NCBI GenBank assembly: GCA_025351345.1
Contig: JANXWB010000020.1
Location: 1-48,877 of the forward strand
Origin: Synechococcales cyanobacterium GL140_1_metabat_312
GTDB taxonomy: Bacteria; Cyanobacteriota; Cyanobacteriia; Leptolyngbyales; Leptolyngbyaceae
Direction of reading: 5' to 3'
DNA length: 48,877 nt
Numbering within the stretch: the stretch's first letter is position 1; every line of letters begins with the position of its first letter. The notes beneath the pieces are model-generated. The model had not been told where the DNA came from, did no database searches, and saw only the letters and a list, made by a program, of their open reading frames with translations. Positions 1-48,877 of the stretch are shown here, in pieces. Made by a program: the position numbers and the translations under genes.

Positions 1-129
1 TTGGCTCGGCTTCATCGAAAAACGCTTTGCTATTCTAAATGCGTAAAAATGCTGGCACACTCAATTAGATTGCTACTTCACTACTTGAAATTTGAGGATG
101 TCCCAGTCCCACTTCGAGACATACCTTAA
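1..129 (+). pseudogene. C-terminal fragment of an IS1-like transposase (cut by window edge)
   Basis: Frame 1 is open from the first base to a TAA at 127-129, giving 42 residues with no start inside the window. The peptide reads like the C-terminus of cyanobacterial IS1-family (InsB/DDE) transposases: an LARLHRKTLCYSK stretch followed by an amphipathic HSIRLLLHYLKF segment and a VPVP ending. This is recognition from memory of the family, not a search. The DDE catalytic residues would lie upstream and are not visible, so I cannot tell whether the element is intact or a remnant. The family match is moderately sure. Confidence 0.55.
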
Positions 130-141
130 TTCAGCAACGCC
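1..141. mobile_element. Right end of an IS1-like insertion sequence (partial)
   Basis: The transposase tail ends at 129. Just after it, 128-141 reads AATTCAGCAACGCC, whose complement GGCGTTGCTGAATT looks like the terminal inverted repeat seen at ends of several cyanobacterial IS elements. The left end is outside the window, so neither the inverted repeat pair nor a target-site duplication can be checked. The exact boundary is inferred. Confidence 0.45.
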
Positions 142-445
142 GAAAATATCTCTGGTTCTGATTGAAGAATTACTTCTGATGCATAGGGTTAACCTGGAAA
201 AGTTGGGTTTAGTAAAAGTCTTGAGGTTCTATTTCAGTCTAACAATTCAGTTGGAGCGGACTGCCAAAAGATCTCGGTTTGAGTGTGAGCTTCTTTGCAG
301 CCGCTCAAGCGAAACATTATGTGGCAGAAATTCAAAAGTTCAGAGTTTGAACCCCGTTCCGAATTTGGAATTTCTGCATCTGATTAGATAATGGCATCGA
401 CTAAGCTTATAATTGGTACAAGTGAATTATCGCGTTAATTTTCTT
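142..445. other. Non-coding stretch between IS end and HerA-like gene
   Basis: About 300 bases. A 99-codon ORF at 92-391 overlaps the transposase tail in another frame and has no recognisable family features, so I do not call it a gene. No clear promoter, terminator or repeat was seen. It presumably holds the promoter of the downstream ATPase gene. Confidence 0.4.
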
Positions 446-2179
446 ATGCCAATTGACAAGCCGCTCGGTTCCATCACCCAAGGATCGCTCAGCAAAGGAC
501 TTGAAGTCCGACTCCATGCCGATGTTTCCGTTGAAGAAATGCGGGTGGGCAAGTTTTTGGTAGTCCACGGAACCCGATCGCGCTTCTTTTGTATGCTGAC
601 GGACGTGGCGCTGGGTACGGGAAGCCAGCGTATTTTGTCCAATCCACCCGACCCGACCGATAGCTTTTTGCAGGAAGTTCTAGCTGGAACCGGAACCTAC
701 GGAACCATCGAACTTTCGCCAATGCTGATGATCACAGACGATCCAAGTAAACGTCAAATCGAAGCCGCGATCGAAACCAGCAAATCAAAAACTACCAAAA
801 AAGCTAAAGGACTAGCCTCCTATCAAGCCAATACCAACGCCGATATTGAATTACTGCCCGTCAAAACAATTCCCAGCCATTTTAGTCAAGTCTACGATGC
901 CAGTGAACGTGACTTTCGGGCCGTCTTTGGATGGGAAGACGATCCATTGCGACGAAATTTTGCGATCGGAGAACCGATCGATATGCCCGTTCCCGTTTGT
1001 ATTGATCTCGATCGATTTGTCGAACGAAGCAATGGTGTCTTCGGCAAATCAGGCACCGGGAAATCATTTTTAACAAGATTGTTGCTGGCCGGAGTTGTTA
1101 AAAAACAAGCTGCTGTTAATTTGATTTTCGATATGCACTCAGAGTATGGCTGGGAAGCGACTAAAGAAGGCAAAAGCTTCAGTACCGTCAAAGGCTTAGC
1201 GCAATTGTTTCCTGGGAAAGTAGAGATTTTCACTCTAGATGTCGAATCGACCCGGCGGCGCGGCGTGGGAAATGCTCAAGAGTTTTATATTGGATACGAA
1301 CAAGTCGAAGTCGAAGATTTAGCATTGGTGCGCGGACAACTTAACTTATCGGAAACAAGTTTGGAAAATGCAGTGATTTTGCGTAATGAATTTGGTAAGG
1401 GCTGGATCTCGCGATTGATGTCCATGGGCAATGAAGAGATTCAAGAATTTTGTGAAGTGAAGATGGGAAATAAATCCTCCATCATGGCCCTTCAGCGTAA
1501 ACTAATCCGTCTTGAAGACTTGAAATATCTACGTCAAACCTGTCCCCATAACTATCTAAATCAAGTTCTTGAATGTATCGAATCGGGTAAACACGTTGTC
1601 ATTGAATTCGGCTCACAATCGAATCTCTTATCCTATATGCTCGCAACCAATATCATTTCACGCCGAATTCATGCCGCTTATGTACGAAAAGCTGAGTATT
1701 TTCTGCAAACTAAAAATATTCTCGATCGGCCTCGTCAGCTCATGATCACCATTGAGGAAGCCCACCGATTTTTAGATCCAGCCACGGTCGGCGAAACAAT
1801 CTTTGGGACGATCGCCCGTGAAATGCGAAAGTTCTTTGTCACCTTGCTAGTCGTAGATCAACGACCCTCGGGCATTGACAATGAAGTGATGTCGCAAATT
1901 GGCACCCGAATTACGGCCTTGTTAAATGACGAGAAAGACATTGAAGCGATTTTCACAGGAGTCTCCGGCGGCCAAGCGCTCCGATCGGTCCTAGCCAAAC
2001 TCGACTCAAAACAACAAGCCTTAATTCTGGGTCATGCCGTCCCCATGCCCGTTGTCATCAAAACCCGTGCCTATGACGAGAAATTTTATGGCGAAATTGG
2101 CGACACGGATTGGTCAACCGTCGATCATGACCAACTTCTCGTAGCAGCAGCATCCGCGAAGACAGATTTGGGATTTTAG
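446..2179 (+). CDS. HerA-like / DUF87 ATPase with HAS-barrel N-terminus
   Basis: 577-residue P-loop ATPase of the HerA/FtsK group. The N-terminal ~120 residues (PLGSITQGSLSKGLEVRLH onward) resemble the HAS-barrel domain that precedes the HerA motor. Walker A GKSGTGKS is at about residues 200-207 and Walker B with catalytic Glu (LMITIEEAHRF) at about 432-442. These are hallmarks of hexameric DNA-translocating ATPases. HerA normally works with the NurA nuclease in DNA end processing, but no nurA lies nearby, as is usual for bacterial stand-alone homologs. The longest ORF begins at a TTG at 413; I prefer the ATG at 446 because the family N-terminus starts near there. No Shine-Dalgarno sequence is obvious for either. 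Biological role in cyanobacteria is unknown to me. Confidence 0.85.
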   Translation: MPIDKPLGSITQGSLSKGLEVRLHADVSVEEMRVGKFLVVHGTRSRFFCMLTDVALGTGSQRILSNPPDPTDSFLQEVLAGTGTYGTIELSPMLMITDDPSKRQIEAAIETSKSKTTKKAKGLASYQANTNADIELLPVKTIPSHFSQVYDASERDFRAVFGWEDDPLRRNFAIGEPIDMPVPVCIDLDRFVERSNGVFGKSGTGKSFLTRLLLAGVVKKQAAVNLIFDMHSEYGWEATKEGKSFSTVKGLAQLFPGKVEIFTLDVESTRRRGVGNAQEFYIGYEQVEVEDLALVRGQLNLSETSLENAVILRNEFGKGWISRLMSMGNEEIQEFCEVKMGNKSSIMALQRKLIRLEDLKYLRQTCPHNYLNQVLECIESGKHVVIEFGSQSNLLSYMLATNIISRRIHAAYVRKAEYFLQTKNILDRPRQLMITIEEAHRFLDPATVGETIFGTIAREMRKFFVTLLVVDQRPSGIDNEVMSQIGTRITALLNDEKDIEAIFTGVSGGQALRSVLAKLDSKQQALILGHAVPMPVVIKTRAYDEKFYGEIGDTDWSTVDHDQLLVAAASAKTDLGF

Positions 2180-2558
2180 ATTTTAGTGTTTTAGATTTTT
2201 CATGTTACAGTGTAGTACGTTCATGTGTTCTACTTTTTCGATCGTGCCTCTAGTCATGATTCAATCCCCATCGCGAAATCGTCACCTCAGCTACACAGAT
2301 GTGAAACATGCCTCCTTTATTTTAAGGTAGCAGCTTCTAATTGTAGTGCTTTATGCAACCGTCGCCTGACGACCCATCCTCTACCGTCCATTACCCGAAC
2401 TTTACTCCCCTGAGAATTCGTTTTATGATAAATCCATACTCGAAATGACTTCGAGATAACCCATCTAGAGTTTTCATTTGTTAAATTTTCAGGCCACTAA
2501 TTATTCGGGTTCGCTCCCGCATTTTTAAGCCTTCATTAAGCACTGGAGTCTTGTCACT
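2180..2558. other. Intergenic region upstream of sigma factor gene
   Basis: About 380 bases. It begins with short reiterated TTTTAGAT-like words just after the ATPase stop. A 62-codon ORF (2225-2413) has no family features and is judged spurious. It should contain the sigma factor promoter, but no single convincing -35/-10 pair stands out. Confidence 0.35.
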
Positions 2559-3563
2559 ATGACCACTGCAACCCAAAAGAAAACCAAGAGCAAAGTCCCC
2601 ACCTCGACCCCAGCTCCGGCCTACACCGCCGACATGGTTCGGACCTACCTCCACGAAATTGGTCGGGTGCCCATGCTGACCCATGAGCAGGAAATCATCT
2701 ACGGCAAACAAGTGCAGCAGATGATGACGTTCTTGGAGACCCGTGAAGCCTTGGCCAAAACCAAAGGAACTCCCGTTACTGATGCAGAATTAGCCATTCA
2801 TCTTGGACTGCCTGAAGAAGAGTTGAAAGCCAATCTAAAACGGGGTCGTCGGGCGAAACAGCGGATGATTGAAGCCAATCTTCGACTGGTAGTCTCGATC
2901 GCGAAAAAATATCAGAAGCGGAACCTAGAATTCTTGGATCTAATTCAAGAAGGCTCTATGGGATTAGAACGTGGGGTCGAGAAATATGATCCGATGCGAG
3001 GGTATAAGTTCTCCACCTACGCCTACTGGTGGATTCGTCAGGCGATCACACGGGCGATCGCACAACAAAGCCGCACCATTCGTTTACCCATTCACATCAC
3101 CGAAAAGCTTAATAAAATCAAACGCGTCCAACGTGAATTGACTCAAGAACTGGGGCGTAGTCCTAATGTGAATGAGATTGCGGAAATGCTAGATATGGAA
3201 GCCACCGAAATTCGGGATTACTTGTCGATGTCCCGTCAGCCTATCTCCTTAGACATGCGAGTGGGCGACAATCAGGATACTGAATTACGCGATTTATTGG
3301 AAGACAGCACCGCATCCCCCGAAGACTACACGACCCAAGTGCTACTTCGTCAGGATTTGCACAACATGCTAGCGGACCTAACGCCTCAGCAACGTCAAGT
3401 TCTCTTGCTCCGGTACGGCCTAGACGATGGCATCGAACGATCGCTTGCTAAAGTCGGAGAATGCCTCAATCTGAGCCGCGAGCGGGTTCGCCAACTGGAA
3501 CGTCAGGCACTTGATTATCTGCGTCGTCGTAAAGGACAAGTGCAAGAATATCTCGCCTCCTAG
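2559..3563 (+). CDS. Group 2 RNA polymerase sigma factor (sigma-70 family)
   Basis: 334 residues, the usual size of cyanobacterial group 2 (non-essential) sigma-70 factors. Region 1.2 (DMVRTYLHEIGRVPMLT) is at ~25-41. Region 2, including the core-binding and -10-reading part (RMIEANLRLVVSIAKKY, then YKFSTYAYWWIRQAITRAI), spans ~102-180. Region 3 follows, and the region 4.2 helix-turn-helix (LSRERVRQLERQALDYL) is near the C-terminus. The Lys/Thr-rich first ~20 residues are poorly conserved. Group 2 factors redirect RNA polymerase to consensus promoters in stress, dark or nutrient limitation. I cannot safely assign it to SigB, SigC, SigD or SigE. It is monocistronic and ends in a strong terminator. 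Confidence 0.93.
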   Translation: MTTATQKKTKSKVPTSTPAPAYTADMVRTYLHEIGRVPMLTHEQEIIYGKQVQQMMTFLETREALAKTKGTPVTDAELAIHLGLPEEELKANLKRGRRAKQRMIEANLRLVVSIAKKYQKRNLEFLDLIQEGSMGLERGVEKYDPMRGYKFSTYAYWWIRQAITRAIAQQSRTIRLPIHITEKLNKIKRVQRELTQELGRSPNVNEIAEMLDMEATEIRDYLSMSRQPISLDMRVGDNQDTELRDLLEDSTASPEDYTTQVLLRQDLHNMLADLTPQQRQVLLLRYGLDDGIERSLAKVGECLNLSRERVRQLERQALDYLRRRKGQVQEYLAS

Positions 3564-3617
3564 AGGATTTTAGAATCAGGTCAAAGTCTAAGCGGTGTTG
3601 CAAAATTTAATGTTTAC

Positions 3618-3644
3618 AAAGAGGGGTGTTTTCGCCCCTTTTTT
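3618..3644 (+). terminator. Rho-independent terminator of the sigma factor gene
   Basis: Stem AGGGG (3622-3626) pairs with CCCCT (3635-3639) around a TGTTTTCG loop, extended by A:T pairs. A run of T follows from 3639. It lies 55 bases past the sigma factor stop. Confidence 0.8.
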
Positions 3645-4110
3645 ATTGCAATTCAAGCTGTAAAACTAGCATTAATCTCTTTAAAGCGCTTAAGTAATCT
3701 GTTGAAATCTAGTACGTATACTCTATAGGATATCTTTACAATAAGGTCAAACGCTCGGGGATCATTGCAGGGCGGGGATCGTGTTTGTAATGCTTTAGCT
3801 CAGGGGAATTGGAGACTATTACTTGGAGGAAAGAAACAGTAGATTTAGCAGCCAGTTTGTAAATTGGATCTTTCGGCCAGATGACGGACTGTCACGATCG
3901 TTGGTTGTGGCTCTGAGGTGAATATGATTTGATAGCTATATGGAATTAGTGCAGGCTGCGACGGTTAAAGACTTCTTTATCCGCTCTCCTCAAGAAAATA
4001 GATTTTTCTGTTTTCTTGATGACCTGCATAATCCTTCACTCTTTGGCCCTATGGGTTATTGAGAACGTCACAACCGTGGCCAACCCTTCAATTTCTGTGA
4101 GAGTTCCAAA
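3645..4110. other. Long intergenic region before secreted hypothetical
   Basis: About 465 bases without a credible ORF. A promoter-like pair (TTGAAA at 3702-3707, TATAGG at 3724-3729, spacing 16) lies ~380 bases upstream of the next gene, so a long leader or a small RNA is possible but unproven. A perfect inverted repeat at 3990-4019 is listed separately. Confidence 0.35.
3990..4019. repeat. Inverted repeat, 9-bp arms
   Basis: TCAAGAAAA at 3990-3998 is perfectly complementary to TTTTCTTGA at 4011-4019 with a 12-base spacer. It sits ~90 bases upstream of the secreted hypothetical gene. It could be an operator or an RNA hairpin in the leader; its A+T-rich arms make a terminator less likely. 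Confidence 0.45.
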
Positions 4111-4590
4111 ATGAAAAATCAAATGACTGGCTTCAAGGGTTGGATGATGAATCGCGGTATGAGCGGATTAATCGGTGCGCTGGCATTCCTTGCCGTCTGC
4201 GGACCATCTCAAGCAGCAGTTCCTAGCAGCCTGCCCAATGGTACCTATCTCTACGGTGAATCGGACCAGCCGAATCAAGCGGGTGCAACGTATTTTGTTT
4301 TTGATGTCAAGGAAGGCGAAGTTAAAGGAGCTGTTTATTCACCAAATTCAAACTTTGACTGTGCTTATGGGCGGTTTGAGAATGACCAATTGTTGTTGAG
4401 CATTGTTAGCACCTACGAAAAGACGGTTAATCCTTTTGCAATCGCTCTAGACCGCACCAGTCTGGTGGCGTCTTCCAACAATGCACCCATGATTCAAGTT
4501 GGGCTTCGCGGATTGAAGTCGGTGGGTAAGCTAAGTGATCTCGATCGTCACATCTTGGTCACCTGTAACGCATCTCAATCCATTAAATAG
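4111..4590 (+). CDS. Secreted conserved hypothetical protein
   Basis: 159 residues. A Sec-type signal peptide is clear: Lys/Arg N-region, hydrophobic core LIGALAFLAVCG, and a likely SQA-AVP cleavage near residue 35. The mature part (starting around PNGTYLYGES) is small, probably beta-rich, and has two Cys (FDCAYG and VTCNAS) that could pair. I recognise the style of a cyanobacterial conserved exported protein but know no function. Its stop overlaps by 8 bases the stop of the convergent transporter gene on the other strand. Location is inferred as periplasm or exterior. Confidence 0.75.
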   Translation: MKNQMTGFKGWMMNRGMSGLIGALAFLAVCGPSQAAVPSSLPNGTYLYGESDQPNQAGATYFVFDVKEGEVKGAVYSPNSNFDCAYGRFENDQLLLSIVSTYEKTVNPFAIALDRTSLVASSNNAPMIQVGLRGLKSVGKLSDLDRHILVTCNASQSIK

Positions 4591-5539
4591 ATCCGGATTT
4601 AATAGGATTCGGGCTTGATAGATTAGTATAGACAACCCCACCAATTACTAACGCTCCTCCAAGGGCAATAGACATTGTAAAGGGTTCACCCAATCCAATA
4701 ACACCCATTAGCACCGCAGTTGTGGGGACGAGATTAGTAAATATGGCCGTTCGATTCGTCCCGAGCTTGCGAATACCCTCGGAATACCATAGAAATGCGA
4801 CTACTGTTCCGAGGATTCCCATATAGAGCGTGCTGAATGCCGCATTGAGAGATAGTCTGGGCAGGTCGCTAATTAATCCTTCTTGTAATGCAATAGGAAG
4901 TAATGCAGTGCATCCTATCAAACAGCTATAGGTAGTTGCGGTTAGATTTGATACCGTTTTTAGAACTTGTTTACCAATAAGGGTATAACTTACCCAACTC
5001 GCCACGCAGCCAAAGAGCAACAGATCTCCTGTACCGATTCCTGTTTTGATCAAGTCCATCGGATTCCCTTTGGATAAAATAATAGATACGCCTATTAGGG
5101 AGATTAGAATTCCAAAGAGTTTAGGTTTTGATAGTGATTCTCGAAAGATGACGGTAGATGACAGGGCGATCGCGATCGGGTTTAAGGCTACAATCAGCGA
5201 CGCACGACTAGCAGGTAAAAGCTTCAAGCCGCCCAGAAAAAAAGCATTGTAGGCCAAGATTCCAGTGAGTCCTAGAAATACTATTCCGATCCATTCTTGG
5301 GGAGTGAGTTTTGGAATGGATTGACCTCGATGAGTGCTAATACCAAACAATAGTAAGGTTGCTATTGCAAACCGTAGGAATGCGATCGAAAACACGCCCA
5401 TATCTTGCACTGCAATTCGTCCGGCGACGAAGGTTCCGCCCCAAATTACTGTAGCTGAGATGAGTTTCAAATAAACAAGACTAAGGGGATTTCGGTAAAT
5501 TAGCTTGAATTTCGGAGAGATTTTCGGAAAGATTTTCAT
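4583..5539 (-). CDS. EamA/DMT-superfamily transporter
   Basis: 318 residues with about ten hydrophobic segments arranged as two EamA repeats, typical of drug/metabolite exporters (RhaT/YdcZ type). The first repeat opens with LISATVIWGGTFVAGRIAV, the second with LLLFGCVASWVSYTLIGK. Substrate cannot be read from sequence. Its ATG start lies 59 bases inside the preceding phosphatase-like gene, so the two are probably translated from one message; a TTG further in (before KLISAT) is an alternative start that would shorten the overlap. Placement at the end of the methionine-salvage cluster suggests, but does not show, export of a sulfur or amino-acid metabolite. Confidence 0.85.
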   Translation of the reverse strand: MKIFPKISPKFKLIYRNPLSLVYLKLISATVIWGGTFVAGRIAVQDMGVFSIAFLRFAIATLLLFGISTHRGQSIPKLTPQEWIGIVFLGLTGILAYNAFFLGGLKLLPASRASLIVALNPIAIALSSTVIFRESLSKPKLFGILISLIGVSIILSKGNPMDLIKTGIGTGDLLLFGCVASWVSYTLIGKQVLKTVSNLTATTYSCLIGCTALLPIALQEGLISDLPRLSLNAAFSTLYMGILGTVVAFLWYSEGIRKLGTNRTAIFTNLVPTTAVLMGVIGLGEPFTMSIALGGALVIGGVVYTNLSSPNPIKSGSI

Positions 5540-5987
5540 GGTGCTTAAGGACAGATTCTAGAAACAATTGCCAAATATCATTTGGGACCCAAACGGCATC
5601 GATCGAAGCTTGAGCAATATCATGGGGAACCTTCTCATAGATACATCGCCATAGATAAACAAATACGGAAACGCGCATGTTTTTAGCACAATGAATAAAG
5701 CATTTTTGGGTTTGGCGACGTTTCATCACGTGAACAAACAATTCAAAGTCCATCATCGTGGGCTTCTCCCACACCACTGGAATATGGACATACTCTAGCC
5801 AAGCTGACTTCACGATCGCATTTTCGTCTTGTAATGCATCGGTTGAGCTACTCAGGGCAAGATTAATCACAACAGAATACCCTGCTGCTTTGATTAGCCC
5901 AAATTGAAATGGGTTGGGTTGTCCAGCCGTGGCAAGACGATCGTCAATAGAAACAAAATTTGGAATAGTGGAAAGACGATCGTCCAT
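5481..5987 (-). CDS. Protein tyrosine phosphatase-like protein
   Basis: 168 residues. Opening PNFVSIDDRLATAGQP and the following VINLAL strand match the small PTP/dual-specificity phosphatase-like family often annotated near Blh-type proteins. The P-loop equivalent reads IHCAKNMRVSVF, so Arg follows Cys after four residues rather than the five of the canonical HCxxGxxR signature. Activity is therefore uncertain; it may use a variant loop or be a binding protein. DDRL is repeated at residues 2-5 and 15-18 because the DNA repeats a GACGATCGTC word. It follows mtnB by 78 bases and overlaps the transporter gene by 59 bases. Confidence 0.65.
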   Translation of the reverse strand: MDDRLSTIPNFVSIDDRLATAGQPNPFQFGLIKAAGYSVVINLALSSSTDALQDENAIVKSAWLEYVHIPVVWEKPTMMDFELFVHVMKRRQTQKCFIHCAKNMRVSVFVYLWRCIYEKVPHDIAQASIDAVWVPNDIWQLFLESVLKHHENLSENLSEIQANLPKSP

Positions 5988-6065
5988 AAAATGATTGAAT
6001 ATTCTAATAAAAATAGTGTACCGCTTGAACGAGAAAATGGATAATCAACCCTTGTTTAACCCAGT

Positions 6066-6686
6066 TTAACCCACGGTCTGACGGGCAAGAACCATATAGC
6101 GAAAGATATATTCTACAAGTTCAATCGTATTGCGGGCTTGCTCTGTAGACTGTCCCCAAACGGTTACACCATGATTGCGAATAAGCAGGGCTGGAATTTT
6201 GGGTTTAGTTTCAGAGTAGTATTGTTTTATGTTTTTGGCGATCGTTGGAACATCCAGATAATTCTCAAATAAAGGCATCATACAAATTGGGTTTTCTTCC
6301 CAAATTCCCAGACCTTTGACCATTTCTAAGGGGGGCAGCGCAATACTATCTTGCTGAGTGAAATTCGAGACTAGATTGGCTTCGATTGAATGGACATGGT
6401 AACAAGCTTGAATATCTGGAAATAATGAATAAATAGCTTGATGAATGGACGTTTCCGCTGATGGTTTGTCACCTTTGCGAGCGGGTTCCCAAGTTCCATC
6501 GAGATTCATGTCAATGAAATCTAGCGGGGTGAGAGTGCCTTTCGATTTACCGCTGGCGGTGACCCAGTAACGATCGTCGCTAATACGAGCCGAGAGATTT
6601 CCACCAGTTCCCCACATCCAGCCCCGATCGTGAAAGTAATTGGCGGCGGCGCAAAGTTCTTCTCGAAGCGTTAAAACATTAGTCAT
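6066..6686 (-). CDS. mtnB: Methylthioribulose-1-phosphate dehydratase
   Basis: Zinc-dependent class II aldolase-like enzyme that dehydrates 5-methylthioribulose-1-phosphate to 2,3-diketo-5-methylthiopentyl-1-phosphate in methionine salvage. Family marks: GTGGNLSAR near the N-terminus, ASGKSKGTL, the metal-binding YHVHS, and a second metal His in RNHGVTVWG. With ATG at 6686 it has 206 residues, normal for the family. A longer form from a GTG at 6710 would add eight residues (TNTVTNT-type) that come from a 12-base tandem repeat, so I reject that extension. It starts 28 bases after the mtnX stop and clearly belongs to the same transcript. Confidence 0.92.
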   Translation of the reverse strand: MTNVLTLREELCAAANYFHDRGWMWGTGGNLSARISDDRYWVTASGKSKGTLTPLDFIDMNLDGTWEPARKGDKPSAETSIHQAIYSLFPDIQACYHVHSIEANLVSNFTQQDSIALPPLEMVKGLGIWEENPICMMPLFENYLDVPTIAKNIKQYYSETKPKIPALLIRNHGVTVWGQSTEQARNTIELVEYIFRYMVLARQTVG

Positions 6687-6729
6687 AGTATTGGTTACGG
6701 TATTGGTCACAGTATTAGTTCCAGTATTG
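6682..6729. repeat. Four 12-bp tandem repeats across the mtnX stop / mtnB start
   Basis: Read on the coding (minus) strand, units are CAATACTGGAAC, TAATACTGTGAC, CAATACCGTAAC and CAATACTATGAC, with a fifth degenerate unit at 6670-6681. The array carries the last codons and stop of mtnX and the ATG of mtnB. Gain or loss of a unit changes the intergenic spacing by 12 bases without shifting frame. Confidence 0.8.
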
Positions 6730-7347
6730 AATTAAGTAATCACGAATATCAAAGAAATCATTCCAGGCAATGTAGGGTTTTCCCTGTTGATCCAGATAGA
6801 TTGCAAGCCGATCGCGGGCAAATACTAAATCAGCCGCCATCGCCATATTGAAATCCGTAATCGAGTCGCCAATAGCAATTGATTCACTAAAATCATAGTT
6901 CGACATTACATCAACTTTCGCCATCAATTCAGTTTCACCCACGTAAGAAGGAATAACTTTAAACCGATCGCCTGATCCATCAAGATCAACCGCGTGCAAC
7001 CCCAACAGTCGAGGTTTCAGGTCGGCTAAGACCGTTTCTACCATAAGTCGAATTCCCCCAGAAATAACGACACAGGGTACGTTTCGAGCTTCCAGAAAAT
7101 CAAGAAATTCCGGAAAACCCGATCGGATTGGATGCGGTTTTGAGAATTCGATCATATTAGAGTATTCACTGGAGGGAATACTTTCTAACAAACGCGTCAC
7201 GCCTTCACGTAACGTTAGAGTTTGGGCATACATTTGGGCCATGAGTTCATCAGCTTGGTCGGGTGCGAATTCACGGAGCAATTCAACAAAGGTATCTTTG
7301 AGAGTAATAGTTCCATCAAAATCGGAGAATACGATCGGAGTTGGCAT
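6715..7347 (-). CDS. mtnX: 2-hydroxy-3-keto-5-methylthiopentenyl-1-phosphate phosphatase
   Basis: HAD-superfamily phosphatase, 210 residues. HAD motif I is FSDFDGTIT (nucleophile Asp at the first D of DFDGT), motif II region is VVISGG, and motif IV region is AIGDSITDFNMA. The small size, DTF after motif I and the genomic partner mtnW identify it as MtnX, which dephosphorylates the enol product of MtnW to yield acireductone for MtnD. The MtnW+MtnX pair replaces the bifunctional MtnC used by other bacteria. It lies 132 bases after mtnW, a gap that holds palindromic repeats. Confidence 0.88.
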   Translation of the reverse strand: MPTPIVFSDFDGTITLKDTFVELLREFAPDQADELMAQMYAQTLTLREGVTRLLESIPSSEYSNMIEFSKPHPIRSGFPEFLDFLEARNVPCVVISGGIRLMVETVLADLKPRLLGLHAVDLDGSGDRFKVIPSYVGETELMAKVDVMSNYDFSESIAIGDSITDFNMAMAADLVFARDRLAIYLDQQGKPYIAWNDFFDIRDYLIQYWN

Positions 7348-7389
7348 AGATTTTTGGGTAAGAGCTTGGGTGATTTTGCGTGGTGTTTA

Positions 7390-7409
7390 GGACACAGCTT
7401 GCTGTGTCC
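7390..7409. repeat. Palindromic repeat between mtnW and mtnX
   Basis: GGACACAG (7390-7397), spacer CTTG, CTGTGTCC (7402-7409) is a perfect 8-bp hairpin. It is followed by CCCTACA (7408-7414), which pairs with TGTAGGG (7432-7438). The word GACACAGC..GCTGTGTC is of a kind dispersed in many cyanobacterial genomes. A weaker companion lies at 7437-7456. Confidence 0.6.
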
Positions 7410-7436
7410 CTACAGATCTTGGACCAGATATTGTAG

Positions 7437-7456
7437 GGGCCTGGCCTGCCGTGCCC
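7437..7456. repeat. Imperfect palindrome, second element of the mtnW-mtnX gap
   Basis: GGGC..GGC..GCC..GCCC arms surround CT, giving a broken hairpin resembling a decayed copy of the dispersed GGGCACGGC/GCCGTGCCC palindrome found in cyanobacteria. It follows the TGTAGGG half-site. Identification with a repeat family is from memory. Confidence 0.4.
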
Positions 7457-7479
7457 GGAACTCAACATCATAATTTTGA

Positions 7480-8643
7480 TCACACCATCCATTTCTGCAA
7501 CGCAGTTTTCAATGCAGAATTAGGCACTTCTTCAATACTAAAAGATTGATTTTTATTCACTCTTTCTAAGGCTTCAAAGAATGCTGTGACTCCAGCCGCT
7601 GGATTACTCGGATGATCCATAATTCCTGTGCCTGCATTCAGAATGACATCATTGCCATAATCCGCGATCGCCCGTGGCACGACACCTGGATGAATACCTG
7701 CGGACGGGACCGGGAACACATTCCGCGATCGCAATGCATCTCGAATGGCTATTTCCTCAGATTTTTCAAAAGGCAAACTCCCGTAGTGAGCTGGATACAA
7801 TACCGCATCAGCACCTGCATGGGCCGCAAGTGTTCCTAAAATTGTCGAATAGTTAAATCCGTGGTCTGGCGCACCACATAGCGCTCCGGCTAAGGCTGGA
7901 TGCATGAAAATAGGGACATTGATTTCAGAATCTTGCGCCAGGGATTCTAATACTGACCAACCATAGGTCAAAGTATTAAATAACAATGCATTTGCACCGT
8001 TTGTGACTAATCGTTTGGCATTGTCAAGAATCTCATGGGCGCGGCCTGTGACATTAATGGCATAGAGAAGTTCTTTACCTGTGGTTTCTTTAGTTTCTAG
8101 AATGACCTTGCGACAAGCTTTAAGCCGATCGATCGTCGGTGCAATTTCTAAATTACCCAGGATTTCGTCATCTTTAATAATGTCCAATCCGGCAGCAGCA
8201 ACGTCCTTTAGAATTCCAGCATGATCGTCAGCCGTTAGGCCCAGCGCAGGTTTAAATATAGCCATCACCAAGGGACGATCGTATACCTTCAGTCTATTGC
8301 GAATACCGGACAACCCGACAGCAGGCATTTGGCCATAATTCGCAGGTAATCGAATGGCCGTTACTTTAGCAGCGCCCGCCATAGAAAACTTGCCAAAGAT
8401 CATCGTCAGCAAACTACCAATATCGCCTTCAGTATTGGCCACGGGAAACTCAATGGTGGCGGTGCTGTGGCCACTATCATGAATAACAACGCTAATCACT
8501 TGGGCGAGATAACGCTGAAAGGAGTCTTCACGATGGGAAAAACGATCGTCCCAACTGCCGACGGTTTGACCGATCGCAATCACTTTAGCTTGCTTTTCAG
8601 CATTAACACCGGGAGGAAAACGGTAATCAACTTGAATGGTCAT
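7480..8643 (-). CDS. mtnW: RuBisCO-like protein, probable 2,3-diketo-5-methylthiopentyl-1-phosphate enolase
   Basis: Form IV RuBisCO-like protein of 387 residues. The carbamate-lysine/metal motif is intact: GLDIIKDDE at ~152-160 (K157, D159, E160). Family elements such as MHPALAG, PSAGIHPG and NAGTGI are present. The RuBisCO loop-6 lysine is absent, so carboxylation is not expected. In the salvage pathway MtnW enolises the MtnB product. The longest ORF starts at 8709 inside mtnD; I prefer the ATG at 8643 (MTIQVDYRFP), 4 bases after the mtnD stop. By eye, the lysine reported as general base in Geobacillus MtnW (K98) aligns with Ala91 here, so the subfamily assignment needs care. Context still favours the enolase role. 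Confidence 0.87.
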   Translation of the reverse strand: MTIQVDYRFPPGVNAEKQAKVIAIGQTVGSWDDRFSHREDSFQRYLAQVISVVIHDSGHSTATIEFPVANTEGDIGSLLTMIFGKFSMAGAAKVTAIRLPANYGQMPAVGLSGIRNRLKVYDRPLVMAIFKPALGLTADDHAGILKDVAAAGLDIIKDDEILGNLEIAPTIDRLKACRKVILETKETTGKELLYAINVTGRAHEILDNAKRLVTNGANALLFNTLTYGWSVLESLAQDSEINVPIFMHPALAGALCGAPDHGFNYSTILGTLAAHAGADAVLYPAHYGSLPFEKSEEIAIRDALRSRNVFPVPSAGIHPGVVPRAIADYGNDVILNAGTGIMDHPSNPAAGVTAFFEALERVNKNQSFSIEEVPNSALKTALQKWMV

Positions 8644-8647
8644 AGCG

Positions 8648-9190
8648 TTATGCACGGAATTTAATAGCGGTAGTTGTATATTCTGGAGTCCAGCCACTGG
8701 TGCCTGCAAAGTATCTTACGGCCTTTACCCGTGAGCGTTCAGTCAAGTAAAACCAATGCTCAGTCCCGGCGGGAACATTAATATATTCAGAGGCTTGTAC
8801 TGTTAATTCAACTTGTGAACCATCCGGTCTGACAAAGCCAAAGATGCCTTCTCCATCGACGATATAGCGCACTTCATCATCGGCATGAGTATGGACATCA
8901 TTGAATTTGGAAAGTAATCCATCGAGATTTGGAACATCAGGGTGGAGAACAATTAAATCTCTGGAGGTATAGCCAAGACTTGTTTTGAGTGATTCAAAAT
9001 AGTGATCTAAACTCACTAATACCTGTTCTTTTTCAGCATCATTTAGAGCCTGACTTTGAAGCAACTGTTGCAATTCAGGATCATCCCCTGTAGTCCAATA
9101 ACTCAGGCCAATATTCAACGGTTCGAGTTCTAATGCGATCGTCTTTAGATCCATCAAACTTCGCCCATCTTCCATCCGTAAAATTGCCAT
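8648..9190 (-). CDS. mtnD: Acireductone dioxygenase
   Basis: 180-residue cupin. The metal ligands are visible: HTHADDE (HxHxxxE) in DVHTHADDEVRYIVDG and the later His in GTEHWFYL. It oxidises acireductone with O2 to formate and 4-methylthio-2-oxobutanoate (Fe form), the last step before transamination to methionine. It is the first gene of the minus-strand cluster mtnD-mtnW-mtnX-mtnB and is separated by only 75 bases from the end of mrdA upstream, so its promoter must lie in that gap or the cluster is read through from mrdA. No SAM-type riboswitch was recognised there. Confidence 0.94.
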   Translation of the reverse strand: MAILRMEDGRSLMDLKTIALELEPLNIGLSYWTTGDDPELQQLLQSQALNDAEKEQVLVSLDHYFESLKTSLGYTSRDLIVLHPDVPNLDGLLSKFNDVHTHADDEVRYIVDGEGIFGFVRPDGSQVELTVQASEYINVPAGTEHWFYLTERSRVKAVRYFAGTSGWTPEYTTTAIKFRA

Positions 9191-9265
9191 CTCGCTGCTC
9201 CCAAACTCTCTAGTTCATGCTGTTTAGACCAATCATTATAGAGAATTATCGGGAGTTAGAGGGTT

Positions 9266-11095
9266 TCATTGATTCCCTTTTTTCTCATTATGCAATTTTT
9301 TGTCCACGTCATCTTTAGCCGCATTTTTAAGGGTAAAATAGGATTCAATCACCTGTTTAACCTTCGGTCCCATCAACGATCCACCGCCGCCGCCCGTCCG
9401 TTCGGCAAAAGCCACCACCACAATTTCAGGCTTCTGAATCGGACCATAGCCACCAAACCAAGTATTCGAGCCATCCCCCAAATCCTCCGAGGTGCCGCTC
9501 TTCCCCGCGATCGCGATCGGTCCACCCCCCAGCGGACTCCCCGAGCCATATTCAATAACGCCTCGCAATCCTTCCTGGATAATCGCTATCGTTTTAGGCT
9601 TCATTTTAAGATCTTCGCGCCAATTACGAGCTTCCTCGTTATCCTTCAACAAATGAGGCTTCACCCGAAATCCATTATTAGCCGCCACCGAAAACATTAC
9701 CGCCACCTGAAGCGGACTGGTCAACAACGCACCCTGACCGATCGACATATTGATCGCATCCCCAATGGTCCACTCCTGGTTGTACGTCTTCAATTTCCAA
9801 GCCCGATCGGGAACTAGTCCTGGGTCATCCTCATCATTCAAATCAATTCCCGTCAATCTCCCCAACCCAAAGCGCCGACTCCAACTAATAATCGGATCGC
9901 CACCCATTTTTTGAGCCACCTGATAGAAAAAAGTATCACTACTATTTGCGATCGCCTCCGGAAACCCAAGCGGTCCAAATCCAGCATGATTCCATTCGCC
10001 AAACGTGGTGCTACCAACGGTTATGGATGGATAGGTCTGATACACCTCATCGCCTGTAAATCCACCGCCTTCCATGGCCGCTGCTGTGGTGATAATTTTA
10101 AAGGTACTGGCAGGCGGGAAGGTCTGAAGATTTCGGTTAATAAAAGGATGGTCAAGCGCAGTCAAACGTGCCCAAGCCTCTGCACTTAGGGGTTTGGCGA
10201 AAATATTAGGGTCGAAGCCAGGATTGCTGACCATGGCTAAAATCGCACCATTACTCGGGTCCATCGCAATAATAGATCCCGTCATGCCTACAAGAGCCTC
10301 GGTCGCCGCACGTTGTAAATCTATATCAAGGGTAAGAGTGATTTCTTTTCCGGCCCGGCTAGGTTTGTCTTGTAAAATCTGGACCATATCTCCGGCCCCA
10401 TTCACTTCCAACTGTTGACCACCGCCTTCGCCCCGCAGTTGGTCTTCATAACTCGATTCAATCCCCATTTTACCGACTACTTCACCCAGACGATAGCCTT
10501 TGGATTTGAGTTTTTCGTATTGTTCATCTGTCAGTTCTCCGGTGTAGCCTAAAACATGAGCCGCTAAATCACCATATTTATATTCTCGGGTGGTCTCACC
10601 ATCGACTTTTACGCCTTGGAGTTCGGAATTACTTTCAGCGATCATCGTCATCTGAGCGGGAGTGATATTGCCCGCGACTTTAACCCGATACAGTGACTCA
10701 TAACCAGCCTGAACTAGACGTTTTTCTAATTCAGCTTGGGGTTTATTAAGAATTAAAGAGAGTTTAGCCAGTGTTTTTGGCCAGTCTTCTTTTTTTTGCT
10801 CTATGGGCCAGAGATACAGCGAATGCGTTAAACGACTGCCCGCTAAAATGTGACCTTTACGATCGAGAATGCTGCCTCGTTCTGGTGTTCTTGAAATTAG
10901 TCGTACCCGATTGTTATGGGCACGATAGCGGTTTTGACTGCCTTCTACAAGCTGAAGATAGATTAACCGGGAACCTAAACCGCCCAAAATCATGGTGCCG
11001 CAGAACATCATCATAAAAATCGACTGACGTGCGTGGCCTACTCTACGAGAACTGGCGCGGGAACTAGCGCGATCGTGGGTAAAAGGAGGTTGCAT
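9266..11095 (-). CDS. mrdA: Penicillin-binding protein 2 (peptidoglycan transpeptidase)
   Basis: 609 residues, class B PBP. One membrane anchor (~27-50, FMMMFCGTMILGGLGSRLIY) is followed by the PBP dimerisation domain (RGSILDRKGHILA at ~73-85) and the transpeptidase domain. Catalytic motifs: STFK at 330-333 (nucleophile Ser330), SSD at 385-387, and KSGT at 532-535. Ordering and length match PBP2, which crosslinks peptidoglycan during elongation with RodA and MreBCD; none of those genes is nearby. The C-terminal ~20 residues are Lys/Asp-rich and variable. It is transcribed divergently from potA. Confidence 0.93.
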   Translation of the reverse strand: MQPPFTHDRASSRASSRRVGHARQSIFMMMFCGTMILGGLGSRLIYLQLVEGSQNRYRAHNNRVRLISRTPERGSILDRKGHILAGSRLTHSLYLWPIEQKKEDWPKTLAKLSLILNKPQAELEKRLVQAGYESLYRVKVAGNITPAQMTMIAESNSELQGVKVDGETTREYKYGDLAAHVLGYTGELTDEQYEKLKSKGYRLGEVVGKMGIESSYEDQLRGEGGGQQLEVNGAGDMVQILQDKPSRAGKEITLTLDIDLQRAATEALVGMTGSIIAMDPSNGAILAMVSNPGFDPNIFAKPLSAEAWARLTALDHPFINRNLQTFPPASTFKIITTAAAMEGGGFTGDEVYQTYPSITVGSTTFGEWNHAGFGPLGFPEAIANSSDTFFYQVAQKMGGDPIISWSRRFGLGRLTGIDLNDEDDPGLVPDRAWKLKTYNQEWTIGDAINMSIGQGALLTSPLQVAVMFSVAANNGFRVKPHLLKDNEEARNWREDLKMKPKTIAIIQEGLRGVIEYGSGSPLGGGPIAIAGKSGTSEDLGDGSNTWFGGYGPIQKPEIVVVAFAERTGGGGGSLMGPKVKQVIESYFTLKNAAKDDVDKKLHNEKKGNQ

Positions 11096-11149
11096 AGGTT
11101 GAAGGAATCAAGAAGAATTTGACCCGAGACAGATCCCGAGACGCCTGTT

Positions 11150-11177
11150 AATATAGCGTCAATATACCGCGAATATA
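11150..11177. promoter_or_regulatory. Three AATATA boxes at 11-bp intervals
   Basis: AATATA occurs at 11150-11155, 11161-11166 and 11172-11177, one helical turn apart, in the divergent mrdA-potA region and 55 bases upstream of mrdA. On the mrdA strand each reads TATATT, a fair -10 hexamer. They may be iterated regulator sites or overlapping -10 elements for mrdA. Confidence 0.35.
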
Positions 11178-11342
11178 CGGATAAATCCTCATCCAAACGC
11201 GGGTCTGATATCTGCGTCTCGAAGAATTTATACCAAGTAATCTGCGACCAATTTCACGGTGTTGGGTACAATGGCGTAGTATTAAGCTCAATAGAAAGCA
11301 TTAAGCTCACAGAAAGCACATTTTTAGGCTTCATCCTAATCT

Positions 11343-12488
11343 ATGGTCCCTTCTTTATCTCCCTCAGACCCCGAATTGAATGATGATTTGGACATCGAAT
11401 TCCGTAAAGTTTTCAAAAGCTTTGACGGTGAAGTTGCTGTGGGCGGAGTAGATGTTGAAATTCGTCGAGCTGAATTCTTCAGCATTTTAGGGCCGTCGGG
11501 TTGTGGAAAAACGACGCTGTTACGCTTGATTGCAGGATTTGAGACCCCAACATCTGGAGAGTTGTTAATTCGCAAGGTTTCAATGCTGGGGGTTCCGCCC
11601 TATCGTCGCCCCGTTAATACGGTGTTCCAGAGTTATGCGCTGTTTAGTCATTTGACGGTGGAAGATAATATTGCGTTTGGGCTGAAGATTAAAAAACTAG
11701 GCCGTGGTGAGATTCAAGATAGAGTCAGGGAGACGCTGCGGTTAGTGAAGCTCGAAGCGCTTGCTAAACGGTTTCCAGAGCAACTTTCTGGCGGACAACA
11801 GCAACGAGTGGCTTTGGCAAGGGCGTTAGTGAATCGTCCCATGGTGTTGCTATTAGATGAGCCACTGGGTGCCTTGGATCTGAAGCTGCGGAAGGAAATG
11901 CAGCTTGAATTGAAGCGTCTCCATCAGAAACTAAACATTACTTTTGTTATGGTGACGCACGATCAAGAAGAAGCTTTGACCATGAGCGATCGGATTGCGG
12001 TGATGAATGGTGGAAAAGTGGAACAAATCGGGACCCCCAGTCAAATTTACGATCGGCCCCAGAGTCAATTTGTGGCCGAGTTCATTGGGGATACTAATAT
12101 CATTGCGGGCAAAATTGAAGGCTCCCATCCATCCATGTTGTGGGTCAAGTGTGATGAGGGCGAGCTGTTTCAAGTCCAACCAATTTCTACGGGAAGTAAG
12201 GTGTTAACTTCGGGCCGAGTGGTGATTAATTTGCGACCGGAAAAGGTGCAACTATTACGATCGGACCCGCGTACTAATGGGACAAATTTGGATGGTAAGA
12301 ATTGTTTTGAAGGTTCGTTGGTAAGCACATTATATTTAGGAACTCATGTGAATTGTGTCATTCGATTGCGATCGGGACGGACATTGTTAGTCCGACAACC
12401 ATCGCCGGACGTTGTTTCTAAAATTGCAGGTCCCGTCTACGTCGTGTGGGGTCCCCACGATTGTTTGGCGTTGCCAGTTCCGGACTGA
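11343..12488 (+). CDS. potA: Polyamine ABC transporter ATP-binding protein
   Basis: 381 residues. Walker A GPSGCGKTT is at 50-58, Q-loop near FQSYALF, signature LSGGQQQRVALARAL at 148-162, Walker B LLLDEPLGALD at ~169-179, and the switch His in VTHDQEE at 206. The C-terminal ~130 residues form the TOBE/OB domain typical of the CUT1/POPT group to which PotA belongs. It energises uptake of spermidine/putrescine-like substrates across the inner membrane. First gene of potA-potD-potB-potC, spaced 50-60 bases apart, presumably one operon. Substrate assignment rests on the binding protein and permeases and is not proven. Confidence 0.9.
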   Translation: MVPSLSPSDPELNDDLDIEFRKVFKSFDGEVAVGGVDVEIRRAEFFSILGPSGCGKTTLLRLIAGFETPTSGELLIRKVSMLGVPPYRRPVNTVFQSYALFSHLTVEDNIAFGLKIKKLGRGEIQDRVRETLRLVKLEALAKRFPEQLSGGQQQRVALARALVNRPMVLLLDEPLGALDLKLRKEMQLELKRLHQKLNITFVMVTHDQEEALTMSDRIAVMNGGKVEQIGTPSQIYDRPQSQFVAEFIGDTNIIAGKIEGSHPSMLWVKCDEGELFQVQPISTGSKVLTSGRVVINLRPEKVQLLRSDPRTNGTNLDGKNCFEGSLVSTLYLGTHVNCVIRLRSGRTLLVRQPSPDVVSKIAGPVYVVWGPHDCLALPVPD

Positions 12489-12547
12489 GCCTGTTTATTG
12501 TTTAGTCTTTTGTTGATTTAGTCTTTTTGTTTTGTTGGTTTCTAGCG

Positions 12548-13675
12548 ATGGATCCTGAACTATTCTTACCTAAACCTCGATCGCGCCGTCAATTTCTTAA
12601 GATGGCAGCCTCTGGTGCATTTGGATTGGGGTTGTCTCAAATGTTGTCGGGTTGTGGGTGGCAGTTAGGCAATGTGCGATCGGGTCAGAGCAACACTAGT
12701 TCTCCAAATGAATTGTTTTTGTACACCTGGGCACAATATGTTGATGAAGAATTACTGAAAGATTTCCGTCGTGTGACGGGACTGCGGACTATTCGTGAAT
12801 TGTTTGACTCGAATGAAAAAATGATGGCGGCATTGCAAGCGGGCAAGGGGCAAACATTCAGTGTGCTTTATCCGAGTGAATACTTTATTCCAAAACTTAT
12901 AAAAGCAAATTTATTGGCTGAATTGGATCACGATCGAGTTCAAGGGCTTGATAATTTGATGCCACAATTTCGCCGATCGGCAGGAGATTGGGATAATCAT
13001 TATGGAGTTCCTTTTGCGTGGGGAACAACAGGATTAATTTATAATCAAGAAAAGATTCCTGAAGGTATTGAAGATTGGGATTATCTTTGGAAAAACAAGG
13101 AAAAGCTGACTCGAAAAATGACTTTACTCGATGATTCTCGTGAAGTTTTGGGATGTGCATTAAAATCACTAAACTATAGTCTTAATGAAGTAAATACCGA
13201 TCGGCTTAAGAAAGCCTATGAAAAATTGACTATCTTGAAACCTCATATTGCAAGTTTTACAACCGATGGGTGGCGAACTCAGCTTGCGTCGGGAGATCTG
13301 TGGGTGGCGATGGGATATTCGTCAGATGCGATCGGGCTTTTAAAAGAAAACCCAAAACTACGCTATGTTGTACCAAAACCCGGAGCCTCGCGCTGGAGTG
13401 ATTGGATGGTTATTCCTAAAGCGGCTCCAAATCCGAATGCCGCCTATCAATGGATCAATTATCTTTTGAAACCCGATATAGCGGCAAGTGTAGCTCAACG
13501 ATTGGCCGTAACAACGCCTAACGCGAGTGCCATTCCATTACTGCCTCAAGAATTACAACACAATACGGTTAGCTATCCGACAGTAGAGGTGATGGCGCGA
13601 TGTGAAAGCATGACAGCGCTGACGGACGAGGCCGAGAAACTTTATGATAAGTATTGGACGCAGCTTACGAGTTGA
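12548..13675 (+). CDS. potD: Polyamine ABC transporter substrate-binding lipoprotein
   Basis: 375 residues from the ATG at 12548; a TTG at 12527 only adds seven residues. The N-terminus carries a twin-arginine motif (SRRQFLK) and a lipobox-like MLSGCG, so it is probably a Tat-exported lipoprotein. The mature protein is a type II periplasmic binding fold: LFLYTWAQYVDEELLKDF at its start is the PotD/PotF hallmark (NWxxYI/D..LL..F), and later GVPFAWGTTGLIYN and WVAMGYSSDA also fit. The order A-D-B-C differs from the potABCD order of E. coli. It delivers substrate to PotB/PotC. Confidence 0.88.
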   Translation: MDPELFLPKPRSRRQFLKMAASGAFGLGLSQMLSGCGWQLGNVRSGQSNTSSPNELFLYTWAQYVDEELLKDFRRVTGLRTIRELFDSNEKMMAALQAGKGQTFSVLYPSEYFIPKLIKANLLAELDHDRVQGLDNLMPQFRRSAGDWDNHYGVPFAWGTTGLIYNQEKIPEGIEDWDYLWKNKEKLTRKMTLLDDSREVLGCALKSLNYSLNEVNTDRLKKAYEKLTILKPHIASFTTDGWRTQLASGDLWVAMGYSSDAIGLLKENPKLRYVVPKPGASRWSDWMVIPKAAPNPNAAYQWINYLLKPDIAASVAQRLAVTTPNASAIPLLPQELQHNTVSYPTVEVMARCESMTALTDEAEKLYDKYWTQLTS

Positions 13676-13725
13676 TGGGGCGAGTTGGTGGGAATTGAAC
13701 ACTTATTATTTATCAATTTAGTATT

Positions 13726-14607
13726 ATGGCTTCTTCTCCCTTCTCTAATTCATCCAAATCGTGGTCGCAGAGACTAGAGCCATTTTTGATGTTGGTTCCA
13801 GCAGGGCTATGGTTATTTCTGCTTTTGATATTACCGACTTTACTAATTTTTGAGTTGAGCTTAGTGCCAGGAATTAAACCTGGAGATTTAGTAAATCCGT
13901 CAAGTTTAGTCAACTACTTTAAAATTTTTGAGCCATCCGTATTGTGGGTAATCTTACGATCGATCGGTCTTTCTATAGCAACCACTTTATTCTGTTTGAT
14001 TCTTGGGTTTCCAGTAGCCTATTGGATTGCATTACTGGCCCCAAAACGCTGGCAAAATCTATTGTTGTTAGGATTTGTCTTACCATTATGGACCTCCTCG
14101 TTACTACGGACCTATGCCTGGATTAGCATTCTGCGACCGACAGGAGTATTGAATACACTATTAATGATATTACATTTACCAACAGTAGATGTAATGAATC
14201 AACTTCCGGCTGTTTTAGTTGGAATGACCTATAGTCTTTTACCCTATATGGTATTGATTTTGTATTCATCCCTCGAAAAAATCGATCGTCGCCTTCTTGA
14301 AGCCGCTGCTGATTTGGGCGCCCCGCCTAAAGATGTTTTTGTGAATATCACTGTGCCACAAGCATTACCTGGAATTGCCGCAGGGGTTTTGTTGGTCTTT
14401 ATTAATGCGATCGGAGACTTTGTAAATCCTGAACTTTTAGGTGGACCATCGAGTATGACGGCTGCTCGTTTGTTGTATAGCAGATTCCTGGGAGCCTCAC
14501 CTGACTGGGGAATGGGCAGTGCTCTTAGCGCATTACTTATTATGCTAGTCACCTTAGTAATTGTCTGCTTAATCAAATATGGTGACAAAAACGCCCGAGC
14601 CATTTAG
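13726..14607 (+). CDS. potB: Polyamine ABC transporter permease
   Basis: 293 residues, about six membrane segments (first at ~22-44, LMLVPAGLWLFLLLILPTL). The cytoplasmic EAA loop, which docks on PotA, is visible as EAAADLGAPPKDVFVNITVP followed by LPGI. Sequence and gene position match PotB. The gene begins 50 bases after potD and ends 55 bases before potC. Confidence 0.9.
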   Translation: MASSPFSNSSKSWSQRLEPFLMLVPAGLWLFLLLILPTLLIFELSLVPGIKPGDLVNPSSLVNYFKIFEPSVLWVILRSIGLSIATTLFCLILGFPVAYWIALLAPKRWQNLLLLGFVLPLWTSSLLRTYAWISILRPTGVLNTLLMILHLPTVDVMNQLPAVLVGMTYSLLPYMVLILYSSLEKIDRRLLEAAADLGAPPKDVFVNITVPQALPGIAAGVLLVFINAIGDFVNPELLGGPSSMTAARLLYSRFLGASPDWGMGSALSALLIMLVTLVIVCLIKYGDKNARAI

Positions 14608-14662
14608 ACAATACGACTTCTAATCCAAACTCGCTCACCCAAATTCTCCAATCTAAAATCTG

Positions 14663-15493
14663 ATGGTTATTTCAAAAGCTAATTTATCTCTCCGATTGAA
14701 GGGTATTCCTCAGCCCGTCTGGCAAGCTTGGTGGACAGTATTGATGTTTGGATTCATGTATTTGCCGATCGCAGTGTTGGCTTTTTATAGTTTCAATGAA
14801 TCGGCTATCAGCGCAAAATGGACTGGGTTTTCATTTAAATGGTATTCTCGGTTTTTTCACGATGAACGCATTTTGCAAGCCCTATCCGATAGTTTACAAG
14901 TGGCCCTAGGTTCAGTCACGATCGCCGCATTTTTCGGGACATTAATGGCTGTGGGGCTAGCACGCTATCGCTTTTGGGGACGAGATATCTATCAGAATGT
15001 GGTGTATTTACCTCTAATTATTCCAGATATTTCCATTGCTGTGGCGACATTGGTTTTTTTAGCAGCCATGACTGTGCCCTTGAGTTTGGGGACCATTGTC
15101 GCAAGCCATGTGGTGTTTTGTTTGGCCTATGTTTCCTTAGCAGTTTCGACCCGAATTAATAGTCTAGATTCACACCTCGAAGAAGCGGCTCAAGATCTAG
15201 GTGCAACGCCGTTTGAATCCTTTCGACTGGTATTATTACCGCAGTTGTACCCAGCGATTATTTCGGGTTGTTTGTTAGCGTTTGTATGCAGTATGGATGA
15301 CTTTTTGATTGCGAGTTTTACGGCAGGTGGTGGCATCAATACCTTACCCATGGAAATTTACAGCCGTATTCGTACGAATCTCACACCTGATCTCAATGCG
15401 CTGAGTGTGGTGTTGATTGTGACTTCGAGTCTGGGAGTGCTGTTGGCGGAGTTCATTCGTCGTCAGTCTCAGGCAAAACGATCGCGAGTTTAG
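14663..15493 (+). CDS. potC: Polyamine ABC transporter permease
   Basis: 276 residues, about six membrane segments; the first (~25-46) ends in the LAFYSFNES motif common in PotC. The EAA loop reads EEAAQDLGATPFESFRLVLLP followed by QLYPAI. It forms the heteromeric channel with PotB. Last gene of the operon; the next gene is convergent 40 bases away. Confidence 0.9.
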   Translation: MVISKANLSLRLKGIPQPVWQAWWTVLMFGFMYLPIAVLAFYSFNESAISAKWTGFSFKWYSRFFHDERILQALSDSLQVALGSVTIAAFFGTLMAVGLARYRFWGRDIYQNVVYLPLIIPDISIAVATLVFLAAMTVPLSLGTIVASHVVFCLAYVSLAVSTRINSLDSHLEEAAQDLGATPFESFRLVLLPQLYPAIISGCLLAFVCSMDDFLIASFTAGGGINTLPMEIYSRIRTNLTPDLNALSVVLIVTSSLGVLLAEFIRRQSQAKRSRV

Positions 15494-15533
15494 CTGAGTT
15501 TAATCTGTGGGCCGCTTTAAATCTAAATTTAGA

Positions 15534-16205
15534 CTATGCCTGTTGTTCTGGCTCATCAAAAATAGCGGCGTAGTCAAAGACAAACGATCTCGGATGACGA
15601 ATAATGTCAAAGCCCAGCTTTAAAACTGTCTCAGCGGGGAAGGTTGCAATAGCGATCGCTTTGAGTTGCTGGGGACGCAGGAAGGGATGCTGAATGAAAT
15701 AGGTCCGTCTAGCAAAGAAAATATCGACATCTCGGGGAATAATTTTTTCATTCAAACGATGGGCAACTTGAATCGGTTTGATGTATTGACCATAAAATTG
15801 CTCTTGATTATGCTGTAGGTAGTAAAGCCGCTCATGTTCGTGCCAGCTCATGCTAAACAGTAAGGTGACCACTTCAAACCCTAGGACATAGCAAAGAATG
15901 GGGTTACGATCGTCTTGGCGGACAAAAAGCTGGAGTGCAGACTTGAGAAAATTGGACGCTTCAGATCTGGAATCTTGCAAGGCGTGCAGATAAAACTGGC
16001 TCACATAGGCTTGAATTAGATCAGGTGTGAGGGAAGAATTTGGGCGGTGCAGGCGCTTGAGATGGTATTCGACAGCGGCTTTAAGATTGCAGGCGTTAAG
16101 AATACGGTCGATTGTTTTGTCGGCAGTATAACCCCGAAGCAAATGGCTTTGGCGAGGTAAGTCAACAGAAGATAGATCGTCGATGGCACGAAAGGAGAGA
16201 GCCAT
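15534..16205 (-). CDS. Conserved hypothetical protein, function unknown
   Basis: 223 residues from ATG 16205; the longest ORF uses a GTG at 16229. I do not recognise the family. It is soluble, apparently all-helical, rich in aromatic residues and His (SMSWHEHERLYYLQHNQEQFYGQY at its centre, in part), with no signal peptide and only two Cys (one in LNACNLKA, one in ILCYVLG). The C-terminus is acidic (DEPEQQA). It is divergent from the small Cys-rich gene with a 130-base spacer and convergent with potC. The coding reading is supported by length and composition only. Confidence 0.6.
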   Translation of the reverse strand: MALSFRAIDDLSSVDLPRQSHLLRGYTADKTIDRILNACNLKAAVEYHLKRLHRPNSSLTPDLIQAYVSQFYLHALQDSRSEASNFLKSALQLFVRQDDRNPILCYVLGFEVVTLLFSMSWHEHERLYYLQHNQEQFYGQYIKPIQVAHRLNEKIIPRDVDIFFARRTYFIQHPFLRPQQLKAIAIATFPAETVLKLGFDIIRHPRSFVFDYAAIFDEPEQQA

Positions 16206-16299
16206 GGTGAAGTTGGGGGTGAGTTGCACAAGAGTAATGTAATTCTTTTCAGACTTTTATGCAGTCTTCAGGATGGTTAGAGATGCAGTTCGATGAGAT

Positions 16300-16305
16300 T
16301 ATAAT
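16300..16305 (+). promoter_or_regulatory. -10 box of the small Cys-rich gene
   Basis: TATAAT at 16300-16305 lies 31 bases upstream of the ATG at 16336 in the divergent spacer. No good -35 hexamer is seen at the expected distance, so confidence is limited. Confidence 0.4.
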
Positions 16306-16335
16306 AATAAATCTGTCATTAGTGGAGAAGTTGCA

Positions 16336-16551
16336 ATGGCTCAGCGGGATGTGAATTGCGAGGTTGAATGTGTGAATGGCTGCATTCTAGGTGCGGAATG
16401 CCCAAATCTAGAATTTAAAGCTCAGGCATCGAAATTTATTGAGGAAACCTCTTTAGAGAAAATGCTAGAAATAGCAGCGGCAGCAATCGAGCGGCGCCGT
16501 CAAGAGCGTGCATCTGAGCCACCCAAATGGATTATTCCTGATGATTTCTAA
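16336..16551 (+). CDS. Small Cys-rich conserved cyanobacterial protein
   Basis: 71 residues. The N-terminus holds four Cys at 8, 12, 16 and 22 (CEVECVNGCILGAEC, spacing CX3CX3CX5C), compatible with a metal or Fe-S site. The middle (EETSLEKMLEIAAAAIERRRQE) is a predicted helix, and the tail WIIPDDF is acidic. I recall similar short proteins in many cyanobacteria, all without known function. No signal peptide is visible. A -10 box lies upstream. Metal binding is inference only. Confidence 0.75.
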   Translation: MAQRDVNCEVECVNGCILGAECPNLEFKAQASKFIEETSLEKMLEIAAAAIERRRQERASEPPKWIIPDDF

Positions 16552-16578
16552 GCCCAATAGAGCATAAGTAGATAACGC

Positions 16579-17658
16579 TTAAGATAACGCATCTGCTTGA
16601 GAGATGGGAATCACAATGGTGAATGTTGTGCCATGATCAATAATTGAGTGGCACGACAATTTCCCACGGTGATTTTCTACAATAATTTGGTAACTAATAG
16701 AAAGCCCTAGTCCTGTCCCTTTCCCGACTGGTTTTGTGGTAAAAAATGGATCGAATAGCTTTGATTGCAAGGCTTCAGAAATTCCACCGCCGCTATCTGA
16801 AATTGTAATATAAACGTTCTCACCGAGGGATTTAGTTTCGATCGAAATCTTGCCAGGCCGATCGGGAATCAAGTTATATTGTTCAACTATTGCATCTATT
16901 GCGTTGCCCAAAATATTCATAAATACTTGATTCAATTTACCAGCATGACATTCAACGAATGGTAACATGCCATAATCTCTAATCACTTCAATTTTTGGAC
17001 GAGTGGGATCGCCATTGAGTTTATTATGCAAAATCATTAAGGTACTTTCTAGACCTTCATGGAGATCAACAGCCTTATATTCAGCCTCATCAAGCCTCGA
17101 AAAATTACTCAACGATTTAACAATTTCTATAATCCTCTCAACCCCAATCCCCATGGATTGAAGTACTTTTGGAATATCTTGCAATAGAAAGTCGAGTTCA
17201 ATGGTTTCAATTTTATCTTGAATAATTAACAGCGGTGGATTGTATTGATCTTGATATAAATGAACGAGTTCTATAATTTTATTAATATATTGTTCTACAT
17301 GGCCGAGATTTCCATAGATAAACCCGAGAGGATTATTTATTTCGTGAGCCACTCCCGCCACCAATACGCCTAAAGCTGACATTTTTTCAGATTCAATTAA
17401 TTTACTTTGCATAGCCTGAATGTCATGCAAAGCAAGTTCGAGAGCAATCCCGCGTTGTTCCAAAATAGATTTAGAGGTTTCAAGGTCTTGAATTATATTT
17501 TGTAATAGATAGCCATCACGGATATAGTTATTTTCAACTTGTACTCGATCGGTGTGCGATCGTTGAAGTTGTTTATGTAAAATTCGATTTTCCTTTTCCA
17601 GATCTTTAATTCGTTGCCGTAAAAGTTCCTCTGTTCTGTCCATAACTAACATATCCAT
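16579..17658 (-). CDS. Soluble sensor histidine kinase
   Basis: 359 residues. Residues ~8-95 form a long coiled coil without membrane segments. The H-box is AGVAHEINNPLG with phospho-acceptor His105; the ATP-binding domain shows the N-box (FMNILGNAIDAI), G1 (ISDSGGGI) and G2 (GKGTGLGLS). Lacking a sensor domain of its own, it probably takes its input from the FIST protein encoded just upstream (stop 2 bases before this ATG). No response regulator gene is adjacent. HK of this HEINNPL type are common as partners of diverse cytosolic sensors. Confidence 0.9.
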   Translation of the reverse strand: MDMLVMDRTEELLRQRIKDLEKENRILHKQLQRSHTDRVQVENNYIRDGYLLQNIIQDLETSKSILEQRGIALELALHDIQAMQSKLIESEKMSALGVLVAGVAHEINNPLGFIYGNLGHVEQYINKIIELVHLYQDQYNPPLLIIQDKIETIELDFLLQDIPKVLQSMGIGVERIIEIVKSLSNFSRLDEAEYKAVDLHEGLESTLMILHNKLNGDPTRPKIEVIRDYGMLPFVECHAGKLNQVFMNILGNAIDAIVEQYNLIPDRPGKISIETKSLGENVYITISDSGGGISEALQSKLFDPFFTTKPVGKGTGLGLSISYQIIVENHRGKLSCHSIIDHGTTFTIVIPISQADALS

Positions 17659-17660
17659 AC

Positions 17661-18815
17661 CTAACTGGTTCCAAGCAGAAGAGTAATAAATGTTTCTTGA
17701 TGTAACCTAACTTTCCCCCCAATTTCCATGGGGCCAATTTCCCCATAGGTATAGAATCCAACAAAGGGTAACTCTTGCTTTGAAAGTTTGTTAACCCATT
17801 GACATTCTTCTTGAGTTCGCGTGCCCAGGAGTTGGCGACGAATAAAGCAAGAAAATAGAAGAGCCACATCGGGGTGTCGGCCAGGATAACGATCGAAGGC
17901 GATTTGGAAGGAATCCTGAGTAGCCCTCAATACATCCTCTCTGGTCGCAAATGCAACCTGAACTTGGGTCTCAACGGGAAGATTCGTGAGGAAATGGATT
18001 TCGCCTGTTTCACGATTGGAGCCGACGGGCAATCGTAGATAGAATTCGCCGCTCTCTTCAAAAATGGCCAATGGGTATTCAGGTGATGGCTGTAATCCTT
18101 GTAAATAGGAATCATAGAGATCTGTCGCAAATTTACCATCTATTTTCACCACACTATTTGACGCGACTTCAGTAAGGGTTGCTACTTTACCGATCGGTTT
18201 CCAGCCATGGGCAATCCCACAGGAAAATTGTAAATCGCCGTATAGAAAAAAAAGTGTGACTGCATCGGTTAATACTTCTCGGCCAAAGAACTGAAAGCTC
18301 TTTTGGAACCGTAACTGATCGGCACTTACACCCCCAAAAATCGGAAACCGTTTACCTAATACTTTTTTCAATCCCTCGACAACAGCATTGGAGTCATAGC
18401 CAATTCCTTCAGCGACCGTAAGACAAAGTTTTGGCGTTTCGGTGTTTTGACCTTTTCCATGCCTTACTGCTTCGGCGGCTCCTGCGACCGGGTCGTGGGA
18501 AAGATTGCGCCCAAGACCTGCCTGAATCTGAATATCGTCTGAATAAAACAGCGTGAGAACTAGAGAATCTTGACTAAATTGAAGCTTCGATGACATTTCG
18601 CCATCCGTAGTGCCGCCAATTAAAGCAATATTTGGAAATTTAGCATGAATTCGATCGAGAATCAGTTGGTGATCGAAGTCAATAGCTGCAAGTAGCAATC
18701 CGGCAATGGGATCTGGAGTATCGGAATCACATTGCTCTAGACATTGCTCAATAATTTCTGAAATGGCAGATTCAGAATCTGGATCTTTGCTATGACCGAT
18801 CGTAACTTTCAACAT
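17661..18815 (-). CDS. FIST-domain sensory protein
   Basis: 384 residues from ATG 18815; a TTG at 18836 would add seven residues. The N-terminal half (LKVTIGHSKDPDS, then LIGGTTDGEMS and VLTLFYSDDIQIQAGLG) matches FIST_N; the C-terminal half (YPLAIFEE, LRLPVGSN, PFVGFYTYGEIGP) matches FIST_C. FIST proteins are thought to bind small ligands such as amino acids and to feed signalling proteins; the GFYTYGEIGP ending is a family hallmark. Overlap-free but only 2 bases from the histidine kinase, so translationally coupled. Confidence 0.88.
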   Translation of the reverse strand: MLKVTIGHSKDPDSESAISEIIEQCLEQCDSDTPDPIAGLLLAAIDFDHQLILDRIHAKFPNIALIGGTTDGEMSSKLQFSQDSLVLTLFYSDDIQIQAGLGRNLSHDPVAGAAEAVRHGKGQNTETPKLCLTVAEGIGYDSNAVVEGLKKVLGKRFPIFGGVSADQLRFQKSFQFFGREVLTDAVTLFFLYGDLQFSCGIAHGWKPIGKVATLTEVASNSVVKIDGKFATDLYDSYLQGLQPSPEYPLAIFEESGEFYLRLPVGSNRETGEIHFLTNLPVETQVQVAFATREDVLRATQDSFQIAFDRYPGRHPDVALLFSCFIRRQLLGTRTQEECQWVNKLSKQELPFVGFYTYGEIGPMEIGGKVRLHQETFITLLLGTS

Positions 18816-18947
18816 ATGTTTTGAGTTTAAACACAAAAAATAAAAACAGGAATCTACCTATCCTAAAGTGTACCCAAAAGTATCCGGAACCATAAAGAAG
18901 ACCTAGATGATTTCCAGGTCTTTCAATGAAGTCAATCACAAATCAAG

Positions 18948-20003
18948 CTATGCACTTGCTAAAATCTGGTCAAGATTTTTCGCCGTTTCAAAGAAGTAAG
19001 CTGCATTTTCTTCTGGTGTACCAGGCAAGATTCCATGACCCAAATTAAGGATATGGCCTTTGTTTCCAGCCTTCTTCACGGTGTCTAGAATTCGAGCACG
19101 AATGAATTCCTTGGAGCCAAACAATGCACCAGGATCCACATTTCCCTGAACAATCATGTTGGGTCCGAGACGACGACGCGCATCTGCCATGTCTACCGTC
19201 CAATCGACACTGACAATATCGACCCCTGTTTGACCCATTCGTTCAAGTACGCCTGCGCTGCCACTGATGTACATGACTAATGGCGTATCAGGATGAGTTT
19301 CTTTGACTTGACGAACGACGCGCTGTTGGTAGGGAAGGGCGAAGGTGTCGTAGTCAATCGGACTCAAGTTGCCAGCCCAAGAATCAAAAAGTTGGACCAT
19401 TTGAGCACCCGAATCAATCTGGAACTTAACATAGGTGGCGATCGAGTCGGCTATTTTGCCTAGAAGAGTATGCAACAGTGCTGGCTCAGAGAAGGCCATG
19501 CGTTTGATATTGGAATAGTCTTTAGAAGATTTTCCTTCGATCGCATAGGCAGCCAAGGTCCAAGGCGACCCAACAAATCCGAGGACTGCTGATTTATTCC
19601 CTACTTCTTGCCGCAGAGTTTGTAACACTGTTTTAACGAAGGGCAATGATTCTTCTGGATTCAGGGGACGTAATGCATTGATTTGCTCGGCAGTACGAAT
19701 CGGGGGATCAATGATGGGTCCTTTGCTTTCGATGATATCGAAGTCAATGCCCATTCCGGGAAGCGGAGTCAAAATGTCGGAGAACATTATCACGCCATCG
19801 GGCTGAAAGGCACGCCAAGGCTGGAGGGAAATTTCGATCGACAAGTCGGGATTTTCCGATCGGTCTCTAAAGGATGGATATTTCTCACGTAAGTCGCGGT
19901 AGACCTTCATGTAGCGTCCAGCCTGCCGCATCATCCAGACGGGCGGGCGATCGAGAATTTCACCTTTCGTGGCTCGAAGGAGATAAGGAATTTCGCCAGT
20001 CAT
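18948..20003 (-). CDS. hemE: Uroporphyrinogen decarboxylase
   Basis: 351 residues, standard length. The N-terminal signature [12 protein letters not shown] (substrate-binding Arg) and the catalytic Asp in [10 protein letters not shown] are present; [12 protein letters not shown] is the C-terminal signature. It removes four carboxyl groups from uroporphyrinogen III to give coproporphyrinogen III, common to heme, chlorophyll and phycobilin synthesis. Monocistronic here, divergent from the histidine kinase gene at 20255. Confidence 0.97.
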
Positions 20004-20254
20004 GTCGTCCGCCTCTGTAAAAAACTGATATTCAACTTAGATACAGAAGTTAGACTATCACTCCCATGAACGCGATCGGCATTGGCTGGCGGTTTGTAAC
20101 GTTTTTGTAATTGTTTTTGGGCTTGCGTGTTGGAGGTATTGTGATCTAGCCGTCATATTTTTTTGGATGGGCCGATTATTTGGATTAAGGCAATGAAGAC
20201 CAAGGTGTAGTTAGACCCCTAAAATAGGGTCGATAGGTCTCTCGGCGAAACAAC

Positions 20255-21385
20255 ATGTATCACATTGGACTTCGGGGGCGAATATTTTTATCTCATATCA
20301 TTGTGATGATAATGGGGCTAGCCACTTTGCTTGTGATTGGGAGGCTATATACCTCTCGGCTATTCATAGAGCATCTTCAAACTCTGGAATTTAAAGGATT
20401 TTTGCTCTATTCCATTCGGGAAAAATTGCTGAATGGATTTGAATCAGCTTGGGGGCGGGGGGCATTCTGGTCGGTCATTTTTGGTGGAGGTGCGGCGGCG
20501 GCGCTGAGTTATTTACTATCCAAACGGATTATGCAGCCCTTGCTTCAAATGCAGCGGATTACCGACAAATTTGCCGCTGGGGAAATGACGGCCCGAATGC
20601 CCATGAGTGATATTCCAGAACTAAACCGTTTTGCTGAAAGCTTTAATCGGATGGCTCTAGCGCTTGATAATGTTGAGCAACGCCGTCGAGAATTAGTCAG
20701 CGATCTGACCCATGAATTACGTACGCCCTTGACCATTGTGGAAGGCTACCTTGAAGGATTAGCCGATGGCACAATTGATACAAGTCCTGACATTTACCAA
20801 CGATTAAGCGGCGAAACCCAACGATTGAAACGGCTGGTGAATGACTTGCAAGAATTATCTAAAGCTGAAGCAGGCTATTTACCGATTAATGCGAAAAAAT
20901 TTGACCTCCAGTCGCTTTTAAAAGAACTATACGATCGGTTTAGTGATCAATTGATTGAAAGTGAGAAGCAATTAATTTTATCTATTCCTAATGATATTCC
21001 CCGTGCTTACGGCGATCCTGAGCGGGTTGAACAGATTTTAGTCAATCTACTCGGAAATGCATTTTGCTATACCTTGGACGGCTCTGTGACGATAAGAGCT
21101 GAGATGAAACAAGGGATGCTGTGGGTATCTATTATTGATACGGGAATTGGAATTTCAGATGAAGATTTACCTCATATTTTTGAACGGTTTTGGCGATCGG
21201 ACCGATCGCGGAATCGGAAGTCTGGCGGGACGGGCATTGGCCTAGCGATTACGAAACATTTGGTTGAATTACAGCAAGGGATAATTCAAGTTGAGAGCAC
21301 CTTGAACAAAGGCAGCACCTTTAGCTTTTCAATTCCGATCGCACAGAAAACAATTATTCCAGAGAAGCGGGAAAGTAACCGATAA
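20255..21385 (+). CDS. Membrane sensor histidine kinase (HAMP)
   Basis: 376 residues. TM1 ~10-28 and TM2 ~70-88 flank a short (~40-residue) extracytoplasmic loop, then a HAMP domain (~90-142), HisKA with SDLTHELRTPLT (His153), and HATPase_c with N-box (ILVNLLGNAFCYT), G1 (IDTGIGIS) and G2 (GGTGIGLAI). It resembles BaeS-type kinases. The loop is too short for a large ligand-binding domain. No response regulator is adjacent; the nearest is at 32556-33257. The downstream nucleotidyltransferase gene is 45 bases away and may be cotranscribed. Confidence 0.9.
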   Translation: MYHIGLRGRIFLSHIIVMIMGLATLLVIGRLYTSRLFIEHLQTLEFKGFLLYSIREKLLNGFESAWGRGAFWSVIFGGGAAAALSYLLSKRIMQPLLQMQRITDKFAAGEMTARMPMSDIPELNRFAESFNRMALALDNVEQRRRELVSDLTHELRTPLTIVEGYLEGLADGTIDTSPDIYQRLSGETQRLKRLVNDLQELSKAEAGYLPINAKKFDLQSLLKELYDRFSDQLIESEKQLILSIPNDIPRAYGDPERVEQILVNLLGNAFCYTLDGSVTIRAEMKQGMLWVSIIDTGIGISDEDLPHIFERFWRSDRSRNRKSGGTGIGLAITKHLVELQQGIIQVESTLNKGSTFSFSIPIAQKTIIPEKRESNR

Positions 21386-21430
21386 TAATGGTAAGCAAAG
21401 TAATAGAATGTCTAGAATTGAGGTAACAGA

Positions 21431-23962
21431 ATGCGTGCTGTGTTGATGGCGGGCGGATCAGGAACTCGGTTACGTCCTCTGACTTGCGACTTACCAAAGC
21501 CGATGGTGTCGATTCTGAATCGACCGATCGCAGAACACATTATCAATCTGCTCAAACGTCACGGCATTCGAGAAGTTATTGCAACATTGCATTACTTACC
21601 TGATATTTTGCGGGACTACTTCCGAGAAGGAAGTGACTTCGGGGTCCAAATGACCTATGCCGTTGAAGAAGAATCGCCTCTCGGTACAGCCGGATGTGTG
21701 AAAAATGTAGAACAACTATTGACCTCGACTTTTTTAGTGATCAGCGGTGATAGTTTGACCGATTTTGATCTGAGTGCAGCGATCGCCTTTCACCGTGAAA
21801 AGAAATCTAAAGCGACGTTGATTTTAAAACGGGTTGATAATCCGATTGAATTTGGGGTGGTGATTACGGATGACCAAGATCGGATTCAACGTTTTCTCGA
21901 AAAACCGTCTAGTAGCGAACTCTTCTCTGATACGGTTAATACAGGCATTTACATTTTAGAACCGGATATATTAGATCTACTTGAACCCTCACAAGAAGCA
22001 GATTTCTCTAAAGATCTATTTCCACAATTGCTCGAAAAGAATATCCCAATGTATGGTTATATTGCCGATGGATATTGGTGTGATATTGGCAATTTAGAAG
22101 CTTACCGAGAAGCACAGTATGCCGCGCTTGAAGGACAAGTATATTTAAAAAAAGCCTATGCCGAACGATCGCCTGGAGTCTGGATTGGAAAAGATGTTGT
22201 TATTGATCCGAGTGCTGTATTAGAAACACCAATTTTGATTGGAGATCATTGTCGAATTCAGGCTAGAACTCGCATTGAAGCAGGCACGATTTTAGGTGAC
22301 AATGTCTCGATCGCCGAGAATGCCGTATTAAAACGCCCGATTATTTGGAATGGGGTGATGATTCAAGAAGACGTTCAATTACGAGCTTGTATTGTGGCGA
22401 GGGGCACCCGAATCGATCGGTTTGTTCAAATCTTAGAAGGTGCAGTAATTGGACCACTCTGTATAATTGGTGAGGAAGCCTATATTCGTCCAAATGTGCG
22501 AGTATGGCCCAGCAAAACCGTAGAACCGGGTGCGACACTAAACACAAATCTAATTTGGGGCAATGCAGCACAGCGTAATCTATTTGGACAGCGCGGGGTC
22601 ACGGGTGTGGCGAATGTGGACATCATTCCAGAATTTGCCGTAAAACTAGGAGCGGCTTATGGTTCGACATTGAGCCTAGGATCTCAAGTTATGGTCTCAC
22701 GGGATCAACGGGCAGCCTCTTGGATGATTTCCCGATCGTTAATTTCGGGATTAATGTCCGTTGGGGTCAATGTTCAGAACCTAGAAGCAACCGCAATTCC
22801 AGTGGCCCGATCGGTGGTTCCCATATTGGGGGTCGTCGGTGGAATGCATGTGCGAGTTGACCCAGAACGATCGAATTATATCCTGATTGAATTCTATGAT
22901 GAACGCGGAATTAATCTCTCAAAGGCATCTGAGAAGAAGATTGAAAGTGCATTTTTCAAAGAAGATTTCCGTCGCGCCACGATTTCAGACATTGGCAATA
23001 TCACCCTTGTAAATCAAGCCCTCGAATTGTACAGTCGCGGCTTTGAAAAAAATCTCGATCTTGTCGCCTTGCAAAGCAGTGGAAGTAAGGTTGTGATTGA
23101 CTATGCCTATGCAGTGTCGGGGGCCGTATTACCCCAGCTTTTAGCAAAGTTTGGATGTGATGCGGTGGTATTGAATGCCAGCCTAACTCTAAATCCACCG
23201 TCTTATCGCGATCGAGAAGTATTGCTGGGGCAGCTTGGACAAGTAGTAGAGGCACTAAAAGCTGCGTTTGGAGTACAGGTATCAGCCAATGGTGAGCAAT
23301 TGATTGTGGTCGATGAGACCGGGATGCCCATTCGGGGGGAAACGTTAACGGCGCTGATGGTAGATTTGATGTTGACAGCTAATCCTCGCGCTAGTGTTGC
23401 CGTTCCAGTTCAAGCCTCAAGTGCTGTTGAAGAGATTGCCCGTCGTCACGATGCAAAAGTGATTCGCACTCGCGCTAATCCGACAGCATTAATGGAAGCC
23501 TGCGATCGGGATTCAAGTATTGTGATGGCGGGAAGTGGCTCGATGGGATTCATTTTCCCGCAATTGCATCCGGGATTTGATGCAATGTTTTGTATTGCTA
23601 AATTGATTGAATTAATGACATTACAGGAGCGTACTTTAGGCCAAATTCGAGCAGATTGTCCACGTATCACCCACAAAACCTATACGGTTCGTTGTCCTTG
23701 GTTTTTAAAAGGAACATTAATGCGTAATTTGGTGGAAACCCATCAAAAAGATGAAATTGAATTAACGGATGGTGTCAAGATTTTCAATCGCCAACATGAC
23801 AGTTGGATTTTAATTTTGCCCGATGCCAGCGAACCTAAAATACATCTTTGTGGAAATAGTCGCGATCGGCTTTGGGTTGATGAAACCTTACGAGAATATC
23901 GATCGAGAGTTCAGGAGTTTGTGACCCAACAACAAGGCATTGATGAGATACGTGAATGGTAG
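21431..23962 (+). CDS. Mannose-1-phosphate guanylyltransferase fused to phosphomannomutase-like domain
   Basis: 843 residues, the normal length for this cyanobacterial fusion. Residues ~1-235 are a nucleotidyltransferase (GGSGTRLRPLTCDLPKP at 8-24, with VISGDSLTDFD and a second metal Asp in WCDIGN). Residues ~245-370 are left-handed beta-helix repeats. The remainder is phosphohexomutase-like, but the expected phosphoserine loop (TASHNP-type) is replaced by GGMHVRVDPER (~470-480) and the metal loop (DGDxDR-type) by VVDETGMPIRG (~624-634). The mutase half is thus probably not catalytic. The enzyme likely makes an NDP-sugar for glycan synthesis; GDP-mannose is the usual annotation but the sugar is not proven. 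Confidence 0.85.
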   Translation: MRAVLMAGGSGTRLRPLTCDLPKPMVSILNRPIAEHIINLLKRHGIREVIATLHYLPDILRDYFREGSDFGVQMTYAVEEESPLGTAGCVKNVEQLLTSTFLVISGDSLTDFDLSAAIAFHREKKSKATLILKRVDNPIEFGVVITDDQDRIQRFLEKPSSSELFSDTVNTGIYILEPDILDLLEPSQEADFSKDLFPQLLEKNIPMYGYIADGYWCDIGNLEAYREAQYAALEGQVYLKKAYAERSPGVWIGKDVVIDPSAVLETPILIGDHCRIQARTRIEAGTILGDNVSIAENAVLKRPIIWNGVMIQEDVQLRACIVARGTRIDRFVQILEGAVIGPLCIIGEEAYIRPNVRVWPSKTVEPGATLNTNLIWGNAAQRNLFGQRGVTGVANVDIIPEFAVKLGAAYGSTLSLGSQVMVSRDQRAASWMISRSLISGLMSVGVNVQNLEATAIPVARSVVPILGVVGGMHVRVDPERSNYILIEFYDERGINLSKASEKKIESAFFKEDFRRATISDIGNITLVNQALELYSRGFEKNLDLVALQSSGSKVVIDYAYAVSGAVLPQLLAKFGCDAVVLNASLTLNPPSYRDREVLLGQLGQVVEALKAAFGVQVSANGEQLIVVDETGMPIRGETLTALMVDLMLTANPRASVAVPVQASSAVEEIARRHDAKVIRTRANPTALMEACDRDSSIVMAGSGSMGFIFPQLHPGFDAMFCIAKLIELMTLQERTLGQIRADCPRITHKTYTVRCPWFLKGTLMRNLVETHQKDEIELTDGVKIFNRQHDSWILILPDASEPKIHLCGNSRDRLWVDETLREYRSRVQEFVTQQQGIDEIREW

Positions 23963-24005
23963 GAAAATATAATAAATTAGATATGGATATGGGAGTAAAC
24001 GTTGT

Positions 24006-24881
24006 ATGTACCAAAGTCAATTTCCCCGCCCCCCTTCTGAAACGCTGCCGACGATGTATGACTTGCCGAGCGAAGATTCGGAGGATATGGGTTTGCCTGA
24101 TGAATTTCATGATTTTCAGCCCGATTTGTTACGGGAAACCTGTAAGCCATCCCTCGATGTCGCGTCAGATTTCTTCGTCGGGGTAGATTTAAATCTCTAT
24201 TACGATTTGCGACATACTCAATGGTACAAACGGCCCGATTGGTTCTTGTCTCTTGGAGTGGCACGGGCTGAGCGTCAAGAACAATTACGGTGGAGTTATG
24301 TCATATGGCAAGAGGGCGTGACTCCTCTGGTGGTCGTGGAGCTGCTTTCACCCGGTACTGAAGACGATGATTTAGGGGGTAGGGTTCGAGAACTTGGGAG
24401 GCCACCGACGAAATGGGAGGTCTATGAACGCATCTTGCGAGTTCCATTCTACGTGGTGTATGACCGTTACGAGAATCAGTTACGGATTTTTACATTGTTA
24501 GGCGTCCGCTATCAAGAAGTGGAACTCGATCGATCGAATCCTCGTTTCTGGATAGAGGACTTGGGTTTAGGCTTGGGCCTTTGGCAGGGGCGATATGAAG
24601 GTGCAGAAGGAAAATGGTTACGGTGGTATGACGCAAAGGATGAATGGATTCCAACCGCGATCGAACAGACCTCCAGGGAACGATCGGCCAAAGTTGAAGC
24701 TGAGTCAGCCCGGATACAAGCTGAGTCAGCCAGAGTTGAAGCTGAGTCGGCCAGAGATGTTGCTCAAGCTAAGCTAACGGCGGCAATTCCTCAATTAATG
24801 AGTTTGGGTTTAACCGTAGAACAGGTCGCGAGTTCGTTGGGATTAACAGTGGAACGAGTGAATGAAGAATTGAAAACTTGA
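24006..24881 (+). CDS. Uma2-family (DUF820) putative nuclease with C-terminal peptide repeats
   Basis: 291 residues. The core (~45-190) has the restriction-endonuclease-like pattern of Uma2 proteins: RPDWFLSLGV and LVVVELLSPGTEDDD, then YVVYDRYENQLRIF. Uma2 proteins are numerous in cyanobacteria and of unclear role. Residues ~227-255 hold seven-residue repeats (AESARVE / AESARIQ), presumably a short coiled coil, followed by a helical tail (LGLTVEQVASSLGLTVERV) that is common in the family. The gene starts 43 bases after the upstream gene. Confidence 0.82.
   Translation: MYQSQFPRPPSETLPTMYDLPSEDSEDMGLPDEFHDFQPDLLRETCKPSLDVASDFFVGVDLNLYYDLRHTQWYKRPDWFLSLGVARAERQEQLRWSYVIWQEGVTPLVVVELLSPGTEDDDLGGRVRELGRPPTKWEVYERILRVPFYVVYDRYENQLRIFTLLGVRYQEVELDRSNPRFWIEDLGLGLGLWQGRYEGAEGKWLRWYDAKDEWIPTAIEQTSRERSAKVEAESARIQAESARVEAESARDVAQAKLTAAIPQLMSLGLTVEQVASSLGLTVERVNEELKT
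24693..24755 (+). repeat. Three 21-bp in-frame tandem repeats in Uma2 gene
   Basis: Units at 24693-24713, 24714-24734 and 24735-24755 share the core AAGCTGAGTCAGCC with few changes and encode VEAESAR, IQAESAR and VEAESAR. The 21-base period keeps frame, so the repeat number can vary freely. Confidence 0.85.
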
Positions 24882-24903
24882 TAACGTGCTAATTCTCCAT
24901 TCT

Positions 24904-25425
24904 TCAGGAAATCTGTGCGGCAGCTTTGCTTAATGTTTCCGCATCGATTTGAATTTGAATATTATCTATATAATTGCGTCTGCTATTCAACGATCGTACA
25001 GCCGCACCGATATACAAAGGCTGAGTCAAACCTGGTTCTGTATGGACCAACACTCGCGCTCGCACTGTAATCATGCCATCCGCTGACGATCGGCCCGGAG
25101 ACGATAGATCGATCGCGGCCTGTTTAAGGGTCGCTTCGAGTTGATGAGGAGTTATTTTTGGATCCACCGTAATTACAAGCTGTCCGCCAGAACGATCGTA
25201 AACCCGCACAAACGCCTGCGCATCAGGAATCATCGGGCGTTGATACAAGGCCAAGCTTAATCCCAACGCACCACCTGCCAGCACACCCGTAAAGCTAGTC
25301 ACACCCACCATTCGGAACCGAAATCCCCACTTCGCAATGAACGCTACTGTCGTGATCGCACCAAATATCACCATTGCGATCGCAAGCCCTTCGGCCACCA
25401 AAACCAACTGTTCTGTTGAAAACAT
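24904..25425 (-). CDS. ycf51: Ycf51-family protein
   Basis: 173 residues. Two membrane segments (~9-31 and ~40-61) around FIAKWGFRFRMVGVTSFTGVLAGG, then a soluble domain with TPHQLEATLKQAAIDLSSPGR. This arrangement and the KWGxRFRxVGVT and QLEATLxQAAxDLxSPGR signatures are those of Ycf51, conserved in cyanobacteria and red-lineage plastids and of unknown function. Convergent with the Uma2 gene (22-base gap). Confidence 0.75.
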   Translation of the reverse strand: MFSTEQLVLVAEGLAIAMVIFGAITTVAFIAKWGFRFRMVGVTSFTGVLAGGALGLSLALYQRPMIPDAQAFVRVYDRSGGQLVITVDPKITPHQLEATLKQAAIDLSSPGRSSADGMITVRARVLVHTEPGLTQPLYIGAAVRSLNSRRNYIDNIQIQIDAETLSKAAAQIS

Positions 25426-25905
25426 GAGGACAAACTGCCAACTTAAAAAAACGTCTAGAAGCGTCCAATCAGCCGATCGTCACTTCCCCTCCATACTACC
25501 GCACCACACGCCTCCCACAAAAACAACCGCCCTCTCTTAGATACGGTCTCCCAGATAAAAGAGTAATGCGGTTGAAACAGAATCTATTTACATATCCCTA
25601 TTCACGTATCTATTCAGAGTAATTTAAAGAAGAAATAGTCTGACCCGCAAAAGCCCCCAGAGCCAGACAATGTAACTGTAAGGACGCTACATTATTAAAG
25701 CTTTTAGTTAGATATTGCTACAGTTGCCCCCTAGCAAGCTCTAAAACTTCAACGGCGTTCTTCAGATTCACATCCCATTCTCTAGAAAACCATCCCTAAT
25801 CCCCTCGCCAAATGTACTTAGGTTTATGACGCGGATGTAACTTTTAACTCAGTAAATTCAGGAATATTACTGAGCGATCGTACTATCTAATCCATATCTA
25901 AGCCA
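25426..25905. other. Intergenic region between ycf51 and cobH
   Basis: About 480 bases with no credible ORF. It should carry the ycf51 promoter (right-to-left) and the 3' end of cobH. The only structure seen is the inverted repeat at 25848-25874. No cobalamin riboswitch elements were recognised. Confidence 0.4.
25848..25874. repeat. Inverted repeat downstream of cobH
   Basis: CTCAGTAA (25848-25855) and TTACTGAG (25867-25874) are perfect complements; the 11-base spacer itself contains ATTC/GAAT, so nearly the whole element is palindromic. It lies 32 bases past the cobH stop. A T-run is lacking, so it may be an mRNA-end hairpin or a binding site rather than a simple terminator. Confidence 0.45.
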
Positions 25906-26562
25906 CTAAAATCCCGATCGCCCCACCCCAAGATTCTCCTTACCATACGCCTGCCATGCCAAATCCACTAGCCCATTCACCAGCGCCGCCGCCACCACTG
26001 CGCTCCCCTTGCGTCCCTCCGTCCGAATATTAGGCACCAGAGAATCTTGCAACCGCTGCTTTGCAACATCAGCATCAATAAAGCCAGCCGGAGTTCCAAT
26101 CACCAGCGCAGGTCGGATTTCTTCGGATTCAATCATCTCCGCCAATCTCAAAAGCGCCGTTTGCGATTCACCAATCACAAAAATTCCCTCCGGATACCGC
26201 CGCGCCAACGTTTCGATGCCCCAAGCCGTCGCACTTTTTTCCTTTTGAGGACGGGTTAAGGTTTCCATACCGCAATAGATCGGATTCGCAAAGGTCGCCT
26301 GGATTTGGCGCGAGATCCCCACTTGCACCATGGGCACATCCACAATAATCGTCGTTCGAGCCGCTAATGCCGCCGCACCAGACTGAAGCGCTGTTTCCGA
26401 CATGTGGATTAACGTCTTATAATCAAAATCTGCTGTCGCATAAATAACCCGACGAACCAGTTCATATTCCGACGGGGTAAGACTATGCTGACCAACTTCA
26501 CGATCGATAATGGACAGACTTTGAGCGTCTGAGATGTGCCACTCCATACCTGAAATGCTCAC
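25906..26562 (-). CDS. cobH: Precorrin-8X methylmutase
   Basis: 218 residues, normal length for CobH/CbiC. Recognisable parts: SLSIIDREVGQHSLTPSEYELVRR in outline, ADFDYKTLI with the following H (candidate catalytic His), IIVDVPMVQVGI, and the family ending VIGTPAGFIDADVAKQRL followed by RKGSAVVAAALVNGLV. It moves a methyl group from C11 to C12 to form hydrogenobyrinic/cobyrinic acid in cobalamin synthesis. Other cob genes are not in the window. cbiC is the equivalent name in the anaerobic pathway. Confidence 0.93.
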   Translation of the reverse strand: MSISGMEWHISDAQSLSIIDREVGQHSLTPSEYELVRRVIYATADFDYKTLIHMSETALQSGAAALAARTTIIVDVPMVQVGISRQIQATFANPIYCGMETLTRPQKEKSATAWGIETLARRYPEGIFVIGESQTALLRLAEMIESEEIRPALVIGTPAGFIDADVAKQRLQDSLVPNIRTEGRKGSAVVAAALVNGLVDLAWQAYGKENLGVGRSGF

Positions 26563-26735
26563 TGTATATAATTGGGATAGTTAGGTTGAAAAGGACTAGT
26601 GTACAAGAATGATAGAGCTGAGGGCATTTATAAGATTATCAAGCAATAACCTTACCAGCCGATAAAATCTATCAAGTTCATCTTAACGTTCCCATTATTT
26701 GCCTGTCCTGAAAGCTTTTGACAATAATCTACGCT

Positions 26736-28511
26736 ATGAGTTATCAACTTCTCTCCATCAAAAAAATCGACACCGACACGGCAGTTCCATTCCCTTGTTA
26801 CTTTGTAGTGAGTACTGCGCCTATTAATATTGAAGACTCGAATAATTTTTTTGAAGGGGCCGCCTCAGAGGAGGAATCCAGCGCAGCCCTAGCGGAAATG
26901 ACTGCTTATCTTAAGCGGAACCATGCAGATGCGGAAGTATTGGTGATGGTTCATGGCTACAACACTGGCCGTGAAAATGTGCGCAACTGGTACCGCGATG
27001 CAGCGATCGATATTACCCGGCGTTATCCTAAATTGCCTAAAGGACTGGTCTTAATTGGCTATCGCTGGTCGTCGGAACAAATGAATGGCGATGAGTCTGG
27101 AGATGTAAAATTTAAGCGAAAATCGGCCCGTCAATCCTTGCCAGAGATTATGGATTATATCTATCAGTTTTCTTTGATGGGGACGATCGCAGGCGTTGTG
27201 GGTAGTTTTATTGGCTACGGATTCTTATTGACAAAGGGCGTGAGTTGGTTGGCGATATTGGTGATCTTCTCCGGGCTGTTTACAATTGCGATGCTTGCTT
27301 TTGCGCCACTTGGGACAATTTTAGCCCTGCGGCTATCAAATTATTTTCGCGATACCTTCCGAGCAAATCAGTACGGCGCTGCTGATCTGGTCGAACTGAT
27401 TCGGCAACTTGATAATGGCTTAGTGGAGAAGGTGACGAATCCCGATCGCACAGCCCGTGAAAACTATTGGGGAAACCATCGAATTCGGCTGTCCTTTGTG
27501 GGCCATAGTATGGGTGCGTTTGTGGTGACCAATGCGGTGCGGGTATTATCAAATGTGTTCGAGCGGGCCTCGATTGGAGGGCTGGAGCTAGGGGCTGAGG
27601 CTGGAAAACGGCCATCGTCGGAGTTGGGGAATGTCTTTTCCCTGGGTCGGCTGGTATTGGTGGCTCCTGATATTTCATCAGAGACTATTATTTCGGGGCG
27701 GGCGAATGTTCTGCAATCGTCTCTGCGGCGATTTGAGGAAGCCTATTTGTTTTGTAATGAAGGCGATATGGCATTGCGGCTAGCTTCTACGACAGCAAAT
27801 TATTTTAGTTTTCCAGCCAAAACGCGAGATGGCGGCTATCGGTTGGGAAATGTGACGGTGCGCGAGGCCAGTGCGATACGAGAAATTGAGAGGGCGGGGA
27901 TTGTAAATCTGTTGCCCAATGGGGAATTGGTGAAGGAAAATGTGCGGGCATTTTTGAGCTATCTATACATTCGTCAGTCCAGATCATTGCTCGATCGTCA
28001 GCTTGAGATTGGATTGGATGAGGGAACCCGATCGATCGCGGAACTGTTCACCTATTTCGACTGCACTAATTATTATGAATTGATCCCAAATCCAAAAACA
28101 AAGGTCCTAGAAAGAAAAGGAATTCTAACTCGCGCCATCAATAAGACTAGTTTAGAAACGCTTGATTACACGTTGCTCTGCAAAGATTTTATTCAGGGAA
28201 AACGGGATCCTCACGGTGGCTATATTTTTGCAGGGGATGCAGATTTTACGAAGCGGGCAATTTACGGGTTGGCTTGTTTAGGCTGGGAGGGATTTTTAGA
28301 AACACTACAAGCAGAGCCAGATTACGATCAATATTTGCAACAGGCTCAGCAGAACCGATCGATCGATTTGAATCTAGATCAACAACAAGAATTAGCAAGG
28401 CTCTTTACATTGAATGCGCTGTGCGATCGGAAAGGAATTCAGGTATTAATGTCGCCGGAACGGTATCACGTAAATGTTTTAGAGCAGGACTTCGATCGAT
28501 CGGCCTATTGA
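26736..28511 (+). CDS. DUF900-like alpha/beta hydrolase with central membrane segments
   Basis: 591 residues from ATG 26736; a TTG 18 bases upstream is the longest start. The fold begins with VLVMVHGYNTG (oxyanion HG at 73-74) and has the nucleophile elbow GHSMG at 256-260 (Ser258), a pattern of the DUF900 group of serine hydrolases. Between them lie two hydrophobic stretches (~148-166 and ~168-200), so the enzyme is probably membrane-attached. Residues ~390-591 are an additional hydrophilic region I cannot assign. Substrate is unknown; lipase or peptidase activity is only a guess. Confidence 0.75.
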   Translation: MSYQLLSIKKIDTDTAVPFPCYFVVSTAPINIEDSNNFFEGAASEEESSAALAEMTAYLKRNHADAEVLVMVHGYNTGRENVRNWYRDAAIDITRRYPKLPKGLVLIGYRWSSEQMNGDESGDVKFKRKSARQSLPEIMDYIYQFSLMGTIAGVVGSFIGYGFLLTKGVSWLAILVIFSGLFTIAMLAFAPLGTILALRLSNYFRDTFRANQYGAADLVELIRQLDNGLVEKVTNPDRTARENYWGNHRIRLSFVGHSMGAFVVTNAVRVLSNVFERASIGGLELGAEAGKRPSSELGNVFSLGRLVLVAPDISSETIISGRANVLQSSLRRFEEAYLFCNEGDMALRLASTTANYFSFPAKTRDGGYRLGNVTVREASAIREIERAGIVNLLPNGELVKENVRAFLSYLYIRQSRSLLDRQLEIGLDEGTRSIAELFTYFDCTNYYELIPNPKTKVLERKGILTRAINKTSLETLDYTLLCKDFIQGKRDPHGGYIFAGDADFTKRAIYGLACLGWEGFLETLQAEPDYDQYLQQAQQNRSIDLNLDQQQELARLFTLNALCDRKGIQVLMSPERYHVNVLEQDFDRSAY

Positions 28512-28605
28512 TTCAAGCGTATTAATTCAGCAGCAATTCCAAGTATCCTCGTTACGATAAGAGTGGAGTACACAAGTCACCGATCAAATTACAGCTCAAA
28601 ATCTT

Positions 28606-29928
28606 ATGAATAATGTAATCTTCCATGGTTTTAACTGGAAATATCAAGATCTAATTCGTGAGGTTAAAAAAATTAGTGATTTGGGCTATGGTGCAATCTT
28701 AATTCCGCCACCACTATACTCCGATGTCAATGGTGATCAATGGTGGCAACGGTATCAACCTAAAGATTATCGAGTGTTGTTATCGCACTTAGGCGGAAAA
28801 AAAGATCTCCTACAATTGATCGATCTCTGTCATCAAATGACACAACCCCTCAAGGTCTATGCTGATCTGGTGGTTAACCATATGGCGAATGAAAATCGAG
28901 AAGATCATTATAATTTTCCAGGTAATGCTGAACTTGAAAACTATAAAAATAATCCTGAATTGTTTGAAGAAAATCGCTTATATGGCAACTTAAGCGAGGG
29001 ATTGTTTTCAATTGATGACTTCAACCGATTGGGAAATATTACCGATTGGTCGAATCGCAATCAGGTCCAGTATAACGATCTATCAGGATTACCAGATTTA
29101 AAAGATACGCCCTGGGTGCTATCACAACAGCGAGAAATGTTTGATGCGATGATGGGAATGGGGTTTGATGGATTTCGGATTGATGCGATTAAACATATTA
29201 CCGAACGCATGATCGATAATATTGCTGATAATACAGAGATTTCTAATAAGTTTCTGTTTGGCGAAGTTTTGACAGGTAGCGATCGGGATGAAGATATATT
29301 TTTAGCGCCATTTCTCAGAGAAACTTGGATTTCTGCCTATGACTTCCCACTCTTCACAACTATTCGAGATGCTTTTAATTTTAGGGGTTCTTTAAAGAAT
29401 CTATCTCGGCCTGAAGATGATAACGATGAATTGCCTTGGAATCGAGCTGTTACCTTTGTTGTCAATCACGATATTCCTTACAATGAAGGCTTTCGCAGTT
29501 GGTTACTCGATCGCCAAAGTGAACATTTAGCCTATGCCTATATCTTAGGAAAAGATGGCGGAGTTCCTTTGATCTTCTGTGATAACGATGAATCTGTAGG
29601 TCAGTATCCCGAAGATAAAGGCCGATGGGCCAGTATTCTCGATCGTTTAGATCTCAAAGCTATGATTCGATTTCATAATGCCGTTCATGGACAACCCATG
29701 GAGACATTATATGAAAGCGATATTATCTTAGTCTTCCGTCGTGGTAATTTAGGAATTGTTGCTATTAATAAAAGTGCCACCGAACAATGGGTGGACTTTA
29801 CAACTTGGGGTTTGATTAATCCAGGGAACTATCGCGATGCCATTCATAAGTATCCTATGAAGCTTTCGGGCGATCGGTTTAGCCTTTATATTCCACCTAG
29901 AACCGCTCAAATGTGGTTAGCTGAATAG
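28606..29928 (+). CDS. Alpha-amylase family protein (GH13)
   Basis: 440 residues, no signal peptide, so cytosolic. The TIM-barrel conserved regions are visible: DLVVNH at 87-92, GFRIDAIKH with nucleophile Asp193, FGEVLTG with acid/base Glu220, and VVNHD with Asp289. All three catalytic acids are present. The C-terminal ~80 residues form a beta domain (LVFRRGNLGIVAINKS). It probably cleaves alpha-1,4 glucans such as glycogen or maltodextrin. It follows the hydrolase gene by 94 bases. Confidence 0.9.
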   Translation: MNNVIFHGFNWKYQDLIREVKKISDLGYGAILIPPPLYSDVNGDQWWQRYQPKDYRVLLSHLGGKKDLLQLIDLCHQMTQPLKVYADLVVNHMANENREDHYNFPGNAELENYKNNPELFEENRLYGNLSEGLFSIDDFNRLGNITDWSNRNQVQYNDLSGLPDLKDTPWVLSQQREMFDAMMGMGFDGFRIDAIKHITERMIDNIADNTEISNKFLFGEVLTGSDRDEDIFLAPFLRETWISAYDFPLFTTIRDAFNFRGSLKNLSRPEDDNDELPWNRAVTFVVNHDIPYNEGFRSWLLDRQSEHLAYAYILGKDGGVPLIFCDNDESVGQYPEDKGRWASILDRLDLKAMIRFHNAVHGQPMETLYESDIILVFRRGNLGIVAINKSATEQWVDFTTWGLINPGNYRDAIHKYPMKLSGDRFSLYIPPRTAQMWLAE

Positions 29929-30000
29929 CAAATTTTAAAATTGGAGCAATTGGATTGCTATTACGCCAAACTATTGCTTCGAGCTATTACAATAGCAACC

Positions 30001-30519
30001 TTACATCTGCTTCAAATATGCTTCATATCCCAAAGAATTCAATTTTTCTTGTTTCTCCATCACCATCGATCGTAGCGATTCTTGATAGGCCAACACTTGA
30101 TCTAAGAGCGCTGCATCATGATTCGCCAGCATTCTAATTGCCAACAATCCAGCATTTTTTGCATTGCCGATCGCCACCGTCGCCACCGGAATTCCCCCCG
30201 GCATTTGCACAATTGAATACAATGAATCCACACCACTGAGCGCCTTAGTTTGAACTGGAACGCCAACAACAGGTAAAGGCGTGAGCGATGCAACCATTCC
30301 AGGTAAATGCGCCGCCCCACCTGCTCCTGCAATAATCACTTTCAATCCGCGCAGATGAGCCGTTTTTGCATAGTCCACCATCCGATCGGGCGTGCGATGA
30401 GCTGACACAATCTCGACTTCACACTCAATCCCAAACTCCGCACAAACCACGATCGCCTCTCGCATCGTCGGCAAATCCGAATCGCTGCCCATAATAATGC
30501 CGATGAGTGGAGTGTTCAT
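30001..30519 (-). CDS. purE: N5-carboxyaminoimidazole ribonucleotide mutase
   Basis: 172 residues, normal for class I PurE. Signature [13 protein letters not shown] at 7-19 and the catalytic-His loop SAHRTPDRM at 39-47; [13 protein letters not shown] and PVVGVPVQ follow. It converts N5-CAIR to CAIR in purine synthesis. purK is not adjacent. Divergent from nagA with a 104-base spacer. Confidence 0.96.
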
Positions 30520-30623
30520 GGGATTCGTCCTTTGTGATTAGAGAAATACAACAGCTACCACCTTAAAATGGAACCTGATGCTAAATCAATCTTTCACAAT
30601 ATTAAATTGCCATTAAATGACCT

Positions 30624-31784
30624 ATGCCTCGCTACCGTTTAACAAATGCCCGATTACCATGCTATAAATCCCAAAATGATCAATCCCCACAGGATCTTTG
30701 GATTGAAGACGGAAAGATTGTTGCGATCGTCCCAAGTATTCAAGAATTCATTGATCCACCGCCCATAAAACTTGATTTAGACGGTGACTGGCTTTCCCTC
30801 GGCGGTATGGATTTACAAATTAATGGGGCATTAGGACTCGCATTTCCAGACGTGACGATCGACTCTGGCGAAAAAATTATAGAAATCAATCAGTTTCTCT
30901 GGACTCAAGGGATCGATGCCTACTGTCCAACGATCGTCACCGCCGCCATCTCACAAATTCAAACCGCTCTTGCTGGATTTGCCAAATTTAAATCTCAATA
31001 CAATCTACAACCGAATCAAGCCACGATCGCAGGGATTCACCTAGAAGGCCCATTTCTAAATCCAGCCAAACGCGGTGCCCATCCTAAAGAACACATTTTG
31101 CCCCTGACGATCGACAACCTTAAGCGCGTGCTTGATGACTACGCTAGTTTAGTCAAAATCATTACCCTCGCACCCGAAATGGAAGCAGAAACGGGAGCGA
31201 TCGAGTATCTAACATCCCTTGGCATCAATGTCAGCCTAGGCCATTCTCTCGCCACCGCAGCGCAAGCTAACCATGCATTTACAAGCGGCGCAACCATGGT
31301 AACTCATGCCTTCAATGCCATGCCTAGCCTACATCATCGGACTCCCGGTCTCTTGGGTAGCGCCATCATCAACCCAAATGTTAGCTGCGGATTCATTGCC
31401 GACGGCCAGCACATTACACCATTAATGATCGATATTTTGCTACGGGCCAGTGACTACGATCGGGGTCTCTTTCTGGTCAGCGATGCCCTCTCACCCTTGG
31501 GACTTCCCGATGGCCATTATCCCTGGGACAGTCGCACCATTGAAGTCACCCACGGCACGGCCCGCTTACCTGATGGAACTTTATCGGGTACCACGCTCAG
31601 CCTGTTGGTTGGGGTTCAAAATTTAATGAAATGGGGGCTTTGTAATTTAGAACAGGCGATCGCGATGGCCACCATCACCCCTCGAATTGCAATTCATGCC
31701 GATTTTAATATCAACACCGCGCAAGGTCGGCTTCTGCGTTGGTCCCAGCATCAACCGGGAACTTGGCAGCAAATTATTTTGTAA
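30624..31784 (+). CDS. nagA: N-acetylglucosamine-6-phosphate deacetylase
   Basis: 386 residues, amidohydrolase superfamily. GGMDLQINGALG replaces the HxH of many amidohydrolases as in E. coli NagA; the metal Glu is in GIHLEGPFLNP, metal His residues in SLGHS and THAFNAM, and the catalytic Asp in LVSDALSPLG. It deacetylates GlcNAc-6-P in amino-sugar and cell-wall recycling. Downstream chlM starts 63 bases later, perhaps in the same transcript though unrelated in function. Confidence 0.92.
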   Translation: MPRYRLTNARLPCYKSQNDQSPQDLWIEDGKIVAIVPSIQEFIDPPPIKLDLDGDWLSLGGMDLQINGALGLAFPDVTIDSGEKIIEINQFLWTQGIDAYCPTIVTAAISQIQTALAGFAKFKSQYNLQPNQATIAGIHLEGPFLNPAKRGAHPKEHILPLTIDNLKRVLDDYASLVKIITLAPEMEAETGAIEYLTSLGINVSLGHSLATAAQANHAFTSGATMVTHAFNAMPSLHHRTPGLLGSAIINPNVSCGFIADGQHITPLMIDILLRASDYDRGLFLVSDALSPLGLPDGHYPWDSRTIEVTHGTARLPDGTLSGTTLSLLVGVQNLMKWGLCNLEQAIAMATITPRIAIHADFNINTAQGRLLRWSQHQPGTWQQIIL

Positions 31785-31847
31785 TTATTTTGTAGAGTGT
31801 TCATGCTGTACTAGGATTCACTCAGACCCAATTTTGAACAGAGTTTT

Positions 31848-32540
31848 ATGAATTCAGTGGATGACAAGACCGAGGTTCGTGAGTATTTTAATGCCACGGG
31901 GTTCGATCGCTGGCGGCGGATTTATGGCGAAGGCGATGATGTTAATAAAGTGCAGCTTGATATTCGCACCGGACATCAGCAGACGATTGATCACGTTGTG
32001 GGTTGGCTGACAGCAGATGGCAACCTAAGCGAGATCACGATTTGTGATGCGGGATGTGGGGTGGGCAGCTTGAGCATTCCCCTGGCCATGGCTGGGGCAA
32101 AATCTATTGCGGCTAGCGATATTTCAGACAAAATGGCGGGCGAAGGGAAAGAACGGGCGATCGCAGCCTTGGGAGATGCTAATCCTATTACGTTCAGCGC
32201 TCAAGATCTTGAAACCATCACCGGAAGCTATCACACCGTTATTTGCCTAGATGTGCTGATTCATTATCCCCCGGAAAAAGCGGGTGAGATGATCGCGCAC
32301 CTGAGTTCGTTGGCCCAGTCGCGGGTTATTTTGAGTTTTGCGCCGAAGACTTGGTACTACTCCATCTTGAAAAAAATCGGTGAATTCTTCCCTGGACCGA
32401 GCAAAGCGACCCGCGCTTACCTGCATCCTGAGGCGTATGTGGTGAAAATCCTCGAACAAAACGGCTGGAAAGTGGCTCGTAATGAGATGACGAAAACTAG
32501 TTTTTACTTTTCTCGGCTGTTGGAAGTCGTCCACGCTTAG
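31848..32540 (+). CDS. chlM: Magnesium protoporphyrin IX methyltransferase
   Basis: 230 residues. SAM-binding motif I is ICDAGCGVGSLSIPLA; the N-terminal FDRWRRIYGEGDDVNKVQLDI is diagnostic for ChlM/BchM, and LDVLIHYP follows in the methylase core. It methylates the C13 propionate of Mg-protoporphyrin IX, the step after Mg-chelatase in chlorophyll synthesis. The gene is the strongest direct evidence for a phototroph in this window. Convergent with the response regulator gene, 15 bases apart. Confidence 0.96.
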   Translation: MNSVDDKTEVREYFNATGFDRWRRIYGEGDDVNKVQLDIRTGHQQTIDHVVGWLTADGNLSEITICDAGCGVGSLSIPLAMAGAKSIAASDISDKMAGEGKERAIAALGDANPITFSAQDLETITGSYHTVICLDVLIHYPPEKAGEMIAHLSSLAQSRVILSFAPKTWYYSILKKIGEFFPGPSKATRAYLHPEAYVVKILEQNGWKVARNEMTKTSFYFSRLLEVVHA

Positions 32541-32555
32541 ACCTAATTTCTAGAT

Positions 32556-33257
32556 CTAGCCATCTTCAAATTTGTACCCGATCCCAATTACCGTCTTTAC
32601 AAAGGTCGGACTTGAGGGGTCGGGTTCTATTTTTTTGCGTAGCCTAGCAATGTGAGTATCCACCACGCGCTCATCACCGAAGAAATCACTGCCCCATAAT
32701 TTGTCTATTAGCTGCGATCGGTTCCAGACCCGGCCCGGATAGCTCAAAAAAGTAGATAGCAATTCAAATTCTAAAGTCGTCAAGTCCAACACTTCGGGGA
32801 TTCCCGCGTTGAGATGGCGAGATACCGATCGTTGGTCGAGATCTAAGGTAAAGCTAGCGGTTTGATAACTGTTGCCTTGGCCGCCTTGTCTCAGCGATCG
32901 TCTTAATAATGCGCGGGCACGGGCGACGAGTTCCTTGGGGCTGAAGGGTTTCACCATATAATCATCGGCCCCAGTCGATAGACCAATGATCCGATCGAGT
33001 TCTTCGCCTTTTGCGGTCAGCATTAGAATGTAGGGATCCTTAAGACCGGGCTTTTGACGAATGCGGGCACAGACTTCCAGACCATCTAGTCCCGGAAGCA
33101 TCAGGTCCAAAATCACCAAGTCCGGCTGCATTTCCTGAAAAACCATCAGCGCATTGATTCCGTCCCGGCAGACCCGGCAGGTAAAGCCTTCTTTTTCTAA
33201 ATAGAGCTGAAGCAGGTCCGCAATTTCAACTTCGTCTTCAATAATCAATATCTGCAT
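32556..33257 (-). CDS. OmpR-family response regulator
   Basis: 233 residues from the ATG at 33257; the longest ORF begins at 33323 but the receiver domain starts exactly at MQILIIEDE. Phospho-acceptor Asp51 (LVILDLMLPG), acidic pocket at D8, and the conserved Lys in YMVKPFSP. The C-terminal winged helix (~135-230) shows SQLIDKLWGSDFFGDERVVDTHI in outline and ends TVIGIGYKFE. Orphan: no kinase adjoins it. The BaeS-like kinase at 20255-21385 is a possible partner by type only. Confidence 0.92.
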   Translation of the reverse strand: MQILIIEDEVEIADLLQLYLEKEGFTCRVCRDGINALMVFQEMQPDLVILDLMLPGLDGLEVCARIRQKPGLKDPYILMLTAKGEELDRIIGLSTGADDYMVKPFSPKELVARARALLRRSLRQGGQGNSYQTASFTLDLDQRSVSRHLNAGIPEVLDLTTLEFELLSTFLSYPGRVWNRSQLIDKLWGSDFFGDERVVDTHIARLRKKIEPDPSSPTFVKTVIGIGYKFEDG

Positions 33258-33386
33258 GGTGTCTGTAGCCCAGTAGCTGTGTGAGAAGCTGGCGATCGGC
33301 GAAAGCTTGTACCTAATATACAACCAGTTATCAACCCTGTTTTCCGCACTAATTGCCTATCCCAGAGACACGCCTAAATTTGGGGG

Positions 33387-33415
33387 TTGTACTCTTTGGA
33401 TGACTCTGCTATATT
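33387..33415 (+). promoter_or_regulatory. Promoter of the initiator tRNA pair
   Basis: TTGTAC (33387-33392) and TATATT (33410-33415) are separated by exactly 17 bases, a good sigma-70 arrangement. The predicted start is ~33422, about 35 bases before the first tRNA. Confidence 0.6.
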
Positions 33416-33456
33416 AAATAAGTTGAAAGCGGCAAGCAGCCTAACTTGACAAGCGT

Positions 33457-33530
<74 letters not shown>

Positions 33531-33579
33531 CTTAATAAAAAGTTGTTCAGCTGTGAATAGCTTAGAAATCAAAAAACAT

Positions 33580-33653
<74 letters not shown>

Positions 33654-33655
33654 TC

Positions 33656-33705
33656 AAAAACGAATCCCTTTGAGTCTAAATTGTCTCAGAGGGATTCGTT
33701 TTTAT
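33656..33705 (+). terminator. Rho-independent terminator after the tRNA pair
   Basis: A 19-bp stem (33656-33674 with 33685-33703, core CGAATCCCT/AGGGATTCG, one G:T wobble) around TCTAAATTGT, ending in a T-run. It starts 3 bases after the second tRNA. Confidence 0.88.
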
Positions 33706-33804
33706 TTTCGATCGGGATTCCAGCTTTATCAAACTCTTGTAGATGCACTATCCTAGGGGCAGGGCTAGTCTGGTTGCGCAGGTTTTACGGGGAGTTATGA
33801 GGTT

Positions 33805-35511
33805 ATGGCAGCACCGTTGGGCGAGAATCGATCGCAGCAGAACGTTTCGTATAAGTCTTCAAAGTGGTTGGTGAATAAGACTCAAGCCATTGCACTGGGA
33901 GCGTTGGGTCTTTCTGGCACAATCTGGGCGTTGGATGGAATGACGGATGTGTTGGGCGATTGGATGCCTGCAATTGTGTTGGGAAGCGGGCTGGCATGGC
34001 TGGGCTTGCAAGCGGCTAATCTTCCCACGGGCAGACTGATTAGCCGAAAACCTGTGACGATCGCAGGCGTTAAATCAGCGATTATTGAAGCTGAAACTGT
34101 CGTTAATCAAGTCGCGATCCAATTGCAGCAGCTTGCGATCGATGAACCCGATCGGCAACAGTCTAATCACCAGGCTGAAGCATTACGATCGCAGTTGCAT
34201 GAAATTTTGGCGGCGCTGAAACGGGATCATTTGAAGTTTGCGATTTTGGGCAGCAAAGGGGTCGGTAAAACTACGCTGCATGAATGGCTCAATGTCCATT
34301 GGCTTCAGGACGATCGGCTCAAGGATTTGTCCCATAACGTTCAAATTACCGATACACGATCGATTTTGACGACCGCCGATGATGCGGATACGTTGACGAT
34401 CGGGAAATCAGCGGACTTGGTTATTTTTGTCGTCATGGGTGATTTACTGGATTCTGAATTTAAAATTCTTCAGCAATTGAATGCGGCTTACTGTCGATCG
34501 GTGATTGTATTGAATAAACAGGATCAATATTTACCTAAAGAACAAATTGCACTGCTCGCTAAAATTCGCGATCGGGTTTCGGGAATGATTGTGGCTGACG
34601 ATGTAATTGCAATTGCCTCTCAGCCTCGCCCCATTAAAGTACGGCAATATCAAAATGATGGCAGTACCAAAGAATGGCTAGAAGAACCCGAACCTCAAGT
34701 CGATGAACTTACTCAGCGGTTGCAAACTATTCTTTTGAATGATGCCCAGAAATTGATTATTGCTAGTTCGCTTGGGGATGCGGAGGCGCTGAAAGTCAAG
34801 GCTAAGACACAACTGAATGAAAAACGTAGAACTCGTGCATTGCCCATGATTGAACGATCGCAGTGGGTCGTCGCGGGGACAGCCTTTGCAACTCCGTTTC
34901 CCGCGATTGACTTGTTAGCAACGGCGGCAATTAATGGTCAGATGGTGGCAGATTTGAGTAATTTGTATCAACAAAAGTTTTCGCTAGAGCAAGCCAAGAC
35001 GATTGCTAAAACATTATCTGAATTGATGATAAAACTGGGCATCGTTGAAGTTTCAACCCAAGCGATCGGGGCATTGCTTAAAACTAATGCGTTGACCTAT
35101 GTGGCGGGCGGCGCGGTGCAAGGGGTGAGTGGTGCCTATTTAACGCGAATTGCAGGATTGGCGCTGATTGAATATTGGGAAAGTGACGATCGATTACCGA
35201 GCAATACGGCCCCAGCCATTCAACGCGATCGACTCCAAACTATTCTCAAGACAGTATTCCAACAAAATCGACGATCGGCATTTTTGCAAGGGTTCGTGAC
35301 TCAAGCTTTCGATCGGATGACCAGTCGGGCATCATCACAAAATCTAGAGTTACAAAATCTAGATACAATAGCTCTTCCCGAAGCAAAAACACAAGACTTG
35401 CAAGTGCGGGCAAAACTTCCGACTTTGGAACCCCAGCCGACCGAACCCGAACCCGAGTTAGAGTCAGCAGAGTTGGAGTTGATCGAAAACTTTGAGACCT
35501 TGCCACGCTAG
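33805..35511 (+). CDS. GTPase-like membrane protein with DUF697-type domain
   Basis: 568 residues. Two hydrophobic segments near the N-terminus (~28-45, ~50-68), then a P-loop domain: Walker A GSKGVGKTT at ~149-157 and NKQD at ~237-240 (G4-like). The DxxG-type motif between them is not clear. The C-terminal half has hydrophobic helices (VVAGTAFATPFPAIDLLA and ALTYVAGGAVQGVSGAYL) typical of DUF697/YcjF-like proteins. The last ~60 residues are Glu/Pro-rich (TEPEPELESAELE). Role is unknown; related proteins have been linked to membrane or stress functions. Not obviously tied to the downstream methyltransferase, 48 bases away. Confidence 0.75.
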   Translation: MAAPLGENRSQQNVSYKSSKWLVNKTQAIALGALGLSGTIWALDGMTDVLGDWMPAIVLGSGLAWLGLQAANLPTGRLISRKPVTIAGVKSAIIEAETVVNQVAIQLQQLAIDEPDRQQSNHQAEALRSQLHEILAALKRDHLKFAILGSKGVGKTTLHEWLNVHWLQDDRLKDLSHNVQITDTRSILTTADDADTLTIGKSADLVIFVVMGDLLDSEFKILQQLNAAYCRSVIVLNKQDQYLPKEQIALLAKIRDRVSGMIVADDVIAIASQPRPIKVRQYQNDGSTKEWLEEPEPQVDELTQRLQTILLNDAQKLIIASSLGDAEALKVKAKTQLNEKRRTRALPMIERSQWVVAGTAFATPFPAIDLLATAAINGQMVADLSNLYQQKFSLEQAKTIAKTLSELMIKLGIVEVSTQAIGALLKTNALTYVAGGAVQGVSGAYLTRIAGLALIEYWESDDRLPSNTAPAIQRDRLQTILKTVFQQNRRSAFLQGFVTQAFDRMTSRASSQNLELQNLDTIALPEAKTQDLQVRAKLPTLEPQPTEPEPELESAELELIENFETLPR

Positions 35512-35559
35512 CGACTAAAATAGGCCGGAGAGTAGTACTTGTGTATTTTGGGCTATGAA

Positions 35560-36270
35560 ATGGGGAATTTACCGACTTTTCAACTCTATCAACACGATGC
35601 AGTGGATTGGCTACGATCGTTGCCTGATGCCTCAGTTGATTTAATTGTGACGGATCCGCCCTATGAATCTTTGGAAAAACATCGTCGCATTGGTACCACG
35701 ACGCGGCTGAAGAATAGTAAAGCATCAAGTAATGTCTGGTTTCAGATTTTCCCAAACGATCGCTTTGAGGAGCTGTTTGTTGAATGCTATCGAGTTTTGA
35801 AAAATCATCGACATTTTTATTTATTCTGTGATGCGGAAACAATGTTTGTGGTGAAGCCGATCGCAGAGTTAGCGGGGTTTTGGTTTTGGAAACCGATTGT
35901 ATGGGATAAACAAAAGATTGGGATGGGCTACCATTACCGATCGCGTTATGAGATGATTCTATTTTTTGAGAAAGGGAAACGAAAATTGAATGATCTATCT
36001 ATTGCTGATGTGATTCAATATCCCCGAATTTTTCGAGGGTATCCAACGGAGAAACCTGTTCCTGTATCAGAAATTTTAATTCGGCAAAGTACTCAACCTG
36101 GAGAATGTATTGTTGATCCATTTGTGGGATCCGGAAGTATTGGACTGGCTGCACTTCAACAAAATAGAGATTTTTTAGGGAATGATATTTGTAGCGAAGC
36201 TGTTGAAATTTCTCGAACCCGAATGAATGACTTTTTGAATCCTGAGATTACGATTCTGAACTTAATCTAA
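35560..36270 (+). CDS. Type II DNA methyltransferase (amino-MTase)
   Basis: 236 residues from ATG 35560; a TTG at 35539 would add seven. The catalytic motif IV DPPY is at 32-35 and the SAM-binding motif I DPFVGSG at 186-192, so motif IV precedes motif I (beta-class order, N6-adenine or N4-cytosine). Between them a ~50-residue region (HRRIGTTTRLKNSK onward) is probably part of the target-recognition part. A separate large recognition domain is lacking. The gene for a PD-(D/E)XK nuclease starts 24 bases downstream, so this is the modification half of a restriction-modification pair. Recognition sequence is unknown. Confidence 0.88.
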   Translation: MGNLPTFQLYQHDAVDWLRSLPDASVDLIVTDPPYESLEKHRRIGTTTRLKNSKASSNVWFQIFPNDRFEELFVECYRVLKNHRHFYLFCDAETMFVVKPIAELAGFWFWKPIVWDKQKIGMGYHYRSRYEMILFFEKGKRKLNDLSIADVIQYPRIFRGYPTEKPVPVSEILIRQSTQPGECIVDPFVGSGSIGLAALQQNRDFLGNDICSEAVEISRTRMNDFLNPEITILNLI

Positions 36271-36294
36271 ATTGACCTAAATCTGGATAGACTT

Positions 36295-36825
36295 ATGGCT
36301 ATGACTGGATATGAATATGCTAACTTAATTGCAGATTACTTATACTCTAATTTTAGCGATCGGGGAATTCAAATTTATCGAGAAGTGAGTATTGGTAAAT
36401 CTATTATTGGAAAAAATCGTCGGGTTGATATGCTCTTAATCTCAGATCAAACTCCCAAAGCATTCGCCATTGAATGTAAGTTTCAAGACAGTTCTGGAAC
36501 GGCTGATGAAAAGATTCCCTATGCGATGCAAAATATGAAGGCGTTGCCGATGGGCGGTTGTATTGTTTATGCAGGTGGCGGCTTTTCAGTTGGAGTATTA
36601 CATATGTTGCAGGCATCGGAAATTGCGGCCTATTGTTTGCCAGATACGTTTGATGCGAGCCGATCGACCAAGGATACTAAAGAATTAGATCATCTTTTAG
36701 CAATGCACTTTCATTGGTGGGACATTTTGATTGCAGGTAAGAAGCCTTGGACCGCACGGCCCGTCTATCGTACCCTTCTCGAAGCGTCGCAAACGGAACT
36801 TCTCGGTTTTTTTCCTAATGAATAG
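36295..36825 (+). CDS. Putative type II restriction endonuclease (PD-(D/E)XK)
   Basis: 176 residues. The PD-(D/E)XK site is visible: Asp45 in RRVDMLL, then Glu60-Cys-Lys62 in AIECKFQDSSGTADEKIPY, with Gln64 and the DEKIPY segment also typical of restriction nucleases. An N-terminal helix contributes a further Glu (E30). Location right after the methyltransferase (24 bases) and compact size make it the likely cognate endonuclease. No separate DNA-recognition domain is visible. Its stop overlaps the ATG of the next gene by 8 bases. I cannot derive the cleavage site. Confidence 0.82.
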   Translation: MAMTGYEYANLIADYLYSNFSDRGIQIYREVSIGKSIIGKNRRVDMLLISDQTPKAFAIECKFQDSSGTADEKIPYAMQNMKALPMGGCIVYAGGGFSVGVLHMLQASEIAAYCLPDTFDASRSTKDTKELDHLLAMHFHWWDILIAGKKPWTARPVYRTLLEASQTELLGFFPNE

Positions 36826-37804
36826 AACACTAAGTGAGAGAACATTTTCTATCATCTTGGAAACTGAAAACTTAGTAACTTCTGATATAAAAGGATTACA
36901 AAAATCTATTGTGTCCCTTATCGCCCAATCACCTGAACAAGCAAATGAAGTACTCTTAATTGATAGTGGAAATATATCTAAAAAACTTCTCCATCAATTA
37001 CAAATAAGTTATCCATGGCTCACGATAAAAATGGCTCCGCCAGAAACGGAATACTACGAGTCTAAAATGCTTGGCCTTAGATGGACAACGGGTGAAATTA
37101 TTGTCTATTACGATTCAGATTGTATTTACGAACGCAATTGGTTAGCGACACTGGTCGGCAGTTTCGACAATCCAGATATTCAAGTTGTTGCTGGTGAGAC
37201 TACGACTGATGGCGTTGGAGTATATGAAACAGCGGTGGCATTATGTTATATTTTTCCGCAATATTCGGGCCGATCGGATCTTTTCCCAGTTAATCAGTAC
37301 TTTTTAAACAATGTCGCATTCAGACGATCGGTACTTGAAACAATCCCAATTCCAACTAATTTGCCTTTGTATCGCGGGAATTGTGTTATTCATGCCCAAA
37401 CGCTACTAGCTGCTGGATATACGATTTGGCGACAACCCAAGGCCCGATCGCTCCATGCACCACCTAATGGATTAGGGCATTATTTCAAACGTTTTTTGTT
37501 GATTGGGCATGATTTTTATTGGCAAAAACGATTGTTAAAATCCCTCTTAGCCACGTTTGATCCGAAAGGGACAGGAAAAGAGGTAGGTGATGCGGGATTT
37601 TCGGATGATCCAAGCATTACCCACTATCGATCGAACCTAGTCATTGGACTCGATCGGATTACTAAAATGATTCAACGCGATCGTCGTCATGTATTCTATT
37701 TACCCTTTTGTTTGCCAATTGTCATAGTCTCCGTATTGTTGATTGCGATCGGGTATCAAATTACCTGCCGACATCCGCATCAATTGCGCGATCGATTGAC
37801 GTGA
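36818..37804 (+). CDS. Family 2 glycosyltransferase with C-terminal membrane segment
   Basis: 328 residues from the ATG at 36818; the longest ORF begins 87 bases earlier within the nuclease gene. GT2 features: SIVSLIAQ and VLLIDSG near the start, the nucleotide-metal motif YYDSDC (DxD), and LNNVAFRRSV for the acceptor region. A C-terminal hydrophobic segment (VFYLPFCLPIVIVSVLLIAI) anchors it in the membrane. Overlap of 8 bases with the nuclease stop suggests coupling of translation, although the functions are unrelated unless the unit is mobile. Acceptor and donor sugar unknown. Confidence 0.85.
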   Translation: MNRTLSERTFSIILETENLVTSDIKGLQKSIVSLIAQSPEQANEVLLIDSGNISKKLLHQLQISYPWLTIKMAPPETEYYESKMLGLRWTTGEIIVYYDSDCIYERNWLATLVGSFDNPDIQVVAGETTTDGVGVYETAVALCYIFPQYSGRSDLFPVNQYFLNNVAFRRSVLETIPIPTNLPLYRGNCVIHAQTLLAAGYTIWRQPKARSLHAPPNGLGHYFKRFLLIGHDFYWQKRLLKSLLATFDPKGTGKEVGDAGFSDDPSITHYRSNLVIGLDRITKMIQRDRRHVFYLPFCLPIVIVSVLLIAIGYQITCRHPHQLRDRLT

Positions 37805-37848
37805 TAATCCCCTACAATTAGATCCCGCCCTGCCGCTGATGATTCGCC

Positions 37849-40758
37849 ATGACTTCTCCAACCCCAAAATTCCTCCTTGTGGATGGACATTCCTTGGCCT
37901 TTCGATCCTATTATGCGTTCTCTAAGGGGCGTGATGGCGGCTTGCGGAATTCTGAGGGTGTTCCGACTAGTGTCTCGTTTGGCTTCATTAAGGCATTGCT
38001 AGAAGCAATCGAGATTGAAACGCCTGACTATGTTGCGATCGCATTTGATCTCGGCGGGCCAACCTTTCGCCACATAGAAGACCCGACGTACAAAGCAAAT
38101 CGCAACGAAGCCCCGGAAGACTTTCGACCCGATCTGGACAATCTAGTATTGCTGCTTAGAAGTATGCGATTCAAAATTGTTGTTTCTCCAGGATATGAAG
38201 CCGATGATGTGATTGGGACCATGGCGACCAAAGCGGCGAGTCGAGGCTGGACTGTAAGGATTTTAAGTGGCGATCGGGATTTATTTCAATTAGTTGATGA
38301 CAACGAACATACAAAGATTTTGTATATGAGCAGTACTTTTGGCAAAGCTGCACCGCCGCCTCGTGAGTTTGGGATTGCGGAAGTAAAAGAAAAAATGGGC
38401 GTATTTCCATCGCAAGTGGTAGACTTCAAAGCTTTGTGCGGCGATAGTTCTGATAATATTACAGGCGTGAAAGGGATTGGTGAAAAAACGGCTACGACGT
38501 TGATTAATACTTATGGAACACTTGATAAAATTTATGAATCTATTGAAGAACTAAAAGGAGCGGTGAAACGCAAACTTGAAGAAGGCAAAGATTCCGCTTA
38601 TCATTCTCAGCGGATGGCCCAAATTGAACTTTCTACACCGTTGGATCACGAGCCAGAAGCCTGCAAGTTAGCGCCCTTTGATCCTGAAGAAGTTCAGACT
38701 TGGATTGATAAATTAGAATTCAAAACCTTTAGTGGCAAAATTGAGAAACTCCGTCGGCGTGCTGCTGGGGAGGATGCTGAAACACCTCAAGAATTAGCGA
38801 AGAAATCACAAAAACGATCGCCTTATGTTGATCCAGAAACTTGGTTTTTCAGTTCTGAAGATACCGAAAAAGCATCACTAGAACAATCACAACTGAAACC
38901 TGCAACAATATCTCCTGAAATTATTGATACAGTTGATAAACTTAATGCATTAGTGGAAGGTTTAAAACTCTGCACCAATCCAGAAATTCCCGTGGCTTGG
39001 GACACTGAAACGACATCTTTGGAACCGCGTGATGCAAAGCTAGTGGGGCTGGGATGCTGTTGGGCGGGGGAGTTTGATGGGATGGCTTATATTCCGATCG
39101 GGCACGTTACGGGGCAGAATCTCCCATTGGCAACCGTACTAAATGCGCTCCGTCCAATCCTAGAAAGTGATGATTATCCGAAAGCGCTACAAAATGCAAA
39201 GTTCGATCGATTAGTATTGAAATTCCAAGGGATTAATCTTGCGGGTGTTGTATTCGATACGATGTTAGCGAGTTATGTAATTCAACCTGAAGCAAAACAT
39301 AATCTAACAGATCTCAGTTTGCGTTATCTTGGATTAACTGCCCAAGGTTTTTCGAGCTTAGTGCCCAAGGGGAAAACGATCGCAGATCTACCGATCGCTG
39401 ATGTTGCAATCTACTGTGGTACTGATGTTTACACTACATTTTTACTAGTTAGTCATCTTCAAGAAAACCTCAATCAAACTCCTGACTTACTTAAATTATT
39501 CCAAACGGTTGAGATGCCTCTAGAGCCAGTTTTAGCAGATATGGAAACCGTAGGAATTTGCATTGATAGTGATTACTTAAATGGTTTTTCAAAAGAATTA
39601 GAAAAGGATCTCCAACGTATTGAAATAGCCGCTTATAGTGCTGCGGGAGGTGAATTCAATCTCGGATCACCGAAACAATTGAGTGAATTATTATTTGAAA
39701 AATTAGGACTAGATATTAAAAAATCACGCAAAATCAAAACTGGATTCTCAACGGACGCAGCAACATTAGAGAAACTGCAAGGCGATCATCCTGTCATCGA
39801 TTCTATTGTTGAATACCGAACCTTATCGAAACTCAAATCTACCTACGTTGACGCATTGCCAAACTTGGTTCGATCGGATACGCAAAGAGTTCATACCGAC
39901 TACAACCAAGCCATCACCGCCACAGGCCGACTTTCCTCATCTGAACCAAACCTCCAAAACATTCCGATTCGCACCGCATTCAGCCGCCAAATCCGTAAAG
40001 CATTCATTCCCCGTGACGGCTGGTTGTTGGTCGGTGCAGACTATTCTCAAATTGAATTGCGAATCTTAGCGCACCTCAGCCAAGAGCCTATTTTGCTCGA
40101 AGCCTACCGAAATAATGAAGACGTTCATACCCTAACTGCCCGATTGCTATTGGACAAAGATAATATTTCATCCGAAGAACGCCGCCTTGCAAAAATCATT
40201 AACTTTGGCGTGATCTACGGTATGGGCGCACAGAAATTCGCTCAAGAAACTAATATGAAAGTGCCAGAGGCGAAACAGTTTATTGAACGCTTTAACCAAC
40301 GGTATTCTAAGGTATTTGAATATCTGCAACAAATGAAACGAGAGGCGATCGCAAATCGTTATGTCGAGACTATTTGTGGCCGTCGTCGGTACTTTAGCTT
40401 TAATAGTGAAAGTGTAAAAATACTACAAGGAACAAATCAGAAAGACATTGATCTTAAATCAATTCGATTACGAGATCAATTTGATGCTCAGACTTTGCGG
40501 GCTGCGGCTAATGCGCCTATTCAAGGATCGAGTGCTGATATTATCAAACTAGCGATGATTCAATTGCACCCTAAGCTTAAATCTCTTGATGCAACGCTTT
40601 TGCTACAAGTGCATGATGAATTGATTTTTGAAGTACGTCCTGATCTATGGGAAGAGGTCCGATCGGTAATTCAAGTCACGATGGAAAATGCCGTTCAACT
40701 ATCTGTCCCGCTGAAGGTTGATATTCATTCAGGCAAAAATTGGATGGAGACCAAGTAA
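37849..40758 (+). CDS. polA: DNA polymerase I
   Basis: 969 residues with all three domains. 5' nuclease at ~1-300 (LLVDGHSLAFRSYYAF, GYEADDVIGTMA and SGDRDLFQLV). Proofreading domain at ~370-550 is intact with DTET at 385-388 (Asp and Glu metal ligands). Polymerase domain has motif A DYSQIELRIL at ~731, motif B with KIINFGVIYG, and motif C QVHDELIFE near 920. It functions in Okazaki fragment processing and repair. A ~70-residue variable linker (residues ~300-360, TPQELAKKSQKRS region) lies between nuclease and exonuclease domains. Confidence 0.97.
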   Translation: MTSPTPKFLLVDGHSLAFRSYYAFSKGRDGGLRNSEGVPTSVSFGFIKALLEAIEIETPDYVAIAFDLGGPTFRHIEDPTYKANRNEAPEDFRPDLDNLVLLLRSMRFKIVVSPGYEADDVIGTMATKAASRGWTVRILSGDRDLFQLVDDNEHTKILYMSSTFGKAAPPPREFGIAEVKEKMGVFPSQVVDFKALCGDSSDNITGVKGIGEKTATTLINTYGTLDKIYESIEELKGAVKRKLEEGKDSAYHSQRMAQIELSTPLDHEPEACKLAPFDPEEVQTWIDKLEFKTFSGKIEKLRRRAAGEDAETPQELAKKSQKRSPYVDPETWFFSSEDTEKASLEQSQLKPATISPEIIDTVDKLNALVEGLKLCTNPEIPVAWDTETTSLEPRDAKLVGLGCCWAGEFDGMAYIPIGHVTGQNLPLATVLNALRPILESDDYPKALQNAKFDRLVLKFQGINLAGVVFDTMLASYVIQPEAKHNLTDLSLRYLGLTAQGFSSLVPKGKTIADLPIADVAIYCGTDVYTTFLLVSHLQENLNQTPDLLKLFQTVEMPLEPVLADMETVGICIDSDYLNGFSKELEKDLQRIEIAAYSAAGGEFNLGSPKQLSELLFEKLGLDIKKSRKIKTGFSTDAATLEKLQGDHPVIDSIVEYRTLSKLKSTYVDALPNLVRSDTQRVHTDYNQAITATGRLSSSEPNLQNIPIRTAFSRQIRKAFIPRDGWLLVGADYSQIELRILAHLSQEPILLEAYRNNEDVHTLTARLLLDKDNISSEERRLAKIINFGVIYGMGAQKFAQETNMKVPEAKQFIERFNQRYSKVFEYLQQMKREAIANRYVETICGRRRYFSFNSESVKILQGTNQKDIDLKSIRLRDQFDAQTLRAAANAPIQGSSADIIKLAMIQLHPKLKSLDATLLLQVHDELIFEVRPDLWEEVRSVIQVTMENAVQLSVPLKVDIHSGKNWMETK

Positions 40759-40965
40759 TTTAATTAAACAATCCCGCCATGTCTATATTAACTATGTTTT
40801 AGATCAACTATGCTTAGATCAATTAAGCCTAGATCGGCTACGTTACATATATTTTTGATTGTTCGTAATCGTTCATAGTCCAGGCTAATCTCATTCCCGA
40901 TTTTGAATCCAATTCTAAAAAAAAGATAGAGATTATGCATTTTCAGCGTGAGTTCAGGAGGTTTG

Positions 40966-40979
40966 GTATCGTTCACTAC
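40966..40979 (+). promoter_or_regulatory. NtcA-type binding site upstream of nirB
   Basis: GTATCGTTCACTAC fits GTA-N8-TAC exactly. It is followed 21 bases later by GACGAT (41001-41006), a weak -10 that shares A, A and T with TATAAT at the class II activator spacing. Expected start is ~41013, ~40 bases before the nirB ATG at 41056. Palindrome match is exact; activation by NtcA is inference. Confidence 0.6.
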
Positions 40980-41055
40980 TAATGACCTCTATCATCTTTT
41001 GACGATGCCCTCTAGACTTAACCAAAGAGAACATCATGTATCTAACAACATTCCT

Positions 41056-43599
41056 ATGACGAAGAAGAACCTGGTTGTGATTGGCAATGGCATGGTTGGC
41101 CACAAGTTTTTACAGTGCATGATTGATAAAGGGGCAACAGCGGACTGGAATCTAATTACATTTTGCGAAGAACCTCGGGTCGCCTACGATCGTGTAAATC
41201 TAAGTGGATTTTTCTTAGGCAAAACCGCAGATGATTTATCATTGGTTGAACCCGATCTATATAAAAATAACAATATTCAAATTCACATTGGCGATCGGGC
41301 GAGTACGATCGATCGGACTAGCAAAATCATTACCTCTGCTAATGGCGTAAGTGTCAATTATGACAAAGTAGTATTAGCCACAGGTTCCTATCCTTTCGTA
41401 CCGCCGATCAAAGGTAAAGATACCGATGGGACGTTTGTCTATCGCACCATTGAAGATCTCGAAGCGATGTCCGCCCATGCTAAAAAGAGCAAGATTGGTG
41501 TGGTCATTGGCGGTGGATTGTTGGGATTAGAATGTGCAAATGCATTGAAAAATATGGGATTAGAAACTCATGTCGTTGAATTTGCACCGCGTTTGATGCC
41601 TGTTCAAATTGATGATGTGGGCGGCCATGTTTTAAAAGACCAAATTGAAGCCTTGGGCGTAAAAGTTCACGTTAATAAGTCTACGACCGAAATTGTGAAT
41701 GAAAATGGCACCGTTCATAAAATGGTGTTTGCGGATGGCTCTGAATTGCAAACTGATATGATTGTCTTCTCGGCGGGAATTCGGCCACGGGATGACATTG
41801 CCCGCGATTGTGGATTAGTGGTAGGCGATCGGGGTGGCATTGTGGTGAATGAAGCTTGCCAAACATCGGATCCCGATATTCATGCGATCGGAGAATGTGC
41901 CCTGTATGAAAACCGGATTTATGGTTTAGTTGCGCCCGGTTATACAATGGCCACAGTCGCGGCGGACCATTTATGTGAACCCGAAAGCAATCAATTTACG
42001 GGCGCAGATATGTCCACTAAATTGAAGCTGTTGGGGGTTGATGTTGCGAGCTTTGGAGATGCGTTTGCTAAGACTCCGGGTTCAAAGGAGATTGCCATTA
42101 AAGATTCGGTCAATGGCACCTATAAGAAGCTGGTCGTAAATGAATCGGGTTCATTGTTGCTCGGTGGCATTCTAATTGGTGATGCGTCGGCTTACGGCAA
42201 CTTATTACAACTAGTTCAGAATGCGATCGTTCTCCCGCCGCATCCCGAAGATTTGCTAATGCCGCCTCGTGAGGGTGGTTTAAGTTTCTCTATGGGCGTG
42301 GAAAGTTTACCTGACACTGCACAGATTTGTTCTTGTAACAATGTGACCAAAGCCCAAATTTGTAATGCTATTCAAGACCAAGGCTTAACCGATATTAGTG
42401 CGGTCAAAAAATGTACAAATGCTGGAACAGGCTGTGGCGGTTGTGTTCCCCTCGTCACTGATTTACTTAAAGCCGAACTCAAGGCCGCAGGTATTGAAGT
42501 CAAAAAAGATATTTGCGAACACTTTGCATTCTCCCGTCAAGAACTCTATTCACTGATTCGGACGCATCAAATTAAAACCTTTGATGAATTACTCGATCGG
42601 CATGGAAGTGGTAGCGGCTGTGAAATTTGTAAACCTGCGATCGGGTCAATTCTGGCCTCGGCTTGGAATGATTATGTCCTAACTCCCACTCATGCCGGGT
42701 TACAGGATACCAATGACGCATTCCTTGCGAATATTCAAAAAGATGGAACCTATTCTGTCATTCCCAGAATTCCAGGCGGTGAAATTACACCTAACATGCT
42801 GATTGTGATTGGCGAAGTTGCCCGAGACTTTAATCTGTATACCAAAATTACTGGCGGACAACGGATTGATTTGTTAGGGGCGCGGGTTGATCAATTGCCG
42901 TTAATTTGGGCGCGTTTGGTGAATGCTGGATTTGAATCGGGTCATGCGTACGGGAAAGCTCTGCGGACAGTGAAGTCTTGTGTAGGAAGTACTTGGTGCC
43001 GTTTTGGGGTTCAGGATTCGACTAGTTTGGCGATCGAAATTGAACTACGTTATCGAGGACTGCGCGCACCGCACAAATTCAAATCAGCAGTATCTGGCTG
43101 TACGCGAGAATGTGCCGAAGCGCAGAGTAAAGATTTTGGAATCATTGCGACTGAAAAGGGCTGGAACCTTTACGTTTGCGGCAATGGTGGTATTCGCCCT
43201 CAACATGCGCAACTGATTGCAGAAGATTTGAATAAAGAAACACTAATACAGTACATCGATCGGTTCCTAATGTTTTATATCCGCACAGCAAACCGACTAG
43301 AACGCACTGCCACTTGGATGAATAAAATGGAAGGCGGACTTGACTATCTTAAACAAGTCATCATCCACGATTCCTTGGGCATTTGTGCTGAATTGGAAGC
43401 CGAAATGGCCTATCAAGTTCAAACCTATGCTTGTGAATGGAAAACCACGATCGCAGACCCAGAGAAACTCCAGAGATTTAATCACTTTGTAAATGTAGAT
43501 GGTCCTGACCCAAGTTTAATGCGAGTCGAAGAACGCGGCCAAGTTCGCCCACCGTTTGACCATGAACGATCGGAAGAACGATCGGTTGTGATGCCATAA
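41056..43599 (+). CDS. nirB: NAD(P)H nitrite reductase, large subunit
   Basis: 847 residues, equal to E. coli NirB. An FAD/NAD(P) reductase module (VVIGNGMVGHKF, later GVVIGGGLLGLE) is followed by two BFD-like [2Fe-2S] regions (CSCNNVTKAQIC with GCGGC, then GSGCEICKP). The sulfite/nitrite reductase module has CVGSTWC (C642, C648) and CTREC (C682, C686), the four Cys that bind the [4Fe-4S]-siroheme. It reduces nitrite to ammonium with NAD(P)H. Start: the longest ORF begins at 40948 (GTG), but the NtcA box lies within it, so ATG 41056 is chosen. nirD is 55 bases downstream. Most cyanobacteria use ferredoxin-dependent NirA instead. Confidence 0.92.
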   Translation: MTKKNLVVIGNGMVGHKFLQCMIDKGATADWNLITFCEEPRVAYDRVNLSGFFLGKTADDLSLVEPDLYKNNNIQIHIGDRASTIDRTSKIITSANGVSVNYDKVVLATGSYPFVPPIKGKDTDGTFVYRTIEDLEAMSAHAKKSKIGVVIGGGLLGLECANALKNMGLETHVVEFAPRLMPVQIDDVGGHVLKDQIEALGVKVHVNKSTTEIVNENGTVHKMVFADGSELQTDMIVFSAGIRPRDDIARDCGLVVGDRGGIVVNEACQTSDPDIHAIGECALYENRIYGLVAPGYTMATVAADHLCEPESNQFTGADMSTKLKLLGVDVASFGDAFAKTPGSKEIAIKDSVNGTYKKLVVNESGSLLLGGILIGDASAYGNLLQLVQNAIVLPPHPEDLLMPPREGGLSFSMGVESLPDTAQICSCNNVTKAQICNAIQDQGLTDISAVKKCTNAGTGCGGCVPLVTDLLKAELKAAGIEVKKDICEHFAFSRQELYSLIRTHQIKTFDELLDRHGSGSGCEICKPAIGSILASAWNDYVLTPTHAGLQDTNDAFLANIQKDGTYSVIPRIPGGEITPNMLIVIGEVARDFNLYTKITGGQRIDLLGARVDQLPLIWARLVNAGFESGHAYGKALRTVKSCVGSTWCRFGVQDSTSLAIEIELRYRGLRAPHKFKSAVSGCTRECAEAQSKDFGIIATEKGWNLYVCGNGGIRPQHAQLIAEDLNKETLIQYIDRFLMFYIRTANRLERTATWMNKMEGGLDYLKQVIIHDSLGICAELEAEMAYQVQTYACEWKTTIADPEKLQRFNHFVNVDGPDPSLMRVEERGQVRPPFDHERSEERSVVMP

Positions 43600-43612
43600 C
43601 AATTGCCTAAAT

Positions 43613-43629
43613 CCCCCTTAGCTAGGGGG
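43613..43629. repeat. CCCCC/GGGGG palindrome in nirB-nirD gap
   Basis: CCCCCTTAGCTAGGGGG forms a 5-bp G:C stem extendable by AGCT. It belongs to the AAATCCCCCTTA..TAGGGGGA type of dispersed element common in cyanobacteria, known from memory. Sits between nirB stop and nirD start and may shape differential mRNA stability. Confidence 0.55.
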
Positions 43630-43654
43630 AACCAAACTATTCTCTGAAATACCC

Positions 43655-44002
43655 ATGACCCAAACTACAATCCCAGCCGTATCTCAATGGCAAACCATTT
43701 GTCCCCTCACTCGCATCATTCCAAATACAGGTGTTTGTGCATTAGTCAATAATGAACAAGTTGCTATTTTTAGAATTGGCAATGAAGTCTTTGCGATCGC
43801 TAACTATGATCCCTTTAGTAAAGCCTATGTTTTGTCTCGCGGCATTGTGGGCGATCGGCAAGGTATTCCAAAAGTCGCATCACCTATTTACAAGCAAAAC
43901 TTTAATTTGATCACAGGTGAATGCTTGGATGATGAGTCGGTGAGTGTCCCCGTCTTTCCAGTCCGTGTAATCGACGGGCAAATTCAGGTTGGAATTACTT
44001 GA
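43655..44002 (+). CDS. nirD: NAD(P)H nitrite reductase, small subunit
   Basis: 115 residues, Rieske-fold protein. WQTICPLTRIIPNTGVCALV opens the fold, and YDPFSKAYVLSRGIVGD corresponds to the region that would bear Rieske ligands; the Cys-His pairs are absent, as is normal in NirD. It partners NirB. Located 55 bases after nirB with a palindromic repeat in between. Convergent with pepF. Confidence 0.88.
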   Translation: MTQTTIPAVSQWQTICPLTRIIPNTGVCALVNNEQVAIFRIGNEVFAIANYDPFSKAYVLSRGIVGDRQGIPKVASPIYKQNFNLITGECLDDESVSVPVFPVRVIDGQIQVGIT

Positions 44003-44023
44003 ATGCTTTCTAGTCAATGACTT

Positions 44024-44058
44024 GTTAATCGATCGACTCTTCCAATCGATCGATTAAC
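44024..44058. terminator. 13-bp perfect hairpin at nirD/pepF convergent end
   Basis: GTTAATCGATCGA (44024-44036) and TCGATCGATTAAC (44046-44058) are perfect complements around CTCTTCCAA. The arms include the pepF stop codon and encode its last residues. No T-run follows on either strand, so it is an mRNA-end hairpin candidate rather than a classic terminator. Confidence 0.45.
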
Positions 44059-45857
44059 CGTTCCACATACTGCAATGCCCCACGAATGGTCGCAGCATCT
44101 TCCAAATCAACTTCAACATACTTTTTCAGTGCCTCCACCTGATCCATACTGTCGCCTACCGAAAGCAATTCTAAATATCCTGGAATGAATGCTTTTCCGA
44201 CTTCGAGATACTTTTGATAACAGGCCAAGCTGACAATAGTAGAAGCGGTGTATTGGTAACAGTAGAAGGGTTTGAAAAAGATATGGCCAATGCGCGCCCA
44301 ATCGTATTGATGCTCAGGTAAAAGCTCCACCGCATCCCCGCAAAGATTTTTATACAACTCCATCCAAGCTTGATTAATAAATGTCGCATCAAACGTTCCT
44401 TCCGTGGCCCGATCGTGAATCAGGCGTTCTAGTTGGCTGATCGTACTTTGGCGGAACAGAAGACTTAATTGATCTTCGAGTTGACGAGTGATTAAGGTTT
44501 TGGTTAATTCTTTATCCCCTTCGGCCTGTTTTAATAAATAATCGAGCAACAGCAATTCATTAAACGTCGAAGCAATTTCTGCCGAAACCATGGGCGGCAT
44601 ACTGTTGAAATAGCTTTGCCGATCGGCGATCCAGGAAAAATGTAACCCGTGCCCCATTTCGTGAGCCAGCGTAAACAGTGAACTGTGGTCCTCGGTATAG
44701 GATTGCAGCAAATAACTATGCTTGCCGTGAATGTACCAACAGAATGCCCCACCTTGTTTACCGGGCCGCACCGTTGCATCCACCCAGTTATTGACGAAAA
44801 ATTCTTCCGCCCGACGCGCATAGTTCACGTCAAACTGTTCGATCGCCGCCATCAAAGTCTTAACACCTTCCTCGTAGGGAATTGCAGGCACGGCCTCAAG
44901 ACTCCAAGGAGCATACAGATCGGCACTGCAAATAATCTGGCCTAGGGCTTTTCCTTTCAAACGGTAATAGCGCTGAAATAGGTCTGATCGATCGCCCATT
45001 CCCTCCATGATTGCATTGAAAACAGATTTGGATACCTGATCGCCCAGGAGTTGTTTTTCCAGGGTTGAGCTGTGGCCGCGCATCTCGTTTTCTAGTCTAT
45101 GGTCTTGGGCAACGGCGTTGAGAATGTAGGCATAGAGAGAGTTGTGGGTCTTCATGACCGATCGGATGGACTGATAGGCCGCAGTGCGAGTGTCCCGATC
45201 GGGATGGAAGGCTAAGGCTCCAAGTTCAGCTTCAGTGCTGGCGGTTTGATTGCTGGCAGTTTGATTATTAGGCAGGGTGACGAGGGGGTAGGTTTGTTCG
45301 CCTAGATGGACCGATCGAAGCTGGATGAATGCTTCACGGCCTGTGAGGCTGCTCTGGTTGCGGGTTTGTTCGACGGCTTCGGAAAGGAGATAGGGGCGGG
45401 ATTTGTCAATTTCGTGGAGGTAGTGCTGGTAAATCTGGAGTTCGGGAGCGATCGTTAATTTTTGAAATTGCTCTGGGGTAAGTTGCTTGAGTTCTAGGTC
45501 AAAAAATAAAAGTTGATTCTGAAGCTGGGTGTAGGTTTCCATGGCTTTATCCATGGCTTGTTTAGCGATTTTGTTTTGGGTGTTTGCGTTGAAAATTAAT
45601 GCCGGAAAGGCGTACAAGTAGCCCGATCGTTCATACATTGCTTCAAGTTGATGTAAACAATCGGCAATTTCTATGGGGCTAAGGCTATTGACGTGATTGT
45701 GATAGGTTTCACGAAACTGTCTTGCGGCAAGCTTGAGGGCATGGAGATCGGTTTCGATCGCAGGATCTTCAAAGCCGTTGTAGAGGTCAGATAGATCCCA
45801 GGCGGGGGCAGAAGATGAGGATTTTACTTGGGCTTGAAGGGTATTCCAGTACTGCAT
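44025..45857 (-). CDS. pepF: Oligoendopeptidase F family metallopeptidase (M3)
   Basis: 610 residues, normal for PepF/M3B. The zinc site HEMGH (HExxH in TLAHEMGHGLHF) and the downstream Glu region (MVSAEIASTFNE) are visible; PGKQGGAFCWYIHG and GDAVELLPEHQYDWARIGHIFF in outline are typical PepF. Cytosolic peptidase that breaks oligopeptides of about 7-17 residues. Start ATG at 45857 lies 132 bases from the ParA-like gene on the other strand. A short duplicated segment NQTASNQTAST (residues ~206-216) reflects a 15-base tandem repeat. Confidence 0.93.
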   Translation of the reverse strand: MQYWNTLQAQVKSSSSAPAWDLSDLYNGFEDPAIETDLHALKLAARQFRETYHNHVNSLSPIEIADCLHQLEAMYERSGYLYAFPALIFNANTQNKIAKQAMDKAMETYTQLQNQLLFFDLELKQLTPEQFQKLTIAPELQIYQHYLHEIDKSRPYLLSEAVEQTRNQSSLTGREAFIQLRSVHLGEQTYPLVTLPNNQTASNQTASTEAELGALAFHPDRDTRTAAYQSIRSVMKTHNSLYAYILNAVAQDHRLENEMRGHSSTLEKQLLGDQVSKSVFNAIMEGMGDRSDLFQRYYRLKGKALGQIICSADLYAPWSLEAVPAIPYEEGVKTLMAAIEQFDVNYARRAEEFFVNNWVDATVRPGKQGGAFCWYIHGKHSYLLQSYTEDHSSLFTLAHEMGHGLHFSWIADRQSYFNSMPPMVSAEIASTFNELLLLDYLLKQAEGDKELTKTLITRQLEDQLSLLFRQSTISQLERLIHDRATEGTFDATFINQAWMELYKNLCGDAVELLPEHQYDWARIGHIFFKPFYCYQYTASTIVSLACYQKYLEVGKAFIPGYLELLSVGDSMDQVEALKKYVEVDLEDAATIRGALQYVERLIDRLEESID

Positions 45858-45989
45858 GGGTCTTACAAGATCTCCTCAGAAAGATGTCGTGCGATCGCTT
45901 GGTTAATGTATATTAGCTCCCAGTCCCCTCAGTTAGCTCATAAACTAACCAGTGGGATTGATTTTCATCGTTCAGGAAGGCAAGGACTC

Positions 45990-46934
45990 ATGGCGTATAT
46001 CATCGCATCCACCAATATGAAAGGTGGCGTTGGCAAAACGACAATGACCGTCAATTTGGCGACCTGTTTGGCGAAGTATCAAAACAAACGGGTTTTAATT
46101 GTTGATTTAGATACCCAAATTAGTGCGACGTTGAGTTTGATGCCGCCGGGGGAGTTTGCGAATTTGCGAGCGCAGAAAAAAACGCTGCGAACTTTGATTC
46201 ATGAAGGGGTTCGCGGAAATCCAAAGTTAGCCGACCTGACCCGAGATGCGATTCAAGGCTATGTGTGTAATGTGCCGAATCTGAGTTTGTTGGCGGGTGA
46301 TATTGATTTGTATGATGAGTTTTTGGTGTCGGAGTTGCTCCATCGTCGATCGGTTCAACAGGGACGATCGGATGAGTTTGAAAAAGTGTGGAATGAGTTT
46401 GAGGTGAATCTAATTCGGGATATTCTGGGTCCGATCGGGAATGATTTTGACGTTATTATTTTGGACTGTGCACCGGGATATAATTTGGTGACGCGGAGTG
46501 CGTTGTTAGCGAGTAACTATTATTTAATTCCGTCCCGCCCTGAGCCATTGTCTTTGATTGGGATTCAACTTCTTCAGCGTCGGATTGCTCGACTGAAGGA
46601 AACTCATAAGGATAATCCTGCGGTGAATGTGGAGATGTTGGGGATTGCGTTTTCGTTGTCGGGCAATATATTTACAGGTCGTTATCACAATCAAGTAATG
46701 AAGCGGTTGAATGATGATTTTAGTGAGGTGAAGCTATTCAAAACTAAGATTCCGGTGGATGTAAATATTTCTAAGGCGGTGGATACGTATCAGCCTGTGG
46801 TGTTGAGTAATCCGTCTTGTTCAGGAAGTAAGGCGTTTATTCAGTTGGCGACGGAGTTTACCCAAAAGCTTACAACGGTTGCCCGAATTAATGAGCCGCC
46901 ATCGAATTTTCTGCTTTCAAATTTGGGTGATTAG
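45990..46934 (+). CDS. ParA/MinD-family ATPase
   Basis: 314 residues from ATG 45990; the longest ORF starts 162 bases upstream through non-conserved sequence. The deviant Walker A is NMKGGVGKTT (signature Lys before GGVGKT), with VDLDTQISAT after strand 2 and VIILDCAPGYN as Walker B. It should form ATP-dependent dimers that bind DNA or membrane and position cargo. No ParB-like partner gene follows; guaD is next, 155 bases away. It could serve chromosome or carboxysome-like cargo positioning, but nothing here decides it. Confidence 0.82.
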   Translation: MAYIIASTNMKGGVGKTTMTVNLATCLAKYQNKRVLIVDLDTQISATLSLMPPGEFANLRAQKKTLRTLIHEGVRGNPKLADLTRDAIQGYVCNVPNLSLLAGDIDLYDEFLVSELLHRRSVQQGRSDEFEKVWNEFEVNLIRDILGPIGNDFDVIILDCAPGYNLVTRSALLASNYYLIPSRPEPLSLIGIQLLQRRIARLKETHKDNPAVNVEMLGIAFSLSGNIFTGRYHNQVMKRLNDDFSEVKLFKTKIPVDVNISKAVDTYQPVVLSNPSCSGSKAFIQLATEFTQKLTTVARINEPPSNFLLSNLGD

Positions 46935-47078
46935 GTGAATTGGGATGAAGTTATTGATTGGGTTGGGGATGAAAGATTAAGACGATCAAATCTACTGTAA
47001 AGTCTACGTGATCGGCGATCGTTCTTTGCTTGCTATGCAGTCTCAGCCTGGGAGCTTAAAACTCATCATCCTAAACAG

Positions 47079-47084
47079 AGGAGA
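47079..47084 (+). promoter_or_regulatory. Ribosome binding site of guaD
   Basis: An AGAGGAGATC stretch at about 47079-47086 precedes the ATG at 47090 at normal spacing. It is one of the few clear Shine-Dalgarno sequences in this window and fixes the guaD start. Confidence 0.6.
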
Positions 47085-47089
47085 TCACT

Positions 47090-48418
47090 ATGAACAACTC
47101 TATTTCACGATCGGTTCCCCATGGAATTCGAGGCTGTTTAATTGATTGTATTAAAGATCCGTTCTTTTATCACAATGAACAATCAGTTCGGTGGTTTATT
47201 GATGGATTGTTAGTGATTCGATCGGGCCGAATTATTGCCTGTGGAGACTACGAAAAAACAATACAAAACTTTCCAAATCTGCTCGTTACTGATTATTCCG
47301 ATCGGCTCATTACCCCCGGATTCATTGATACTCACATTCATTATCCCCAGACTGCGATCGTTGCGTCCTATGGTAAACAACTTCTAGAATGGTTAGAAAA
47401 ATATACCTTTCCAGAGGAACGAAAATTTCAAAATATTGATTATGCTGCACAAATTGCAGATATTTTCCTGAATGAACTTTTAAAAAATGGAACAACCACT
47501 GCAATGGTATGGTCTGCTGTATTTCCAGAGTCTGTTCAAGTATTATTTCAAGCCGCAAAACAGAGAAATTTGCGATTAATTACAGGCAAAGTAATGATGG
47601 ATCGCAATGCACCCGAGTATTTACTTGATACCGCTGAAACAGCATATTCAGACACCCGATCGCTGATTGAACAATGGCACGGCTGCGATCGGCTTTCCTA
47701 TGCCTTAACCCCACGTTTTGCACCCACCAGCACTCCTGCACAATTAAAAATTACTCAACAACTTCAGCATGAATATCCGTCCGTCTATTTGCAAACACAC
47801 TTAAGCGAAAATTTTAGCGAACTCGCGTGGGTTAAAGAACTGTTTCCTAACGAAAATGGCTATCTGGAAGTCTACGAAAAAGCTGGATTAGTCCACGATC
47901 GTTCTATCTTTGCCCATGGAATTCATCTTAGTTCATCTGAATTTCAACGGCTTTCAAAAGCGGGTTCCACTATTGCATTCTGTCCTACCTCTAATCTATT
48001 TCTTGGAAGTGGCCTCTTTAAATTACATGAGGCAAAACTAAATAAAATCTCCATTGGACTAGCAACTGATATTGGTGGAGGGACTAGTTTTTCACTCTTA
48101 CAAACCGCTAATGAAGCATACAAAGTTTGCCAATTACAAGACCAGACATTATCTGCCATTCAAATGCTTTTCCTATTAACTCTCGGGGGTGCCCGATCGC
48201 TTTCACTTGATCATAAGATCGGAAATTTCAACGTTGGCAAAGAAGCTGATTTTGTCATATGGAATCCCAAAGCGACACCGTTGATGGCATTGCGTAATGC
48301 TGCACCAATGAATAATTGGGATAATATAAACGATCGGTTATTTAGTTTGATGATGATGGGGGACGATCGCTCTGTCGAGGCCACCTATATTCTGGGCGAT
48401 CGAGTGACTGTACATTAA
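47090..48418 (+). CDS. guaD: Guanine deaminase
   Basis: 442 residues, amidohydrolase superfamily. Metal-binding HxH is in PGFIDTHIHYPQ (~75-86); the YPQ following HxH is characteristic of guanine deaminase. Further ligands: LQTHLSENFSE, FAHGIHLS, and the catalytic Asp in LATDIGGGTS. It converts guanine to xanthine and ammonia, providing nitrogen from purines. A clear ribosome binding site precedes it. No NtcA box of GTA-N8-TAC form is seen in its upstream 155 bases. Confidence 0.92.
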   Translation: MNNSISRSVPHGIRGCLIDCIKDPFFYHNEQSVRWFIDGLLVIRSGRIIACGDYEKTIQNFPNLLVTDYSDRLITPGFIDTHIHYPQTAIVASYGKQLLEWLEKYTFPEERKFQNIDYAAQIADIFLNELLKNGTTTAMVWSAVFPESVQVLFQAAKQRNLRLITGKVMMDRNAPEYLLDTAETAYSDTRSLIEQWHGCDRLSYALTPRFAPTSTPAQLKITQQLQHEYPSVYLQTHLSENFSELAWVKELFPNENGYLEVYEKAGLVHDRSIFAHGIHLSSSEFQRLSKAGSTIAFCPTSNLFLGSGLFKLHEAKLNKISIGLATDIGGGTSFSLLQTANEAYKVCQLQDQTLSAIQMLFLLTLGGARSLSLDHKIGNFNVGKEADFVIWNPKATPLMALRNAAPMNNWDNINDRLFSLMMMGDDRSVEATYILGDRVTVH

Positions 48419-48427
48419 ACTAGTGAA

Positions 48428-48877
48428 TTAAACTAATAATGTTAATACATGGTCATAGCCATCAACTCCAATCGATCGAATCACCATAGGTCGTAAAGCT
48501 TGTACTTGCAAATCGAATTCTTCAACCCCCAATCGACCTCGTAAAATCAATAAATCATTGCGAGACTGTTGCCATTCGGAGGCTTGAATTTGTTCTAATG
48601 TATACATCGCCAAAATCGCAGATAATAATGCATCATTACTTTTTCCCAGCAATGCCTGCGCTGCCGAAAAGTATGTTAAATTCATTCCCTGCAAATAGCG
48701 ATCGCCCGATTCCTGGGCTGCTTGTAATCCTGCGATCAAATAGGGCAATGCCTCATCCGGTTGATTGATCATCACATACGCAATACCCAAACTATTATTG
48801 CAGAGTGCTTGGCTGGCCCGATCGTCCTGACTAGCCGCCAATTTTAAGCCTTGCGTCAATTGAGAAATCGGAATCTC
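48428..48877 (-). CDS. TPR-repeat protein, C-terminal part (cut by window edge)
   Basis: The frame is open from the stop at 48428 through the last base at 48877, so the gene continues to the right and its start is not visible; an internal TTG at 48859 is not a real start. The 149 visible residues contain helical TPR pairs (ASQALCNNSLGIAYVMINQPDEALPYL in outline, then LQGMNLTYFSAAQALLGKSNDALL). Such repeats mediate protein contacts. The N-terminal domain that would define its role is missing. Convergent with guaD. Confidence 0.7.
   Translation of the reverse strand, partial: EIPISQLTQGLKLAASQDDRASQALCNNSLGIAYVMINQPDEALPYLIAGLQAAQESGDRYLQGMNLTYFSAAQALLGKSNDALLSAILAMYTLEQIQASEWQQSRNDLLILRGRLGVEEFDLQVQALRPMVIRSIGVDGYDHVLTLLV

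Follow-up and report, generated by a model that had tools for sequence, protein, structure and literature searches.

At the locus described here, within a window that comprises the whole analysed stretch of 48,877 nucleotides, a predicted nirB gene is followed on the same plus strand by nirD, with a gap of 55 bp between the two (Table 1). NirB exceeds the cut-offs of both NF011565 (1289 bits, cut-off 883) and TIGR02374 (1120 bits, cut-off 578.35). Its Pfam domains are Pyr_redox_2, Fer2_BFD (two stretches), NIR_SIR_ferr and NIR_SIR, and the single chain holds a FAD/NAD domain, a BFD-type [2Fe-2S] domain and a siroheme/4Fe-4S domain. The siroheme/4Fe-4S cysteines are residues 642, 648, 682 and 686, positions that are cysteine in all 48 cyanobacterial rows of the alignment and in 8 of 11 other rows, and the [2Fe-2S] cysteines are also present. 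The full-length NirB with all four siroheme cysteines of the original prediction is thereby confirmed, as is the NirD encoded beside it, which scores 119.9 bits against TIGR02378 (cut-off 74.65), 127.4 bits against NF007066 (under the cut-off of 135) and has sequence matches to the solved NirD chains 2jza, 2jo6 and 4aiv. Alignment with relatives guided the choice of the ATG as the start of nirB; the open frame extends further upstream, to a GTG at 40948. Measured against the same-genus orthologues at L143, nirB has a Ka/Ks of 0.034 and nirD one of 0.063, from which it follows that both genes are under purifying selection. The identity of the pair as a predicted siroheme NAD(P)H nitrite reductase is solid. 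Glutamate is found in 59 of 59 rows at NirB E175, which we take to be the position of the residue that usually decides between NADH and NADPH. On the basis of this acidic residue and of what is known of the family, NirBD is probably driven by NADH.

Table 1. Features in and around the nirBD locus, in window coordinates
Feature	Position	Strand	Remarks
polA	37849-40758		Upstream of nirBD; name from reading the translation
TGCA element, possible NtcB-type half site	40936-40939	+	30 bp before the box
NtcA-type box GTA-N8-TAC, GTATCGTTCACTAC	40966-40979	+	Exact match; 90 bp before the NirB ATG
TATCAT, alternative -10 candidate (TAN3T)	40990-40995		10 nt after the box
TAGACT, putative -10 (TAN3T)	41013-41018	+	33 nt after the box; same offset in 6 of 30 box-bearing loci
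nirB, NAD(P)H nitrite reductase large subunit	41056-43599	+	847 aa; NCBIfam and Pfam matches, cysteines
Short hairpin in the nirB-nirD gap, ATCCCCCTTAGCTAGGGGGA	43611-43630	+	Member of a dispersed repeat
nirD, small subunit	43655-44002	+	115 aa; family match, downstream of nirB
pepF-like gene	44025-45857	-	Downstream of nirBD; name from reading the translation

The nirB-nirD arrangement is constant across the loci compared, nirD lying downstream of nirB in 49 of 49 (47 by gene calling, L019 and L151 by tblastn), and in four of them (L020, L029, L036, L152) an extra open frame separates the two. By eye, the frames at L029:8623-9153 and L036:8567-9220 are CutA-like and transaldolase-like respectively. 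The surroundings of the pair vary. In a clustering of the neighbours of the 49 loci, the commonest families besides nirD occurred in 11, 9, 9, 8, 8 and 7 loci, and several of the recurring families centre on Microcoleus-type loci. Within the genus of the window the polA neighbourhood is common to L143 and not to L009, and in the same-genus genome G162 the order of polA, nirBD and one member of the downstream cluster matches that of the window. No association of nirBD with nitrate genes emerged from this clustering, which a lone nitrate gene at a single locus could escape. The hairpin in the gap was rejected as a terminator or RNA element, as its fold z-score is -1.39 and it is absent from terminator-like sites. 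Its sequence has 11 matches in the genome at up to 3 mismatches, compared to 1 for the reversed control; it is a dispersed repeat and not part of the nirBD system.

The NtcA box is defined as GTA-N8-TAC in the part of the source available (PMC3898017), and the exact site that had been predicted ahead of nirBD is indeed found. By count alone a single box in the window is unremarkable, since six are found against a shuffle mean of 4.19, with six or more in 21 of 100 shuffles. Its position is what sets it apart. An exact box starts 60-110 bp before the NirB start in 30 of 47 non-redundant cyanobacterial nirB loci, which do not amount to 30 independent events because the loci are related. Eleven other 50-bp stretches contain a box in 0-1 of 46-47 loci each, and shuffles gave a mean of 0.345 and a maximum of 2. 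Box-bearing loci include named Microcoleus, Calothrix, Oscillatoria, Phormidium, Trichocoleus and Leptolyngbya among others, and the bases flanking the box differ between them. The exact box is absent from the remaining 17 loci, including G165 and G216; ten of these form deep NirB branches without any box-bearing member, and the other seven are dispersed through the remaining 38.

In a canonical class II NtcA promoter the box is centred near -41.5 and a TAN3T element follows about 22 nt downstream. A TAN3T near 22 nt after the window box was searched for and is absent, and because the two TAN3T elements stand at 10 and 33 nt we do not class the window promoter as canonical class II. Among the 30 box-bearing loci TAN3T lies 20/21 nt after the box in 19 and 33 nt after it in six, namely the window, L009, L143, L013, L133 and L139; the remaining offsets up to 45 nt account for no more than four loci each and 19 hits together. 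The box is also accompanied by TGCA, which occurs at -51/-52 in 20, at -29/-30 in 12 and at -20/-21 in 12 of the 30 loci (shuffles 0.2 each). At any of these recurring offsets, which were selected after the data had been viewed, TGCA is found in 28 of 30 loci compared to a shuffle mean of 0.78 and a maximum of 5. The window does not have the -51/-52 TGCA. The NtcB motif consists of TGCA pairs, TGCAN5TGCA, and among the 17 box-less loci this spacing is seen in L145 only.

The nirA promoters of the same carrier genomes serve as a comparison. nirA is a known NtcA target according to the available part of the source (PMC3898017), and an exact box precedes it in 27 of 30 loci, a set in which some genomes contribute a second copy and one split gene counts as two pieces. 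TAN3T follows 22 nt after the nirA box in 26 of the 27, and TGCA is found at -51, -42, -29 or -20 in 18 of the 27. The control gene polA carries a box at one of 29 loci; this set includes pieces and loci with short upstream sequence. The three nirA loci without an exact box are those of G165, of G216 and of the window genome itself, where a one-mismatch box, GTGATTTTGGATAC, is followed 22 nt on by TAGGGT. The apparent promoter layout of nirBD is thus common to nirA at slightly different spacing (22 nt in nirA compared to 20/21 or 33 nt in nirBD), and from this shared layout we infer that the nirBD promoter is under NtcA control. Control by NtcB is suggested as well, with less confidence. Taken together, the evidence for a nitrogen-regulated nirBD promoter, drawn from sequence comparison, is good.

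A check for nirA, narB and nrtP elsewhere in the genome, which had accompanied the original prediction, turned up nirA, a NarK/NrtP-type transporter and a narB-like gene. The 3.85 Mb genome encodes its own NirA of 631 aa (NF007125 860 bits, cut-off 594; L089:8764-10659, contig C58), which carries a C-terminal plant-type ferredoxin-like domain. NirA-ferredoxin fusions are known in Plectonema/Leptolyngbya, and 17 of the 26 carriers of nirBD have a NirA match that reaches residue 630 of 631, as it does in the ferredoxin-fused form. The transporter adjoins nirA (TIGR00886 335.5 bits, cut-off 311.7), and past it lie genes for Rieske-like, HEAT-repeat-like, LysR-type regulator and anthranilate-phosphoribosyltransferase-like proteins. 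From their position the LysR-type regulator is presumably NtcB and the anthranilate-phosphoribosyltransferase-like protein CnaT; NCBIfam gives neither name to the genes near nirA, and the best match of the LysR gene is GltC (155 bits, cut-off 350). NtcA itself is encoded in the genome (TIGR03697 371 bits, cut-off 245). The narB-like gene is located on a separate contig and rises above no NCBIfam cut-off, its best scores being Fdh-alpha (545.7 of 666) and NasC (516.4 of 1100); we take it to be NarB, in part from its position in relatives, since 19 of the 26 carriers have their NarB match no more than 10 kb from that of NirA. Every one of the 26 carriers searched (the 25 genomes whose NirB exceeds the cut-off, and G206, a fragment) has matches to both NirA and NarB, and nirBD is therefore an addition and not a replacement. 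Both matches are split in G275, and NirBD as the only nitrite reductase of that genome was considered and rejected, as PolA is split there too, which makes assembly errors the likelier cause.

Of 388 genomes sampled from the class, each at least 90% complete, 25 encode a NirB above the curated cut-off. In a quick tree the 48 cyanobacterial-type NirB rows are split from 16 rows of other phyla with a support of 99, and the genus of the window groups with G165 and G216, which belong to another family (support 100). The NirB data reject a single clade for the family of the window (AU p 0.000473), and a clade uniting the genus with G165 and G216 is rejected by PolA (AU p 0.00374). These p values are optimistic because the groups were chosen with the trees already in view and PolA is the sole reference. 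The nirBD pair is moreover found in varied neighbourhoods, the widest recurring neighbour other than nirD being shared by 11 of 49 loci. Trees and neighbourhoods together indicate lateral transfer of nirBD within cyanobacteria as the simplest reading. A cyanobacterial-type nirBD is also seen on L038, a contig titled Candidatus Gracilibacteria, where it groups with Hydrococcus (support 100); this contig is probably misbinned.

To our knowledge, nitrite reduction in cyanobacteria is generally presented as dependent on ferredoxin alone. Cyanobacterial NirBD shares its domain order, cofactor cysteines and small subunit with the NirBD of enterobacteria and other bacteria (NF011565/TIGR02374 and TIGR02378), and shows about 58-63% identity to non-cyanobacterial relatives among the matches listed. 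It differs from these in forming a branch of its own and in carrying an NtcA-type promoter; E. coli nir is under FNR/NarL control. Compared with cyanobacterial NirA the same reaction is expected and the TGCA, GTA-N8-TAC and TAN3T layout is held in common, whereas the protein family and the electron donor are different. A gene named 'nirB' also exists in Synechococcus elongatus PCC 7942; its product is an unrelated protein that NirA requires for full activity, and the name is a trap. It is this 'nirB' that is placed under NtcA in the table of a review, as far as its available part goes (PMC13421787). The NirBD family and the presence of both NirA and NirBD in cyanobacteria are already in print. 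In the portion of the 2022 report that was available, cryoconite cyanobacteria carry nirA with nirBD, the role of the latter is called not well known, nitrite assimilation plus NAD+ regeneration in anoxia is proposed for it, and NtcA, NtcB or a promoter are not mentioned (PMC8941735). In the accessible part of a biofilm metaproteome, which is a growth course and not a day-night series, Microcoleus nitrogen proteins including NirBD tracked photosynthesis and carbon assimilation over growth (PMC7367855). The gene pair and the kind of organism in these two partial sources are the same as here (PMC8941735; PMC7367855). No report of the conserved NtcA-type promoter with TGCA, of its two main spacing classes or of the transfer evidence was found in the open-access literature searched.

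It is proposed that nirBD encodes a self-contained, NtcA-controlled NADH nitrite reductase that is accessory to NirA and has moved between cyanobacterial lineages, a reading that we hold to be fairly probable. Most likely the pair would supply an additional enzyme for nitrite assimilation that shares its nitrogen control with nirA. The predicted nirB-nirD product would convert nitrite to ammonium. NtcA would activate the promoter under nitrogen shortage, perhaps alongside the LysR-type activator NtcB signalling nitrite, and judging from the promoter layout common across genomes nirBD would be switched on together with nirA. Because this second reductase would draw on NADH and not on reduced ferredoxin, nitrite could be assimilated, and kept from accumulating, when ferredoxin electrons are scarce or contested. 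Cyanobacterial NarB also accepts electrons from ferredoxin, and NirBD would therefore relieve the nitrite step only. The role in the dark under limiting reduced ferredoxin that was originally suggested is a guess. A minority of cyanobacteria (the carriers among the sampled genomes) have a probable NADH-type enzyme besides NirA, and the promoter layout shared with nirA would tie nirBD to the nitrogen regulon and make its role open to simple tests. A bolder version, which we put forward tentatively and with some doubt, is that nirBD is a plug-in cassette that spreads laterally with a ready-made NtcA/NtcB-type promoter and joins the nitrate regulon of the host on arrival. If this is true, the host regulon gains a ferredoxin-independent nitrite reductase.

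NirBD might instead serve chiefly as an electron sink in dark anoxic mats, where NADH would be oxidised with nitrite and NAD+ regenerated in fermentation, with ammonium as a by-product. Such a sink has been proposed by analogy with E. coli for the cryoconite cyanobacteria with nirA and nirBD, as the available part of the report has it (PMC8941735), and glutamate at the NADH-type position in every row fits it. Against it, the nirBD promoter is laid out like that of the nitrogen gene nirA, and the Microcoleus nitrogen proteins followed photosynthesis in the accessible part of the biofilm study (PMC7367855), both of which are still compatible with a double role. As the chief function it is rather unlikely, and a nitrogen-controlled NADH enzyme could contribute to both nitrite assimilation and NAD+ regeneration.

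The enzyme could also be real and the box a relic in the lineage of the window, NtcA having ceased to act through it and nirBD being driven by another promoter. The 33-nt spacing and the lost -52 TGCA of the window, together with a sister lineage (L010/L135) that lacks the exact box, are in line with this. Yet the exact box is retained in the window, L143 and L009, a spacing of 33 nt is also seen in L013, L133 and L139, and a simple sigma-70 scan of 40759-44100 gave two promoter-like sites (41282 and 43644), fewer than in shuffles, which fall inside genes or the nirB-nirD gap. We consider a relic improbable. Still less credit is due to the view that the contig derives from a contaminating non-cyanobacterial genome, even though NirBD is commonest outside cyanobacteria and many of the relatives are MAGs. 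The genome has a completeness of 99.99 and a contamination of 0.08, its NirB belongs with the cyanobacterial-type rows that stand apart from those of other phyla, and contamination is very unlikely because the linkage of polA to nirBD and the downstream gene is shared with the same-genus G162.

Other features of the regions ahead of nirB deserve a brief description. The NirB branch of L030, L033, L034, L035, L130, L145 and L146 has no NtcA-type box, and by eye several of its members have a GGGATCGATCAC-like stretch closer to the start, possibly the site of a different regulator. In the window a seven-codon open frame (41036-41059) ends with a stop that overlaps the start of nirB (ATGTAT...CTATGA); by eye this frame is retained in L143 and has no ATG in L009.
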